A DNA stretch of 64,000 nucleotides from positions 18,952,997-19,016,996 of the forward strand of contig CP099843.1 of assembly GCA_030062745.1 (NCBI GenBank), in the 5' to 3' direction. Source of the DNA: Capitulum mitella (Eukaryota; Arthropoda; Thecostraca; Pollicipedomorpha; Pollicipedidae). This document shows, piece by piece, positions 1 through 64,000 of this stretch. Numbering within the stretch: the stretch's first letter is position 1; each line of letters opens with the position of its first letter. Under the pieces are notes generated by a model. That model did no database searches. It had not been told where the DNA came from and saw only the letters and a list, made by a program, of their open reading frames with translations. A program made the position numbers and the translations under genes.

Positions 1-554
1 TGCATTTACGCCACGACGTCCCCCTCGGAAAAGCTCTTCTGCGACCAGCGCCGCGACAGGTATATACAGCAGCAGCAGAAGAAGTAACCACAAACTTCGC
101 AAAGCAGTCCCCGCATGCACCACCACGAGATAGTTTCGCATGAGAGCAGTAAACAGGCACCCCAGAAAACCACGGCAGCAAAAAGCTGTGAAAAGCTCTG
201 TTGCAGCTCGCAAACAAGTTGTAAACCACTATCAAAACACGGGCTAGCGGTTGGCCCCGTAAAATAGTCATCATTGTACAGACGCCCCAGCCGAGATGAG
301 GTGAAAAAGACATGACAGAGCAGACCTCACGCGCATTTGTCACAATCAAAGCCCACACTATCCCAACCTGCAGATATTCTCAAGTACCAAACCCAAACTG
401 TAACGCCTTGGGATTCATAACCAATATCATTTCGGACTTGCCAGGACGACCCCAAGCGACGGCGCTCAATGGCCAGCAGAAGCGGAAACCTGCAGCTTCG
501 ACAGGCACTCAGTAGGTGGCTCTTAGGTCGGCACGCTCAGCGTATCACTGGCAT
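1..554. repeat. Duplicated segment, copy 1 (beside assembly gap)
   Basis: This segment is nearly identical to 5044-5597. The few differences I see are single-base indels near the start and near position 155, plus one substitution near 410. It stops directly at the N run, so the match may continue inside the gap. No recognisable gene lies in it; the short open frames on both strands match no family I know. It could be a true segmental duplication or an allelic contig end placed next to its partner. Confidence 0.9.
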
Positions 555-1054
555 NNNNNNNNNNNNNNNNNNNNNNNNNNNNNNNNNNNNNNNNNNNNNN
601 NNNNNNNNNNNNNNNNNNNNNNNNNNNNNNNNNNNNNNNNNNNNNNNNNNNNNNNNNNNNNNNNNNNNNNNNNNNNNNNNNNNNNNNNNNNNNNNNNNNN
701 NNNNNNNNNNNNNNNNNNNNNNNNNNNNNNNNNNNNNNNNNNNNNNNNNNNNNNNNNNNNNNNNNNNNNNNNNNNNNNNNNNNNNNNNNNNNNNNNNNNN
801 NNNNNNNNNNNNNNNNNNNNNNNNNNNNNNNNNNNNNNNNNNNNNNNNNNNNNNNNNNNNNNNNNNNNNNNNNNNNNNNNNNNNNNNNNNNNNNNNNNNN
901 NNNNNNNNNNNNNNNNNNNNNNNNNNNNNNNNNNNNNNNNNNNNNNNNNNNNNNNNNNNNNNNNNNNNNNNNNNNNNNNNNNNNNNNNNNNNNNNNNNNN
1001 NNNNNNNNNNNNNNNNNNNNNNNNNNNNNNNNNNNNNNNNNNNNNNNNNNNNNN
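555..1054. other. Assembly gap (500 N)
   Basis: The run of N is exactly 500 bases, the usual placeholder for a gap of unknown size. Open frames that cross it are meaningless. Sequence on the right side of the gap does not continue the duplicated segment found on the left. Confidence 0.99.
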
Positions 1055-1462
1055 ATGTAAAATGTCATCGGCTGCTCTTCCCGTAGCTTACCGCTTTTCA
1101 TTATTGGAAGGACAAGACGCATGACGAGACACTCGACTTGACGAAGGAGTAGTCGGCTTACGATTACGACGCTAATGGTTAATCCTGAATGACGCGTCGG
1201 AAAAGAAGCCAGAAAACAACTGTAGGATATAGATGGCCAAAGCGTGGAACATTGGTTGGCGCCTTGCAGGGGCGTCGATTTCTGTAAATGATTAGGGGGG
1301 CCGAGCCGAGGACCAGACAACCTAACTTCCCCCCCAAATGTAGGTTTTTCAACGGTGTTAGCTTACTTTATTTTGACCAAAGGAAATTTACAACTATTTT
1401 TGTTAATATTTATCAGATAAAGAAAAGTGGAGACTTACAATAAAAAAATCCGCGTATATTGG

Positions 1463-1464
<2 letters not shown>
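1055..1464. other. Intergenic, nothing recognised
   Basis: No conserved coding frame, RNA gene or clear repeat is visible. The sequence becomes A+T-rich towards the microsatellite that follows. Confidence 0.6.
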
Positions 1465-1550
<86 letters not shown>

Positions 1551-1566
1551 TAGATAGATAGATAGG
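1465..1566. repeat. Compound microsatellite (TA)n then (GATA)n
   Basis: About 50 bases of alternating TA pass directly into roughly a dozen TAGA/GATA units. This is a simple sequence repeat of likely variable length. Confidence 0.95.
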
Positions 1567-2439
1567 TAAAGACGGATACATCGCTTATGACTTTATCCTT
1601 TACTTTCTGTCTGTTGCTTGTCTATCGCGGTCGTTCTTTTCGTCATTATTACTCATTTCCTTTTAAACCGGCAGAAAATATTGGGTGAGGTCCAAACCAA
1701 CATTGGGAGGCCTAAATCAACAATCAGAGGGCCAGATCCTTCTCAAAAGCCTACAAATCGACACCCCTGGCGCCATGCGGCAGAGGGGCGCGGGACCGGC
1801 AGCGAGCGTGAACGAGAGGCGCGGCCGCCGAGACCGCCAGGAACAGGTGCTCACGGCTGTGCGGCCGGCTCCCACGCATGCGTGCGCTCAAATGAACGGA
1901 TGTTGATGGTTCCAGCCCAGACATCGGGGCACTTCGTATCGTGGCTTCTCTCGAGTAAAGCTGAAGAGGGTTTGACCGATTACGAGGTGTAATTCTACTG
2001 TGTCTGTGCGATTGTCCGCTTGTGTGTGCCGTCTTGGTGAACCTTCGTTTTCGACGTTTTGTACTTCACGTATTCGTGCATAAATACCAGGGCCATTAAT
2101 TGCGCTGACGATGTGTACGGCAAATAACGTAAGGTGGTGATTTCAATATATGACTAAGACTAAGACTTTCCCCTTCTTCGTGCGGGGTGCCGGGACTGCT
2201 CTACGGTGAACGCAGAGCAGTCCCATCTACATGTTAACCGGGTTGCAATTACCGTGTGGCAGGCGGAGCAATAGTTGTTCCGCTGTCCTTATTGGTGGCC
2301 CGAATGATCACCGAGTCCCTGGTGGGCTAAGAAGGCGCCCAAGGCGTACTTTACACAAACAAATATTGCAAAGAAATATTGTACAAACGCTGACTGGGAG
2401 AGGGGATCGTTATCATTTTGTTCCGAGACATCTTTGCCG
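1567..2439. other. Intergenic, nothing recognised
   Basis: A G+C-rich patch around 1760-1900 gives overlapping open frames of 73 and 124 codons, but their arginine- and proline-rich translations match no family. No RNA gene is visible. Confidence 0.5.
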
Positions 2440-3102
2440 AAGCCACCTTAATCGGGACCTTAAACGACCTCAAACAACCTCAGAGTCACATGGAATGGCC
2501 TTGAGTTCATTTTGTAGCGTCTGAAAGTGCTTCCAATCATTCGAATTCAGCACATTTCTAAAAGTTCTGTTTATGGCCGTCGTGATGCAGGATACGGGCA
2601 TCTTAGATCAGAGCTCCGTGGCCTGACCTGATATAAACCTGAGGCCTGAAAAACAACTGGAAAACTCTGAACTCAGTCATGCAGGCTCCGGATTCTGCAA
2701 TTTAAAACTTAGCGTGTAGAATATTTGCATAAAACCAAATTTTGATAATTGACCTTGGCCTGACCTTATGAAGTAACTTCAGACCAGCAAGAAATATTGC
2801 TGCATGTTTGCCCAGTTATTTGCCACATCACTCATGCAATATTTTAAGTTCTGTCTTAACTTTTTGAAGCTATTTTTTTTGTGCCTTGAACAGTGTTCAA
2901 AATGGCCTAAGATGCCTTCCAAAAACTAACCTTTGCTCCACCCCTAAACATAAAATTACGAAAATTTGGCATAATGCGTAGGAAAAATATGTGAGATAAG
3001 GCACTACGTTTCGTGAAACTGCTTCAAAAGTCCTGGAAATGGCGAGTAAAAAGCCAGAGGGACGGTAGCTTCTGAAGTCCACCAAACGGGTACAGGATCA
3101 AG
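2440..3102 (-). mobile_element. Decayed copy of the TTAA/piggyBac-like family
   Basis: The order of recognisable blocks matches the right part of the copy at 26977-28641: a block about the ordering of GACCT-type motifs, a TTTGCCCAGTTATTTG-like block, a CTCCACCCCTAAACA block, a TTTCGTGAAACTGCTTC block, and an end resembling CCAAACGGGTACAGGAT. The left part and the terminal repeat are missing or unrecognisable. The copy has no coding capacity and is much more diverged than those at 8771 and 44010. Confidence 0.7.
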
Positions 3103-3543
3103 CGATCAAAAGAAAGTTATGGCTTTTGTTTCGAGTGTTGCAGTTTTACGCGCAGGTTGAAGCGATTGCCAGTGAACACACTCAAAACGAAACAAAATAT
3201 ACAGAAGGCATGATGTTCAGAATTAAACCACGAAGATAACTTCCCAGCACCAAACACACTTCAGGACCGATGTTTTTCTCATGAAAATGCTTCCTGTTTC
3301 CAAGGAGTTTCTTCCAATGGTCATGATATCCCCTCTAAGCAGACATCAGCGGCGTGGTATTAAGGCAACTTATCTCCATGACAACGTGTTCAGCCAAGGG
3401 CACCGAGAAACATGCACGTTATATTGGCTGGTATGATATTTCTGTATGTTGTCTTTGTTCATATCCAAGGTTATGCGAGTCTTCTACAGCTTGTGTAACA
3501 AAACATGGGGACATTCGGAATCTACTTCATAAGTGACTGGTCA
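3103..3543. other. Intergenic, nothing recognised
   Basis: No gene, RNA or clear repeat seen. Confidence 0.5.
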
Positions 3544-3850
3544 CTAAAAGGCGTAGTAAAAGGCTATATCACCAGGCCGCGGGGAAAAAGTTTGGCCGAT
3601 CGACGAAGCCGTCTGATCCGGTCCGGTCCCGGCTTGGCCATCACACAGCCAACCAGAAAGAGACAGCCAGACAGAAGACGACAGAGAACACGGCGTATAA
3701 GCAGGTTTATTGTGATTTCGGCGAGCTGGTGCAGACAGCACCGGGTGAGTACAGCGGCCAGCGACCGGCCGCGCCCCCTGCACATACGGCAGCGGCCGAC
3801 GCCCAATCAGAGGCTGTCCACCGCGCACAAGCCACGCCCATCGTAATACT
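3544..3850 (-). mobile_element. Candidate solo LTR
   Basis: On the minus strand the block begins TGTTAGTATTACGATGGG near 3850, continues through a G+C-rich promoter-like stretch, and carries AATAAA near 3704-3710 followed by a CT/GT-rich tail. That order (TG start, U3-like region, polyadenylation signal, short U5-like tail) is what an LTR looks like. The right boundary, a CA end and a target-site duplication could not be fixed, and no internal retroelement coding is present nearby. It could instead be the 3' end of an unrecognised minus-strand gene. Confidence 0.35.
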
Positions 3851-5043
3851 AACACGAGCACAAGCTACAACTGGCTGACGGCAAATGCTGACTGGACCAT
3901 TCAGTGAGCTTATCCTAACATCGGCACGAGTGGTCATGGCTTAGTGAATGGGCACGCATTGTACCAGGCACGACAAAGACCCGAATCCTGGTCCACATCA
4001 AACCATTCAGAAAATACAGATCCAGGCGCAGCCGCGTAAACGGGACGATTCCTTAACAGCTAACATTTCCAACTGAAATTCTGTTACGCACCTTGCTGAG
4101 TGGCATGATTCTGACGCCATTAGGTGCGATAATGACTACCACGTAATGGTTTGCGACACGGGTCCCTCCAACACGAGTACCAGAGGTCGAGGGTGCACAC
4201 ATGGGCCATTAGGCCAATTTACTGTCTCTGCTGCATCGAGACAAGTGCACTGCTGCGTTTCCAACCACTAATGCAGAGGGCGATGCGGGAACATCATCCT
4301 GGTTTCCCAGATGTTACGGGCACGGGCTGACGCTACAGTGGGCAGTTTCCTTACTGGGGTTACTCCAGCTCAAACTGTTCCTCTTTCGTCGAAAGCTGTC
4401 CACCCCTGGACAATCAGCACAAACCAGCACAAATACCTGACCAATAACATGACATGATGCAATAACGAAGTAAATGTGAATGGAAACTACGGACGTAGTG
4501 AGGGATCTTCCAAGTTCTGAAGACAGGAAGGTAGGATGTAAATGGGAAGCCTTTACAATATCCATGGGATCAGCTACAAGCTACATTTGAACAGTTCCAT
4601 CCGTTTTAAGTGCGAAAAAACAACCTACAAGACGCGAACATCAGAAGACAAAACCACACAAGGCCGCACAAAATTTAGGTCAGTTCCTCAATACATAACA
4701 CCGAGCAACAACTTCGCAGTTTCCATGGCGCGCAGGCATTTCGTATAAACTAAGCGATGGTCACCAGTTTTGATGACAGAGGACCCAAAACAGCCTCTGA
4801 CAAACATTCAACACGCCGACATATGATCTTTAGATATAACCAAAGCGTAGGTTATTCTTCGACAGCCGTTTATGATAAGGCCACGCACGAAAAAAAAACA
4901 GGTCCCTGTCCACACGAACATATGCACAAAATACACATTATGACGTAAGCGGATAACGCGGCGAAAACCTGAGTTGTTCTCCGTGTTACGGCGTTTTCAG
5001 CTCCACCTCCACATCCAGAGCGACGCACTTCATAGAGTTCTGT
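3851..5043. other. Intergenic, nothing recognised
   Basis: Open frames of up to 128 codons occur, but none has a recognisable domain, and the longest of them runs into the duplicated segment. Confidence 0.5.
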
Positions 5044-5597
5044 TGCATTTACGCCACGACGTCCCCTCGGAAAAGCTCTTCTGCGACCAGCGCCGCGACA
5101 GGTATATACAGCAGCAGCAGAAGAAGTAACCACAAACTTCGCAAAGCAGTCCCCGCATGCACCACCACGAGATAGTTTCGCATGAGAGCAGTAAACGAGG
5201 CACCCCAGAAAACCACGGCAGCAAAAAGCTGTGAAAAGCTCTGTTGCAGCTCGCAAACAAGTTGTAAACCACTATCAAAACACGGGCTAGCGGTTGGCCC
5301 CGTAAAATAGTCATCATTGTACAGACGCCCCAGCCGAGATGAGGTGAAAAAGACATGACAGAGCAGACCTCACGCGCATTTGTCACAATCAAAGCCCACA
5401 CTATCCCAACCTGCAGATATTCTCAAGTACCAAACCCAAACTGTAACGCCTCGGGATTCATAACCAATATCATTTCGGACTTGCCAGGACGACCCCAAGC
5501 GACGGCGCTCAATGGCCAGCAGAAGCGGAAACCTGCAGCTTCGACAGGCACTCAGTAGGTGGCTCTTAGGTCGGCACGCTCAGCGTATCACTGGCAT
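5044..5597. repeat. Duplicated segment, copy 2
   Basis: Partner of 1-554, offset by 5043 bases and almost identical. Here the sequence continues without a gap to 5774 and then into a 30-base A run, so copy 2 shows what copy 1 may continue into beyond the N run. Confidence 0.9.
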
Positions 5598-5772
5598 CTC
5601 GACAGTCGCCGTCACTGGACGTCCGGCAGTGAGGGTGTCGGCTCGTCCTCCTCGTCAGACCCTCCCGGCCAGCAGCCGTCGACTCCAGCTGCTGCAAGCA
5701 CAGCAACAGGCCCACCTCAGACCAATGAACACTTCCAAACGCTGAACAAAACCCAAACAGAACCTTCGGTCC

Positions 5773-5774
<2 letters not shown>

Positions 5775-5803
<29 letters not shown>

Positions 5804-5804
5804 C
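5775..5804. repeat. Homopolymer A30
   Basis: Thirty consecutive A. It could be the tail of a retroposed sequence lying upstream on the plus strand, or simply slippage. I see no AATAAA just before it and no clear target-site duplication. Confidence 0.9.
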
Positions 5805-6294
5805 GGGGCTCCCGTCGCAGTCATACGAACACAACATGGATAATACAGTGACTCTGAAATACTGGATGTAAGCAACACAAAGACGGGTGACTGTGAATTA
5901 ATATGCAATAAGCGGCGAGCCTTAAACAAGTGGAGTTGATATCTCTCCCTGGTTGGTCAAAATTGGTAGACGTGTAAACGATACGAACAGCTGACGTCTC
6001 CCCACAAGCCGTGGATTTTCAATGCCTTTTACACCGTTCCTGCGCATAGGACAATGATTTCGGATGCACGATGACAACGTCGGGTGCAAGTCACGTAACA
6101 CACCATATGAGTTCAAGTGACACATTTCCCAGAATTCGGCCAGGCAACAAGCAAAACAGCTTACTGTTCCATGCCAACTGAAAAACAATTAAAGCTTTGC
6201 AAAAAGGAAGCGGTCTTATATGAGACGAGATCTGAAATTCACTAACGCGTGCAATGCGCAGATAGCCTCCGGTAAATATTGCAACGATTGCACC

Positions 6295-7150
6295 TAAGCT
6301 TATGTGACGGCATTTATCTGCGTCATATTTTGAGCAATGCACAGATATGTAGGCCAGAGACACAGAATGAAGTCCCTCGCACACGTAGCATACAAATACA
6401 ATTTTCTGGGTGCGAACACGAACTGAGAGCAGCTCAGAATCAGAGCGAATTCTTTTCCCAAAACGTTTGCTGCGCGTGCACGGCATCCATTCCACTTCCC
6501 ACCGCCAGGACAGAGTTCGTTGGTACCAGCCGTTCGAGGGTCTCTTCAGAATAGGAACTGCCTCTTCCGAGCTCATCCAGATGAACAAAATATGTCCCAA
6601 CGAAAAGCCAGGTCAAGAACACGGTTATACTTTGTATATCCACCAAAGAATACTTTGCATTTACAAGTTTCTTTCCATTTTGATCGATAGTTCGGATTAG
6701 TTTGTATCATCTCAATAGGTAATTCGAAAACTGAGTTACCAAAATTGGACACATGTTTCCTTTCACATGTTGTGTCCGACATGTGAAAAAGCATTTGCTC
6801 CATCTTCATAAACTAGGACAAATCGAAATATCTCATCTCCCGCGCAGGTTTAAAACATCGAGAAAGCAGCACGGGTTTTCCGACAAAGACCACTGCTCGC
6901 TGACGGACAAATTACCAACCACGGTTTTTGTCCGTGGTTGATTTTAGGTTGACTGTACCGATCGTAAAGTAACTCCTGGTGAAGTCCCTTTGGTGACGTT
7001 CGCTCATATGATGGCATTTATCAGCGCCATAAGTAGAGCAATGCATCAACATGTAGGCCAAAGATACAGAATGAAGTGCTTCGCACATGTAGCACACAAC
7101 ACGAAAATACAATTTTCTGGGTGCGAACACGAACCGAGAGCAGCTCAGAA
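6295..7150. repeat. Two direct copies of a 150-base block
   Basis: The blocks at about 6295-6445 and 7009-7150 share, in the same order, GGCATTTATC, GAGCAATGCA, ATGTAGGCCA, ACAGAATGAAGT, TTCTGGGTGCGAACACGAA and GAGAGCAGCTCAGAA. They are about 710 bases apart and moderately diverged. The second leads directly into the inverted repeat that starts near 7195. No coding family is recognised. Confidence 0.75.
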
Positions 7151-7194
7151 CTGTTTCGTGTTTTGTGCGCCATGTCGTGGTGTTTCGATGCGCC

Positions 7195-7905
7195 ATATCT
7201 GGAGTGCATTGTCAGCATTCTTGACAATGTTGTAGTTATGACACCAATCTGGCTTTCCTTATGAAATCTACAACTTCAACAGGGGCAAGCAAAACGATAT
7301 AATACGTTGGTTCACTTCAAATGATTACGGTCGGTGATCGGACTGTTTTCCGTGATAATGTTGCTCACTTTCTTGATCTTGTAGTAAATGACAAGGTTCA
7401 GCTGGTCGCTAAAATTTACACAGGTAACGTTGTCGTTTATTATTTCACTTAGAGCCCGTTCATCAACTTTATAAGCTCGGTTTATCTCACGAGGTTGGGA
7501 AAAAACGGGGAATATCTTCGGTGTTGAAAGCAGACATTCTGCCTCGATCGTTCATTGAGCCAAACGCCTGCAACCAACAACCGAAAGCATTATCCGTCAC
7601 CTCTAACCTCGCTAAATAGGTGGAGCCTATAAAGTTGAAGAACGGGTCCTAAGTGAAATAATATACGACAAAATTACCTGTGTAAATTCCAACGGCCAAC
7701 TGAACCTTGTCATCTACTACAAGATCAAGAAAGTGAGCAACATTACCACGAAAAACAGTCCGATCATCGACCGTAATCATTTGAGGTGAACCAACGTTGT
7801 ATATCGTTTTGCTTGTCACTGTGAAGGTTGAAGATTTCATAAGTTAGATTGGTGACATAACTACAACACTGTCATAATGCTGACAATGCATCTCAGGGAT
7901 GGTGC
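7195..7905. repeat. Long inverted repeat, arms about 280 bases
   Basis: The left arm (about 7195-7482) is matched by the reverse complement of about 7620-7905, with a spacer near 140 bases. Both arms contain the same 63-codon frame: plus strand from ATG at 7261 (with a TAA at codon 14), minus strand 7649-7840 intact. The two frames align without indels but with many amino-acid changes. The structure would form a large hairpin and is probably part of a fold-back or other DNA element. The peptide ends in Y-T-G-N-x-V-V-Y-Y-F-T; I do not recognise it. Confidence 0.75.
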
Positions 7906-8770
7906 ACCGAAACACATGAGCTAACGTCACCAAAGGGACTGGAGTTACATACCTCACGAACAGCACAATCATTCTGAAATCGAACACGCACAAAAGTCGG
8001 CTTTTCACACTTGACTGCACAGCCAAAAAGCTAAAAATACACGAAAATTATGTTTTCGCTTTCTGGAGATAACTGTGGTAGTCACTTTTTCTTTCAAGAG
8101 ACCAGATGCTCATTTCATGTCCAAAAATATCCAGCTGCGCACAGGACAACCATGCAGGCACAACGATGTGCCCTTGGCCACCGCTGAGTGGTTGTGTTTG
8201 CATGCACCATGCTCGCTGGCGCCACCTATAGTCCCTGTTCAGGCGCTGTGCCCTCTCAGCCATGTTTCCTCTGGGCCTGATTGTCGGGCCTCTGGCCTCT
8301 GTTCGGCCTCTGGGCCCGACAAGAAAAAATATGAAAAAACACTAACAAAATAACACTGCAAACGTCGATTACCACAAGTCCAAGAGTTTGGAACAACAAA
8401 GTGTCGTACCCATTAAAGACATTTGGTCGGCCCCAGCCATAGCCCAATTTTATACCTAGAGCCAGTCGTAACGACACCACTAACACAACACGCTCTAAGC
8501 CGACAGACATTACAGAAGCAACAACGAAGGGTCCGAGCCTGGGATGCCGTCTGCAGGTGACTCACGTCCTCCTCGCATCCCCAGCGTCTGACGAGGGACA
8601 GCAGATACATCACGGCCGTCAGCGCCACATACACCACCGGCTCAACAATCTAAAACGCCGGTCACGGCAGCACACACACACACACACAACCTGCGTCCAG
8701 ACCCTAATGTACATGTCCGTAACAGCCGTATGTTCAGCACGCAAGCCTCAGGTAGGCAAATAAAAACGCA
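7906..8770. other. Intergenic, nothing recognised
   Basis: A short (CA)n run lies near 8672-8690. Open frames on both strands lack recognisable domains. Confidence 0.5.
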
Positions 8771-9949
8771 TTAACCCTATTCCCGGCAGGGGGGGGGCGG
8801 AATCCGCCCCCCTCGGGTTTTTTGCTTGCCAATTCCAGGCTTTTCGACGCAGCTTCACGAAACTTGGTGACTTTTCCTACCTATTCTTTCTACGCGATGT
8901 GACAAGATTTCAAAATTCTACTTTGCTCAGCATGTCATTTTTGGCCATGTTGAGGGTGAAATGGAAATGTCTGCCAAAAACAGAGTTTTAGAGCTAGAAC
9001 TTAAAATTTTAAATAGATGTATAGCTAAATAGTTGGGCAATGTGCAGATATAATTTTGTTTATCTGAGGTCATTTTACAAGGTCAGGTCAAGGTCAAAAG
9101 TCAAAATTCGTTTTTTCGCTATAATTTCGGCGCCATTTTTTCAAATGCCAAACCCGGAATATATATGACGTAGAAAGGTGCCCTCTACTTGTGTACCAAG
9201 CTTCAGCTTGATATCAGGTCGGGTCACGGAGCTATGACCTAAAATGTCAGTGCGCGTACCCTATATCGCAATAGCCATAAAATGAAATTTTTGAAATAGA
9301 GTGAATTCAAATCATTGAAAACGTTTACAGATAATATTAAATGCACACGAGATCATTCCAAGTGACCCCAAGGTCACTGGAGGTCATTCAAGGTCAAAGG
9401 TCACAAGTTGATCTGAGAAACGTGTGACCGTGACAGTTCCCCTTTTTCATGTCCCTGGCACCGCCTATGCTAACATTATACAAACATTGTAATGCGATTT
9501 GTACTTCTTTAGTATAACATGACTAGCAGAAGCCAAAAAAGGGTGTTTGCCTCTTTTGTTCATTCAGTTGTTAGAAAACTAATCCTCCTATTTTTGAAAC
9601 CCTGTGAACGCCCACGAATTTTCTCAAAATTTCAGATTTGGCGACCTATGGTAAAAGCCCTAGCCATAATCTCTCGATTCATGCCAGTTTCATCGAAATC
9701 GGTCCATAAACAACGGAGTTATAAGAAGTCCAAAAGTACCCCCCCATTTTGACATTTTTGCCCCCGTATCCACAAATTTCAAAATTTTGGAAATTTCTTT
9801 TTATAAAAATATAGTTCGCGTTACGGCAAATCGATTGCAGTTTGTTGCGATGAAATCGGACAAGTAGTTCTCGAGATCTCAGGGGGGGCCGAATCCGCCC
9901 CCCTGCCGGGAATCGACAATACCGTCTAGCCCTCCGGGAATAGGGTTAA
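8771..9949 (+). mobile_element. piggyBac-like non-autonomous element, copy A
   Basis: The element starts TTAACCCTATTCCCGG and ends with the inverse, CCGGGAATAGGGTTAA. TTAA at both ends followed by CCC is the hallmark of piggyBac insertions, where TTAA is the duplicated target. Inside each end is a strong short palindrome of the form GGGGGGCGGA/TCCGCCCCCC, near 8788-8812 and 9881-9905. The 1179 bases hold no transposase. Good matches occur at 44010-45230 (same orientation) and 26977-28641 (opposite), with poorer ones at 31838-32911 and 2440-3102. Confidence 0.85.
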
Positions 9950-10287
9950 AAGGAGCGCGATGGCGTGTTTGGAATTTAGTGCTGCAATGTTACCACCCTA
10001 GCATTATCAAAATGTAGCAGACGACTTTAAAAGCCTCAAGCTTGCAAACGGGGGAATGTTGTACCGAATGACCGAGCAAAGTTGCTGCTTGTATTCTTCA
10101 AAATAAATGTACAATAAACAATGTCTGAAAGCCCTGTATTCAAAACGATTCTTAGTTCGTTTCCCTGTCAAATGTTTTTTCGTGTCCCACTGCCAGATGC
10201 TGCATGAAGACAGAAGCAGGCACTGGTCTATGAGCGTTAGCGAAAGCCCGTATTGCGCCACCTCTAATGGGTGAGGTAAAAATACAG

Positions 10288-10293
10288 TTTATT
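10288..10293 (-). promoter_or_regulatory. Candidate polyadenylation signal of the anoctamin gene
   Basis: On the minus strand this reads AATAAA, about 300 bases after the TAA that ends the last open exon frame at 10593. The distance suits a 3' UTR, but no transcript evidence is available. Confidence 0.4.
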
Positions 10294-10592
10294 GATTGTC
10301 GTCTACCATGCCTTTGAGCAATTCGCGGGGCAGCACACACTGGAAACATGACCATTGTCATTTTTTGGACAAAGCAGTTCTTCTTTAAAGCTGAACGTTG
10401 TAAACATTCCATTAAACATTTTGTACATATACTTACGCGGCCTTCATTTCCCATGGAGCAACGATAGAACAAAGAATGGACAGTATTTCACTTCTGCCGA
10501 GCAGGCAGAGAGGGCGCTGACCTGTGGCTGTCACGAATGGTAAATCAGGCAGTTCTATACAATGTCTTGATCGAAAGTAGTCCCCTGACACG

Positions 10593-10835
10593 TTAAGAAA
10601 AAAAACATGACGCCCGACTGAAACAATGCCAGACACCCAGTGCGAACGACGGCGCGGCCCGGGCCCGGCGTCCAGGGTAGTCAGACAGCAGTCTGGTGAC
10701 CGGCAGCCGTCCTCCGGCTCGGCCGTCGGCCGCGCCTACCTCCGGGTCTCCAACGATCCGATGCAGCAGGGTTTCGCCCAGCGTGCTGGGATCCTCGCCA
10801 CGAGACCGGTACAGCTCCATTTCGACAATCATCTC
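10593..10835 (-). CDS. Anoctamin exon 18 (last)
   Basis: The acceptor TTGTTCGCAG precedes [18 protein letters not shown], which fits the family's charged stretch after the last helix. The frame stays open to TAA at 10593 (80 codons). After GDPE a GAG/GTAGGC donor is possible, and the remaining 48 residues look unlike the family, so the true end may lie in another exon. Confidence 0.6.
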   Translation of the reverse strand, partial: EMIVEMELYRSRGEDPSTLGETLLHRIVGDPEVGAADGRAGGRLPVTRLLSDYPGRRARAAPSFALGVWHCFSRASCFFS

Positions 10836-13800
10836 CTGCGAACAACACGCACGGCACCGGCTCAGTCCATCGAACGCCTGTAAGACCCGCACCGTGCCCA
10901 AAGCCACTGATCGAGTCCTCAGGTCCTCAGCGAGTCTCTGAGACGCCTGCAGGCCTACCGGTACCGGCCGCCCGGTCTGAATCAGCGCCATCCGCCGCCA
11001 GGGGTCCACCTGAACCTGATAGTTCTCGGCCGCCCAGTCTGAATCAGCGCCATCCGCCGCCAGGGGCCCACCTGAACCAGATAGTTCTCGGCCGCCCGGT
11101 CTGAATCAGCGCCATCCGCCGCCAGGGGCCCACCTGAACCAGATAGTTCTCGGCCGCCCGGTCTGAATCAGCGCCATCCGCCGCCAGGGGCCCACTTGAA
11201 CCAGATAGTTTTCGGCCGCCCGGTCTGAATCCGCGCCATCCGCCGCCAGGGGCCCACCTGAACCAGATAGTTCTCCTGCTGAATACGCTCCTTCAGCTTC
11301 CTCGGTATGTCCGGCGTGATCCAAAAAATCAGCTGCATAATCACGTACACGACGTTCTGGAACAAATCACAAAGGCAATGCAATGGCTCCAAACGATAAC
11401 GTGCGCTAACAATAAGTTCTACCATCGCCAAAGCCATCATTTTCATATCTCAACATTTCCGCATTGTACTGCACACGACCGTTCGTAATTACTACCTGTT
11501 ATGCCATTACAGATGTATTATCAAACACCAAGAACAGCTCGAAAAGAAAAAAGCAGTGCAGGGCAGGAATGCCTTTGTTAATGATCTGAATGCCTCGTCA
11601 ACGATGGTATCAACCATACGGCCAGCTGACCTGGAAAATCAGCACGAAGAGCAGCCGGGCAGCCAGCACGTGATAGTACAGCGGCGTCGGCTCGTACCGG
11701 TCGGGTCCGTCCGGTCCGTTACGATAGTCAATATACCTGTCAAAAGAGCCGAGCGGGCCGCTCACGCACAACTACGACAAGCGGCACGGTGCCACTTACT
11801 AGCAGGCGGCGTCTGATCCGCGGATGACCTGATTTGACCAGCGCGTGACTTGATGACGACCGGGCGCCTTGATCTGACCTGCAGATGACCTGATAGGACC
11901 ATCGGGCGACCTGATATGACCTGCAGGTGAACTGCTACGACCCGCATGTGACCTAATCTAACCTGTGGGTGACCTAATCTGACCTATGGTTGGCCTGATT
12001 TGACCAGCGGGTGACCTGATCTGGCCTGAAGGTGAGCTGATCTGACCCAGTATGACCTCCGAATGGCCTAATTTAACCTGCGCGTGACCTAATCTGGTCT
12101 GTAGATAACCTGATCTGACCTGCGGATGGCCTGACCCGACCTGCGGGTAACCTGACCTGACCTGCGTGTGGCCTGGTCTGACCTGCAGGTGTCGATGACG
12201 CCAGAGCTGTTTTGCCCGGGCCGGTACCGGGAGCTGAAGTCGGCCACTCGGAACACGGCCAGGCTGTGGTTCATGTAGCCGTGCAGAGAGCCGTCTTCGC
12301 TGACCGTCAGCTGGTACACCAGCCGCGGGATGAAGTTGGACGTGAAGCCGATGATACACGCCTGGCGCGAACCGGCAAGATCGTCAGCCAGCAGATAACA
12401 CGATGACAGCTACGAATTTACCCGCCACAAAGCCAGACAGCGACGCCGCTGACGTCACGATGGCACGAAAACGCTTCGCCGCTCTGCTAAAGGAAGCTTC
12501 GTCCAGACAGCGCACTTCGTCGCACAGCTCCTGAGACAGTCAGCTGGCGCTACAGTAAGCGCAGGCCGTCTTCCGGGCACCTGGCGCGGAAACGCGACGC
12601 ACCACGGCTCACAAACAACGCTTCCGGAAATTCAGCTCCCGCGCCAATTACCGGTCCGGCAGACTCCGTTACCGACCGGCCAGCGAGACGGTTTCGGCCA
12701 TCCGCCGGCCGTCTGCCGCAGAGGCCAGCCGGACCGCCGGCCGCCGGCCTCCCCGTCCGATTCACTCACGTTGCTGAGCACGGCCAGGCGTCCGATCGTG
12801 TTCAGGATGCGGTACCAGATGCCGATGTCCCGCACCCGCTGCCCCACCGGGCGCCGGTAGAAGGTGAGCAGCTTGCGCGCGTCCAACCGCATCTCCAGCG
12901 TGTTGTTCATGATGGCGAAGAGCGGAGCCAGAGGGAACGACGCCACAAAGATCGTGACGAAGCCGAACTGGATCACTGCGCAACACGGCGGCAGAGCACT
13001 GAATCAGTCAGGAGTCACCGGGAGCGATACGCAACTGTTGCCAGACAAATACCGGAGCGATAACAACTGAGGAGCCAACATCCATCGCACTACCTTCCCA
13101 TCATTTCAGTAATTCATTCGGGCACAATTCTCACGATTAGCGGCTTGCGTCATGTGATAACTATTTGCCCTAAGACCTGCACTACCCAATCAAAGTACAT
13201 CCTGGAGCCCATCTTCGCTGACTTACCCATCTCCAGGTATTCCCAAAAGAGGCTCTGTGTGCCCCAGCTGAGCAAGGTGAAGTCCGCAGCCCAGCGGGGC
13301 AGGTCGCGTTTTTCTTCCTTGTTGTCCGTCAACAGCTTTCCCAGGTCACTGAGCCAGGTGAACAGCTTCCTGTCGAGCACGTAGCGCAACGTTAACGCGT
13401 CGACTCTCGGGACAGCGTAAGTCCGCAGCAGCGCACTCACGCTATACTGTGAAAGTGCCACACTTTCCATTACCCATTACCGGTACCATCCAACACTGCA
13501 ACTTTTTTTCCACCATAAACACATCATCCTACGAACCGCATAAGCAGCCGGAGAAAGGTTCGGCGGTCTGTTTTCAGATTATAACGCCCAAAACAACACT
13601 GCTTCTGCGTCCACACAAGCATCGCCGTGAGTGACATCGGGCACGTGCAAACGGCTGATCACGAACACAGCATTAATCTACGATAACGTCGAAATGCGAT
13701 TCAAGACTGGCCGACACTCAGCACTGCCAATCCAACACAGCACCGCTCCGAGGCCTCGCACCGGCCATTGACCCCGAGGCGGCGGAGCGACTGGTGGTGG

Positions 13801-16800
13801 CCGCGCGTCCGTGCGGCGCCGCGTACTCACGGTAACACCATCTCCCAGATGGTGAGCAGCGCCTGTTTGCCGACCATGATGATGGCCAGCTGCATGGTGA
13901 GCTCCCAGAGACAGCCGCCCGGACCGCACTGGACACACAGCAGGACGGTCAGTGACACAATACAGCGGGACATGGTGAGCTCCCAGAGACAGCCGCCCGG
14001 ACCGCACCGGACAAACAACAGGACGGTCAGTGACAAAGCATAGCGGAAGGTCCGCCTGCCAGCAGCCATCTCCCACTACCACTCAGACATTCATCTCGCC
14101 TGCCATATTTGTATCAACTCGTTTTTGAACGTGCAATCACTTTCAAAAACGAGTTGAGAAAACTTTCAAAAACGTGAGATGTTTTCCGTGGGAGGTTGGA
14201 GTGCGGGCACTTTGTCAACGACGGACAACTCGCCTCTCCCCCCCCCCCTCCCCGACGGTCAGGGGTTGATCTGAAATGTATGTAAAAATGCGTGGCTTTT
14301 GGAGACTCATGGCGCTTTCAAATCGCATTCCCTCTTCCCAGCTTTTGGTAAACAAGACCCGCTGTTCATGAATCATTCATAACGGGTGAGGGCAACAGTA
14401 ATGAACGCAAGCTAAGCCACGACTGCCATGTCTGCAGAAAATAAAGAAACTTTCCGACAGTAAAAACAGGCCAAGGCTATGTCAATCATAAACGCGTGTT
14501 TGGGCTGCAGAAGCTGATATCTTCCTGCCGGCTCAAGCCCACCTCTTCCTGTCTGTAGCCCAGGATTCGATTGTACTCTCCCGGGTAGCCGTGGAAGCGG
14601 CCCTTGAAGAACGCGATGTAGAAGATGGAGGCATAGTAGTTGATGAACTGGAGCAGGTAGATCTTCAGCGTCAGGCTGTCATCGTACTCCGACTGAGTTC
14701 TCGGAAGCTCTAGATCCGTCAAGAACCGAGCAATCCTATTGTATACCTGGAAGCACAGGCGTCGTTACACGATGCTCTCTTATTTGATATCAAGATTACG
14801 ACAATCCAACGTCTTCATGGCTTAGTTTAGCAAGGACGATACGCACATGCCAACACGACTCCATGGGAAATTTAGATGCAGCATGTTACGTGCTATCCCA
14901 AAAAGCGGCAGAAATACGACACACATTCTCAATTTGTGTACTGGTGCAGTGGGTCAATCATTCTGGCCTACCTCCAACAGTCAATACAATACTGAACATC
15001 GTCGAGTCCCGCGAAAACACTAAGAAAAATTGCGTAACGATATCGTTTTATCCGCTAGCACAGACTGCATGTCAACAGCAGCATCGAAGCGATGATCAGT
15101 CATAGCAGCCGGAAAATAACTGAGGCAGTACCTGGTTCAGTAGAAGCACGATCACCAAGTTGATGGTGGCCGCCGTAGCGTTGGTGAAGATGAGCGCGAA
15201 ACTGTTGACGTAATTGTTTTTCCAATAGGCCAGGGACGCCAGAACCGACAGACGGTACAGCACCACGCCCACTATGATAGCAATCGCCACCATAATCTGC
15301 CAAAAACACAAAACAAACGCGATAGAAACACGCACGTATTGCAGGTGTACACAATACTCAGCCATTAGTGAAAGAAGCGGACAACAGGTAGATGAACTAA
15401 TTCAGCAATGACTACGGTGATTCACCACCTGCCACTGACTCAGGGCAGCGGGGGATATCCACTGGCCAGGAGCAGGATCACGGACACAATGCTCTCTGCG
15501 GACCACCAATAGGATCAGGGACACACCGCACTCTGCGTACCAGCAACAGGATCAGGGACACACCGCACTCTGCGGACCAGCAGCAGGATCGCGGACACAC
15601 CGCACTCCACTGACCAGCAGCAGGATGACGGACACGCTGACCAGCATCCTCGGCAGCCGCATCTTCCAGAAGCTGACGCGCGGCTCCAGCTGTTTGGTGA
15701 CGATGTTCACCTGCCGACGTCCGGTCACGTCATGTTTGCCCGGAGCGTGCCGCGCCCAATGGCGTCACGACTACGGCCGTCAGCGTCACGCTGAAGTCAA
15801 TACTCAGACACGTAACAGCAGGGACCAAAATGAGCTCCTATGGAAAGAGCGCAGATTCCTGAGGTGAAGAATGCGAGGCTGCATTCCACCCTGGTCTTAT
15901 CCGGAATGTCTCAGTGAAATCCCGGGAAACAAAACAAACCTGGAATTCAGCTCACGGCTCGGGAACGAAACGATGTTAAATTTACACTTCAGGCGGGAAG
16001 AATGCAGCATTAAACATTCACGATTACTTAACACAGAATGTGTTCAACGTTCTGACTGACAGTTTCTCGCTCTCCATATTGAGTTTTTTTCCAGTTTGGA
16101 AAAACGTCCGCATTCTGGTCAAATGCCTGATGATCAACAGAAAAACTCCTGTGCGAAAAACGTTTGGTTTGCGGAGGTACTCGCCTCCTGGCGGAGGTCC
16201 TTCAGCTTGGAGAGGTACTCGGGCCGTGGGTGTTCCTCCTTCAGGTCGAACCCTGTCAGGTCCCAGCGGTGCGTGATCTCGGCAGAGTAGCGCTTCCACA
16301 GCTCCAGAAACAGCGCCGCTGTGACCCAGCCGGCAACACGAAGTGTGTTAGTCAACTGCTGATGTGGAAATTGCATCTGCTTGAAAATTTTCATCACAGA
16401 AGCTTTTGGAATACCGATTCCAACCACAGCATTCAGTGCTGTTTTCATTGTGGCATTGCTGTTTAAAATGTAATACAAGCACACGGATCTGTATTACGCA
16501 TTACAACTCATACTAATGGATTCAGACATTCCGACGTGACATGCAAGCAGAGGACGTGCGAAATAGCAACGAAATAGCAGATAGTCGTTTTTTTTATTCG
16601 TATCCAGGATCCTGCATTCCCTTTGGGCACGGAAATTTTGGCCACATCTCCATCATTGTGCTGAGCAGATTTCGGTCCCTGCTGGTGGCAGTCCGTCTCG
16701 CCGTCATCACAGCGCAACATGGTCTCAACATGCAAAGGTTTAGTCACTCAGACTTGGAAGCAAAGCATGTGCTTTCTCGTCTGGACTCCTCGATCGTCTC

Positions 16801-19800
16801 TACCTACACGTGACGTCACTTTTGAATTTACCCTGAAGCGGTGTTTTTTTCGAGTCTTCACTTCAAGATGACAAAACATGCAAGATGACCACGCTGACAA
16901 ACAACTGTAGTCTATTCGGGATGAAGACAACGCCATCTTTTTAAATCGATTCATGACCCAATCTTGGCCAGAACTCCGTTCCGGCACGTCCGAAAAATAT
17001 CTAGGATTAACAAATTATATTACTTCAGTTTCCTAAGCAACACTACTGGCGTGGTGTTTTTCCTGATAACATGAAGGACGCAGTTCCGACTCCAACTTTT
17101 TATGTTGTAAAAGGAATGACGTAATACGAATTACTAATAGCTGTTCTTGAAGCAAGGCAATGAAGGCCGAAGCAAACGGTTTTTGGCACGGAAACGATAG
17201 CAAGAGCTTGGGCAGACAGACAGCAGACGCCCACCGGAAATCAACAGCATGCTCTTTTTGAATAGGATGAACAGGACAATGACCAAGAACATCTAAAATC
17301 GTCTGTTAAGCTGCGTCAGCTCACCCCAAAAGGACATGAAGACGGCGAACACCAGCGTTGACGGGTTGTCCACCAAGTAAGTGACACGTGCATGCGTGCA
17401 CGTGTCGTTGAGCCGGTAAAAGTCGCAGAACACGTCGCAGATCGGGCACATCATGACCTCCGTGTCGTGGCAGATGTCCTCACTGGGGCAGTCAGTTAAT
17501 TCATGCTGGTGACAGCTGAACTGTACCAATCATATTGTGAGTTTAACCGGCACTGCACTGTCGACAACGACGCGTCAGACGGCTGCTTTTGGCAGCTGTG
17601 TATCTGAAGCCTGCGCACCACTGGGCATTGTCTCCTGCAGCATCTCCGAATGCTTGCACTTGCTGAATGACCTGCATGCATCTTCTTTTTTAACACATCT
17701 ACTCGATGTCGGCGACTGAGAAAGTTGAAAAAAAGAACAAAGCTGTTCTTTTCCTGTCAAACAAGTTTTCGTTTTACAAACACTCCACAATTCCTTGGGG
17801 CGTCAGTAACACAAGATAATGATATTTCCACTGCTACCTTGTCAGGGGTGACACAATGACGGCAACAACAGCTAATGGTGGTTATATGGGGTCACATCAG
17901 GTCAAATAAAGCCAGATCTCATGCACTTTATATCGCGTCACTGGCTTGAGGTGGGCATACTAAACCAAGGTATTCTGATACTAAACCATCTGAAGTGGCA
18001 GGGTGTTACGCTACGTTAGACCATGGCAGCCCACCTGAGAAACGCAGACAAACATATTACATTCATAAAAATATCGTTCCGTTTTTGCTCCGCATGCAAC
18101 AATTTGCAAACTGTATCAAAGCTGTGTCCATAAAACGGGCAGCAAGCCAAAAAAAAAACCCGCACAAAACAAAACAAAGAAGGACAAAAAACCGCTACTG
18201 ACAGTGTCACGTTTTTATTTCCTTTTGTTATTTAGTTAGGTTAAAAAATGGTGGCACAGCTCCGCGAGTTACAAATGCGAAATCAGCTATCAACCGTGCC
18301 AAGGCCTGCAGAAACGTCTTTTCTGGTGAATTATGAGTGACACATGTTTTGGCTAATGTCGAGGGGAACGACACAGGCTGACCATACGTCTTTCCGTATC
18401 TTTGTGCACCGCCTTCGCGGTCAAAAGCGCTTTGTTTTGATGCACAACGGCAATTATAGCAGCAATAAGAATAATGATAAGAATAATGATAAGAATGATA
18501 ATAAGAACCGCTCTTTCTTTTCCAACAAGCACATCAACAATGCCTTGTTGCCCACCACTTACTGTTCATCATGGAGAATAAACGGCAAAATAAATACGAA
18601 AAGACCGAATAACATTCTATAGTGTTTCTTTCCAGGGGTGCTTTCCTGGGAAGGGGGATAACTGCTTATACATAGTATCCGATATAATTAACGCCTTTGT
18701 CATCACGTATTCTAATTAGTCAAGAATAAGGCGACAAAAGGCGACCCAAGTGCACACACATTTCTTTCAAGAACATCGTGAAACTCAAAGAATATCTAAA
18801 ATGACTCCAACTCTGAAATGCTGACAACACCACACCAGGATGGTATACTATTGAGCTTCCTTCTAAGGCCACCACACCACAATCACACTTCCAGAATTTT
18901 GAGAGTTCCGCGTCTATATAAGAAAAAACTGCGGAGCCTAAATGTTGACAAAGCAAGGTATAATGAAACTGCTCCTTTAACAGCCGCATGGCTCTGTGAG
19001 GAAAGGTTGTACAGAATAAGCATTTAAAGGTGCGTTTCAGACATACCAGTCAGCACCAATCACCACGTTTGTCATGGCCCGCTCCAGCCGCGATGTCGAA
19101 ATCCGATGTATTTTTTACGAATCCTAATCACCGATTCGTTTGTGGCTGTTACTGTGCATGTTAGTCATAAAACAATAATACAGACTAGTGCGCGTCGTAC
19201 TCGGAAACATGAACCGAAGTCTAAACTGTGAACCAACCTGGGCACATCGTCATACAGCGTGACGATGCCGTAGACGAGGCAGATGATTCCCACGATGGCC
19301 GGCGGGACCAGGGCGTACGTGTAGAAGCCCAGCCAGGCGAAGTACATGGCGATCTTGACGCCGAAGTACTCCTGGACGTAGTCGAGCGGCTGGTGTCGGT
19401 AGAATTTCCGCAGGCAGGCCCACTCGGACCGCAGCCGCGAGCGCAGGTTGCCCGGCCGGCGGTGGTCGCCCTGCACGGACGGAGAGCGGGGTCGGTTGGT
19501 TGGTTACTGGGGCTTAGGGGCGCACCGACTGCAGGGTCATTCGGCGCCCAGGAGAGCGGGGTCACGGCAGCGTCACGGCCGCTCACCGTCACAGGGCACT
19601 CACTGCCTTCTCTGGCACACCCGGACTCCTGTTGTTCACCTCTCTCACAGGACGCACAGGAACCACAACTCGAGCGCACTGCACAAAAATCCGAGCCCGA
19701 TCAACGCCACATTACGCAATCGGCGCATAAGGCGCCTTACCTCGTGGGGCGCATAGCTGGCCAAGTACGTGCCGTCGGCCAGCAGTTTGTCAATGCCAAA

Positions 19801-22408
19801 ATCCATGAGTGACTCGTGTTCCGGGTCGTGTTTGACAAACCACTTCCGCTGCAGAATGAAGGCCACCACACGCGCCCGCACTGCCGGGGTGAAGAACCCC
19901 GGCGACATCTCAAACCTGGCGGCCCATCATCGCAGGATTAGCAGACCGCTGGTGATCGGTCTCGTCGACAAGAACACATAAAAGAAGCCACCCGTCCAGT
20001 ATCTGATAAAAAGCAACGGTTGGTGACTGGACGCGTCTGTCTGTAAAACCGGCTGCAGAAGCTCATTTTGGAGCACGAAGTCTGCCAGGCCAACTGATCA
20101 ATACTGTAAAAAAGTGGCATCTCAATTATGGAGCTCGTCAAACACGAACCATTGCTTATCTGACAATTCAGGGTACAGGATGTACGTCAAAAAATCTTTC
20201 AAATATTTCCTTATGAAATGGTAAGACCACATGAAGTCCCTTTCGTAAAAGGAAAAAATGTCCGGATTTCATTTAAGCCCTCGTATCATGACGTGATTTC
20301 GGACAACACCGTGAAGAAGCAAACAGCCGAACCACACTTACGTGCACGCCTGGTAGGAATCAAACTGCGCACGAGCCAAAGCCGAGTGCGAAACGTCAGG
20401 ATGGTCTGGCTGCACGACACGGATCGGAACAGGGTCACAAGTTGTTGACCCGAGGTCGCTGAGAGGAACAGGTCGGATCTGGCGGTGGGGATCCGAACTA
20501 TCGAGGCAGCCAGACCGACATGGACAGCACGATCACATACAGGGGACAGACAGACAATATAAATCAGCAACGCAACGGCGGACATGCCCTCCGTGGACTG
20601 TCCGATATTCTTAAACGGAATACCTCGCATTTCATGTCACTGCAAAAAATGTAAATAGGCATTGCAACACATAAAAAATGTGAAATACGACAAATATTGT
20701 ACGGATAAGCTTGACAAATACGGATGAGCTTTTTCAGGGCTTATATGAAGCGCGGCGCTGAACGTCGGTACGATGTTTTTTTTTTGTTGCGGCATGCTTC
20801 GCTTTAATTCCGTTCCGACGCATAAATGATTTAACAGCATGCCACCATGGGCCATCGATAACCTAACTGCTCGGCACGCTCGAAAACCCTGATAACAAAA
20901 GACTGTCCTTCAAAAAGAATGGAGCGCGAACAAAGAACATCCAAAATTGGGCAAAACAGCGCATATCCGACATACATGTTAAGTACCTGCATAATGAGCG
21001 TCACCAACGCTGCCAAAACGCTATATCGCATACCTCACCTCAGGAAGACCTTGTCACAGTACGTCCCACTCTTACGCAAAATTCACTTTCGCGTCAACAC
21101 AAAATGGACAAATGCAATGCTGCAAACTCACAGATACTCCCGGTCCCTGCTGTACACGCCGGTGAGGCTCTGGTTTTTGGGCGGGAACTTCTTGGGGTTG
21201 ACGCCAAACAGGCTGTTGTCCACGCTGGTGACCAGGTCGGTGATCTCCCGGATCACCGGCACCTTCTTGATGAAGTCCTCCTGCGCACTCAGCCCCGTCG
21301 GCTGCCAGCACAAGCACACACCCGGTCATAGGGTGGGCGCCAGCAGACATGAGACAGGGGGTCGGCCGCGTGCCGACACTTTCAATCCAGAAACGGACCA
21401 TCTCAACAGGAGACGCAACAGAAGTACCAGCACAAAAACGGTACACTCAACGGGCTGGCAATCGCTCGTGAAGCTGTGCGTTTCAACACCAATAGCCCTG
21501 AAGGAGACAATATCATTGGAACACGAAGCAGCGTCTTCTTTCCGAATCGTAACGAGAGGTCACTTACCCAAAAGCGTTCATTAAAATATCAGCTCCATTG
21601 TCAAGGGAACCTAGACAGTCTCCCGATACACCCGTGACACTACAGAAGAAGCAGATTTTTTGCCAAAGTTATGGAGTTAATCTACGGCAATGTTCAATAT
21701 CTTATCTTATCAAACCATCGCCAAGTCGTCGCCGGGAATAAAATGAAACAGTTTATATCTAGGGGGCGATACCTCAGATAATCATGCACTTCACCAAAGG
21801 TATGACTCACGAGTTTCATTGGCATACGAATCTTGAGAATCTCGGCATAGCGCCTGAGCACCTCCCACGGAGTGTGAATCTTCACAAACGTAACGGGACT
21901 GTTCTCGTCTATCTTGTCTTCCTCCAGCTCGAGACCCTCCTTCCTCTGGAGCAGATGAATCATGGCTTCACTTCCTTCACAGTTATGTGATAATTTGACA
22001 TCACCAGCACAGGAAGAATGCGTCGTGTCCGATTAAAATTCTGCACAACTGAATCGATTTTTGCCGCCCCTTGGCTGACGTCAAAAACCGTGGCGCTAGA
22101 GTAACCTGGTCAATGGTAAGTGCTTCGCTTCAGCGTACTGAAGTGTTCCACTCTGATTCCCAGGGAAGGCATCATGGATTCACGGTTGAGTGGTCAAGAC
22201 ACATACAAAAATATGTGTATATATATATAATATATAATATGTAATACGTAGCTTGGTGGCTGCAATAAAATTATGTAAACCAAATTATCTGAGACGCAGC
22301 ATCTACTTCTATTCAAATGGTTCGCAACACAATCATTCAATATGTCTACGAGCCTAATGCAATATCATTTATTTTACACAAACTGCATTACGCATCGCCA
22401 CCATGCAA

Positions 22409-22456
<48 letters not shown>

Positions 22457-23021
22457 TGAACTTTTGTTGGATATTTCGTTTTGAAATAAATATTTCAGTG
22501 GCTACCAATATTTGTGTGAATATCCGGCTCGTGTTTCTTCTGTTCGCAATGATACCGCCTTGTACTGTTTTCTGATTCACTGTATACAGGTACTAATTTT
22601 CTCTGCTGAAAATGGCACCACATCATGAAGCCGAGACGTTGAGCTGTGTATATATCTAAGTCAAGAATGCAATACAGAAAATACGAATGACAAGGAAATA
22701 TCTATTGTAACCGTAACATGAAAATCTAAGTGTATTTAGCAGAGCGTCCACGGACGACATCAAGTTCCTGAAAAACCTTCTGCGTAAAAAAAAAAACATT
22801 TAGAACCCACGGGAGAAACAAAGAGGTTCACTCACCAGATTTTCTTCAAAAACCTCCTGACGTGTCGCATGAGCAAACTCAGAAGAACCCTTTTCACTCG
22901 TGCGCACGAGAACGAAGTCAATTTTTCTTTCTCCATCCTTGAAGTATAGGTCAGGAAGATACTGCAAGGAAAACGGAAATCATATGAAGTAGTAACGCAC
23001 ACTTTATTTCACCAGTGCTAC

Positions 23022-23054
<33 letters not shown>

Positions 23055-26000
23055 GCGTGTGCATTTTTTATCGTTTTATTTCTTAACCATATGCAATAGT
23101 AATTGCATTCATGGCAATGATAATACACAATGACAATTTGTAGTCGATGGATCCTTCAAGTAGACACATGAATACACACATAGTCCGGGAAATGGTTTTT
23201 CTTGTCACTGTGATTACTAAAGAAGAAATACACCATGATTTTTAGACATCGTGATTTTGGTGTGTATGTATAAAAGCACAAGAACCATCGGTTTCCTACC
23301 GCCAATGCTACAAGGTCACGTTAAACCGCACCAGTCGGGGATGCGAACTGCGCGATTCTTGACACCTTTATGATCTTGGAAAGTAACGGAGACAGATTTA
23401 AAGAGTGATATATAATGATATATTATATGATATATTATATAGATACATATAATATAGATCTATATTACATAGATATTATACATGATATATTATGGAGTGT
23501 CAATCGAAAGCTCGTCAGTTTTTGGGTACAATGAACATACTTTCGACGACGCACAGCGTCTTTCTATGGGTCGCGAGATCAAACTATGTTCTAAATATGC
23601 TGTTAATGGCGCGGAAGCGCCATTAACAGTATATGTTTCTAAGAATATGCTTAATTCTTGATTCCATGATTCCAAAAATCGAAAAAATCGGATGGATTCA
23701 GAAATGTTTCGTGATTACTGAGAACTCCAAAAGAGTTCGGAAAAGTTCTGTTGAGGTAAAAACAGCAAAAATTTCAAAACTTTGGAGATCATATCAGCAG
23801 ATAATAACAGACATACCTATTACATAACAAAACATGTGGAAATCTGAACACAACCACTGGTGGCAAACAAAAAATGTTCACCCTCTTCTCTTTTTCCCAG
23901 ATATCTTCCGCGATACGCAGTAAAATCAAAGCAACTTTGTCTCTTTTTCCGTTGTATCCAAAGAGCGTTTCCTGCCTCCAAAATTTTACAATCGCTCCAT
24001 AGCTTTGTTCATTACAGCCCCAAGGTCGGAAAGTGGGTTGCAAGGCCGATGCACTGTCAGCAGCGGACGGTCGCACGCGTTTGAGGCCGCGTGACAGGCA
24101 CTGTCTTGGTCCACAGCGTTAACATACGTAACCCAAAGCACATGTGACCTAAGCTGAAACACAACTAACCTGGGTCATGTAAAGTGTTAAGAGCCGTTAA
24201 GTTAAATTAAGAGCCGAGGCCAGGTAAGGAAATTTAGCATTCTGTACATGGGTCACCTGGAAAGTTTGCGAGCACTTCAGCTGCATAATGAACGCAGATG
24301 CCCCTAAAGCACGGACAAACTAGGTAACGTCAATCGTGATCATATAGCGTACAGCGATGAAGATCACTACACAGATGACCTCCCCACAAAACTTTGTCGC
24401 TGCAGTGGTTTACAGCAATCGGGAGATAAAGGTGATGAATGTTCTCTCAACAGTGCGTGTAACTTTCACATCGCTACCAACTTCCGGGTTAAAATGGGGC
24501 CATTTCACGTCCAACGGACTGTCCGTTGGTTTTTCATGACAAGAAGTAGAAGAATGCCCCGTTATTTTTTCCACAAGGCATGAAGCTCTTCTTCGAAACT
24601 GTTTGTCCTCTTACGAGTATTCTGAACTGTCTCGGTTCAGTCCGGTCGGAAATGCGCCGTTTCGGCCGTGACGTTATATTTCACGTACCGGCCAGCTGTT
24701 TGGCATCGTGGCCGCGCATTAGCGCAGAGCACAGACATGAAGCATAGACTGATGACGGCCGTGAATCCTATGCGGATCGTCATTTTGGAACAGCTGCCTT
24801 CGAGTGTGGCAGCCTCCGATTAATGCGCCATGAAGGTCTAACCAGTTCAAATGGTGCTTTACTGGAGATGTTGTGGGTGGTCAACCCTAACTGATCTGAA
24901 CACTGTCTCAAGCTGGACGCCCACTGAGCTCCTTCTGACATTCCCCCTCCCCCTTTTTTCCAGGGCCAAAGCCAAGCCTCTCGTGCCATCGCGCCGAAAC
25001 TTTGCGACGTTTTCTGCGCATCTTTTGTACACGTTTTATCAAAAGCTGAATGAGCACCGGGACTGGGACCGGGACCACAGACCACGGGCGACTCCAGGGA
25101 ACCTTTTGAGAGGCACGTCAGGCCAGTCTGCGGTCGTTTTAGACGCGTGCTCGCTTCTTACGAAACGAACAGCCGATCTTCGTCGATAGTATGATTTCAA
25201 TGAATAACATTCACGATAACTGGCCACCCCACAGTCTACCAAAACTTATCTGAAAACTTCCAATGGCGGATACAGAGGACATAAAAGGGGCAATGCTGCA
25301 TCATGAGCACGTCGGTTCTGTTTCGCCAGCAACCATTCAATACGAAAACAGGACACAAGTTTCAACATTTTAGTACAAAGACGCTTAAATCCTCCAACGC
25401 ACAGAATGGCACAAATGAAATCAATCGCAATGAAAATCAAACAGTCACAAAGGAGACGAGCAAAACAAATCATACCGCCCTACTGATTATTACATGATCA
25501 GTAAACCCTATTTCATAGTTTGCGCATACAGAATCACATTCTGAACATCTCTGCCAATACGTTACCTAAAAATAACTGAACTTACACTGTTGCGAGTCTC
25601 AAACGTATACAGTCCGACGAAAAGACGTGCTGGACCAAAAAGCGCCATTAAAATGACAGATCTAAAAACGAATAAGTTACGGTAATAGACGTCACCAAGG
25701 ACCCGAGCAAATCAAGGATGTAATAAATAGGACAAAAAGCGCAACCTTCTGAATCATTGCAGCATTAATTCATTCACGAATCTACACTAGGAAACTGTAA
25801 TGTATAACAAAAAACGTTAACTCTTACGCAAATTCAAGGAGGCGAGCTGCAACAAGTAATGCGCAAACTTGTTCACTAATTTCTGTGCACTTACAATACC
25901 AAACCTTTGGCCCTCACCGTCAGGCAGTACCACAGCGAAACAGATTCTGCGTTCTAAAAGCCAAGAATGGTTCGACAATTAGACGTTTCCATTTGTCATA

Positions 26001-29000
26001 TGTGTCATAACGGTACGAAGGCCATTTTCCCAGAGAACATATACCACGACCAAGGGCGGGGCCGGACACAAAAATCTGTAACGCTCAGACTTCAAGCCAC
26101 ATGTACCAATGAGTCGGATCACTGATTTGATGATCAGACAGTTACACGTGCACTTGGTTCCTTACTTAAGGTCACATTCATAAAATGAGGACACTGACCT
26201 ACTTTACCTTTTACTGACCTCCAAGGTGTCACAGGTACTGGGAAGCGCTGATTTGCGTACCAGCAGTGGTTTCAGTCCACTGTTATTGCCTGAAGTCGTT
26301 GTGGGCCCATAAGCACCCTACACGTTACGTCCCAGAACTAGGATCCAACAGCATCCACTGACATGACCTCTGCTAAGGTCGCCGGTATGGTCATGGTGTG
26401 ACCCCCAACGTCAAACCAGGTATCACAAGTGGTGCCAAAAAGCATAAGCTACACGCTCGTTTTAGTTCCGTCTCTCTATCACACCAAGTCTGCAGATGGC
26501 TGGGGCCGTTAACCCCCGTCCCCGCGCTTTGGTCGAAGGTAGCCAAATGGCGAATACAGACGTGTGTTAAACGTATGTAATTTGCACATGTACCCCCATT
26601 TTGATTCCCATGCAGAGCTACTGACGCGGTTTCCCATTTTTAATTTGTATTTTATTTTTTGTTTCAAATCCGATAGTTTCGATCCATAAGCTTTTTAACG
26701 AAACGGAACAAAAAAGCATTCCGATCTGCGCTTATAGCCAAAGTTTTACCACGCTACTTTGGAATCAGACTGCGAGCTAAGCAGAGCATGCTGCACGCAC
26801 TCTGATCCTACACCTGATCACACAATCCCAGATTACCGGCATCTTTTCGTGGTGAAAATGTAACGTGCCAACATGAACGACATGACTACGCGATACTAGT
26901 GCGCCCCTCTCTGGGCCAATTTCCAGCTAACTAACGAGACAAACAGCAAGCACTGAGGCGACTCAAACACATCTGCTTAACTCTATTCCCGGAGGGCTAG
27001 ACGCTATGGGCAATTCCCAGCAGGGGGAGGGGATTCAGCCCCCCCCGAGATCTTGAGAACTACACGTCCGATTTCATCGCAACAAGCAGCAATCGGTTTG
27101 CAATGACATAAACTGCACTTTTACACGAAGAAGTCTTCGAAATTTTGAAAGGGCGGATACAGGGCGGGGGGCAAAAAATTCAAATTGAGGGATATTTTTT
27201 GATTTCTTAGAACTCCGTTCTTTATCGACCGATTTTGATGAAATTGCCATAAATCGGGAGATTATGGATGGGACTTTTACCATCGGTACATACAACTGAA
27301 ATTCTGAGAAAATTCATGGGCGTTGACATGGTTTCAAAAACAATTTCATTAGTTTTTCAACAACTAAATGGACAGAAAAGTTAAAAGCACTTTTTGGGCT
27401 TCTGCTAGTCGCGTTACGCTGAACAAGTTCAAATCATGCCACAATCTTTGTATAATGGTAGCACAGGCGGTGCCAGGGACATGAAAAACGGGGAACTGTC
27501 ATGCTCACATGTTCCTGAGACCAACTTACGACCTCTGACCTTAAATGACCTCCAGTGACCTTAGAGCAGTGTTGGAAAAACCGTACTTTTCTGGTCTCAA
27601 GGAACACCAAAAAATTTATATCCCCCCAAAAATTGTACTCCAAAATGGTCATTTGCCCAAAAGACATGGGTATTCCTACTAAACCAGAGTTTGAAATTGC
27701 CCAGCGTTCCCCCCCCGTTGATGGTTTACCATCCATTTTCAGCTGCTGAAGTACACTCCGAACTCACGGCCAGCCGCCTCCCCCCTCCAGGTCAACGACT
27801 CCGCTGACCTACCATGTAGACCACGGACACTGGCTTGCTCCCCCAAACGGAGCCACTGGACCCGCCCCTTCTGGCCACATATGCCTGCAAAGCACCTAGT
27901 TAGTCCATGCTTCTCACATCAACGCATGACATTTTATACTCCAAAAGAGAATTTGTACTCCGATACCAGGAAGAAAAACCAGGCTTCCCACAATGCCTTG
28001 GAGTCGCTTGGAATGATATCGTGTGCATTTAATATTATTTGAAAACGTTTTCAGTCATTTGAATCCACTCTGTTTCAAAAAGTCCATTTTTTGGCTGTTG
28101 CGATATAGGGTATACGCACTGACATTTTTGGCCGTAGCTCCGTGACCCGACCTGAGATCAAGCTGAAACTTGGTACACAAGTAGAGGGCACCGTTCTACG
28201 TCATATATGTTCCGGGTTTGGCATTTGGAGAAACAGACAGCGCCAAAATTACTATAATAAAACCAAATTTTGACTTTTCACTTTGACCTGACCTTGTAAA
28301 GTGACCTCAGATGAAGAAAATTCTACCTGCGTGTTGCCCAACTATTTAGCTATACATCCACATAAGGTTTTAGGTTCTATCTTAAAAAAGTTATTTTGGG
28401 CAGTCATTTTCGTTTTACCCTCAACAGGGCTAAAAATGGCCTGAGGCGCCTCCCGAAAACGTTGCCTGGCTCCGCCCCTGAGCAAAATAGAATTCCGAAA
28501 TTTTGTCACAGTACGTAGAAAAAAATACCTAGGAAAGTTCACCAAATTTCGTGAAGCTACGCCGAAAACCCTGGAATCGGCAAGCAAAAAACCCGCGGGC
28601 GAGCGGATTCAGCCCCCAACCCCTCCCGGGAATAGGCTTAAGTGAGAGATCCGATGCTCTACCACCAGAACTGCCGGCAATACAAATATTTCGTTTTTGA
28701 CGCAGTTCTATTCAGAAGTCTGAACATTTTTCGGTTAACATACATACCCCAGGAAAAGAATAACTGAAACTAAGTAAGCATACGTGATCAAGAAACATGG
28801 CATGACTGGTACAACTTTAACCTTCGCCGGGCCGGGGAGGAACTCATGAGAATCTCCCTCCGGCTTCCCGAGGAGAGCCAAAAAAGGGAAAGGCGCAGAG
28901 ACACGAAACCTGGCGAGCCTTTTCATACATATTTTCGCACTCGGCGCCAATTTTCAAACTTTACGTCGCATCGGGTTACTGACCCAGCTCTGGTCAAGAA

Positions 29001-30386
29001 CGACCATGTTAAAAAAAAATGGTGGCATAACTTTTTTTACAAGGATGTGCTGATTGACATAAAACATGCCCCACTCGTCAAACATAACAAATGGAACAAT
29101 TATGCTACATCGAGTTTTCGGAAATGTTCACGTCATTAACCTTAGGTCAGCTAAACTTTCAGTCTTTTTGTGTTGTCTAGAGAAACTGTGGGCCTGGTTC
29201 AGTGATTTTAAAGCTGGAATATACGCAATGTTTCTCACGTCCTTTGCACACATAACTGTACTTCCTGACTCGTGATCTGGGTTCAGGTCACGTTTTATAC
29301 CCAATGAGAGGCAGACCGAGACTGAAGTTAGCGCGGCAATATGTTCCTAGGAACTAAATCTTATATTCCAAGTGCTGCCTGAACCAAAACCATGAAGAGC
29401 AAGGTCACAGATAGAGTGAAATATAACGTGTCATACAATGCATGTTTCTTGGCCTATTTAACGCGGAAATTCTACAAAAAAGTCGCTTTCAAAGGATTTT
29501 TGCGCACAAGAAAAACATGAAATGGTCCCAGTCGTCGTACACATGCAACAACGCAACATTTTGTAGTTCCAAGCTAGGAGTACCACCAGCACGCTAGTGG
29601 CCTCCATCTGACGTCTCTGGGTAGCCCCAAAAATCAGTCTGTCCTATGTTGTACATTTCCGGGGAACGTTGCACAACAATGCAAACGTCGATATCTCCAA
29701 ACCGGTCATCCATAACGTCAAACAGACTTATCAGTGTACTCGCTAAGCCGGAAATCCGCATAAAGCCACCAAAAGGCCAAACTACGAAAAAAAATAGTGC
29801 AATGCTGGAGGAAACTACTGTCAGATGTACGTCCAGTTTGTTGTAAGAAAATTCGATAATCTACCTGGCCGCACTAAAAAAAGGCTTTACTCAATTCTGC
29901 TCTAAGACATATTCTCCCTGAACCCGGCAAAACGCATATCCGGCCTAGGATGACCCAGCATGAGGTCAGAGCCTCATAGTGAAATGTCTGGTCATGGTGA
30001 TATGCAATACACGCCAGAGTCACCATAAACTGTAAAAGTACCGACGACGTGGCGACGAAGTAAAACTGAACGTCGAATCGCAAAACATGGCCGCCTTTAT
30101 GGACGTCACTGACATATGACTCCAGACATGACGTAAGATTCTTCCTTCCAAATTTTTGTATGTCAACTGATGTAAGACAAGCACACGTCCAGCTGCCGCC
30201 GTTATGAGCACGTCGGAAAACTGAGCACCATCTCACCTGCTTATTGGCCTCCTGGCCTTTGTCTGTCTCTGGGTCATCCATTCCTTGCTGGGAGCCCACG
30301 GATATTAGCTCAACTTCATCCTGCTGTAGTGCTCTGCTTAGTCGGATCTCACCACTGGGTGTTCTGCGGTCACTCCCGCACGACAT
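10593..30386 (-). CDS. Anoctamin (TMEM16 family) gene, 18 exons, about 951 aa
   Basis: Anoctamins are dimeric ten-helix membrane proteins that act as calcium-activated chloride channels or lipid scramblases. Exons from 30386 down to 10593 spell, in order, an N-terminal cytosolic domain ([14 protein letters not shown] near residue 57, [11 protein letters not shown] near 112), TM1 ([15 protein letters not shown]), TM2 ([18 protein letters not shown]), [43 protein letters not shown] and a C-terminal [10 protein letters not shown]. All 17 junctions keep phase, giving 2613 coding bases before the last exon. Acidic calcium-site residues E611, E670, E673, E702 and D706 are present by my alignment, but the Asn pair expected before E611 is Leu607-Thr608. 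DIGIW and PRWAADF-like stretches suggest the ANO3-ANO6 side of the family; I cannot name an orthologue. Three introns carry arrays seeded from splice sites. Exon 1 and the C-terminal tail are the least certain parts. Confidence 0.92.
10965..11274 (-). repeat. 62-bp tandem repeat x5 overlapping the exon 17 donor
   Basis: Five copies start at 10965, 11027, 11089, 11151 and 11213, with only a few differences. The copy at 11213-11274 holds the last 17 coding bases of exon 17 and its donor CAG/GTGGGC; the other four lie in the intron. Each of these keeps a GT: CAG/GTGGGC in two, CAA/GTGGGC at 11151 and CAG/GTGGAC at 10965. A unit of 62 is not a multiple of three, so use of another donor would add frame-shifting sequence. 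Confidence 0.95.
11258..11356 (-). CDS. Anoctamin exon 17
   Basis: 33 codons, [20 protein letters not shown] then [13 protein letters not shown]. It covers the end of the last membrane helix and the amphipathic stretch after it. The acceptor is TTTGTTCCAG. The donor CAG/GTGGGC is the most upstream of five tandem copies and is the one that keeps frame with exon 18. Confidence 0.88.
11631..11736 (-). CDS. Anoctamin exon 16
   Basis: Acceptor CTTTTGACAG, donor CAG/GTCAGC. It encodes [20 protein letters not shown] then [15 protein letters not shown], the extracellular loop and the start of the last helix. The phase (1 + 105 bases) matches its neighbours. Confidence 0.88.
11815..12203 (-). repeat. 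21-bp degenerate tandem repeat seeded at the exon 15 donor
   Basis: On the minus strand the unit resembles CGCAGGTCAGATCAGGTCACC, and about 17 or 18 units can be followed. The first unit is TGCAG/GTCAGACC at the exon 15 boundary itself; most later units repeat a CAG/GT-like donor core with drift. One unit near 12050 is longer. The array fills nearly all of the intron between exons 15 and 16. Confidence 0.85.
12183..12361 (-). CDS. Anoctamin exon 15
   Basis: Acceptor GGTTCGCGCCAG, donor CTGCAG/GTCAGA. It begins [16 protein letters not shown], a strongly conserved helix and loop of the family, and ends [11 protein letters not shown]. 179 bases, leaving AG to complete the next codon (Arg). Confidence 0.93.
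12770..12975 (-). CDS. Anoctamin exon 14
   Basis: Acceptor TGTTGCGCAG, donor AAC/GTGAGTG. It encodes [19 protein letters not shown] and [12 protein letters not shown] (E702 and D706, calcium-site positions in the family) and ends [20 protein letters not shown]. 206 bases, completing the Val codon split with exon 13. Confidence 0.95.
13227..13405 (-). CDS. Anoctamin exon 13
   Basis: It encodes [20 protein letters not shown], then DLPRWAADF and FWEYLEM with E670 and E673 at family calcium-site positions. The donor ATGG/GTAAGT is strong. The acceptor is read as CCCGAG/A because only this AG keeps frame; its pyrimidine tract is weak, so this boundary is less sure. Confidence 0.85.
13831..13928 (-). 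CDS. Anoctamin exon 12
   Basis: It encodes [20 protein letters not shown], then [12 protein letters not shown]. This is the helix carrying the first calcium ligands; Glu611 is present, while Leu607-Thr608 stand where the family usually has two Asn. Acceptor GTGTGTCCAG, donor TTACC/GTGAGT. The acceptor and first 34 coding bases are duplicated upstream at 13973-14050. Confidence 0.93.
13895..14050 (-). repeat. 78-bp tandem duplication spanning the exon 12 acceptor
   Basis: Units 13895-13972 and 13973-14050. The gene-distal unit repeats the intron end and the codons for [12 protein letters not shown], but its acceptor reads TTTGTCCGG instead of GTGTCCAG, so the AG is lost. The working unit keeps the AG. 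A unit of 78 bases equals 26 codons. Confidence 0.93.
14115..14156. repeat. Perfect 15-bp hairpin in an intron
   Basis: CAACTCGTTTTTGAA at 14115-14129 is followed 12 bases later by its exact reverse complement at 14142-14156. The sequence TTTCAAAAACG occurs once more just downstream. It lies in the intron between exons 11 and 12; role unknown. Confidence 0.9.
14543..14746 (-). CDS. Anoctamin exon 11
   Basis: 68 codons with clean acceptor CTTCCAG and donor GAAGAG/GTGGGC. It includes [20 protein letters not shown] and [20 protein letters not shown], both hallmark stretches of the family, and ends GYRQEE, which continues into Cys583 of exon 12. Confidence 0.96.
15132..15296 (-). CDS. Anoctamin exon 10
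   Basis: 55 codons with acceptor TTTTTGGCAG and donor AACCAG/GTACTG. It encodes [20 protein letters not shown] and [17 protein letters not shown], two membrane helices joined by a short loop. Confidence 0.95.
15451..15635 (-). repeat. 37-bp tandem repeat x5 seeded at the exon 9 donor
   Basis: Units start at 15451 (partial match), 15488, 15525, 15562 and 15599. The unit at 15599-15635 contains the last 21 coding bases of exon 9 and the donor CTGCTG/GTCAGT. The next units read CTG/GTCCGC, CTG/GTACGC and GTG/GTCCGC; the last has lost the GT. The unit length is not a multiple of three, so a downstream donor would shift the frame. Confidence 0.92.
15615..15710 (-). CDS. Anoctamin exon 9
   Basis: 32 codons, [20 protein letters not shown] then [12 protein letters not shown]: the loop and start of a helix that is completed by exon 10. 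The acceptor is GTCGGCAG. Donor CTG/GTCAGT is chosen because it joins IMVAIAI in frame and in family register. Confidence 0.88.
16185..16318 (-). CDS. Anoctamin exon 8
   Basis: After acceptor GGGTCACAG it encodes [20 protein letters not shown], then [18 protein letters not shown]. The phase requires the exon to end at GAG with GCGAGT next, a GC-AG intron. The nearby GT (GGCGA/GTACCT) would bring a stop codon straight after the junction. Confidence 0.9.
16319..17324. other. Anoctamin intron 7, nothing else recognised
   Basis: No second gene or clear repeat seen. Short open frames lack domains. Confidence 0.5.
17325..17482 (-). CDS. Anoctamin exon 7
   Basis: Acceptor GACTGCCCCAG, donor TTTGGG/GTGAGC. 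It encodes [19 protein letters not shown], a cysteine-rich extracellular loop, then [20 protein letters not shown]. The cysteine pattern C-x8-C-x2-C-x3-C-x11-C fits the disulfide-bonded loop between TM1 and TM2. Confidence 0.95.
17483..19237. other. Anoctamin intron 6, nothing else recognised
   Basis: Contains a short AATGATAAGAAT-type repeat near 18464-18510 and a poly-A-rich patch near 18150. No coding family seen. Confidence 0.5.
19238..19470 (-). CDS. Anoctamin exon 6
   Basis: Acceptor CCGTGCAG, donor CCCAG/GTTGGT. It encodes [40 protein letters not shown] and the rest of TM1 ([20 protein letters not shown]). The QPLD-x5-YFG motif before TM1 is typical of the family. Confidence 0.96.
19741..19915 (-). 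CDS. Anoctamin exon 5
   Basis: Acceptor GGGCCGCCAG, donor CACGAG/GTAAGG. It encodes [20 protein letters not shown] and [15 protein letters not shown]. The AVRxRVV and GTYxAxYxxHE motifs are conserved in the cytosolic domain. Confidence 0.94.
19916..21131. other. Anoctamin intron 4, nothing else recognised
   Basis: No gene, RNA or strong repeat recognised; a (T)9 run lies near 20777. Confidence 0.5.
21132..21301 (-). CDS. Anoctamin exon 4
   Basis: Acceptor CTTGTGCTGGCAG, donor TATCT/GTGAGT. It encodes [20 protein letters not shown], then [19 protein letters not shown]. The closing S-R-D-R-x-x-L is typical just before the AVR motif of exon 5. Confidence 0.88.
21811..21945 (-). CDS. Anoctamin exon 3
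   Basis: 45 codons; acceptor CATCTGCTCCAG, donor AAACTC/GTGAGT. It encodes [20 protein letters not shown] and [20 protein letters not shown]. FVKIHxPWEVLxRYAExxK is one of the clearest N-terminal signatures of anoctamins. Confidence 0.95.
22411..22454. repeat. (AT)n microsatellite
   Basis: An uninterrupted AT run of 22 units in the intron between exons 2 and 3. A similar short TATA-rich run lies near 22217-22245. Confidence 0.95.
22836..22961 (-). CDS. Anoctamin exon 2
   Basis: 42 codons; acceptor TTTCCTTGCAG, donor AATCTG/GTGAGT. It starts [20 protein letters not shown] and ends RQEVFEENL. The YFxDGxRxIDxVL motif opens the conserved part of the cytosolic domain. Confidence 0.94.
23022..23060. 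repeat. (GCGT)n microsatellite
   Basis: About eight GTGC/GCGT units in anoctamin intron 1. Confidence 0.95.
23395..23500. repeat. AT-rich palindromic low-complexity tract
   Basis: Repeated ATATTATATGATATATT-like words, many self-complementary, in anoctamin intron 1. Confidence 0.8.
23595..23634. repeat. Strong hairpin, 18-bp stem with 4-base loop
   Basis: The arm ATATGCTGTTAATGGCGC is followed by GGAA and then GCGCCATTAACAGTATAT. Pairing is complete except one G-T. It is inside intron 1 and directly follows an AT-rich palindromic tract. Confidence 0.9.
23635..26945. other. Anoctamin intron 1, central part, nothing recognised
   Basis: 3.3 kb without recognisable genes. Open frames of 60 to 112 codons exist on both strands but have no domain. 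A short unpaired A+T-rich composition dominates after 25480. Confidence 0.45.
26946..26980 (-). pseudogene. tRNA-like 3' part, cut by a TTAA element
   Basis: On the minus strand, after the TTAA, the sequence GCAGATGTGTTTGAGTCGCC has a B-box-like GTTTGAGTC (one mismatch from GTTCGAGTC). Joined across the element to 28642-28678, this B box falls at about the right distance from the A box. The acceptor stem does not pair, so it is at best a decayed tRNA or tRNA-derived SINE head. Confidence 0.3.
26977..28641 (-). mobile_element. piggyBac-like non-autonomous element, copy C, with insert
   Basis: Reverse orientation relative to copies A and B. The ends are TTAACTCTATTCCCGG and CCCGGGAATAGGCTTAA, each with the family's G/C palindrome inside. 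At 1665 bases it is about 450-490 longer than A or B because an unrelated segment at about 27563-28003 interrupts the block of GACCTCCAGTGACCTT. No transposase is present. It lies in anoctamin intron 1. Confidence 0.85.
27563..28003. mobile_element. Segment nested in piggyBac-like copy C
   Basis: This stretch is absent from copies A and B at the matching place. It starts near AGAGCAGTGTTGGAAAAAC and ends near CCCACAATGCCTT; CCTTAGAG and CCTTGGAG on its two sides may be a worn target duplication. An internal phrase (TTTTCTGGT..AACACCAA) resembles 38813-38834. The element type is not identified. Confidence 0.55.
28642..28678 (-). pseudogene. tRNA-like 5' part
   Basis: Minus strand: GCCGGCAGTTCTGGTGGTAG then AGCATCGGAT, which resembles a tRNA acceptor arm, A box and D arm. 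It is immediately followed by the TTAA of element copy C, and its likely continuation lies at 26946-26980. The anticodon stem does not pair well. Confidence 0.35.
28817..29290 (+). mobile_element. Second TTAA family (TTAACCTTCGCCG), copy 1
   Basis: Starts TTAACCTTCGCCGGGCCGGG and then shares with 39711 onward, in order, CATGAGAA..CTCCC, GGCGCAGAGA.ACGAA, a stretch about TGGCATAAC and a block with TTTCTCACGTC..CACACAT. The right end was not located; the similarity fades near 29290. The TTAA start suggests a piggyBac-type non-autonomous element, but the match to the first family is only in the target site. Confidence 0.6.
29291..30236. other. Anoctamin intron 1, left over, nothing recognised
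   Basis: No coding family seen next to exon 1. Confidence 0.5.
30237..30386 (-). CDS. Probable anoctamin exon 1
   Basis: 50 codons from ATG at 30386 to a strong donor AAGCAG/GTGAGA, phase 0 like the next exon. The product ([20 protein letters not shown], later [17 protein letters not shown]) is polar and acidic, as expected of the variable N-terminus. The link to exon 2 crosses a 7.3 kb intron and rests on phase and strand only; another first exon is possible. Confidence 0.55.
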
Positions 30387-31003
30387 GAGTTTGTCACGGC
30401 AACGCCACCATCCAGATCTGTGGGAAACCGATGCAGATTATCCTCAGCACCGTGCATGTCTGTGCTAGCCAATGCCGGTTCAATGAATTTGCATCCGACC
30501 CTCTGCAAAGACGGCTTATAGTTAAACAGGGTTAATACCTGAAAGTTGATAAACCAGCCTACCAAGTTTGGCAGGCTGGCTTGGCAGGTCAAGTTAAAAA
30601 CTAGACCAGCCAAGTTTTTACACTTTGTCTAACCTTATTTTTATGGATCTGGCTCGAAATGTGTACGGTGAGATACAATCCCTCTCCATCCCTCCTGATA
30701 TTCCACAAATTTGCAATTTATGCTTGAACATATAACAGATCTCTTTGTAGGTCTACTATTTAATGCAATCCTTGGCGCAGATTCCTACCAAGAAGTGCTG
30801 AAACGCTTGCGATAAGAACAACTTTTCTTGTAAGGAGACCCACGAACGTCGGGAGATCGTTGAGGAAAAAGTATGTCAAATCTCAATCTATGATAACAAA
30901 CACTAAATGGGACGGTCCACCTTCAAAACGTGCTTTGGACTGAGACATCTCGTCCTCTTAACAATATACTTGTAATACACATTACGTACGGAATCCACGC
31001 ACG
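30387..31003. other. Region upstream of the anoctamin gene
   Basis: This should contain the promoter if exon 1 is right. I see no TATA box that I could defend. A short inverted repeat, CCAGCCT..AGGCTGG, lies near 30554-30579. Confidence 0.4.
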
Positions 31004-31135
31004 CACACACGCATGCACGTACGTACGTAGACGCACACACACACACACACACGCACAAACACACGCACATACATACATACATATATATATATATGTAAAT
31101 ATATATTTATATACATATATATTTACATACATATC
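31004..31135. repeat. Compound microsatellite (CACG/CA)n, (TACA)n, (TA)n
   Basis: A run of CACGCACA units passes into CATA and then TATATG/TATA units. Confidence 0.95.
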
Positions 31136-31837
31136 ACATTGTTGTATAGACCCGACAGCCACACCAGATCCAATACCAGGTAACGGCTGATTCTGCGGCA
31201 AAAGATTAACGTGACGTCAAGACTGCGACAAGATTGTGTAGCAATCCGGCTGACCTAAACTTGTCCGCTTCTGAACTGACCCGCGTCTGATGTTTTTTTA
31301 ATGTTGAAAATTTTATACCACCTCCTTAGATATGGTGCTTTTCACCCTAGTTGGATAATTTTCGCTGTATCTCAGAAACCAGGAAAGGTAATGGTATGAT
31401 TCTGCTTACACTTTTCTCACATTACTATTACATATTCCGGAAAACAAAATACTAAATCACAAAGTCAGCATTCAACGACGTCATGATGGCGTCAAATCTA
31501 TCCGCTTTTGACTAAGTCTGACGGAACAAAAAAAAAAGAAAATGTAAGATACAGTCTATATGTAATAACAAATACAAGATAAATCTTTTAAAGTTCATTA
31601 CTTCATAATTTTGCTTTACTGCGTCCAAAAGCTAACGAGATTTACACAGATAAAGGAAATATATTTCGTCCAATCTTAAGCAAATGAAAGACCTATTGAA
31701 TCCGTACCATTCTTAATGATTGGACCTGCGACTTCTCAAAGTATTGAGGAAGATAACTACCTACTACGTTTTGCCGCTCCCACTGCCATTTTCTTGGTTC
31801 CGTCTGGCATTCCGGCTTCGGGCCTGTTCCCGCACAG
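31136..31837. other. Intergenic, nothing recognised
   Basis: A+T-rich DNA without a supported feature. Confidence 0.5.
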
Positions 31838-32911
31838 CCTTATTCCCGCACCCACAGGGCTAGGTCGCATTCCCGTATGGGGTGGGATGCGGATTTCCCC
31901 TCTCGAGATTCCGCGAACTGCTCGTCCGATTTCATCGCAACAAACGACAAGCAATTCCGCTATGACGTAAACTATATTTTTATAAAATAAACATCCCAAA
32001 ACCGTAATATGGGTGAACACGGGAGGAAAAAGGCCAGAATGGGGCTATTTTTACTTGTAAATCCGCTGTTTATGCAGAGATTCTGATGCACTTGGCATGA
32101 ATCCTGAGCTAATCGACGGGACTTTTCTTATTGGCACATACGTTTAGAATTTTGAGGAAATTCATAGGCATTCACTGGGTTTGGAAAATGTGGCGGAATA
32201 CTTTCTGCAAACCGGACGGAAAAGTTTAAAGCAATTGTTTATCTTTTACTAGTTATGTTGTAACTGGGAAATACAAACCGTATTAAAATGTTTGTAAAAT
32301 TCTGGCATACGCGACGCCTGCGACATAAAAAAGGGTAAAATGTCATGGTCGCAAGTTCATCAGCTCACCTTACGACTTCTGACGTTAAATGACTTCAAAT
32401 GGCCTCGGTCACGTGGAATGGCCCTGATATCAACCTGAAACTTGAAACACAAATGAAAGGTACTACTCTAAGTCATAGATATCCCGGAGTTTGCATTTCG
32501 AAAATTAGCATCAAAAATACTTACGCAAAGCCAAATTTTGATTTTTGACCTGGACCGGACCTTGTCTGACCTTGTAAAGTGAACATAGATTAACAAAAAT
32601 ATTTCTGTACGTTTACCAAATTATTAGACTATGCACACACCTTTCATTTTAAGTTCTTTCTTAAAACTTTTTTTTCTGCAGCCATTTTTCTTTCACCTTC
32701 AACAGGCTCAACCATGGCCTAAGGTGTCTCCAAAAAAAGCATGGCCTAGCTACACCCCTGGGCACAAGAAAATTAAGAAAATGTGACATAAAACATAGGA
32801 AGAATACGAATGAAAAGTCACAGAGTTTCGTGAAGCTGCTTCAAAACCCTGGAAAAAGTGAGCGAAACCGGAGGGGCGCCTATGAATCCTCCCAAACGGG
32901 AATAGGATTAA
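31838..32911 (-). mobile_element. Decayed piggyBac-like element, copy D
   Basis: Shares with copies A-C the block TCCGATTTCATCGCAACAAA, the phrases around AAATTCATAGGCATTCAC, CAAATTTTGATTTTTGACCT and TTTCGTGAAGCTGCTTC, and ends CCAAACGGGAATAGGATTAA. The left end (CTTATTCCCGCACCC near 31838) is weak. More diverged than A, B and C. No coding. Confidence 0.7.
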
Positions 32912-33644
32912 TGCACACAATCATTTCCATTGCGGAAATAACGCAAAAATTTAATCTTGGAGCTGGTCAAAGACAATGTGAGGTCAAAGAACGCCAATGA
33001 TCTCACTCAGAATCTAAAAGTTTACCTTTAAAAGCCCGAAACACATTTTCATTTGTGTGAATGTCGTCAAATTTAATTTAAAAAAAAACAGACTCCATAT
33101 CTAGTCAGATTGCCAGGAAGAACACAAAATGAAGTTTACATACAGGAAGAGGTTCGTAAGGTCTCAAGAATGAGGTCAGAATCCAGTGACATGACACGAC
33201 CCGGAAAAACGATTGTTGCAAAAGACGCGCAAAAGATGTCACGTCCACTATCACAAATACCAGTTTCCAGGCGCAGCCGTTTGCCAGCAGTCTACGGAAA
33301 ACCTCCTGGGGCCCGGCAGTCCCCCACGTCCCGCGAGCGCTCACATTACTACACGGCCGTCGCCAACTCGGAACGCGATCGTCCTCCGCACGTCAACGTC
33401 AACAACCTAACTTCTAAGATGCTATTCAACAACAAATGAGGGGACTTAAACCACAAACAGGACACCCTGATCATCCACAGATCTCGGCCTGGAATGGAAA
33501 ACTTGTGAAACTACACGAAAAGGGAAAAGCCAAAAGGTTGGCAATCATGTTTTTCAGCATTTGGGAAGGTTAACATTAAGAGAATTGAGATTGAGTACAG
33601 GAACCTAAATTCTGTAAAATATTTCGTTCTACATAAGCTATGAC
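32912..33644. other. Intergenic, nothing recognised
   Basis: One frame of 109 codons at 33110-33439 has no recognisable domain. Confidence 0.5.
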
Positions 33645-35886
33645 TAGGGATGCATCAGACCGTGATTTTTTTATCCAGCCGGATACCAGATATGCCGGAT
33701 CGGGGTGCCGGGTATCCGGCCGGATACCGGATATTATGGATGCCTATTTTTATTTCATGTTTGTTGCTGAAAAATGAAACGAAAACGACTGAGCTGAGAA
33801 ACAAAGGTCTGAAAACTGGAAAAATAAATAGAAAACATGAACAGTTTGCGAATCATTCCACTTAGCGCTTACAATTACTGTAAGGTTTCCACATGTTTCA
33901 CTGTAAAAAAAAGAATAAAGAACACAGCGATCATAGCGAAGCTCACCATCCCTGACTACAGGCAAAAGGCAAAAGCTCCAAAATACCCAAATGCCATTAG
34001 CGCCTTGGTGGACCTTGAATAACTGGCATGATAAGCATTCTACACAGATACTAAGGTATGTCCATTGAAACATACAAAACAAAAGGCAAAAGCTCACACA
34101 AACAAACAAACAAAAGGCAAAAGGCAAAAGCTCCAAAATACGTAAAATGCCATTAGCGCCTTGGTGGACCTTGAATACCTGGCATGATAAGCATTCTACA
34201 CAGCTACTAAGGTATGTCCATTGAAACATACTCTCCCTTAACCCTTGCCCGTATAGGGCCTTCTGCATAACGCGGACGTATGGTGGGGATGATACTACCC
34301 ACTCCCCCGGCCATTTTCACACCGTGCGTCCTAGAGCGTAACGGAAAACACCAGCGTGTCGCACGCAGCAAGATCTCGCGACCAGTTTTCTTTTTCTAAG
34401 ATCTCAGGTCAACGGATGACCTTTCAGGTCGGGTCAAAACTCAAAAATTGGCAGAAAGTAGTACTTTTCGAGTTTAAGCACAAATGAACGTCACAGAACA
34501 AAGGATGACGAAAAGAGACGGATATCATAGTGTTCGTCAATAAATTGAGTCTTTTTGTACACTACATGATTGCATTTTATCCATAGAATCCCATCCAGGT
34601 AATGCTAGGTCAATCCTTGTCAAGCGGGGTCGTCGGCTTAAATGTGTTCTCGGAGCCGCAGAAGCATTTCTACAGGTAATAATAGGTGCTGAAGTAAAAT
34701 GTAGCATCTCAGTTAATCAGCACTATGTGAAATAACACATAAAGATCGTCTTCGGTCATCCAAGGTCATCTTCGGTCATCCACGGTTCTCTGAAGACAAA
34801 GAGCTAAGATGACCTACAATTAGCTGAAAATCGCAACATAAATGCCTTAAAAGCGTTTTTCGAGTTGGCATCCAACACAAAATCTAATTTTAGGCACGCC
34901 GTGGTACTGCAGACTCATGACTCCAAGGCCAACGCCGCTCCGCCCGTCGGAGCAAAAGTCAGGCGTTCGCTGCACTGCGTTCTCTTTTGATGAAACAAAG
35001 GGTAAATTTCACCAAATCTATATCATTCGATTTCTTACGCCTCAAGCAACCCGAAAATAAACGTTGTTTTGCGGTAACTATTTCGTATCGGATTTCCACA
35101 GATAAAGAGTAACGTGTTTCCCGCTGTAGCTCATGACCTCAGTTTACACCCTCGATGAAGCCGGCAGTGAAGATAAACCTACTAAATTTCACAGTTATAT
35201 ATAATTCCAAATATATTACCTTATAGAAAATGCAATCTGGAGTCGACTAATATATATTTTACTGTATTTGTGCACTCCAACCGTCTTGCAGGGAGACAAA
35301 ACTGAGACCGTTGTACACTGGCAGCGTCGGTGCGCGAAAATGACTGACATGGTTCCCGTTATATCATAGCTCGTTACCATGGTAACGAAGAATATCTTTT
35401 TTCACCATAACATGCGGAAAGGATGCCCCGGAAGGCACACAGAGTTTCACTTGGATCAAACACACCGTTCGGAAGTTGTCCTCGGAAAACCTCGGGCACG
35501 AAATGGGAGGTTGAACATATGCTGACTGTTGCTGCACTGCGCTGAGCTTGAATCCCACCCTCGAAAACTATGTCTCAACCCTTCCGAAGTAAGAAGAAAA
35601 AGTAGTGGTCCAGACAGATCTTGAAAATGTCATTTGCATCGACAGTCTAACATAATGAGGCACATTGCTCGTGAACGGTTTGTAGGCAGGCACAGAACAT
35701 CTCGATCGTACACCGGAAGGCCAAATATCCGGCAATATCCGGCCGGATCACAGAAATATCCGGCCCGATGCCGGATACCTGATAATCCGCCGGGTGCCAG
35801 ATACCGGCATCCGGTATCCGGCATACTGGATAATCTCAAATATCCGGCTGGATATCCGGCCGGACCGGATATCCGGTGCATCCCTA
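33645..35886. mobile_element. hAT-like non-autonomous element
   Basis: Ends are TAGGGATGCA and TGCATCCCTA, exact inverted repeats, followed inside by clusters of CCGGATATCCGG-type words (33667-33735 and 35718-35875). The flanking eight bases, gctatgac and gctttaac, agree at six of eight positions, which fits the 8-bp target duplication of hAT elements. The 2242-base interior holds no transposase frame. A 57-base block (AAAGCTCCAAAATAC to CCTTGGTGGACCTTGAAT) is duplicated at about 33970 and 34128. Confidence 0.7.
34238..34300. mobile_element. Possible TTAA element end inside the hAT-like element
   Basis: TTAACCCTTGCCCGTATAGG resembles the start of a TTAA/CCC-type element, followed by a C-rich ACTCCCCCGGCC stretch. 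No matching other end was identified, so this is only a candidate. Confidence 0.25.
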
Positions 35887-36451
35887 GCTTTAACTGCGTT
35901 AAACGTGTTCCGGGCGATGCCATGTGCGGAGATGCTTATATCCTCCATTTTAACTATTAAGTATGGGAAGATTGATGTACATCAATTATCAAAGATATAT
36001 TGGCGATTAAACCAAAAACGCTATTTAAAAACATACCCTGCAATTAGGTTCATACAATCAGTTCAGAAAATTAAGACATTGGAAAGGGTCAGATGACACC
36101 CATTAGGGCACGCAATAAACTGCCTCAGCAGTTGCACCGCATAGCAATATGCATAGCAGTATAAAATGTTGCAGTTAATAGCCGGGCAAGCGTTTCATAT
36201 CGCGATCCGAGGGCGCTTTGCAAGCGGATCGCGGTCTACAATCCATGAAGTCATCGTAAACACGACGGGGAATACTACTGCGGTTCAATGTGTGACTAGT
36301 TTTCAGCTTAAGTGATACCAAACGAAAGCCAGTGACATCATCGTCACTCTACATGAGTGGCATGACTCACCACCTTTGGCCTGAAGACCCAAATGAACCC
36401 AAAAATGAGGCCAACATACGCCGTACGGAGAACGCGACCTCCAGCGGACAT

Positions 36452-36535
36452 ACCGGCAATTCCAAATCAGCACTAAACACGAGCCAATGACGAACCGGCA
36501 ATTCCAAATCAGCATTAAACACGAGCCAATGACGA
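36452..36535 (+). repeat. 42-bp tandem duplication
   Basis: ACCGGCAATTCCAAATCAGC and the following 22 bases occur twice, at 36452 and 36494, with one or two differences. Confidence 0.92.
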
Positions 36536-36979
36536 TATCATAAGTCCGCCACGGTGACCTGACCTCTGCATCGGTGACGTACCCGTGACCTTTGGCTTTG
36601 GGTCTCAGAGGCGAGATTGGAGTGCGCAGAACGCCGCCGCGGGCCGGACTTACAAGTACGTTTCACCCAAGGCAGCGCTTAATGGTGGACTGTGACGATA
36701 TTTTGCGTCCAACTCGATAACATGACCTGTAACCTTCGACCTTGGGATGAAACTCCAGATGACAGTAATGGAGCGCAGCCGTGACGGAACCGACGGACAG
36801 TTTCCACCAGAATGCCAGCTGATAATCAATGACGCTGCCTTTACCCTGCATCGGTAACCTGGCCTGTGACCTTTGGCCTCCGGTCTCCAGTTATCCAGTT
36901 AGGTCAAAGTGGGTCGATCGCCACCGCGGCCGAATTTTGCCGCCGCCGTGGCCGGATGGCAATAAGAAGCATGACAAGG

Positions 36980-37380
36980 TTTTTGGGCAGAAGTTCGTAG
37001 GCCTAAAGTTCGTGGGGTAATAGTTCGTCGGGTATTATTTCGTAAGGACAAAAGTTTGTTGGCAAAAGTTCGTCTTGGGCAAAAGTTCGTATAGCGAATG
37101 TCCGTATGGACAAAGTTCGTCCAGAACAAAAGCTCGTCTGGGAAAAAAGTTCGTCTAAGACAAAACTTCGTCTCACTTAAGTTCGTATAGGACGAAAGTC
37201 CGTCTAGGACAAAAGTTCGTCCAATAAGTTCCGTAAAGGACATAAGTTTGTCTACAAGAGTTCTTCGAGGGCAAAAATTCGTTTCGTAGAAATTCGTCCC
37301 GGACAAAAGTTCGTCTGAGAAAAAAGTTCGTCTATGGAAAAAGTTCGTCCAGGGAAAAGTCTCTTCCATGTCATATGGTT
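36980..37380 (+). repeat. GTTCGTC-type array, left arm
   Basis: About 20 degenerate units of roughly 15 to 20 bases, consensus near GGACAAAAGTTCGTCTA. All frames stay partly open because the unit is low in stops, giving a spurious 176-codon frame on the minus strand. Confidence 0.88.
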
Positions 37381-37740
37381 CTCGCATGGAAGTTCTTACG
37401 GGCCTGCGTGAGTAGTCCTTAAGGACCATATATATAGTCCGGAAAAACTGCGAACTATCGGACGACAGCTAGTGCAATCACACTAGTGAATGAGGCTTTG
37501 ATTCCCAATGGCCGGATCCCGCAATGGCAATAAGAAATGGCAAAAGTTCGTCTATGGAAAAAGTTCGTCCAGGGAAAAGTCTCCTCCATGTCATATGGTT
37601 CTCGCATACAAGTTCTTAAGGGCCTGCGTGTGTAGTTCTTAAGGACCGTATGTATAGTCCGGAAAAACTGCGAACTATCGGACGACAGCTATTGCAATCA
37701 CACCAGTGAATGAGGCTCTGATTCCCCATGGCCAGATCCC
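37331..37740 (+). repeat. 220-bp tandem duplication
   Basis: TCTATGGAAAAAGTTCGTCC begins at 37331 and again at 37551; the two copies stay alike through GGAAAAACTGCGAACTATCG and GAATGAGGCT to about 37740. Confidence 0.92.
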
Positions 37741-38008
37741 GAATTGATTCCATTCCATGAGTCATAAGCAAGTGGGTAACCGGACGAAAATTTGTAAGTC
37801 AAAAGTTTGCACGTGAAAAAGGTTCTTAGCCAAAGGCTCGTATGCATAAGATTCGTGAGGAAAAAGCTTCGTAGCCAAAAGTTCGTAAACAAAGGTCCTT
37901 ATCGGAAAAGGTTCGTTCCAGGTTTGCGCCAAAGGCGAGGTATACGATACTACAGACCGTAGGCCGATAAAGGGTGCGATCGGACTTGATCTGGTCTAAC
38001 AAAGTGGT

Positions 38009-38033
38009 TAGGTTACGTTAGGTTAGGCTAGAT
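38009..38033 (+). repeat. Short TTAGG-like run
   Basis: GGTTAGGTTACGTTAGGTTA then GGCTAG: four TTAGG-like units, one imperfect. TTAGG is the telomere unit of many arthropods, but a run this short proves little. Confidence 0.5.
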
Positions 38034-38099
38034 TACTATTTTAGGTCTGTTTCTTTTCCGATAAGAGCCTTAAATTTACGCACCTTTGGTTACCAACCG

Positions 38100-38530
38100 T
38101 TTTTCGTCACGAACCTTTCCCCTTACGAAACTTTTCCATACAAACTGTATGCAGTATGAGCCTTTTCCATTAGCGAGACGAACTTGTCTTTGACTCGTTT
38201 TTGCCTTTGTGGCTCTTGACAAGCTCCTGCATGACAGACCTCTGTCCTACACAAACTTCTGCCCTATATGAGCTTTTGCCTTACACAAACTCCTGTCCCA
38301 GACGAACTTGTCCGAGAAGAACTTTTGTCCCAGACGAAACCTGTCCCACATGAACTTCTGCAAAACGAACTTTTGTCCTCGACGAACTTTTACTCTCAAC
38401 AACTTTTCGCCCTGGACGAATTTTTCCACGACGAGCTTCCGCACGACGAACTTTTGTCCCACAAACTTTAGTCCGACAAACTTTTGTCCGACCAACTCCT
38501 GCGATACGAACTTTTGCTCTAAAATCGACA
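38100..38530 (-). repeat. GTTCGTC-type array, right arm (inverted)
   Basis: The same unit as 36980-37380 but in reverse orientation, consensus near GACGAACTTTTGTCC, about 20 units, more irregular between 38100 and 38240. Confidence 0.88.
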
Positions 38531-39710
38531 AGCACGTAAAATCGACCTAAAAGAGACAACGCCTGCAAAGTACCGCACTCTGCTGTCCGGCTCCTATCAG
38601 CCCAACGCGCCCTATCCATCATTGGGTGCCGCTTTCGGTGAAGGCTGCCTGTAAGTCCGGTCGCTGTAGGCTACCATTCGGCTATAAGCTATGATTCGGC
38701 ACCACTTCTGGTGGCAAATACCAGCCAATTAGGCCACTGCTTTGCTCCCTTACTTCTATCAGATATTTCGTCCCAAGATGGAAGGTCCCAGACAGAGTTG
38801 AGAAACATGCTGTTTTCTGGTGTTGAAGAACACCAATTAGATTTTAAGCTCCAAAAGTTTGCTATCAAAAGCTGCTTTGTCCATTAGACAAATCTCTGCA
38901 AGTAAATGGCTCCACCTCCATTCCGTAAGACGTAGGTATGGTGTCATAACTGAATTACACCAAGAACACCAAGTATTACACCAAGTTAAGCCAGTATCAC
39001 TCTTTGCAAAATTTTGGTTCCAGGGAAAATTCCCAAAACCAAAAATTTCCCCCGTTCAGGTCAGGTTACCAAAATGAGTTCAAGATGTCGTCACCATCGC
39101 CCAGTAAGTGTTTTGGGTGAAAACTGCTTGTCAGTCCGGTCGCAGTCGCGTTAACCGTACTTTAATCTCGTTTTTGAGACGTAAGGTCAGAGGTCATGGG
39201 TCATGTTACTGATATAGGGCAAAGACCGTACCATGTGCTACTACTCGGCATGGCTTCCAGTGAAAACTACCAGTCGGTTCACTCATCTGTCCGATATCGA
39301 TATGCACTTCAGTTCGATAACCACAGGTACCCCTGGGCCAAAGGTTATGCAAGTCAGGTTGTGTTGCTGCGGGCTTCTAGTATCGTCATCTTCTCGCATT
39401 TACTGCTACTTTGCGTGCAGGCTACCAGAAGGTCGGGTTCCGGTTGCGCTTCGCGTACTCTCACCTTGTTTTCTGGGTCCTAAGTCAAAGGTCAGAGGTC
39501 ATGTCAGCAATACAGAATGATAACAAAATCACTGGCTTTCATTTGGTATCATTTTAGCTGAAAACCAGCCATAAAATAGGCTGCAGTAGCATTCCACATA
39601 CTGTTCCTACAATGTCGTAATGAAATGCAGACCGTGATGCGCCGGCATAGTCTCCCCGTTGCGCCCTCCGATCAGCATGTGAAGTGCCTGTCCACCGTTA
39701 CCCCACTGTG

Positions 39711-41228
39711 TTAACCTTCGCCGAACCGGGAGGGGGGTCATGAGAACTCTCCCCTCCAGTTTTCCAAGGCCAACCAAAAAAGAAAACAAACAAAAGGCGC
39801 AGAGATACGAATTCGGAATACCTTATCCCTACATACATCATTTTACACCTTGTGCCAATTTAAGTTAACGTCACCTCCGGTCACTGACCTAGGAGAGACC
39901 AAGTACGACCATTTTCCACAAAAAAAAACGAAAGTGGCATAACATTTCTGGAATGCATCGATTGGTATGTAACTTCTTAACTAACTTAGCATTTTGGAAA
40001 AACATGACAAATAGAATAATTCTGATATCTCAAATTTTTGGGAAATATCCAGGTCACTAACCTTTATGCCAGCTGAACTTTTGACCTTTTTACATCTACT
40101 AATGAGATAAGGGGATTTGTTGGGAGGGGAGTTAAGTCTTGAACATAGGCTCTGGTGTTTCTCACGTCATCAGCACACATATATGTATTCCTTGACAGGT
40201 GACCTGGGGTCTGATCATGTTCCACACAATTTTCCAACCCAACACTGAGTACAGGTCTATGGCTTACAGTCTTGGAATATTTACTAGTAGTCAAATGTGC
40301 TTCACAAGCACCAATACATGATAGGAATCTATTAGCCAAGGGTGGCCTATTCTCACTGGGCCCAAACTGACCTGCTTTGACCTTTTGAAACATTATGTTT
40401 GTTTTCAATGCAAACACACTCTGCATGGCCACAAATGATAAGAATTATCACCATGCTTTGCTACTATGCAGTGTCTATTGCTCCAATCCTCCCATTTTTG
40501 GTCACTGTAACCCTTGATGTCAAAAAAATAACTTCCCACTAAACATTAGGCTTCTGCAATGTGGTCAAGCCCATTGCCCAGTACCTGCATGACTCACCTG
40601 AAAAATACTTTGGGGCATGGTAGTTTCATGTTGTCAAAAGAACATTACATGACCCAATGTTATCGAATTTTATACTGTACCATGCCTGATCAATGATAAT
40701 GTAGCAGATGCTAAGACAGACATCAGAAATGCCCAACACATAGCCATCAATACCTTGACTTATGTTGACCTTGTTTGACTTCAATGATAGCTGCAGACTT
40801 CATATGGATGCTACAATCATTAGTGGCACACTGTAGCCAAGATATGGACATGTAAATTCAGAAGAAGCCTCCTGACCTTACAAATGGATGATTTCTTCCA
40901 TTAGTTTCAACTTTGCTCAAATGACTCAATTTGGCCTCAAGTGTCCTTTTTTAGCCCATGGAAGCAAATCAGGCCTTCTTTTTATTGTTAAACCCCATCT
41001 GGGTCACAAAGAAACCTTGGTTATCAAAGTTTTCTGGCAAAAATGTCAATGGGGTAATTTGATCTAAAATGACCTCTAATGATCTTAATGTTGACCTTAT
41101 TTAAAAAAAACTGGGTGCTTCTTTCCAATTTTGCTGACTAGATTTCTCATGGCTTTTACTTTTTCAGGGCCTAAGGCTTCCAAGATCTTGGGGGTTCACA
41201 TGAACCCCTCCTGTGCTAGTAATGGTGC
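39711..41228 (+). mobile_element. Second TTAA family (TTAACCTTCGCCG), copy 2
   Basis: Starts TTAACCTTCGCCGAACCGGG then AGGGGGGTCATGAGAACTCT. Near 41190-41215 the sequence GGGGTTCACATGAACCCCTC looks like a worn inverse of that start, which would make the element about 1.5 kb. The last bases beyond that are not recognisable. It has no coding capacity. Confidence 0.5.
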
Positions 41229-42000
41229 AGCCAGAGGCTGGCCCAGCAAGGGACAATGATGAGGATTACACCTGTTGCTATAAATCATAGGTATAATGGT
41301 CTGAATCTGACTGCAGCAGACTCTCTGCATGAATGAATGCAACACACAACACACAACAGACAGACAGTATCTTAATTATAAGATAAAAAACAGGGGAGAA
41401 CAAAGCAGAATATCAGGATGCACCAAGGTAGGCCAAAGCATATCACAAAGGAAACAACATTTTCACTCCCCATAACCTAAATATGCAAGTCCTTTTTTAG
41501 CCAGTCACAAGGTGTCCAGGTGTAAAGACAAACCTGCATGCAAAAAAACAGAAACCAATACTCCATGGACAACAAAGTGCCTTAAATCAAACCAGATTTT
41601 TACTCCAAGATTACACCAATCATTGAAATATCAGTGACAAAAATAAACATGTTTATGCTTCCTGCTAGCTTTCTTATGCCTATGTTTAACTTTCTAAGTG
41701 TACAAGATGGGGGAAAAGGTCAGGGGCATGGCCCACAGTGTTTTGAAAATGTAAAACTGGCCCCATGAAAAAATGTGTCCCCACCTTCTCAGACACCACT
41801 GTACTAATGGGTAAATGCAACAGATGCAGCTGCTGGAAATTTGAGCATGTGAATTAAGAAAAACTAAAGCAAGTTCCCACAAGGTCATGGGGGATTATAA
41901 CTGGGCTAAGGAACTGGTGCCATCAAGGAACCACCTATTACAAGTAGAGAGTATTTCATTGCAGTTAAGCACATTTTCAAAACTTCACATGGTGGCCTCC
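39961..42000. other. CpG-depleted block
   Basis: I count two CpG dinucleotides in 2040 bases (near 40165 and 40664), whereas flanking DNA has them regularly and the next 60 bases alone have five. The block covers most of the TTAA-family copy and about 770 bases to its right. No coding region or RNA is recognised in it. Confidence 0.9.
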
Positions 42001-44009
42001 CCGTCAGTGCCGCCCACCGCCCACCCCAGGCGCTTAAACAGGTACGCGCCAAACTAATGTGCATTAGTGCGAGATACCATGTCGGTGCCAATTACACGGT
42101 GAGCCGTAGGCCTATACAGATATCAAGGACGTAAAAGTCTAGGCAAAACACACCTGTTACAGTTACGGATGTCGACGCTGACGCATTCTCCAGTGTCCGT
42201 TCCCCTCTCACATTCCTCGCCCGAATCGCCACCCACAAACGCCGCGGGTGCCAAGTTTTGTGCTACGGAAATCAACGCTAAATATAATCTAAATTAACAC
42301 TAATTCAAGACACTGTGCCCAAAACCTACAGGCCGGCTGCAGGCCATCCAACACCATCAATGGCTTAGCTCTAGCATTTTCGGAAGGGGACTAGGGTGAA
42401 GATTAAAGAAAAAGTGGTCTCATAGTATTTTTACTGTTATATCGGGAAGCTAAGGAAATTTATGTTATAAGATAAAACAACTGGATTTTTTTTGAGCGCC
42501 GTGACCCATTTACATCAAAGCCAGGGAAACTATTCTACCTATAAATATTAAACATTACCCAAACGAGACAGTATACTTCTGTTTTTTTTCTCATCAAATT
42601 CTGCCCTCCGTTGTATGACAACCCTTTTGTGTTATTCATGTTGACCTGCAACCTGACTTTCATATGAATCGGTTACGACTAGCAAAAGTCGTCATAAGGG
42701 CAGAAACTGTTAGAGAAGATTTTGACCTGAAGTTAAGGTCAAATGGTGGTTCGAATTACGAAAACTCGTGATCAAGGCGAAAAATGGGATCGAACATTTT
42801 GAATTCACCTCCATTTCAAACGGCGACCTTTGCCTGGTCAAAAGGGGAAGGTCTCACTGAAGCACGGGGCCTACTGACTCACAAACACAAGAAAAATGAC
42901 TCAGGATGTCACGAACGGTACATTCATTTTAGTTCATTAGCTCTATCTAGCATGTCATTCTTTCCTGAAACACGTGTGAGTGCGCTACGCCATCGCAAGC
43001 ACGTTTCAAATGATATGACGACCTCATAACGTAAAACCAACTTCAAAATCGCCTCTCGAAAATATGTGTGATGAAATATTACACATTTCGATGTCAAATG
43101 GCCTCGTAAATTTTTGTTAAGCCCAAGCTTTTCCAGCTGCGTGTTACGGACCGGCAAAGCTGACCGTCACTGATATCATCCAGATGGCGGGTCTTGTTGC
43201 AGTGTGCGTCATTCGGACATATGTTCCAAAATAGCGCACAACCTTCCGTCCCGTAATTGCGCACGGTCACTTTTCCGGCATAGTGAAGGAAAACTACAGC
43301 GCAATGCTGCGTTCTAGGCAGTTTAGGCATTTCACTTCACCTTCTGCCAGAAACTGTCGGGGAGCTAATTTCTTCATCATTACTTTTGTCTACGGCTTTA
43401 ACCATCTCTGGTATTCGTTATTTGGTCTTCGACTATGGGGATGCGACTCCCCCACAAAAGAGCTGGGGGCAGGGATCAGCTACCCTCTCCCAAAACTTTG
43501 GGCAACATTTGATATTAATTCCATGGCGGTGCATAGAAAGGAACGAGGTAAAAATAATGTTTTCCCCGATCTCCACAGAAGTTCCGATGCTACTGCCCTC
43601 CCTCCCGCCATTTCCAAACCTTACGTGATAGAGCAACGAAACAAAACGAGCGCATAGTATGGTCTCTTATCTACACGTTGATGTCCAGTTTGACTCTTTT
43701 AATAAAATACAGTGAATTTACAGGCCACCTCAAAGGAGCTTGTATTGATGGATTCTGTTTTTCTTTGGATGCTATGAAACGCAAAACAGATGCTTTTAAA
43801 GGGCCCAGAACGACGTCTGGTTATGAAGAAGGATTGAAACTACTGGTGGCTTCAAAATCGCCGCTTTCGATCACATCATGACCTCTCCAAGGACAATATA
43901 GGTCAAAAAAGATCAATGAACTCCATTTCACGATTTCGGCCTAAAATAACCTTGACCTAAGTAAGCATGGCAGTGCAGAGGTCACTAAAACCATGCTTGG
44001 CATACATGT
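42001..44009. other. Intergenic, nothing recognised
   Basis: CpG content returns abruptly at 42001. A 124-codon frame at 43283-43657 has no recognisable domain. Confidence 0.5.
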
Positions 44010-45230
44010 TTAACCCTATTCCCGGTAGGGGGGGCCGAATCCACCCCCCTTGGGTTTTTTCTTTGCCAATTCCAGGCTTTTTAACGCAGCTTCACGAAAC
44101 TCGGTGACTTTTCCTAGCTTTTCTCTCTACGTGCCGTGACAAAATTTCAAAATTCTATTTTACTCAGGGGCGGAGCCAGGCAACGTATTTGGGAGGCACC
44201 TCAGGACATTTTTGGCCATGTTGAGGGGAAAAGGAAAATGTCTGCCAAAAGCAGAGTTTTTAAGATAGAACTCAAAACCTTATATGGATGAATAGCCAAA
44301 TAATTGGGCAATGTGCAGATGTAATTTCGTTTATTTGAGATTACTTTACAAGGTCAGGTGAAGGTCAAAAGTCAACATTTGTTTTTTTGCAATAATTTCG
44401 GCGCCGTTTTTTCAAATTCCAAACCCGGAATATGTATCACGTAGAATAGTGCCCTCTACTTGTGTATCAAGTTTCAGCTTGATATCAGGTCGGGTCACGG
44501 AGCTATGACCTAAAATGTCAGTGCGCGTACCCTATATCGCAATAGCCATAAACTGAAATTTTTGAAAAAGAGTGAATTCAAGTGATTGAAAACGCTTACA
44601 GATAATATTAAATGCACACGAGATCATTTCCAGGTGACCCCAAGGTCACTGGAGGTCATTTAAGATGAAAGGTCACAAGTTGATCTGAAGAACGTGTAAC
44701 CATGACAGTTCCCCTTTTTCATGTCCCTGGCACCGCCTATGCTAACATGACACAAACATTGTAATGCGACTTGTACTTCTTTAGCATAACACGACTAGCA
44801 GAAGCCAAAAAAGTGTTTTTGCCTCTTTTATTCATTCAGTTGTCAGAAAACTTATCCTCCTATTTTTGAAACCCTGTGAACGCCCATGAATTTTCTCAAA
44901 ATTTCAGATTTGTGTACCCATGATGAAACCCCTATCCATAATCTCTTGATTCATACCAGTTTCACTAAAATCGGTCCATAAACAACGGAGTTATAAAAAG
45001 TCCAAAAACACCCCTAATTTTGACATTTTTGCCCCCCTGTATCCACACATTTCAAAAATTTTCAAAATTTCATTTAAAAAAATGTAGTTCACGTCATGGC
45101 GAATCGATTGCCATTTGTTGCGATGAAATCGGACAGAGTAGTTCTCGAGATCTCAGGGAGGGGGAGCAGAATCGGCCCCCCCCCTGCCGGGAATCGACCA
45201 TACCGTCTAGCCCTCCGGGAATAGGGTTAA
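44010..45230 (+). mobile_element. piggyBac-like non-autonomous element, copy B
   Basis: Starts TTAACCCTATTCCCGG and ends CCGGGAATAGGGTTAA, with the same internal order as copy A, including CTTGTGTATCAAGTTTCAGC and TCCGTTGTTTATGGACCG-like blocks. It differs mainly by an extra CTCAGGGGCGGAGCCAGGCA stretch near 44163 that copy A lacks. 1221 bases, no coding. Confidence 0.88.
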
Positions 45231-45368
45231 GAATGAGTAAGACTTAGCACTTTAAAATGCTTCAGACGCTTGCTATCCGATGAGGACCATCGCGGTCACA
45301 TTATTTTTCCATGACATCCCTCGAGAAAAACAATAAGGCAGTAGCCCGTCAACGTCCTGACTGCGTTG

Positions 45369-45650
45369 CATGTAAAAACATTCAACGCTCAGGTATGCAG
45401 AGTTTCGGAACGATCATAGCAGTCGTCCTGGGGAAGCTTGCAGAAAACTAAAGGGCAGGAGTTGCATCCCCTGTCCTTGGTTTGGGTCTGACTGCATTTG
45501 AAACTCTGCAACTGTATGGTACTGACTGCATTGCATAAGAGATTCAACGCTCAACTATGCAGAATTTCGGAGCGATCATAGCAGTCGTCCTGGGGAAGCT
45601 TGCAAAAAAAACAAGGGACAGGGGTTGCATCCCCGTTGCATCTGTACTGT
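45369..45650 (+). repeat. Two direct copies of a block of about 110 bases
   Basis: ATTCAACGCTCAGGTATGCA (45381) and ATTCAACGCTCAACTATGCA (45541) each lead to CGATCATAGCAGTCGTCCTG, GGGAAGCTTGCA and GGTTGCATCCCC-like ends. The spacing is about 160 bases. Confidence 0.9.
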
Positions 45651-46360
45651 GCTTTGCTCCATGTATATGGTTTTTAAACCAACGTGGATACGAGCAATTT
45701 TTAAGAGTGCCATGAATGGATCTCTTACCATATGCGACACAAAGCGGTCCAATCCCCCATACCGAATCAGCAGGTAGTCCATAGCAACGGTTTTTAGGCT
45801 TATATTCCTTCCATGCGACTCACAGAGGCACATTCTGATCTTCACCACACCTCTACCATACGCTTCACTGAATACGGATTGAGCATGGCGCAGATCGCGA
45901 CGCAGGGCGAAGGTCAGCAGGCGCAGCGCAGACGCAGATCGCGCGCGACCGTTTTTCGTCTTTTGACTGATTTCGAGAAACAGCTCCATGTCACGGGGAA
46001 CCTTGAGCTTATGAGAATCCATGCCCTGTTTACCCATTTTTCGCACCGTGTTTCTCCCTGTTAATGTCCTGGGTCTGCAGCTGGCCATTGCTTTAGCAAT
46101 CATAAGTTGCCTTGAAACTGCACGTTTCTAGGAACCCTGGCTAGTGTGCATTAGGGGCTAGTCAGGGTGTCCAATTCCGCACATTTGAGTGCTTCGATTG
46201 AAATGCGGGAATCACCTATATATTTTCATTAGGGCGTTGTAATTTCCTCTTTATGCTTTGTAATCCAGTAATTTAGGTGTGCTGGTCCCCCAAATTCCGA
46301 GTACGGAAATTCTATAGTTCTGGCTCATTCATTGTTTAAACCTTAGGTGTGTGTGTTACA
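45651..46360. other. Intergenic, nothing recognised
   Basis: A 175-codon minus-strand frame (45576-46103) overlaps the repeat on its left and shows no domain, so it is not called as a gene. Confidence 0.5.
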
Positions 46361-46900
46361 GAGCCGGATCCAGGATTTCGTCAAGAGGAAGGGGAATGGC
46401 CAGCGTGCCCCCCCCCCCCTCTCGGTCGCCCCCCCCCTTCATTTTTGCTCTTCAGGTATAGAGAAAACGTTGATATGCTCGGGTCCAGGCTGAAAATATT
46501 GACGCAATTTTTCGTTTTTACCATAGAAAGTAAACAAAAAATTCAAGCACGTCACTTCATTCGAAAAAAATTGTGTCTTGCTCCCCTACAAAACGGCCAA
46601 AATATGACAAAACGATGCCGGATTTTAGGCGGTTGTATCCTTGCCTCTACTTGAAATGTCGTGTCTGTATCAGGTCCAGGAAGCCCCTCTGCCCCCTTGT
46701 AGCTTCTGGGGGCTTTTTTGCTACCTTTTTGGTGGGCTCGGGCCGTCTGCCGTATCAGGGCCCTTTGGTAGTCTCAAGTTCCTTTACAGTTTCACATGTT
46801 CCTCGGTACGTCCCAGGCGCCCCTTTGGCAGTTTAAGGGGCACCTCGGACAGTTAAATTGACCCATCTGACAGTTTCAAAGGCCAAAATGCCCCTAAGTA
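46361..46900 (+). mobile_element. CGGATCCAGG family, partial copy
   Basis: Begins GAGCCGGATCCAGGATTTCG, as does 47871, and follows the same order: a C-rich patch, a TGATATGCTCGG..TCCAGGCTGAAA block, an AAAACGGCCAAAATATGACA block, and TCGTGTCTGTATCAGGTCCA. The similarity ends near 46900. Confidence 0.8.
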
Positions 46901-47870
46901 CAAGAACCAATTGAAGAAAAATGCACCCCAACCATTTTCAGAACTGTTGGGATGCCATTAATGCCACAACAATGGTATTTCCTTAACTTTATTGCCAGAC
47001 GGGAACGGCGACGGTGAGACGTCTTCAAACCTGGGATGGGATGGGAGGAATTTTTAATCCTGGCATGAGAATGGCGTCAGGTATTTTGTCAATTCCATGA
47101 TTAGGATAGCAATGGAGTTTTTCGGTTCCGCAGTAAACACCCTAGGATGAGATGGACCCATGATGTATTTTGACAGGTCAGACATTCAAATTGCATTATG
47201 GTCCTGTTTTTCAAAATCTCTGCTTGTGATATATTCTGTCTACATACAGCGTTGGATTAGAAACAAACCGTAAATTGTCCGCCCGCACTTGTTTCCCCTC
47301 CCTCTCCTCACGCAGGATCTCGCCGTGATTGCTTTCGCGAACATTAATTCGCGGACAGTGGGCTGAAATATTGTGGGAACAGCGCGGAGACAAACACTGC
47401 GCCTCACCCGCGCTATTGCACGCCATTGTTCAAGGTCATAGCTGCCTGGCGGATCAAAACAAGAGAAATACAAGCCTTTGAATGTCGCAGACAAGTGTGC
47501 TTCTTCAAATATTTGTGCTGCGTCATGTTGCTTCAAGCGCATTTGTTGAGCGAACGCCTGTCCATCTGCTTGCCTTTCATTACAGGGTGCGCCAGTTCGT
47601 TCGGTAGTTTAGTATGTTGACGTTCGTTTCCAGTACCTTCCAATAGCCTGTTAAGTTTCGGGTTCACTAGAAATGGTTACAGATCAATAGTACTACCCAG
47701 CAAACGTGAAGAATGGTGTGCTTTTTTGGATACGTGAGCACCACTATTGGTTGGAAATGCAGATTGGTGGGAAATGCAGCAAGTGGAAATGGGAATGGAA
47801 AAGTAATATTGGTTGGAAACGATAAAATCTAATTTCGGAGACGTACTGCATCACGTCATAGGTGTGAACA
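46901..47870. other. Intergenic, nothing recognised
   Basis: A 100-codon minus-strand frame at 47240-47542 has no recognisable domain. Confidence 0.5.
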
Positions 47871-49375
47871 GGGGCGGATCCAGGATTTCGTCAAGGGTGG
47901 GGGCGAATGGCCAGCGCGGGACCTCCTCCCGGCAGGGGCTCCCCCTTTTTTATTCTTCAGATGCGAAAAATCAGTGATCTGCTCGGTTCCATGTTGAAAC
48001 ATTTGATGTAGTTTTGTGTGTTTCTTTTTTGTCATGTAAAGTAACCAAAAAAAATCAAGTGCGTCGCCTCATCTGAGAAAATTTTGCGTTTTGTTCCCCT
48101 GCAAAGTGGTCGAAATATGACAACGGCGAGATTTTAGGTGGCTGCGTCTCTCCCTTCTACTTGAAATGTCGTGTCTGTATTTGGTCCAGAAGCACCTCTG
48201 TCCCTCTATTGCTTCCTGGAGGCTTTTTCACTGGCTTTCTGGTGGTCTCGGGCCGTATGCCGTGTCAGGGCCCTCTATGGCCTCAGGTTCCTTTTACAGT
48301 TTCACGTGTCCCTCGGTACGTCTGATACGTTCCTTTGGCAGTTTCAGGGACATCTTGGACAGTGTCATGGACCCATCTGGCACCTTCAGGGACACTTAAG
48401 CCACCTCGGGTTTTCTCCTGTAGTCCTTGGGGATTTTTTTTTGCCGTTTACGGAGCCCCTCAGGCAATAACGAGGGCCCTCTATAGGTTTCTCCATCTGC
48501 CGTAACAGAGGCGGCTCTAGCAAGTCCTCTGGATCCTTTGGCCATTTTAGGAGCTGTCTGGACGTCTCAAAGTTTAATATTTTCAGGGGCCTCTCTGGTC
48601 GTCTCAAGGGCCCTACTGCTAGAGACTGCTAGTTAGCAGCCTTTGAAACTGCTAATTCAAAAAGGCCTCTCAAAGGCCCCTCTCTAGCAGTCTCAGTGGA
48701 TCGTCTGTTGTCCTAGGCGTCCCTCTTGTCGTCTCTGGGGAGCATTTTTGCAGTTTCAGGGGCCCTCTGGCAGTAAGAGCGGTTTCACGGACCCTTTGCT
48801 GTGTTGGGGCCCCTCTCGCGGTCCCAGAGGACACTTGGAAAATTCCAGGAACCCTTCTATTCATTTTAGGGGCCATCTTGCCGTCCAAGGGTCTCATTAA
48901 CCCTCCCGGAGACCCTCTCACTACATCAGAAACCTTCAGCTTTTCACTCAGATCCATAAAACCCATTTGGAGCCCCTGTGCCATTCCAGGGGCCTCTACG
49001 CCGTCCTAAGGACTCAGTTCTCTTCCTGGCCGTCTCAGGGGTCCTGTAATCCTTCTGGCATTCTCAGGGGCAATCTGCCGTGTCGGGGCCCTGCTGTGGT
49101 ACCAGAGGCTCTTTCAGAGCCTTCAGGGGCCCTTCTATGCGTCTTAGGGTCACCTAAACCTCCCAGAGGCCACCCTGACTGCATCAAAACCCGCCAAATT
49201 TTCACAGAGACCCTGTGAGGCTCGTACAGGCCACTTCAGGACCCCTTTTGAGTCTGAAGGGAGCCCTTTTCGGGGCCGGCACGAGAGGGGCCCCTTCGAA
49301 ACCCTACTCGTGGGTCCCTTTCTCAGGCCTTGGGGTGGGGGCGATCGCCCCCATGGCCCCCCTTGGATCCGCACT
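47871..49375 (+). mobile_element. CGGATCCAGG family, full-length copy
   Basis: Left end GGGGCGGATCCAGG; right end CCTTGGATCCGCAC, the inverse with mismatches. Between about 48200 and 49330 the sequence is built of degenerate units of about 30 bases around TCTCAGGGGCCCTCTGGCAG. The CCTCTGG/CAGGGG words make many open frames on both strands, none with a recognisable domain. It is probably a non-autonomous DNA element with an internal minisatellite. Confidence 0.6.
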
Positions 49376-49621
49376 TGGGTGTAAATCAGACGTATGCCTG
49401 ATTCTGAATCGAATCGAATCAACACTGAATCAGTTAGGGAATTTAGCGTTTTTGTCCTGAATTAGAATCTGAATCGATTTAGTTAAATCCCAAAGGAAAT
49501 CAAGAGCAGAGTTGAATCTCACACTTGTACGAAGAATCATCCGTGAACTGATTCACCAAAAGTTCACAGATAGCACAATGACAGATCAAAAAGTTCCTTC
49601 AGTATTCGATATATATATACA

Positions 49622-49629
49622 TAGAGAGG

Positions 49630-49660
<31 letters not shown>

Positions 49661-49693
49661 GGAGAGAGAGAGAGAAAGAGAGAGAGAGGGAGA
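49622..49693. repeat. (GA)n microsatellite
   Basis: About 70 bases of AGAGAG with a few GGAG interruptions. Confidence 0.95.
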
Positions 49694-51475
49694 ATGAAGA
49701 TGATAATGGAACTAAACTACTTCGAAAGACAAAAGCAGTAATCGACGTTTCGACTTTATTATTACTTTTATCAGGAATGCTGTTTTTTTTTTAGTTTGTT
49801 GTTTTCGATCCACAAAAATGTGGTCACAATACGTGAAGAACATTACACCTACACATAGAAGATTATAAACGAGTGAGTTGAAAAACATCCTATGTTAACA
49901 TATGTATATATCTATATCTATATATAGATATATATATTTATATATACATTTACCTTCCTGGACCTATTGCAAGAGTAACTTTCGCGAAATTTCTCCCATT
50001 TTGATCGGCATTTACTTCTTTCATGTGGACGTTGCATGTCGCATGCTAAGCGTTGCCGTCTCCAATGTTGTCTGTAGTGCGGGCGGCTTAGTAAGTAACA
50101 GGTAGTAAGAGAGCACGCAGGCACGCGTCGGCTTGGGTGCCTGTTTGAAGCCGTCCGAATCCATGCTGTTGGGTTTTGGAGTATTATGTGGCATGGACTG
50201 GGCCAGCAATCAATGAGCGCGATCTTGGCTATTCACGAACTGCATGGCAGTCGGGAAACACAGCTCCTGAAATACTGGAACTTTTTGTGGACTTCCAGCC
50301 AAGCCGTGAAATAGACGGGATAAATGGAGCGCCGTTTGCCAGATGACGACGAAAATGGGCCATTTACTCCATTTCTGTTCTCGTGAAGGCGCCACTAAAG
50401 TTAATGCTACTTTCCATACATGACAGGTCTGGCTTGGATACAGGCTTTCGTTTAAGCTCTGCTTTGTCAAAACTGGTCATGTGGGTCGGCAGATCTCAAG
50501 GTGGTCCAATCGCCCCCTCCCCCAGCATGGAGAAATCCTTGGCAAAAAAAAAACAGGTAAAGTGTAAAGTTAGCCCGCAAAAATATATATTTACTCATCT
50601 CTCCCAGTTTCACAGTATTTGTCGAATTAACCATCGGCGTGTGACAACTTAATTACAGACTAGATTAGTTTCCCAGAGATATGGCAAATTTATATCTTAT
50701 TTGCAAATTAACTGACCGCGTGGCCTGGGGAAAATATGGCGGACTTGGATTCCAGAAAAAAAATGAATGGCCTGACCCATTGCCTAGCCGCCACGTGGCA
50801 CGTGACCATAGAGGGTCACCCTGGCACGGGCGGCCGCGTCGTAGCATTGTACGGCACGAAAAAGATTCCTCCGAGGTCCTGTTTGGTGAAAAAGCCGGAG
50901 GCAAATTTATCCATTGAACTGGAATTGCACTATTTGGTGGGAAATCAAGGGCATAGGCAACAGGCTCTTCTTAACATGTGCCCGGATCCCAAATCCACGA
51001 ATGCAAACCATTTAGGTAAAATCGAAATAATAATAAAAATAATCATATATATTTCATACGTTTCAGGAAAACACCTTCTTGAATGCTACGAATGATATGT
51101 GCCCTGAAAAAACGCCCAAACCAAAAAGTGAAACAAAACCTGGGCTCCCACAATACGTTCGACACACACTGCTTTTGGTGAAATAGATTCCATCTAATGA
51201 TAGGGCAGGGTCAGCTGGCAACGGTGCCCTTCCATGTGTATTCATAATTGCAAACAATGCAGGTGAACTGTTTATCTGCACTCTCCGACCTGGAATGCCA
51301 ACTTCAGACAACCGCTGGGAAATGTGACAGAAACCTCGCAAAACTGATATTTTTTCACCGTTTGTCGCGATGTACTCTTTATTTGCAGCGCCTCTTTGAC
51401 CATGCAGTTGCCGAACACTTTTGTTTTTTTCATTTTCTTTTTTTTGGGCAGTACCAAACCCTCTTGTGATAAAAG
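49694..51475. other. Intergenic, nothing recognised
   Basis: Contains a TATATCTATATATAGATA-type tract near 49901-49948. Frames up to 138 codons show no domain. Confidence 0.5.
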
Positions 51476-51612
51476 TCAAAAGAGATAATCAAGTTTCTCC
51501 ATGTCTGTGCCGGGTCCTCCCAATACTCTGATCGACATTTCAATTGACGTCATCTTAAGAATGGTCGGTGCGCTTCTCGTGTCGGCGAAACACGCTGCAA
51601 GTCTGCCGCCGG

Positions 51613-51840
51613 GCGGCTGGCTGGCTGGCTGGCTGGCTGGCTGGTTGGCTGGGTGGTTGGGTGGCTGGCCGGCTCGCCGGCTAGTCGTCTGCCTGGGTGG
51701 CTGACTGGTTGTTTCGCTGGCTGGCTGGCTGGCTGGTTGGGTGCTGGCCGGCTGGCCGGCTAGTCGGCTGGCTGGGTGGCTGACAGGCTGGTTGGCTGGC
51801 TGGTTGGCTGGCTGGCTGGCTGATAGACTGGCTGGCTGGC
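51613..51840. repeat. (GGCT)n-based minisatellite
   Basis: Mostly TGGC/TGGT tetramers with CCGGCT interruptions. On the minus strand it keeps a frame open that reads Q-P-A-S/Q-P-A-N repeats, preceded by a hydrophobic stretch (YVLLGVCWFVAVWPVVSA). That frame has no ATG near its start, so a gene is not called, but it could be an exon of the neighbouring minus-strand gene. Confidence 0.85.
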
Positions 51841-52030
51841 GGGTCCGCCTCTCAGTCACCGCCTCCACTTCAGCTGAGACTACCGGCCACACTGCGACGA
51901 ACCAGCAGACCCCGAGCAACACGTAGATCTTGTCCGTTGTTGGCAGGCAGCAGAGGCACTCGGCGGCCAGTGCCGAAACCGTCCTCCGTCCTACGGCTGC
52001 CGTCTACTCTTTCACATTGGCCTGGTCTTA

Positions 52031-52321
52031 CTATTCAGACTTAGCCGGGAGAGGCTCGGCCGGTGCGACCTGACGAACGTACGTGCCCACCAGGCCCGGG
52101 TACAGCGCTGAGAGCAGCCGGCACACCTGCGCTGAGTGATGGAACCCGACGCAGGTGGGGCCGGCCTGTTGGCAGTGGATGCCGCACTGCAGGACAGTGG
52201 CGGCAGGCGCCGTCGCCAACTCAGAGCCGCCCTTGCTCTCGGGAACCTCCTGACGGAACAGAGAGGCGCTGACCAGCGCCGCCCAGCAGGCCAGCAGCCA
52301 GAACGTGCGCGCCGCCGCCAT
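52031..52321 (-). CDS. Secreted PAN/apple-like protein or its first exon
   Basis: A 96-codon frame from ATG at 52321 (context GCGACATGG, a good start) to TAG. Residues 1-19 (MAAARTFWLLACWAALVSA) are a clear signal peptide. Residues 46-68 carry C-x3-C-x6-C-V-G-F-x7-C, the cysteine spacing and GF core typical of PAN/apple modules in secreted invertebrate proteins, where they mediate binding to proteins or sugars. A full PAN module is longer than this, and ATA/GTAAGA just before the stop could act as a donor, so this may be a first exon rather than a whole gene. No second exon could be placed. A 35-bp repeat lies just upstream. Confidence 0.6.
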   Translation of the reverse strand: MAAARTFWLLACWAALVSASLFRQEVPESKGGSELATAPAATVLQCGIHCQQAGPTCVGFHHSAQVCRLLSALYPGLVGTYVRQVAPAEPLPAKSE

Positions 52322-52405
52322 GTCGCTCCGTCACACCCACTGCCGCCGCGCCGACGGGGCCCGGGCTTTTGATTGCGCACCAGCGGGCGCCGGCCGCACC
52401 GTGAC

Positions 52406-52545
52406 GGTACCGACGGCACCATTCGGCGCTCCTGGTGACAGGTACCCACGGCACCAATCGGCATTCCTGATTACAGGTACCGACGGCACCAATCGACGCT
52501 CATGGTGACAGGTACCGACGGACGCCGGTGCATCACTCGGCGCTC
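52406..52545 (-). repeat. 35-bp tandem repeat upstream of the PAN-like gene
   Basis: Units start at 52406, 52441, 52476 and 52511 (last one imperfect), each beginning GGTACCGACGGCACCA on the plus strand. The array starts 85 bases upstream of the ATG at 52321, where a promoter would be expected. Confidence 0.9.
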
Positions 52546-53296
52546 ATTAGGCACTAGGCCTGTTTACGCCTCGGCCGGATTCGATGACCTTGACCATGAT
52601 GACCACCGGGAGAACGTTACAGTACGGTTAGGTTTTCTGACAGCTTTCATTATTGTTTACTGCATCGTGAGTGGTGAAAGATACTTATCATATCTGTTGG
52701 GCCGATTCTTTTGTGGGTAACGATTTGTAAAGACAAAATTATGTATTACCTCAGAAAACTTGTCTTACATTGGTATGTAAGTTAAAAACCAATTCAAGTA
52801 AAAGTCACGGAATAAGTTAAACTAAACGAGAAAAGCATCCTTTTTACAATCCCGGCTCACTGATGCCGGGACAAAGGAAGAAATATAGGACCGACCCTGG
52901 TGGAGGTTACGCATTGGACGCAGCTGCTAAAGAAAAGAAATGTGGGGTTTCAGTTCTTTGGCGCCAAAGCCAATAACAAAAACAATGATGTGACGAGCAC
53001 AGCAGCATGAGATCGTGACATTCGTTGGCATTCGTTCCTCTATACGGGCTTGGGTTCTAGTCTGCTTTGCACGAGCAGTTGTAATTTGGGTGCTTAGGGG
53101 AAATGACATTTTGAAAGAAATCGAGCTATAGTACCAGAGTCGCTTGTTTAAAATGAAGTCACCTTTATTTCGCATGGTTGCGCATATCTGGCTGGTAAGA
53201 ATCTTGATTTAGTTATTTGCGTATTTCTTACACACGGGACCCATACAACATGTGCCTGTTTTTCACATGCATATGCAAACATGCGGTTGAATCAAC
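52546..53296. other. Intergenic, nothing recognised
   Basis: No supported feature. Confidence 0.5.
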
Positions 53297-53318
53297 ACAC
53301 ACACACACACAGATATAC

Positions 53319-53356
<38 letters not shown>

Positions 53357-53375
53357 ATGTGCGTGTGTGTGTGTT
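53297..53375. repeat. Compound microsatellite (CA)n(TA)n(TG)n
   Basis: CA units pass through ATATAT into TG units, so the tract is itself largely self-complementary. Confidence 0.95.
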
Positions 53376-55384
53376 TCGGATAAGCACAACTCTGTTGAAT
53401 AAATATTACTTGATTCCAAGTCTAAGTCAAAGATGTACGTTAACGTGAATATGATGAAAAGAAATGGGATAAAAGTTTGGACGTTTTCAACCAGTTTTTG
53501 GCTGATGGCGAGGTTCGTGAGAGCAAGCGGACTTGAGAACAAAAAAGCCAGAGCTGTAGGGGAGCCGGGCAACTTGGTACAAAATTTCGGAAACGCGTAA
53601 TATCTCGCTTGTTTGAAAAAAAAACGTGGAAAATAACTGCAATCCAAATTATGGCTGATCATTCAAGAATCGGTAAAGATCGTCATCTTTTTTGCGGGGG
53701 GATCTTTTCCGTTTGCTTGTAGAAAGCGACATGTGACGTAAGATCACTTGTATCGTATCAGCCCGTGGATGGGTAGGTTCTTACAGACAAAGGGGTACAG
53801 TGGTATAATGGCTGCTAAATATAACAAGTTTCTTCTAAAGACATGAAGCTGTTGCCTCAGTGGAACTTAAACCTGGCGAATATAGCCATGCCAAAGTTGA
53901 GAAAATATCTGTGACCAAGTAATGCCGACATGTGCCCAAAAAATTCTCTTGCAAGCTTATGAAAAAGGGTTTACATTTTTTATAAGATTCCGAATCGCAA
54001 TATTATTTGGCGAGAACGACTTTAAATCATTCGCACGTCATCCCCACCGACAAGAGTATTCGCAAGGTAGTGGTATGCATGTGTGCCGTCTTCGCATTAG
54101 ATCACTGAAATTAAAGTGCGGAGATATTGATGAGGACAGCAGAGTGCTGGACAGTGCCTTAAATTAATTGAATCATGGATAATTGTAATGGGTATTGTGT
54201 CATGGATTCAAATTTTGAAGGTATTGAACGTATATATGTAAGCAGCATCCATGGTTACCTGGGCTCGCCTCTTTCAAGCTCCAGATGGCAGTGGTGGCGC
54301 AGCCAGAAAAGCTGGAAACCCGAAAATTCAGATCTTTGGACCCATAAGGACGACTTGTTTGAAATCCGAGGGAATAAATCCGACGTTGATACAGCCTGTA
54401 TCCACGTGTCCCGCACGCGTAATTCTGCTGCCGGTTCGAACATATTAGGTGACCTAGCGACCGCGTTATCCCACCAAACTCCGAAATCACTTGGCACTAC
54501 GCTGGAAAACTGACGTAACGGTGGCTTACAGGAAGATGTTGGCAAATCAAGAAAACTTTTAAAGGGCAATATGTCAGGACTAAAATTTTCGCCTACCAAA
54601 TTCTTACCGCTTCTCACCTTTCCGCGATTATGCGCGGAATGTTTGTCAAATGACCCTGACAGACTGTAGTGGGCACCAGAACCAATATATCTAGTTTTCT
54701 GTGACAGTTTTGTGACAGTTTGTGACAAAGACAAACGCCTTCCTTCGGCGGGAAAAGTCGTTATATCAACCTATCGTGCATACCTCTTTATCGTTTATCC
54801 CTGGTCTCGCCGGCTTCGTCTTATATGTTTTCTCGGTTTGGTGGATCGGTCTTATGGTTTCGAAGATCGGCTCCTCCAAGCCCAGTGATTTAGTGGTTTT
54901 TCGTTCTAAAACCATTTTTTCCAGAAAATCTAGGAGCCAATTTTGTTTTGACGTACTAAGTCAAGTCTCCCAACTTCTGACCACCAAGACACGTAAAAAT
55001 ATCAACGACAGTGATGCTGTCCACCCTTGTATCGAAGCTATCCCGTCGCCAAAGGTTCCAACATTCAAAAGTCTGAAAAGAATATGGCTAGAGAGGATTA
55101 AAGCCGAACGAGCCTGATATATGACTGAGCAAGTTTCGACTTCGACTTCGGGAGCGTTCGTAAAAAACCCGTGGTTGATGTTTTACGTCTAAACCGAACC
55201 CTGGGGCCAAGGTAGCCACCAGGCGAATTTTCGTGATATCTCAAACACGAAGGAAGGCACGGGATTAAAACTTTCAGTGCACCCTTTGCTACATTAAATC
55301 TGCACACTCCGATGTAAATGCGACTATCTTGGTCACTCATGTTTATGTCCTAATAATGAAATTATTACCCTGGAAACAAACTCT
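53376..55384. other. Intergenic, nothing recognised
   Basis: Frames of 131, 144 and 159 codons occur on the two strands, but none has a recognisable domain or good splice context. Confidence 0.45.
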
Positions 55385-56075
55385 CTAACCGTCGCCGGGC
55401 GAAGGGGTGGTTGCCATCCCCCATAAAACTTTTCTGTACGACCGACGAGCGGCCTGTGTCAACTACCTGCAACTTTCTATACCTGACTTAATATATTCTG
55501 CACTCCCTTCCCCCCCAGAAAAATAATATATTAACAGATCACGTCAAGTTACTGAGTTATGCCGCCATTTTCGAGGCAGCGTAAGTCGTTTTTCTGGATC
55601 TGAGTTACGTTTTGGCATCTTTCTTAGGAGTTTCAGGAGGCATGGCGGCAATTATTGATGCACGGCTGTCTCAGCGTATGCTTGGCGACGTACCGGGGTT
55701 TGGAAGGCCAGTGACCTTTTCTTTCTCACTCCACTCAATTATCAGAATACTATTCGGTGGCAACAAACCTTGGTTTTTGACACTAGCCATTTAACTGGAG
55801 ACGATAATGACATTTGGCCTCTCGTTAACCGGGCCTTGACGCAGAGAAACAAAAATAATTTTTTAAGACGAAGGTTGATCATTTTGATAGCAAACCACCA
55901 CAAGGGCGCAGTTTGCAGGCCCTTCTACTATCCTGAAACGGTCAAGTCATAAATCTTTAGAATCAGAAAGAAACCAGCTTCACCTTAGTTCTTGTTTCGT
56001 CTGCTCTACCTGAGTTAAGAACGAAATGGGTAGGGGTAGCAATCACCCCCGTTGTCGGGCGTGTCGGCGAAAATC
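55385..56075. mobile_element. Candidate element related to the TTAACCTTCGCCG family
   Basis: The left end CTAACCGTCGCCGGGCGAAG and the following GGTTGCCATCCCCC are matched, in reverse and imperfectly, by GGGTAGGGGTAGCAATCACC and GTCGGGCGTGTCGGCGA at 56029-56070. The left end also resembles the start of the elements at 28817 and 39711. No coding. Confidence 0.45.
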
Positions 56076-56517
56076 CTTACGTACGACGAGGGTAATGTTC
56101 CGAGGTTGCATCATACAGGGCTATTGATTCGCGCTGGAGTCGTTAAAACTAGTTCAGTAATATGAGATATGTCTTGGGGAGGAACCAACATTTGCGCTCA
56201 CTCAGCCAATGACATTACGCCAGATATCCCACTTTTTGGCGGATTAATACGCTTAAGATACAAACACGTCAGTCATATGGTATGTCACGTCACACCTCAC
56301 ACGAGAAGCGTACGTTCTCTAAAAGTGGCTACACTCAATGACGCGCAGACCTTAGGCGCGCAGCAGTCCTGCTGGTGGCAAGAAGTAGCGGCCATCGCTA
56401 GAGCTTCACAATGGTCGTCACTCATCTCCAGCTGCGCCACGAAGTTCCGGTAAAACATCTGTCCGAGGCGAGCCCGAGTTCGAGGAGACCAACAGCCAAG
56501 TGGCAGCATAGTTTACG

Positions 56518-56667
56518 TCTGTCATAGGAGTGCTGACCAGGAGTCATGTGACAGCAGAGCTCCCATCTGTCAGAGGAGTAATGACTAGGAGCTATGTGAC
56601 AGCAGTCATCTGTTCACATCTGTCAGAGGAGTGCCCACCAGGAGCCATGTGGCAGCAGAGTTCACCA
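56518..56667 (+). repeat. Tandem repeat of about 50 bases, 3 copies
   Basis: Units at about 56518, 56566 and 56619 share TCTGTCAGAGGAGT, CCAGGAGCCATGTG and CAGCAGAG. Confidence 0.88.
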
Positions 56668-57185
56668 TCACGTGCGCGGGCGCGACGTGCTGGGTCCGGA
56701 CGGTCCCTGCCTACACTACAGCACTGACAGATATTTTCGTCATTCGCCAGTATACGAGTATCATTTTGTTCCACAGACCAATTCATGCCACTCGGTCCAA
56801 TGGCGCTGCGTGGACCAGACCGGTACTGCTCAGTGAATGAATGAATAAATAAATAAATACACTACGTTCGTCGGTCCTGTGAGCATGAATACTCATCCGA
56901 CAAGGTCACGAACAGAGGTCCTATTGCTGCAACATGAGAGTGTACGACCATGGATCTTCTAGAAAGATACAGATTCCGCTGGAACAGGATCAACATGCAC
57001 CATAAAATATGCCAACAGCAACAAACTGTAACTGTGTCCCGAAAAAAAATTATACGTAACGTTATGAGGCAATCGATTTCACAACTTTTGGCTCTCAAGG
57101 CAGTGTGTTTTGGGTTGCTGCATTATTTTCCAATGTAACTAACTCTCTTTTCTATGCTAAACGTCACACAGTCTGGCATAATCAC
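56668..57185. other. Intergenic, nothing recognised
   Basis: A short AATA run near 56840. No supported gene. Confidence 0.5.
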
Positions 57186-57480
57186 ACATCAGGTTGTTCG
57201 GAATTTCCGCGACAACTTCTAACGTTGCCTTCTGGAAGCTTCTCGCCTGAATCGTTTCACAAATGGCTGAAGACAGCTTTGATAGGCTCTCCAGGACGAT
57301 TGCCCAGAGGTTTTCCAGGGGGTGCAGTTCAGGGCTGCTCCCATGCCACGCACCCTTTACCCAGTACCCAGGAGGATTCGTTCAACACATTTGCGAGCTG
57401 TTGCACTGCCAGACTGTCTCGTTTCTGCGGTTGGGAGGGAAGAATAGCTCGAAAAGAGACTCATCCAAGAACAATCACCA
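57186..57480 (-). pseudogene. Tc1/mariner-type transposase remnant
   Basis: On the minus strand near 57350-57255 the translation reads AWHGSSPELHPLENLWAIVL. The S-P-E-L-H-P-L-E-N-L-W core matches the SPDLNPIENLW motif around the last catalytic acidic residue of Tc1/mariner DDE transposases. The frame breaks upstream: ATARKCVERILLGTG, plausibly the preceding stretch, is in another frame. No intact enzyme is possible here. Confidence 0.55.
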
Positions 57481-57559
57481 GGCCTCCAGTCCTGAATGGT
57501 CCAGTTTCGCCTCGCCCGAGCCAACCTTTTTTCTGAATTTCAATTAACTTTGGTCAAAT

Positions 57560-57632
57560 CTGGTATTCAAAGGCCTTGACATAATGACGCGCAGACCGTT
57601 TGGTGTTTATGTGTTGAGGCCTTTGAATACCA
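57560..57632. repeat. Inverted repeat, about 16-bp arms
   Basis: TGGTATTCAAAGGCCTTGA at 57560 and TTGAGGCCTTTGAATACCA near 57614 are inverse copies with two mismatches, about 35 bases apart. AAGGCCTCTGAACACCA follows as a weaker third version. It could be the end of the transposon whose remnant lies just to the left. Confidence 0.75.
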
Positions 57633-58527
57633 CCATATAAGGCCTCTGAACACCAAATAACAGACAGACATAGTGATTTGCCCTCGGCACGTGTGGACGT
57701 CTAGTGCAATACCGCGTGCCCCTGGCCGCCAGTCTCTCGCAAACGTTCTGGTTAAGTGCCTTTGATTCAGTGCCGTTGGGGCAATATTTTTTGCCCTTTT
57801 CATTTATGCCTGATTTTGCCAGATTTCTGCCACTCTGCTACTGCTGGTCTTTCTCCCCCGTCCTCGTCTGTTTTCCAGGGACGTGCCATCTTTCCCACGG
57901 GAACTCCACCGGGAGACTGAGCGCACGCACATTCAGTTCCTCGGCTAGCTGGTACGGCGGCATTCGAGCGCCTAACCACTCGAACTGCCCAGGAGCGGAT
58001 CGTCCAAGCACACTTCTTGACGATTCTGGGACACCAGCTGGTCGGGTAATGGTCACCAAATGACCTCTCCTGCCTGCGGCTCGCTGCGGGTGCAGGCAGG
58101 TGCATGTCACCTGACCCACAGCCGTGCGCTGTCGCCCGAGGACAGGTCGCGGAACTTCCGGCAGCCGTTTTGACTGAACGGCGATGATGTTTTTCACGCA
58201 GAACTTTTGCCGTCAGTTTGTATGCACCGTGCGTACAATATGGAGGTTAATTGTTGAGCGGATACGGCCTCAGAGACTACGGGGAAAACGACCACCAGTC
58301 TGGGCATCAGGACGACGCCCGCCTGTGACACGACCGTCGACCTGCGGCGGACGGTGGCTGCCGCCGCTCGGTAGCGGCGCCGGCCCGGATGTCGCATGGC
58401 CGAGAGGAGCGTGGGCGCCAGCGGGGCGCCCAGAGGACCGGTTTGCCGGCGTGCCGCGGTGACAGATGCGCCGGCCGGCCAGTCGGTCGTCCTGCGCCGC
58501 GCCGGGCCGAGCTCTCGCCTCCTCTCC
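57633..58527. other. Region upstream of the sulfatase-like gene
   Basis: G+C rises strongly from about 58270. The coding frame stays open upstream to an ATG at 58396, but the added residues are arginine-rich and unlike a sulfatase N-terminus. No TATA box is evident. Confidence 0.45.
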
Positions 58528-58688
58528 ATGGCTGACGTGGGCGTCCGGGCGGCGGCGGCGCTGCTGCTGCTGGCTGCGGCAGCGGCCGCCGACACCAACA
58601 TAGTGGTCCTGCTGGCCAACAACATCCGCACTGACGACCTGAGCTGCTACAATCCGAAGACGCCGGTGCGCACGCCCAACATCGACAG
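58528..58688 (+). CDS. Sulfatase-like exon 1
   Basis: ATG at 58528 (CTCCATGG) is chosen because it opens a signal peptide, MADVGVRAAAALLLLAAAAA, ending just before the mature-like DTNIVVLLANN. Donor GACAG/GTCAGT; the exon leaves AG, completed to Arg54 by exon 2. An in-frame ATG at 58396 is less likely. Confidence 0.85.
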
Positions 58689-61600
58689 GTCAGTCGCCAG
58701 CCCCGAGGGACTGTGTGTTAGATGGTGAACTTTACCCTTACCCAAGGCCCTGTATCCACCCCTTCATACCCATATTAACAGTAGGTTAGATGTATTGTTC
58801 TGGTAATATTAATGTAGATACATTACTCTGGATAATACAATCCAAATATATTGGTATGATCGATGTTATATAATGAATTGACCATGCATCGCATTCCAGC
58901 ATGAGTCTCCTGTTGATGCTTGTATTCTCATTGGGAATAGCACGAAACACAGCAACGCATTTCAGTGCAGTTGTTTTCCGCACAAATGCTCCTTTGTGGG
59001 TTTTAGTTAGTGACAGTGACAGTTTCCACATTGCATGACATGAATGAATATCATTACCCCGGATAGATGCTTCAGCTCAGACATTCACTCAAGACGAAAA
59101 AAAAATTGTTTGGAATGGTAAAACTCAGAAATCCGTTGTGCTGCAAAAATAAAGAGCAGTACCCTGCTTTCAGCAAAGCCTTATGAAGCTAGGCTCCGGT
59201 CTATTCCAAAAACGACTTTTGCTCGCGCCATAATCGTATAAGCATGGATAATTCTAAACTATCCCAGGGTGATTTGCATGGCGGCGCAGTCAACGCTCTC
59301 TTAAAATGGGCTTTAACTTTCCGAACGGCTTGAACGCCACGCAGCATATGGATCGTAACATGCCTGAAAACCTCTATGAACACGCAATTTCCTGTCGGTA
59401 TTTGTTACCTTGATGACTGGCTTTTGCGCTATAATCTCATAGCTACAAAGGCTAATGGCCTAGCGTTTTCGGTACCACTACCATTACTTTGGCATAGAAA
59501 CCGGATGGGTATCGCGGACGTTATGTTTTTATGATGCTTTAACCTGCGACATGGATGGCATGTTCGGGCGCTGTTAATATTCCCGCGGCTACCGTTTCTT
59601 TGCTGTGGCCTGCAAAAAGGTTTATTAAAGATAACGCGGACATCAAACACAGTATTATTTCAGTCATCTCCGGTCCCAAGTAAGCACAAACTGCAATGAT
59701 ATACCGTAAGCTGGACCGGCGAGCCATGATTGGACACGGACACTGGGGCCAGCTTAAGATGCTGGACTGACAAACCGCAAAGCTGGATCAGCAAGTCGCA
59801 ATGACCAGACAGCTAACAGAAACAGAACTAACGGCTCTGACTTACAGCACACAGCCGTTCATTGCATGCACACCAGCCTTGGCGGCGGTTCAGAAGCATC
59901 ACTCAAGCGTTCCTGAGCACAATCAAACACGTCGGTAAACCCGGCCCGGCTTTTCGACATGTTCAACGGCGGTTGGACTTGTGGCAGGAACAGCGTAGCG
60001 CGTTTGTCCCTTAATGGCGCTGTTCGCTCATGTCCACGGAGATGGCATGTTTAGCATGCACTGTGACAAACTGAAGAGATGCTTCTGTTCATCAAAGCAA
60101 ACGCCTATCTTTTGGTCTCAAAACACGTGACGAGGACTGAGAGCTTCCTGAACACAGCGGGTTTTGGTCCTGCGGAAACGTCAGCTGCGGCGAAAAAAAC
60201 ACGCCCTGGAATTGGTGAGCTCATACAGAGCGCCTGAAGGAAACCCGCATGCGCCACTACCGACGTACCAGGTCCAGCCCAAGATCAATGCGACTGATGC
60301 CAGACTGTTGGAAATACCTCCGGAGCGCCTTTCGCCTTTAACACTGACAGGATTTTTTTTTTCTTTAACACAACTGTGGCTTTTCTTAGATGTGAAGAAA
60401 ACGAGGCAGATCTCGACAATGTTCGTCCCAGAACCGTTCCTCCAAACAACTGTGCATATAACTGTTCAAGCCAAATCGTCGCGATCGGATCATCGCTGTG
60501 GACACTGCAACAAAAGGAACAGTTCTACCTCGGTCAGCGCCGGCCGGCCGGCGAACAGTGCCGTGCCGGCCACCTGATCCCGCCATGCGTCGCCAGCGGC
60601 GGACCCACGGGAGGACATGCACCCTCCCCTTTCCACGCCAACGAGCAGGGTAACTGTCAGCTGAGTTTGGCTAGCCATTGTGCTGGTTACGTAGCACGCC
60701 CCCATTTCAAAATCTTGGATCTTCCTCTGCTGGGGTGGGGTGAGACGGGGGGGGGGCGATAACTGCATAGGATAAGGGGTATTGGTTCTGTTTGACTGTT
60801 TTCATGGGAATATATTGATAATCAGCCCAGGCAGAGGGTGGCCAATGTGACTGACCTATGGTGACTTTAGTGAGGTCGCAGTATGTCGCACACATATTGT
60901 TGACACATTACCGCTGTGGTAATATGCAAGTATTTTGTATGTATGATTTTGCGTTGACGAAGACTGGAGATACGGGCATGTCCAATGTTATTGAAGCTTA
61001 ACAATAACCCCCGTAGGTCACACACACTTTGTTAAACGTTATCACTTTTGTAATGCTGTAAGTGTTCTGCATGCAAATTTCATACGAATATAGACATATA
61101 CAGTTATAAACAGCTGAGGTACGGATGTGGTTAGCCCCCCCCCCTTTCCGATGATTACATGCAGGTTTCGGAGGCACATTAGAGCGTTTATTAGTTAGCA
61201 AAAAGCAGATACAAGAAGTACGTGGAGTAAACGTGATTGCAAGACCCTTCATCATAGCACAGAGCAGGTCCTGGTTGATGCCAATCGCCCTTGTAACCGC
61301 AAATATCGTCGGCACCGTTGCACTGGCTCACGTGCATTAAATTAGACTGAACGAGGCCCGAAATAATGACTTAATTTTCCTACAACGATACCATCGACGA
61401 GACCTGGCAAACATTCTACTCTGCCCCGTCGAGCGGATGCAAGATGCCTGCATTTGGGGAGAACTAGGACGAAACTCGAGTTACGGATGTGCTGCTTAAC
61501 TGGACCAGCCAGCTGAGAGTAAAGGACGTTTCCGAAGTCTTTCTCAAAATTCCTCGCTGAAGCTTTGCCAATGGAAAGGCAGTAAACACTCCTATATCAC

Positions 61601-62390
61601 CACTCACGGGTGGCACCGAAGGTTGCTGGACGCCGCACGACTGCTTGTTCACATTGCACTCTAAGGCGTTTCAACCCAATCCGACCCGTGACTGCCGAAC
61701 AGTCCTGCAGAAACCGAGGCGGTGTTCTGCACTGATCGAGTTTCTCGTTTACCGTGCTATCCCTAGACGCAGAGAAATTATTGTTCCAGCGCGCTCCGCC
61801 AGGTAACGGCGAGCGCAACGACATGTAAATAAGCCATTGCTTCCTTCGTGGCCTGTAACGTCTTTATTGTGTTCAATAATGCCAATGGATGTCTTAATAG
61901 CCTAGGTGTCATTTTAACTCAGCTATGCTTTTTTGGGTTCGCTGGACTCAAAGAACATAAAGTTAGGGTAATAATTTCTTGGCTGTTGAAATCCTGATTG
62001 ACGACAAATGTTAAAACGGGTGAATTCGGGAACTGATTACCAGGACAGCCTGTGTACCCCGGAGAACTGTATACTCTGTATAACTCGGACTTCCAGTGAC
62101 CACGTTCGTAAGCACTGCATTCGACTCGGTCAAGGCTGCTCACGAAGCGAGTGTCTGTCCTTGGTCTAACGATTGTACGGGGGAGCGGCGGCCACGGACT
62201 GGTCCGCTGCGGGAGAGGCACCGTTACGCCTGGCAGGCGGGAGCGCTGCAGGCGCCCGCCTCTGACGCCTGTGTCCGGGGCCGCAGGCTGGCCGCCGGAG
62301 GAGTCCTGCTGCAGCACCACACGGTGCCGGCGCTCACGCTGACGGCCAACAGGGCGGCTCATCTGACCGGCCGGCTGCCCGTCAGATACG
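58528..62390 (+). CDS. Sulfatase-like gene, first two exons (steryl/arylsulfatase type), partial
   Basis: Sulfatases hydrolyse sulfate esters in the secretory pathway, using a formylglycine made from the Cys of a C-x-P-S-R motif and a calcium ion held by an Asp pair near the N-terminus. Exon 1 gives a signal peptide, then TNIVVLLANNIRTDDLSCYN and RTPNIDR; exon 2 gives LAAGGVLLQHHT and NRAAHLTGRLPVRY. The framework (NIV..., D-L-x-C-Y, RTPNIDRLA, R-A-A-x-L-T-G-R-x-P-V-R) is that of the steryl-sulfatase/arylsulfatase group. The Asp pair is replaced by Asn31-Asn32, and C-x-P-S-R by Leu72-Thr-Ala-Asn-Arg76. The reading frame and splice sites are intact, so I read it as a non-catalytic relative rather than a broken gene. 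Later exons were not found before 64000. Confidence 0.82.
58689..62286. other. Sulfatase-like intron 1, nothing else recognised
   Basis: No second gene recognised. A 137-codon plus-strand frame at 60164-60577 has no domain. A C8 run lies near 61134 and a G8 run near 60750. Confidence 0.55.
62287..62390 (+). CDS. Sulfatase-like exon 2
   Basis: Acceptor GGGGCCGCAG, donor TACG/GTACGT. It encodes LAAGGVLLQHHTVPALTLTA then NRAAHLTGRLPVRY, in frame with exon 1 across a 3.6 kb intron. The position of the catalytic Cys is Leu72. 104 bases, leaving one base for the next codon. Confidence 0.85.
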
Positions 62391-64000
62391 GTACGTCGCC
62401 GGCCGGGCGCCAATCCAAGGAAACGGTATGTAAGCACTAACCAAGCACAGTATGTATGTATTTCTTTGGAGGTCGGCACGCCCCGCGCCCGAACGCACAT
62501 CAGAATCATTGATCGCAGACAGGCCGGAAGCGAAGAACATTCCCATCCTGACAACGGCACCGGCAGAGTCGGACGAAGGTCTTACAGCTCTACAGAGCAT
62601 TGTTGCCTGGGAAATGGAGATGTTTGCGAACGATGCTGTTTCCCTTTGAGTGCCAACGAGCAGAACATATATATGTCCGCCTCAGAATGGGAACATACAT
62701 ATAGATAGCTATTCCATATATACTCCAAATTTTTCTGACATTAGCATGACACCCTACGGAGGCGTAGCCTTTACAATAAAGGGTATACAGGACAATGTAT
62801 GTGGCAGCCCCCCCCCCCCATCTGCCTAGCGAACTCCCACATATGTGCCCAGGCACGGTACGGCTGGTCATTGGCGGTGCAAGAGGTCGGTGACGCTCTG
62901 CGTGGAATACCTTGCCCGTTGCGTACAGTCATTTGCGGTGGGAGAGGCCGGATACAGTATACGTACACCGTTGCTTACAGTCAGCTGCGGTAGGAGCGGC
63001 CAGATACAGTTTGCGCTGGCCATTTTGTATAGTCAGCTGCGGTGGGAGCGGACAGACACAGCAGACGTTTTGTGGTATGGTCGCGGCGGGATCGAAGCGC
63101 TGAGTTTCAACTGCACAGCAAGGGCCGACCACCGCAGCGCCAGCACGCGCGACGGCTCCGCCGACAGGCAGCACCAAGAAACCGGAACAGCAGATCGCGT
63201 TTTCCGTAATCCGCGGGAACCGAGCACACCGAACCAGCCGCAGCCATGCCGCAGAACGGCGCCCGGCGTTCGGGGGAGGACTTATCGGTCGTGGCATGCA
63301 TGCCATCGAGCCGGCCGCTATGCGGCCCGAGCGCTAGTACCGTCGGCTCAGGTGGCCGCAGTTATCGGGAGCCAGCGGCTCTCGCCCAAACCAGCGCTGG
63401 CCTCCACGGGCCGGACTTGACTTTACAAGCCGCCGGCCGTGTCACTGACACGACGGGGTTACGAAAACATCCCCATTACCGTCCCAGCGTCGGCGGCCAA
63501 GGGCGGGGGCAATGTACGCTGTCCGCCGAGCCTCGGCGTGTGCATAACGCACTGTTTCGACCTGCCGCCGTCTCAGCCGCGGCCGATTGGACGCGTTCGG
63601 CCGTGTGCTCGGCTCGATCTGCGGATTCAGGATCCGTGCGCGAAGGACACGTCTGGCCCGGTCTGTAGTTAAATCAGCAGTCAAACGGTCGCGGGAGTGC
63701 AACTGTCAGGGTAGCTGCCTGCTGTCGATAAATGTCTGGCCGATTTCAGACACGGTCTGCTCAGGGCCACGCCGCCTCGGATTGCTGACGGCGCGGGGCG
63801 CGGACTAACGACGCCATTAGGAGACGCGGGGGCCAGTCAGGCTGCCGCGCTGCGTCGGGGAGACGAAGTCGGCTGCCACGCAGTCGCCTCAGAATGGGCG
63901 CGACCGCGGGGCTATGATCACGTCGAACGGCGGCATCCGTGGCCGCGCGAGACCGACGGAAATGCGGTAGTTCATGAGTTAACGGGGCGGCTTCACGAGC
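62391..64000. other. Right end: sulfatase-like intron 2 or intergenic
   Basis: I looked for the next sulfatase block (the part leading to a G-K-W-H motif) and found none. Frames of 191, 140 and 125 codons in the G+C-rich last kilobase have no recognisable domain. Confidence 0.5.
62874..63060 (+). repeat. Degenerate tandem repeat, about 4 units of 51-61 bases
   Basis: Units at about 62874, 62935, 62988 and 63039 start with GCGGTGGGAGAGGCCGGATA-like sequence, each about 10 bases after a CAGTCA-type word. Confidence 0.75.

What the first reader, a model, noticed from the sequence alone, without database searches (positions are those of the whole stretch)
10965..15635. Splice-site-seeded tandem arrays in three introns of one gene
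In the anoctamin gene the arrays after exon 9 (37 bp), exon 15 (21 bp) and exon 17 (62 bp) all begin inside the last coding bases of the exon and carry its 5' splice site into the intron many times over. Repeat units, lengths and sequences are unrelated, so the shared feature is the position. Either the exon-intron boundary is prone to duplication here (for example G-rich or R-loop-related slippage at CAG/GT), or multiple donors are tolerated or used. I do not know this pattern as a described phenomenon.
Basis: partly seen in the sequence, partly recalled or inferred. Interest (0 to 1): 0.8.

Follow-up and report, generated by a model that had tools for sequence, protein, structure and literature searches.

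The report
Repeated splice junctions in anoctamin gene
Short DNA repeats in this animal gene begin inside the ends of exons and copy the splice site into the intron several times, a probably harmless kind of repeat already described in lancelets as 'mirages'.

Summary
In a minus-strand anoctamin gene, arrays of 37, 21 and 62 bp begin 21, 4 and 18 bases before an exon's end and carry its donor into the intron. A paralogue lacks all four, with equal exon lengths, but has its own acceptor-spanning array. Genes with Calx-beta, Gaa1-like and psq exons show the same. Donors and acceptors are hit 5 and 6 times, so this is not a donor property. No G4 motif in 8 arrays. Repeated donors are not better conserved than the rest of their units (5 of 5 arrays, three of them with only 3 downstream units). 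Touching exceeds uniform placement: 11 of 43 arrays, expected 4.5-5.7 (P=0.0006-0.005); without window, paralogue and L010, 5 of 35, expected 1.8-2.4 (P=0.02-0.07). It is in print: amphioxus 'mirages' and a human IFI6 minisatellite with several used donors. Best reading: minisatellites born by tandem duplication across exon junctions, tolerated because the exon-side copy still splices.

The parts
15466..15635 (-). 37-bp array (x4.6) covering the last 21 nt of exon 15710-15615, its donor CTG|GTCAGT and part of the intron
13893..14046 (-). 78-bp duplication (x2) spanning the acceptor and the first 36 nt of exon 13928-13831; the upstream copy reads GTCCGG where the exon-side acceptor reads GTCCAG
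13831..13928 (-). anoctamin exon with duplicated acceptor
11820..12186 (-). 21-bp array starting at the donor CAG|GTCAGA; units 2-4 keep GT and are in frame (each adds 7 aa); later units decay
10965..11275 (-). 62-bp array (x5.0) covering the last 18 nt of exon 11356-11258 and its donor CAG|GTGGGC; GT kept in 5 of 5 units
10740..22032 (-). anoctamin gene, the part recognised here: 16 exon blocks shared with the paralogue on C4; further exons may exist

Best explanation
These are minisatellites of the 'mirage' type. A short tandem duplication spanned an exon-intron junction, so that exon end, splice site and adjacent intron were copied together. Further unequal exchange or slippage multiplied the unit inside the intron. 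The duplication is tolerated because the copy that adjoins the exon body keeps the original splice site; the other copies become intron and decay. Shown here: the arrays span junctions, at donors and at acceptors, in several genes of this genome. They are absent from the paralogue's four corresponding introns while exon lengths are equal. The repeated donors show no extra conservation. Inferred: the mutational steps, that the exon-side site is the one used, and neutrality.
For: The product spliced from exon-side sites aligns to Anoctamin-1 across the junctions. Exon lengths are equal in the paralogue, which lacks these four arrays but has its own 48-bp array over another exon's acceptor. The same in other genes: a 61-bp array within two bases of a donor in a gene with Calx-beta exons, a 43-bp array over a donor next to a Gaa1-like exon, a 66-bp array over the acceptor of a psq-domain exon. 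The genome is dense in minisatellites: 13 of 17 random 10-kb loci hold an array of period >=10 and score >=80. Donors and acceptors are hit 5 and 6 times. The donor window is no better conserved than much of the unit in 5 of 5 donor arrays, and the exon-side donor is best or within 0.1 of best in 5 of 5. Each distal donor of the 37- and 62-bp arrays would give a frameshift or a stop; the product of the 37-bp array's second donor is shifted but open over the stretch translated. Amphioxus RT-PCR is reported to suggest regular splicing despite such repeats (PMC3087553).
Against: No RNA data, so use of distal donors is open; donors 2 to 4 of the 21-bp array are in frame and score 3.2, 0.6 and 3.1 against 3.1 for the first. 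Touching is above neutral placement: 11 of 43 arrays, expected 5.7 (P=0.005) or 4.5 (P=0.0006); without window, paralogue and L010, 5 of 35, expected 2.4 (P=0.07) or 1.8 (P=0.02), and 8 of 70 with weaker arrays, expected 3.2 (P=0.01). Plain neutrality does not explain an excess. The conservation test is weak: three of the five arrays have only 3 downstream units, and the 21-bp array loses register after unit 7.
Confidence: 0.77

Rival explanations
1. Junction-targeted duplication: something about exon ends (replication/transcription conflict, chromatin, or microhomology between CAG|GT and intronic CAGGT) makes tandem duplications start there more often than elsewhere. It is an addition to the best explanation rather than its opposite.
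For: An excess of about 2 to 2.8 times over uniform placement. The 61-bp array starts within two bases of a donor and the 21-bp array within four.
Against: In the independent set P is 0.02-0.07 depending on which period is allowed to overlap. Among the touching arrays the overlap into the exon varies up to 36 nt, so there is no fixed start. No G4 motif and no consistent GC skew. Donors and acceptors alike. Exons come from my own predictor.
Confidence: 0.3
2. Functional donor arrays: the repeated 5' splice sites are used or recruit U1 and so make alternative or safer splicing, as in human IFI6; the 21-bp array could add 7, 14 or 21 residues in frame.
For: 62- and 43-bp units keep GT in 5 of 5 copies. 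The 21-bp array stays open and in frame with donors 2-4. IFI6 precedent as cited in PMC4526556.
Against: Donor window not more conserved than much of the unit in 5 of 5 arrays. In the register used, GT is lost in unit 5 of the 37-bp array, in unit 5 and from unit 8 on of the 21-bp array, and in 11 of 16 units of the 61-bp array. Acceptors are repeated about as often.
Confidence: 0.12
3. Introns born from tandem duplication of AGGT-containing exon sequence (Rogers model).
For: Known mechanism; the repeated junctions are mostly AG|GT-like (PMC3443670, passages).
Against: The three introns sit at the same positions in the paralogue, which has no array there. By eye, the next exon's start is not a copy of the repeated exon end.
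Confidence: 0.03
4. Assembly error that stacks copies at exon ends.
For: Not tested against reads; the authors say that one amphioxus mirage appears wrongly assembled in the draft (PMC3087553). Copies of the 62-bp array match at 96%.
Against: Copies differ by substitutions (84% matches in the 37-bp, 67-71% in the 21-bp rows), and the same pattern appears on several contigs.
Confidence: 0.04

Closest known systems
'Mirages' of amphioxus (Adh3, globins BflGb6/BflGb9, troponin C; similar repeats in PGBD5)
   Same: [quoted passage not shown] units of 10-72 bp (Adh3) and 150-160 bp (globins); many units copy the splice signals (PMC3087553 and PMC3902484, passages).
   Different: Different genome (unnamed; 16 contigs, 477 Mb). 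Here four arrays lie in one gene and several more genes are involved. No RNA or haplotype data.
IFI6 (6-16) minisatellite with multiple splice donors (Turri et al. 1995)
   Same: Minisatellite that carries repeated splice donors.
   Different: There two downstream repeat units are used as donors (as cited in PMC4526556; the original is not held, and was not seen). Use is not shown here.
Intron gain by tandem genomic duplication (AGGT; PMC3443670, passages)
   Same: Tandem duplication of sequence carrying AG|GT.
   Different: Here the introns already exist at the same places in the paralogue; no intron was made.
Tandem-repeat changes of human genes in segmental duplications (PMC2812944, passages)
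   Same: Minisatellites (on average 30-bp units repeated 4 times) that change exon-intron structure.
   Different: There exons or transcripts change; here exon lengths equal those of the paralogue.

Membership tests
Mirages (junction-spanning minisatellites) | Tandem units contain both exon-end and adjacent intron sequence | tested here: met
   exonic overlaps of 21, 18, 4 and 36 nt in the four window arrays
Mirages (junction-spanning minisatellites) | Both 5' and 3' exon boundaries can be duplicated | tested here: met
   3 donors and 1 acceptor in the window gene; 5 donors and 6 acceptors among 11 touching arrays, one acceptor case (L010) doubtful
Mirages (junction-spanning minisatellites) | Unit length within the reported 10-160 bp | tested here: met
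   21, 37, 62 and 78 bp
Mirages (junction-spanning minisatellites) | Regular splicing undisturbed | tested here: inconclusive
   Exon lengths and protein conserved; no RNA available
Mirages (junction-spanning minisatellites) | Copy number differs between haplotypes or somatically | not testable with these tools
   One assembly only
IFI6-type multiple-donor minisatellite | Downstream repeat donors are used in mRNA | not testable with these tools
   No reads
IFI6-type multiple-donor minisatellite | Downstream repeat donors keep donor consensus | tested here: inconclusive
   Kept in the 62- and 43-bp arrays, partly lost in the 37-, 21- and 61-bp arrays
Intron gain by tandem duplication | Intron absent from relatives and bounded by copies of one exonic segment | tested here: not met
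   Same intron positions in the one paralogue examined, without arrays; next exon starts are not copies, judged by eye
G4/R-loop-driven expansion | G4 motif or strong G skew at the junction | tested here: not met
   0 G4 motifs in 8 arrays; skew -0.15 to +0.46, only the 61-bp array strongly G-skewed

The most novel reading that the evidence does not exclude
In this genome exon-intron junctions are preferred birthplaces of minisatellites (2 to 2.8 times the placement expectation), and where the unit is a multiple of three, as in the 21-bp anoctamin array, copy-number change gives an in-frame ladder of donors that lengthens the protein by 7 residues per unit.
Probability: 0.17. Interest if true: 0.65.

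Novelty: new member of a known kind. Interest (0 to 1): 0.35.

Why it matters
Junction-spanning arrays show how far splice-site choice tolerates exact copies of a donor or acceptor next to the real one, and they are raw material for intron sliding and alternative exon ends. The papers found here under the name 'mirage' are about lancelets; finding such arrays in several genes of another, minisatellite-rich genome would make a genome-wide test with RNA reads straightforward.

Tried and rejected
Intron gain by AGGT duplication: rejected, intron positions are shared with an array-free paralogue. G-rich/R-loop seeding: no G4 motif, mixed skew. Donor-specific mechanism: rejected, acceptors are hit about as often. 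Selection on repeated donors: no extra conservation of the donor window, though the test is weak for arrays with few copies. Plasmid search of the region: no match. Naming the organism: not achieved. Size and contig number resemble the published assembly of the barnacle Capitulum mitella (16 chromosomes; Hi-C total 482.98 Mb, largest 45.43 Mb; PMC8416341, passages), but the lengths held here (largest contig length seen 45.52 Mb; total 477.04 Mb) are not the same, so this stays a guess.

Limits of the placement test: exons come from my own predictor, trained on the two anoctamin genes with a splice consensus written from general knowledge. It put one window exon end at the second donor copy (11196); I replaced the window's anoctamin predictions by curated ones. 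One touching case (L010, 7472-7547) lies inside a continuous open frame and is probably not in an intron; it is left out of the independent set. Flanks were chosen for loci with genes, after the 61-bp case and part of the 43-bp case had been seen, so the 'independent' set is independent of the window but not wholly blind. In one search the overlap allowed was the best-scoring TRF period, which for some arrays is a multiple of the basic unit (115 reported for the 21-bp array); one search repeats it with the smallest period. For that reason the rival on junction targeting was raised from 0.25 to 0.3, the novel case from 0.15 to 0.17, and the best explanation lowered from 0.80 to 0.77.

Full report
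What is there. The window lies at C5:18952997-19016996 of an unnamed 477-Mb, 16-contig genome. A minus-strand anoctamin gene occupies about 22.0-10.7 kb. Sixteen exon blocks are shared with a paralogue within C4:12.37-12.40 Mb, and the spliced C-terminal part (637 aa) aligns to Anoctamin-1 over residues 8-612, E=3.4e-175. Read on the coding strand, the 37-, 62- and 21-bp arrays start 21, 18 and 4 nt before the exon end and repeat the donor into the intron; the 78-bp pair repeats an acceptor with the first 36 nt of its exon.

Age and origin. The paralogue has the same intron positions and equal exon lengths (96 and 99 nt and, for the acceptor exon, 98 nt; 179 nt, where one search's automatic choice had been wrong). 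It has no TRF array (score >=40) in the four corresponding introns, but carries a 48-bp array over the acceptor of another exon, whose intron is array-free in the window gene. The arrays therefore most likely arose separately in each copy, in introns that already existed; loss from one copy is not excluded. Exon-end sequences are similar between the paralogues, so the exon is the likely source and the intronic copies are derived.

Is it special to this gene? No. In 354 kb (window, 30 kb around the paralogue, 17 random 10-kb loci and nine flanks) TRF gives 62 merged arrays of period >=10 and score >=80, 43 of them within 3 kb of one of 94 predicted or curated exons. Eleven of the 43 touch a junction (gap <=6 nt): four in the window, one in the paralogue, two in R13 (one of them a 61-bp array of 16 copies that begins within two bases of a donor), two in R10 (a 43-bp array over a donor, a 66-bp array over an acceptor), one in R15 (6 nt from an acceptor), and one doubtful in L010. 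Identity of these genes: Pfam supports a Calx-beta exon in R13, a Gaa1 exon next to the 43-bp case, the psq domain in the exon with the 66-bp case, and an ankyrin exon in R15, each above a curated cut-off; the Na_Ca_ex match in R13 (E=0.0015) is below its cut-off, and the exon beside the 61-bp array has no match. Of the exons with a Pfam match only the psq one is itself a touched exon; the touched exons beside Gaa1 and ankyrin were not searched. Donors 5, acceptors 6.

Against chance. The null slides each array uniformly between its flanking exons, allowing it to reach into an exon by up to one period. With the best-scoring period: 11 of 43 touching, expected 5.69, P=0.005; without the window (5 arrays), paralogue (1) and L010 (2): 5 of 35, expected 2.39, P=0.07. 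With the smallest period: expected 4.52, P=0.0006, and 1.80, P=0.024. With weaker arrays (score >=50): 8 of 70 in the independent set, expected 3.24, P=0.01; with allowed overlap held to 20 nt, P is below 0.003 in each setting tried. So a good part of the pattern is what dense minisatellites in short introns give once junction-spanning copies are tolerated, with an excess of about 2 to 2.8 times that this sample cannot settle.

Do the copies do anything? Across five donor arrays the 9-base donor window is not specially conserved (44-97% of circular windows of the unit do as well or better), and the exon-side donor is the best or within 0.1 of the best in each. Three of these arrays have only 3 downstream units, and the score is my own consensus. 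GT is kept in 5 of 5 units of the 62- and 43-bp arrays and lost in part of the 37-, 21- and 61-bp arrays. Each distal donor of the 37- and 62-bp arrays would shift the frame or bring in a stop, but the 21-bp array offers in-frame donors (units 2-4) that would add 7, 14 or 21 residues. No RNA was available. G4 motifs: none in 8 arrays.

Comparison with the known. [quoted passage not shown] the PGBD5 paper (one passage) adds troponin C and PGBD5. The IFI6 case (as cited in PMC4526556) has downstream repeat units used as donors. The present arrays meet the mirage features that could be tested; splicing is inconclusive and length instability was not testable. My searches, seen as listings of the best 8-20 papers each, showed the name 'mirages' for such repeats only in lancelet papers; the human IFI6 and segmental-duplication cases are related reports from another group. 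The library holds open-licence papers alone. The genome may be a barnacle: size and contig number are like those in PMC8416341, and an exon that recalls bric-a-brac proteins lies beside the psq exon (recalled resemblance; Pfam gave no such match). This is not established.

Verdict. A true pattern, already named in another animal group; a new member of a known kind, most likely neutral in effect.

Noticed in passing
window 1-554 and 5044-5597: 99.5% identical direct repeat whose first copy ends at a 500-base run of N (555-1054): a duplicated contig end, haplotype remnant or mobile element.
   Followed up: partly
window 37045-38497: Dense cluster of degenerate 14-17-bp repeats built on AAAAGTTCGTC, partly in opposite orientations.
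   Followed up: no
window 51615-51840: Imperfect (GGCT)n array of about 57 copies in a long open frame.
   Followed up: no
window 58466-58688: Predicted exon with a signal-peptide-like start and a sulfatase-like beginning (recalled resemblance), plus strand.
   Followed up: no
L020 6138-10000: A 30-bp array of about 129 copies filling at least 3.9 kb of a random locus.
   Followed up: no
L017 2226-3216 (R13 12226-13216): 61-bp array of 16 copies starting within two bases of the donor of a predicted exon; GT kept in 5 of 16 units (1, 2, 6, 10, 14), about every fourth, suggesting a higher-order repeat.
   Followed up: partly
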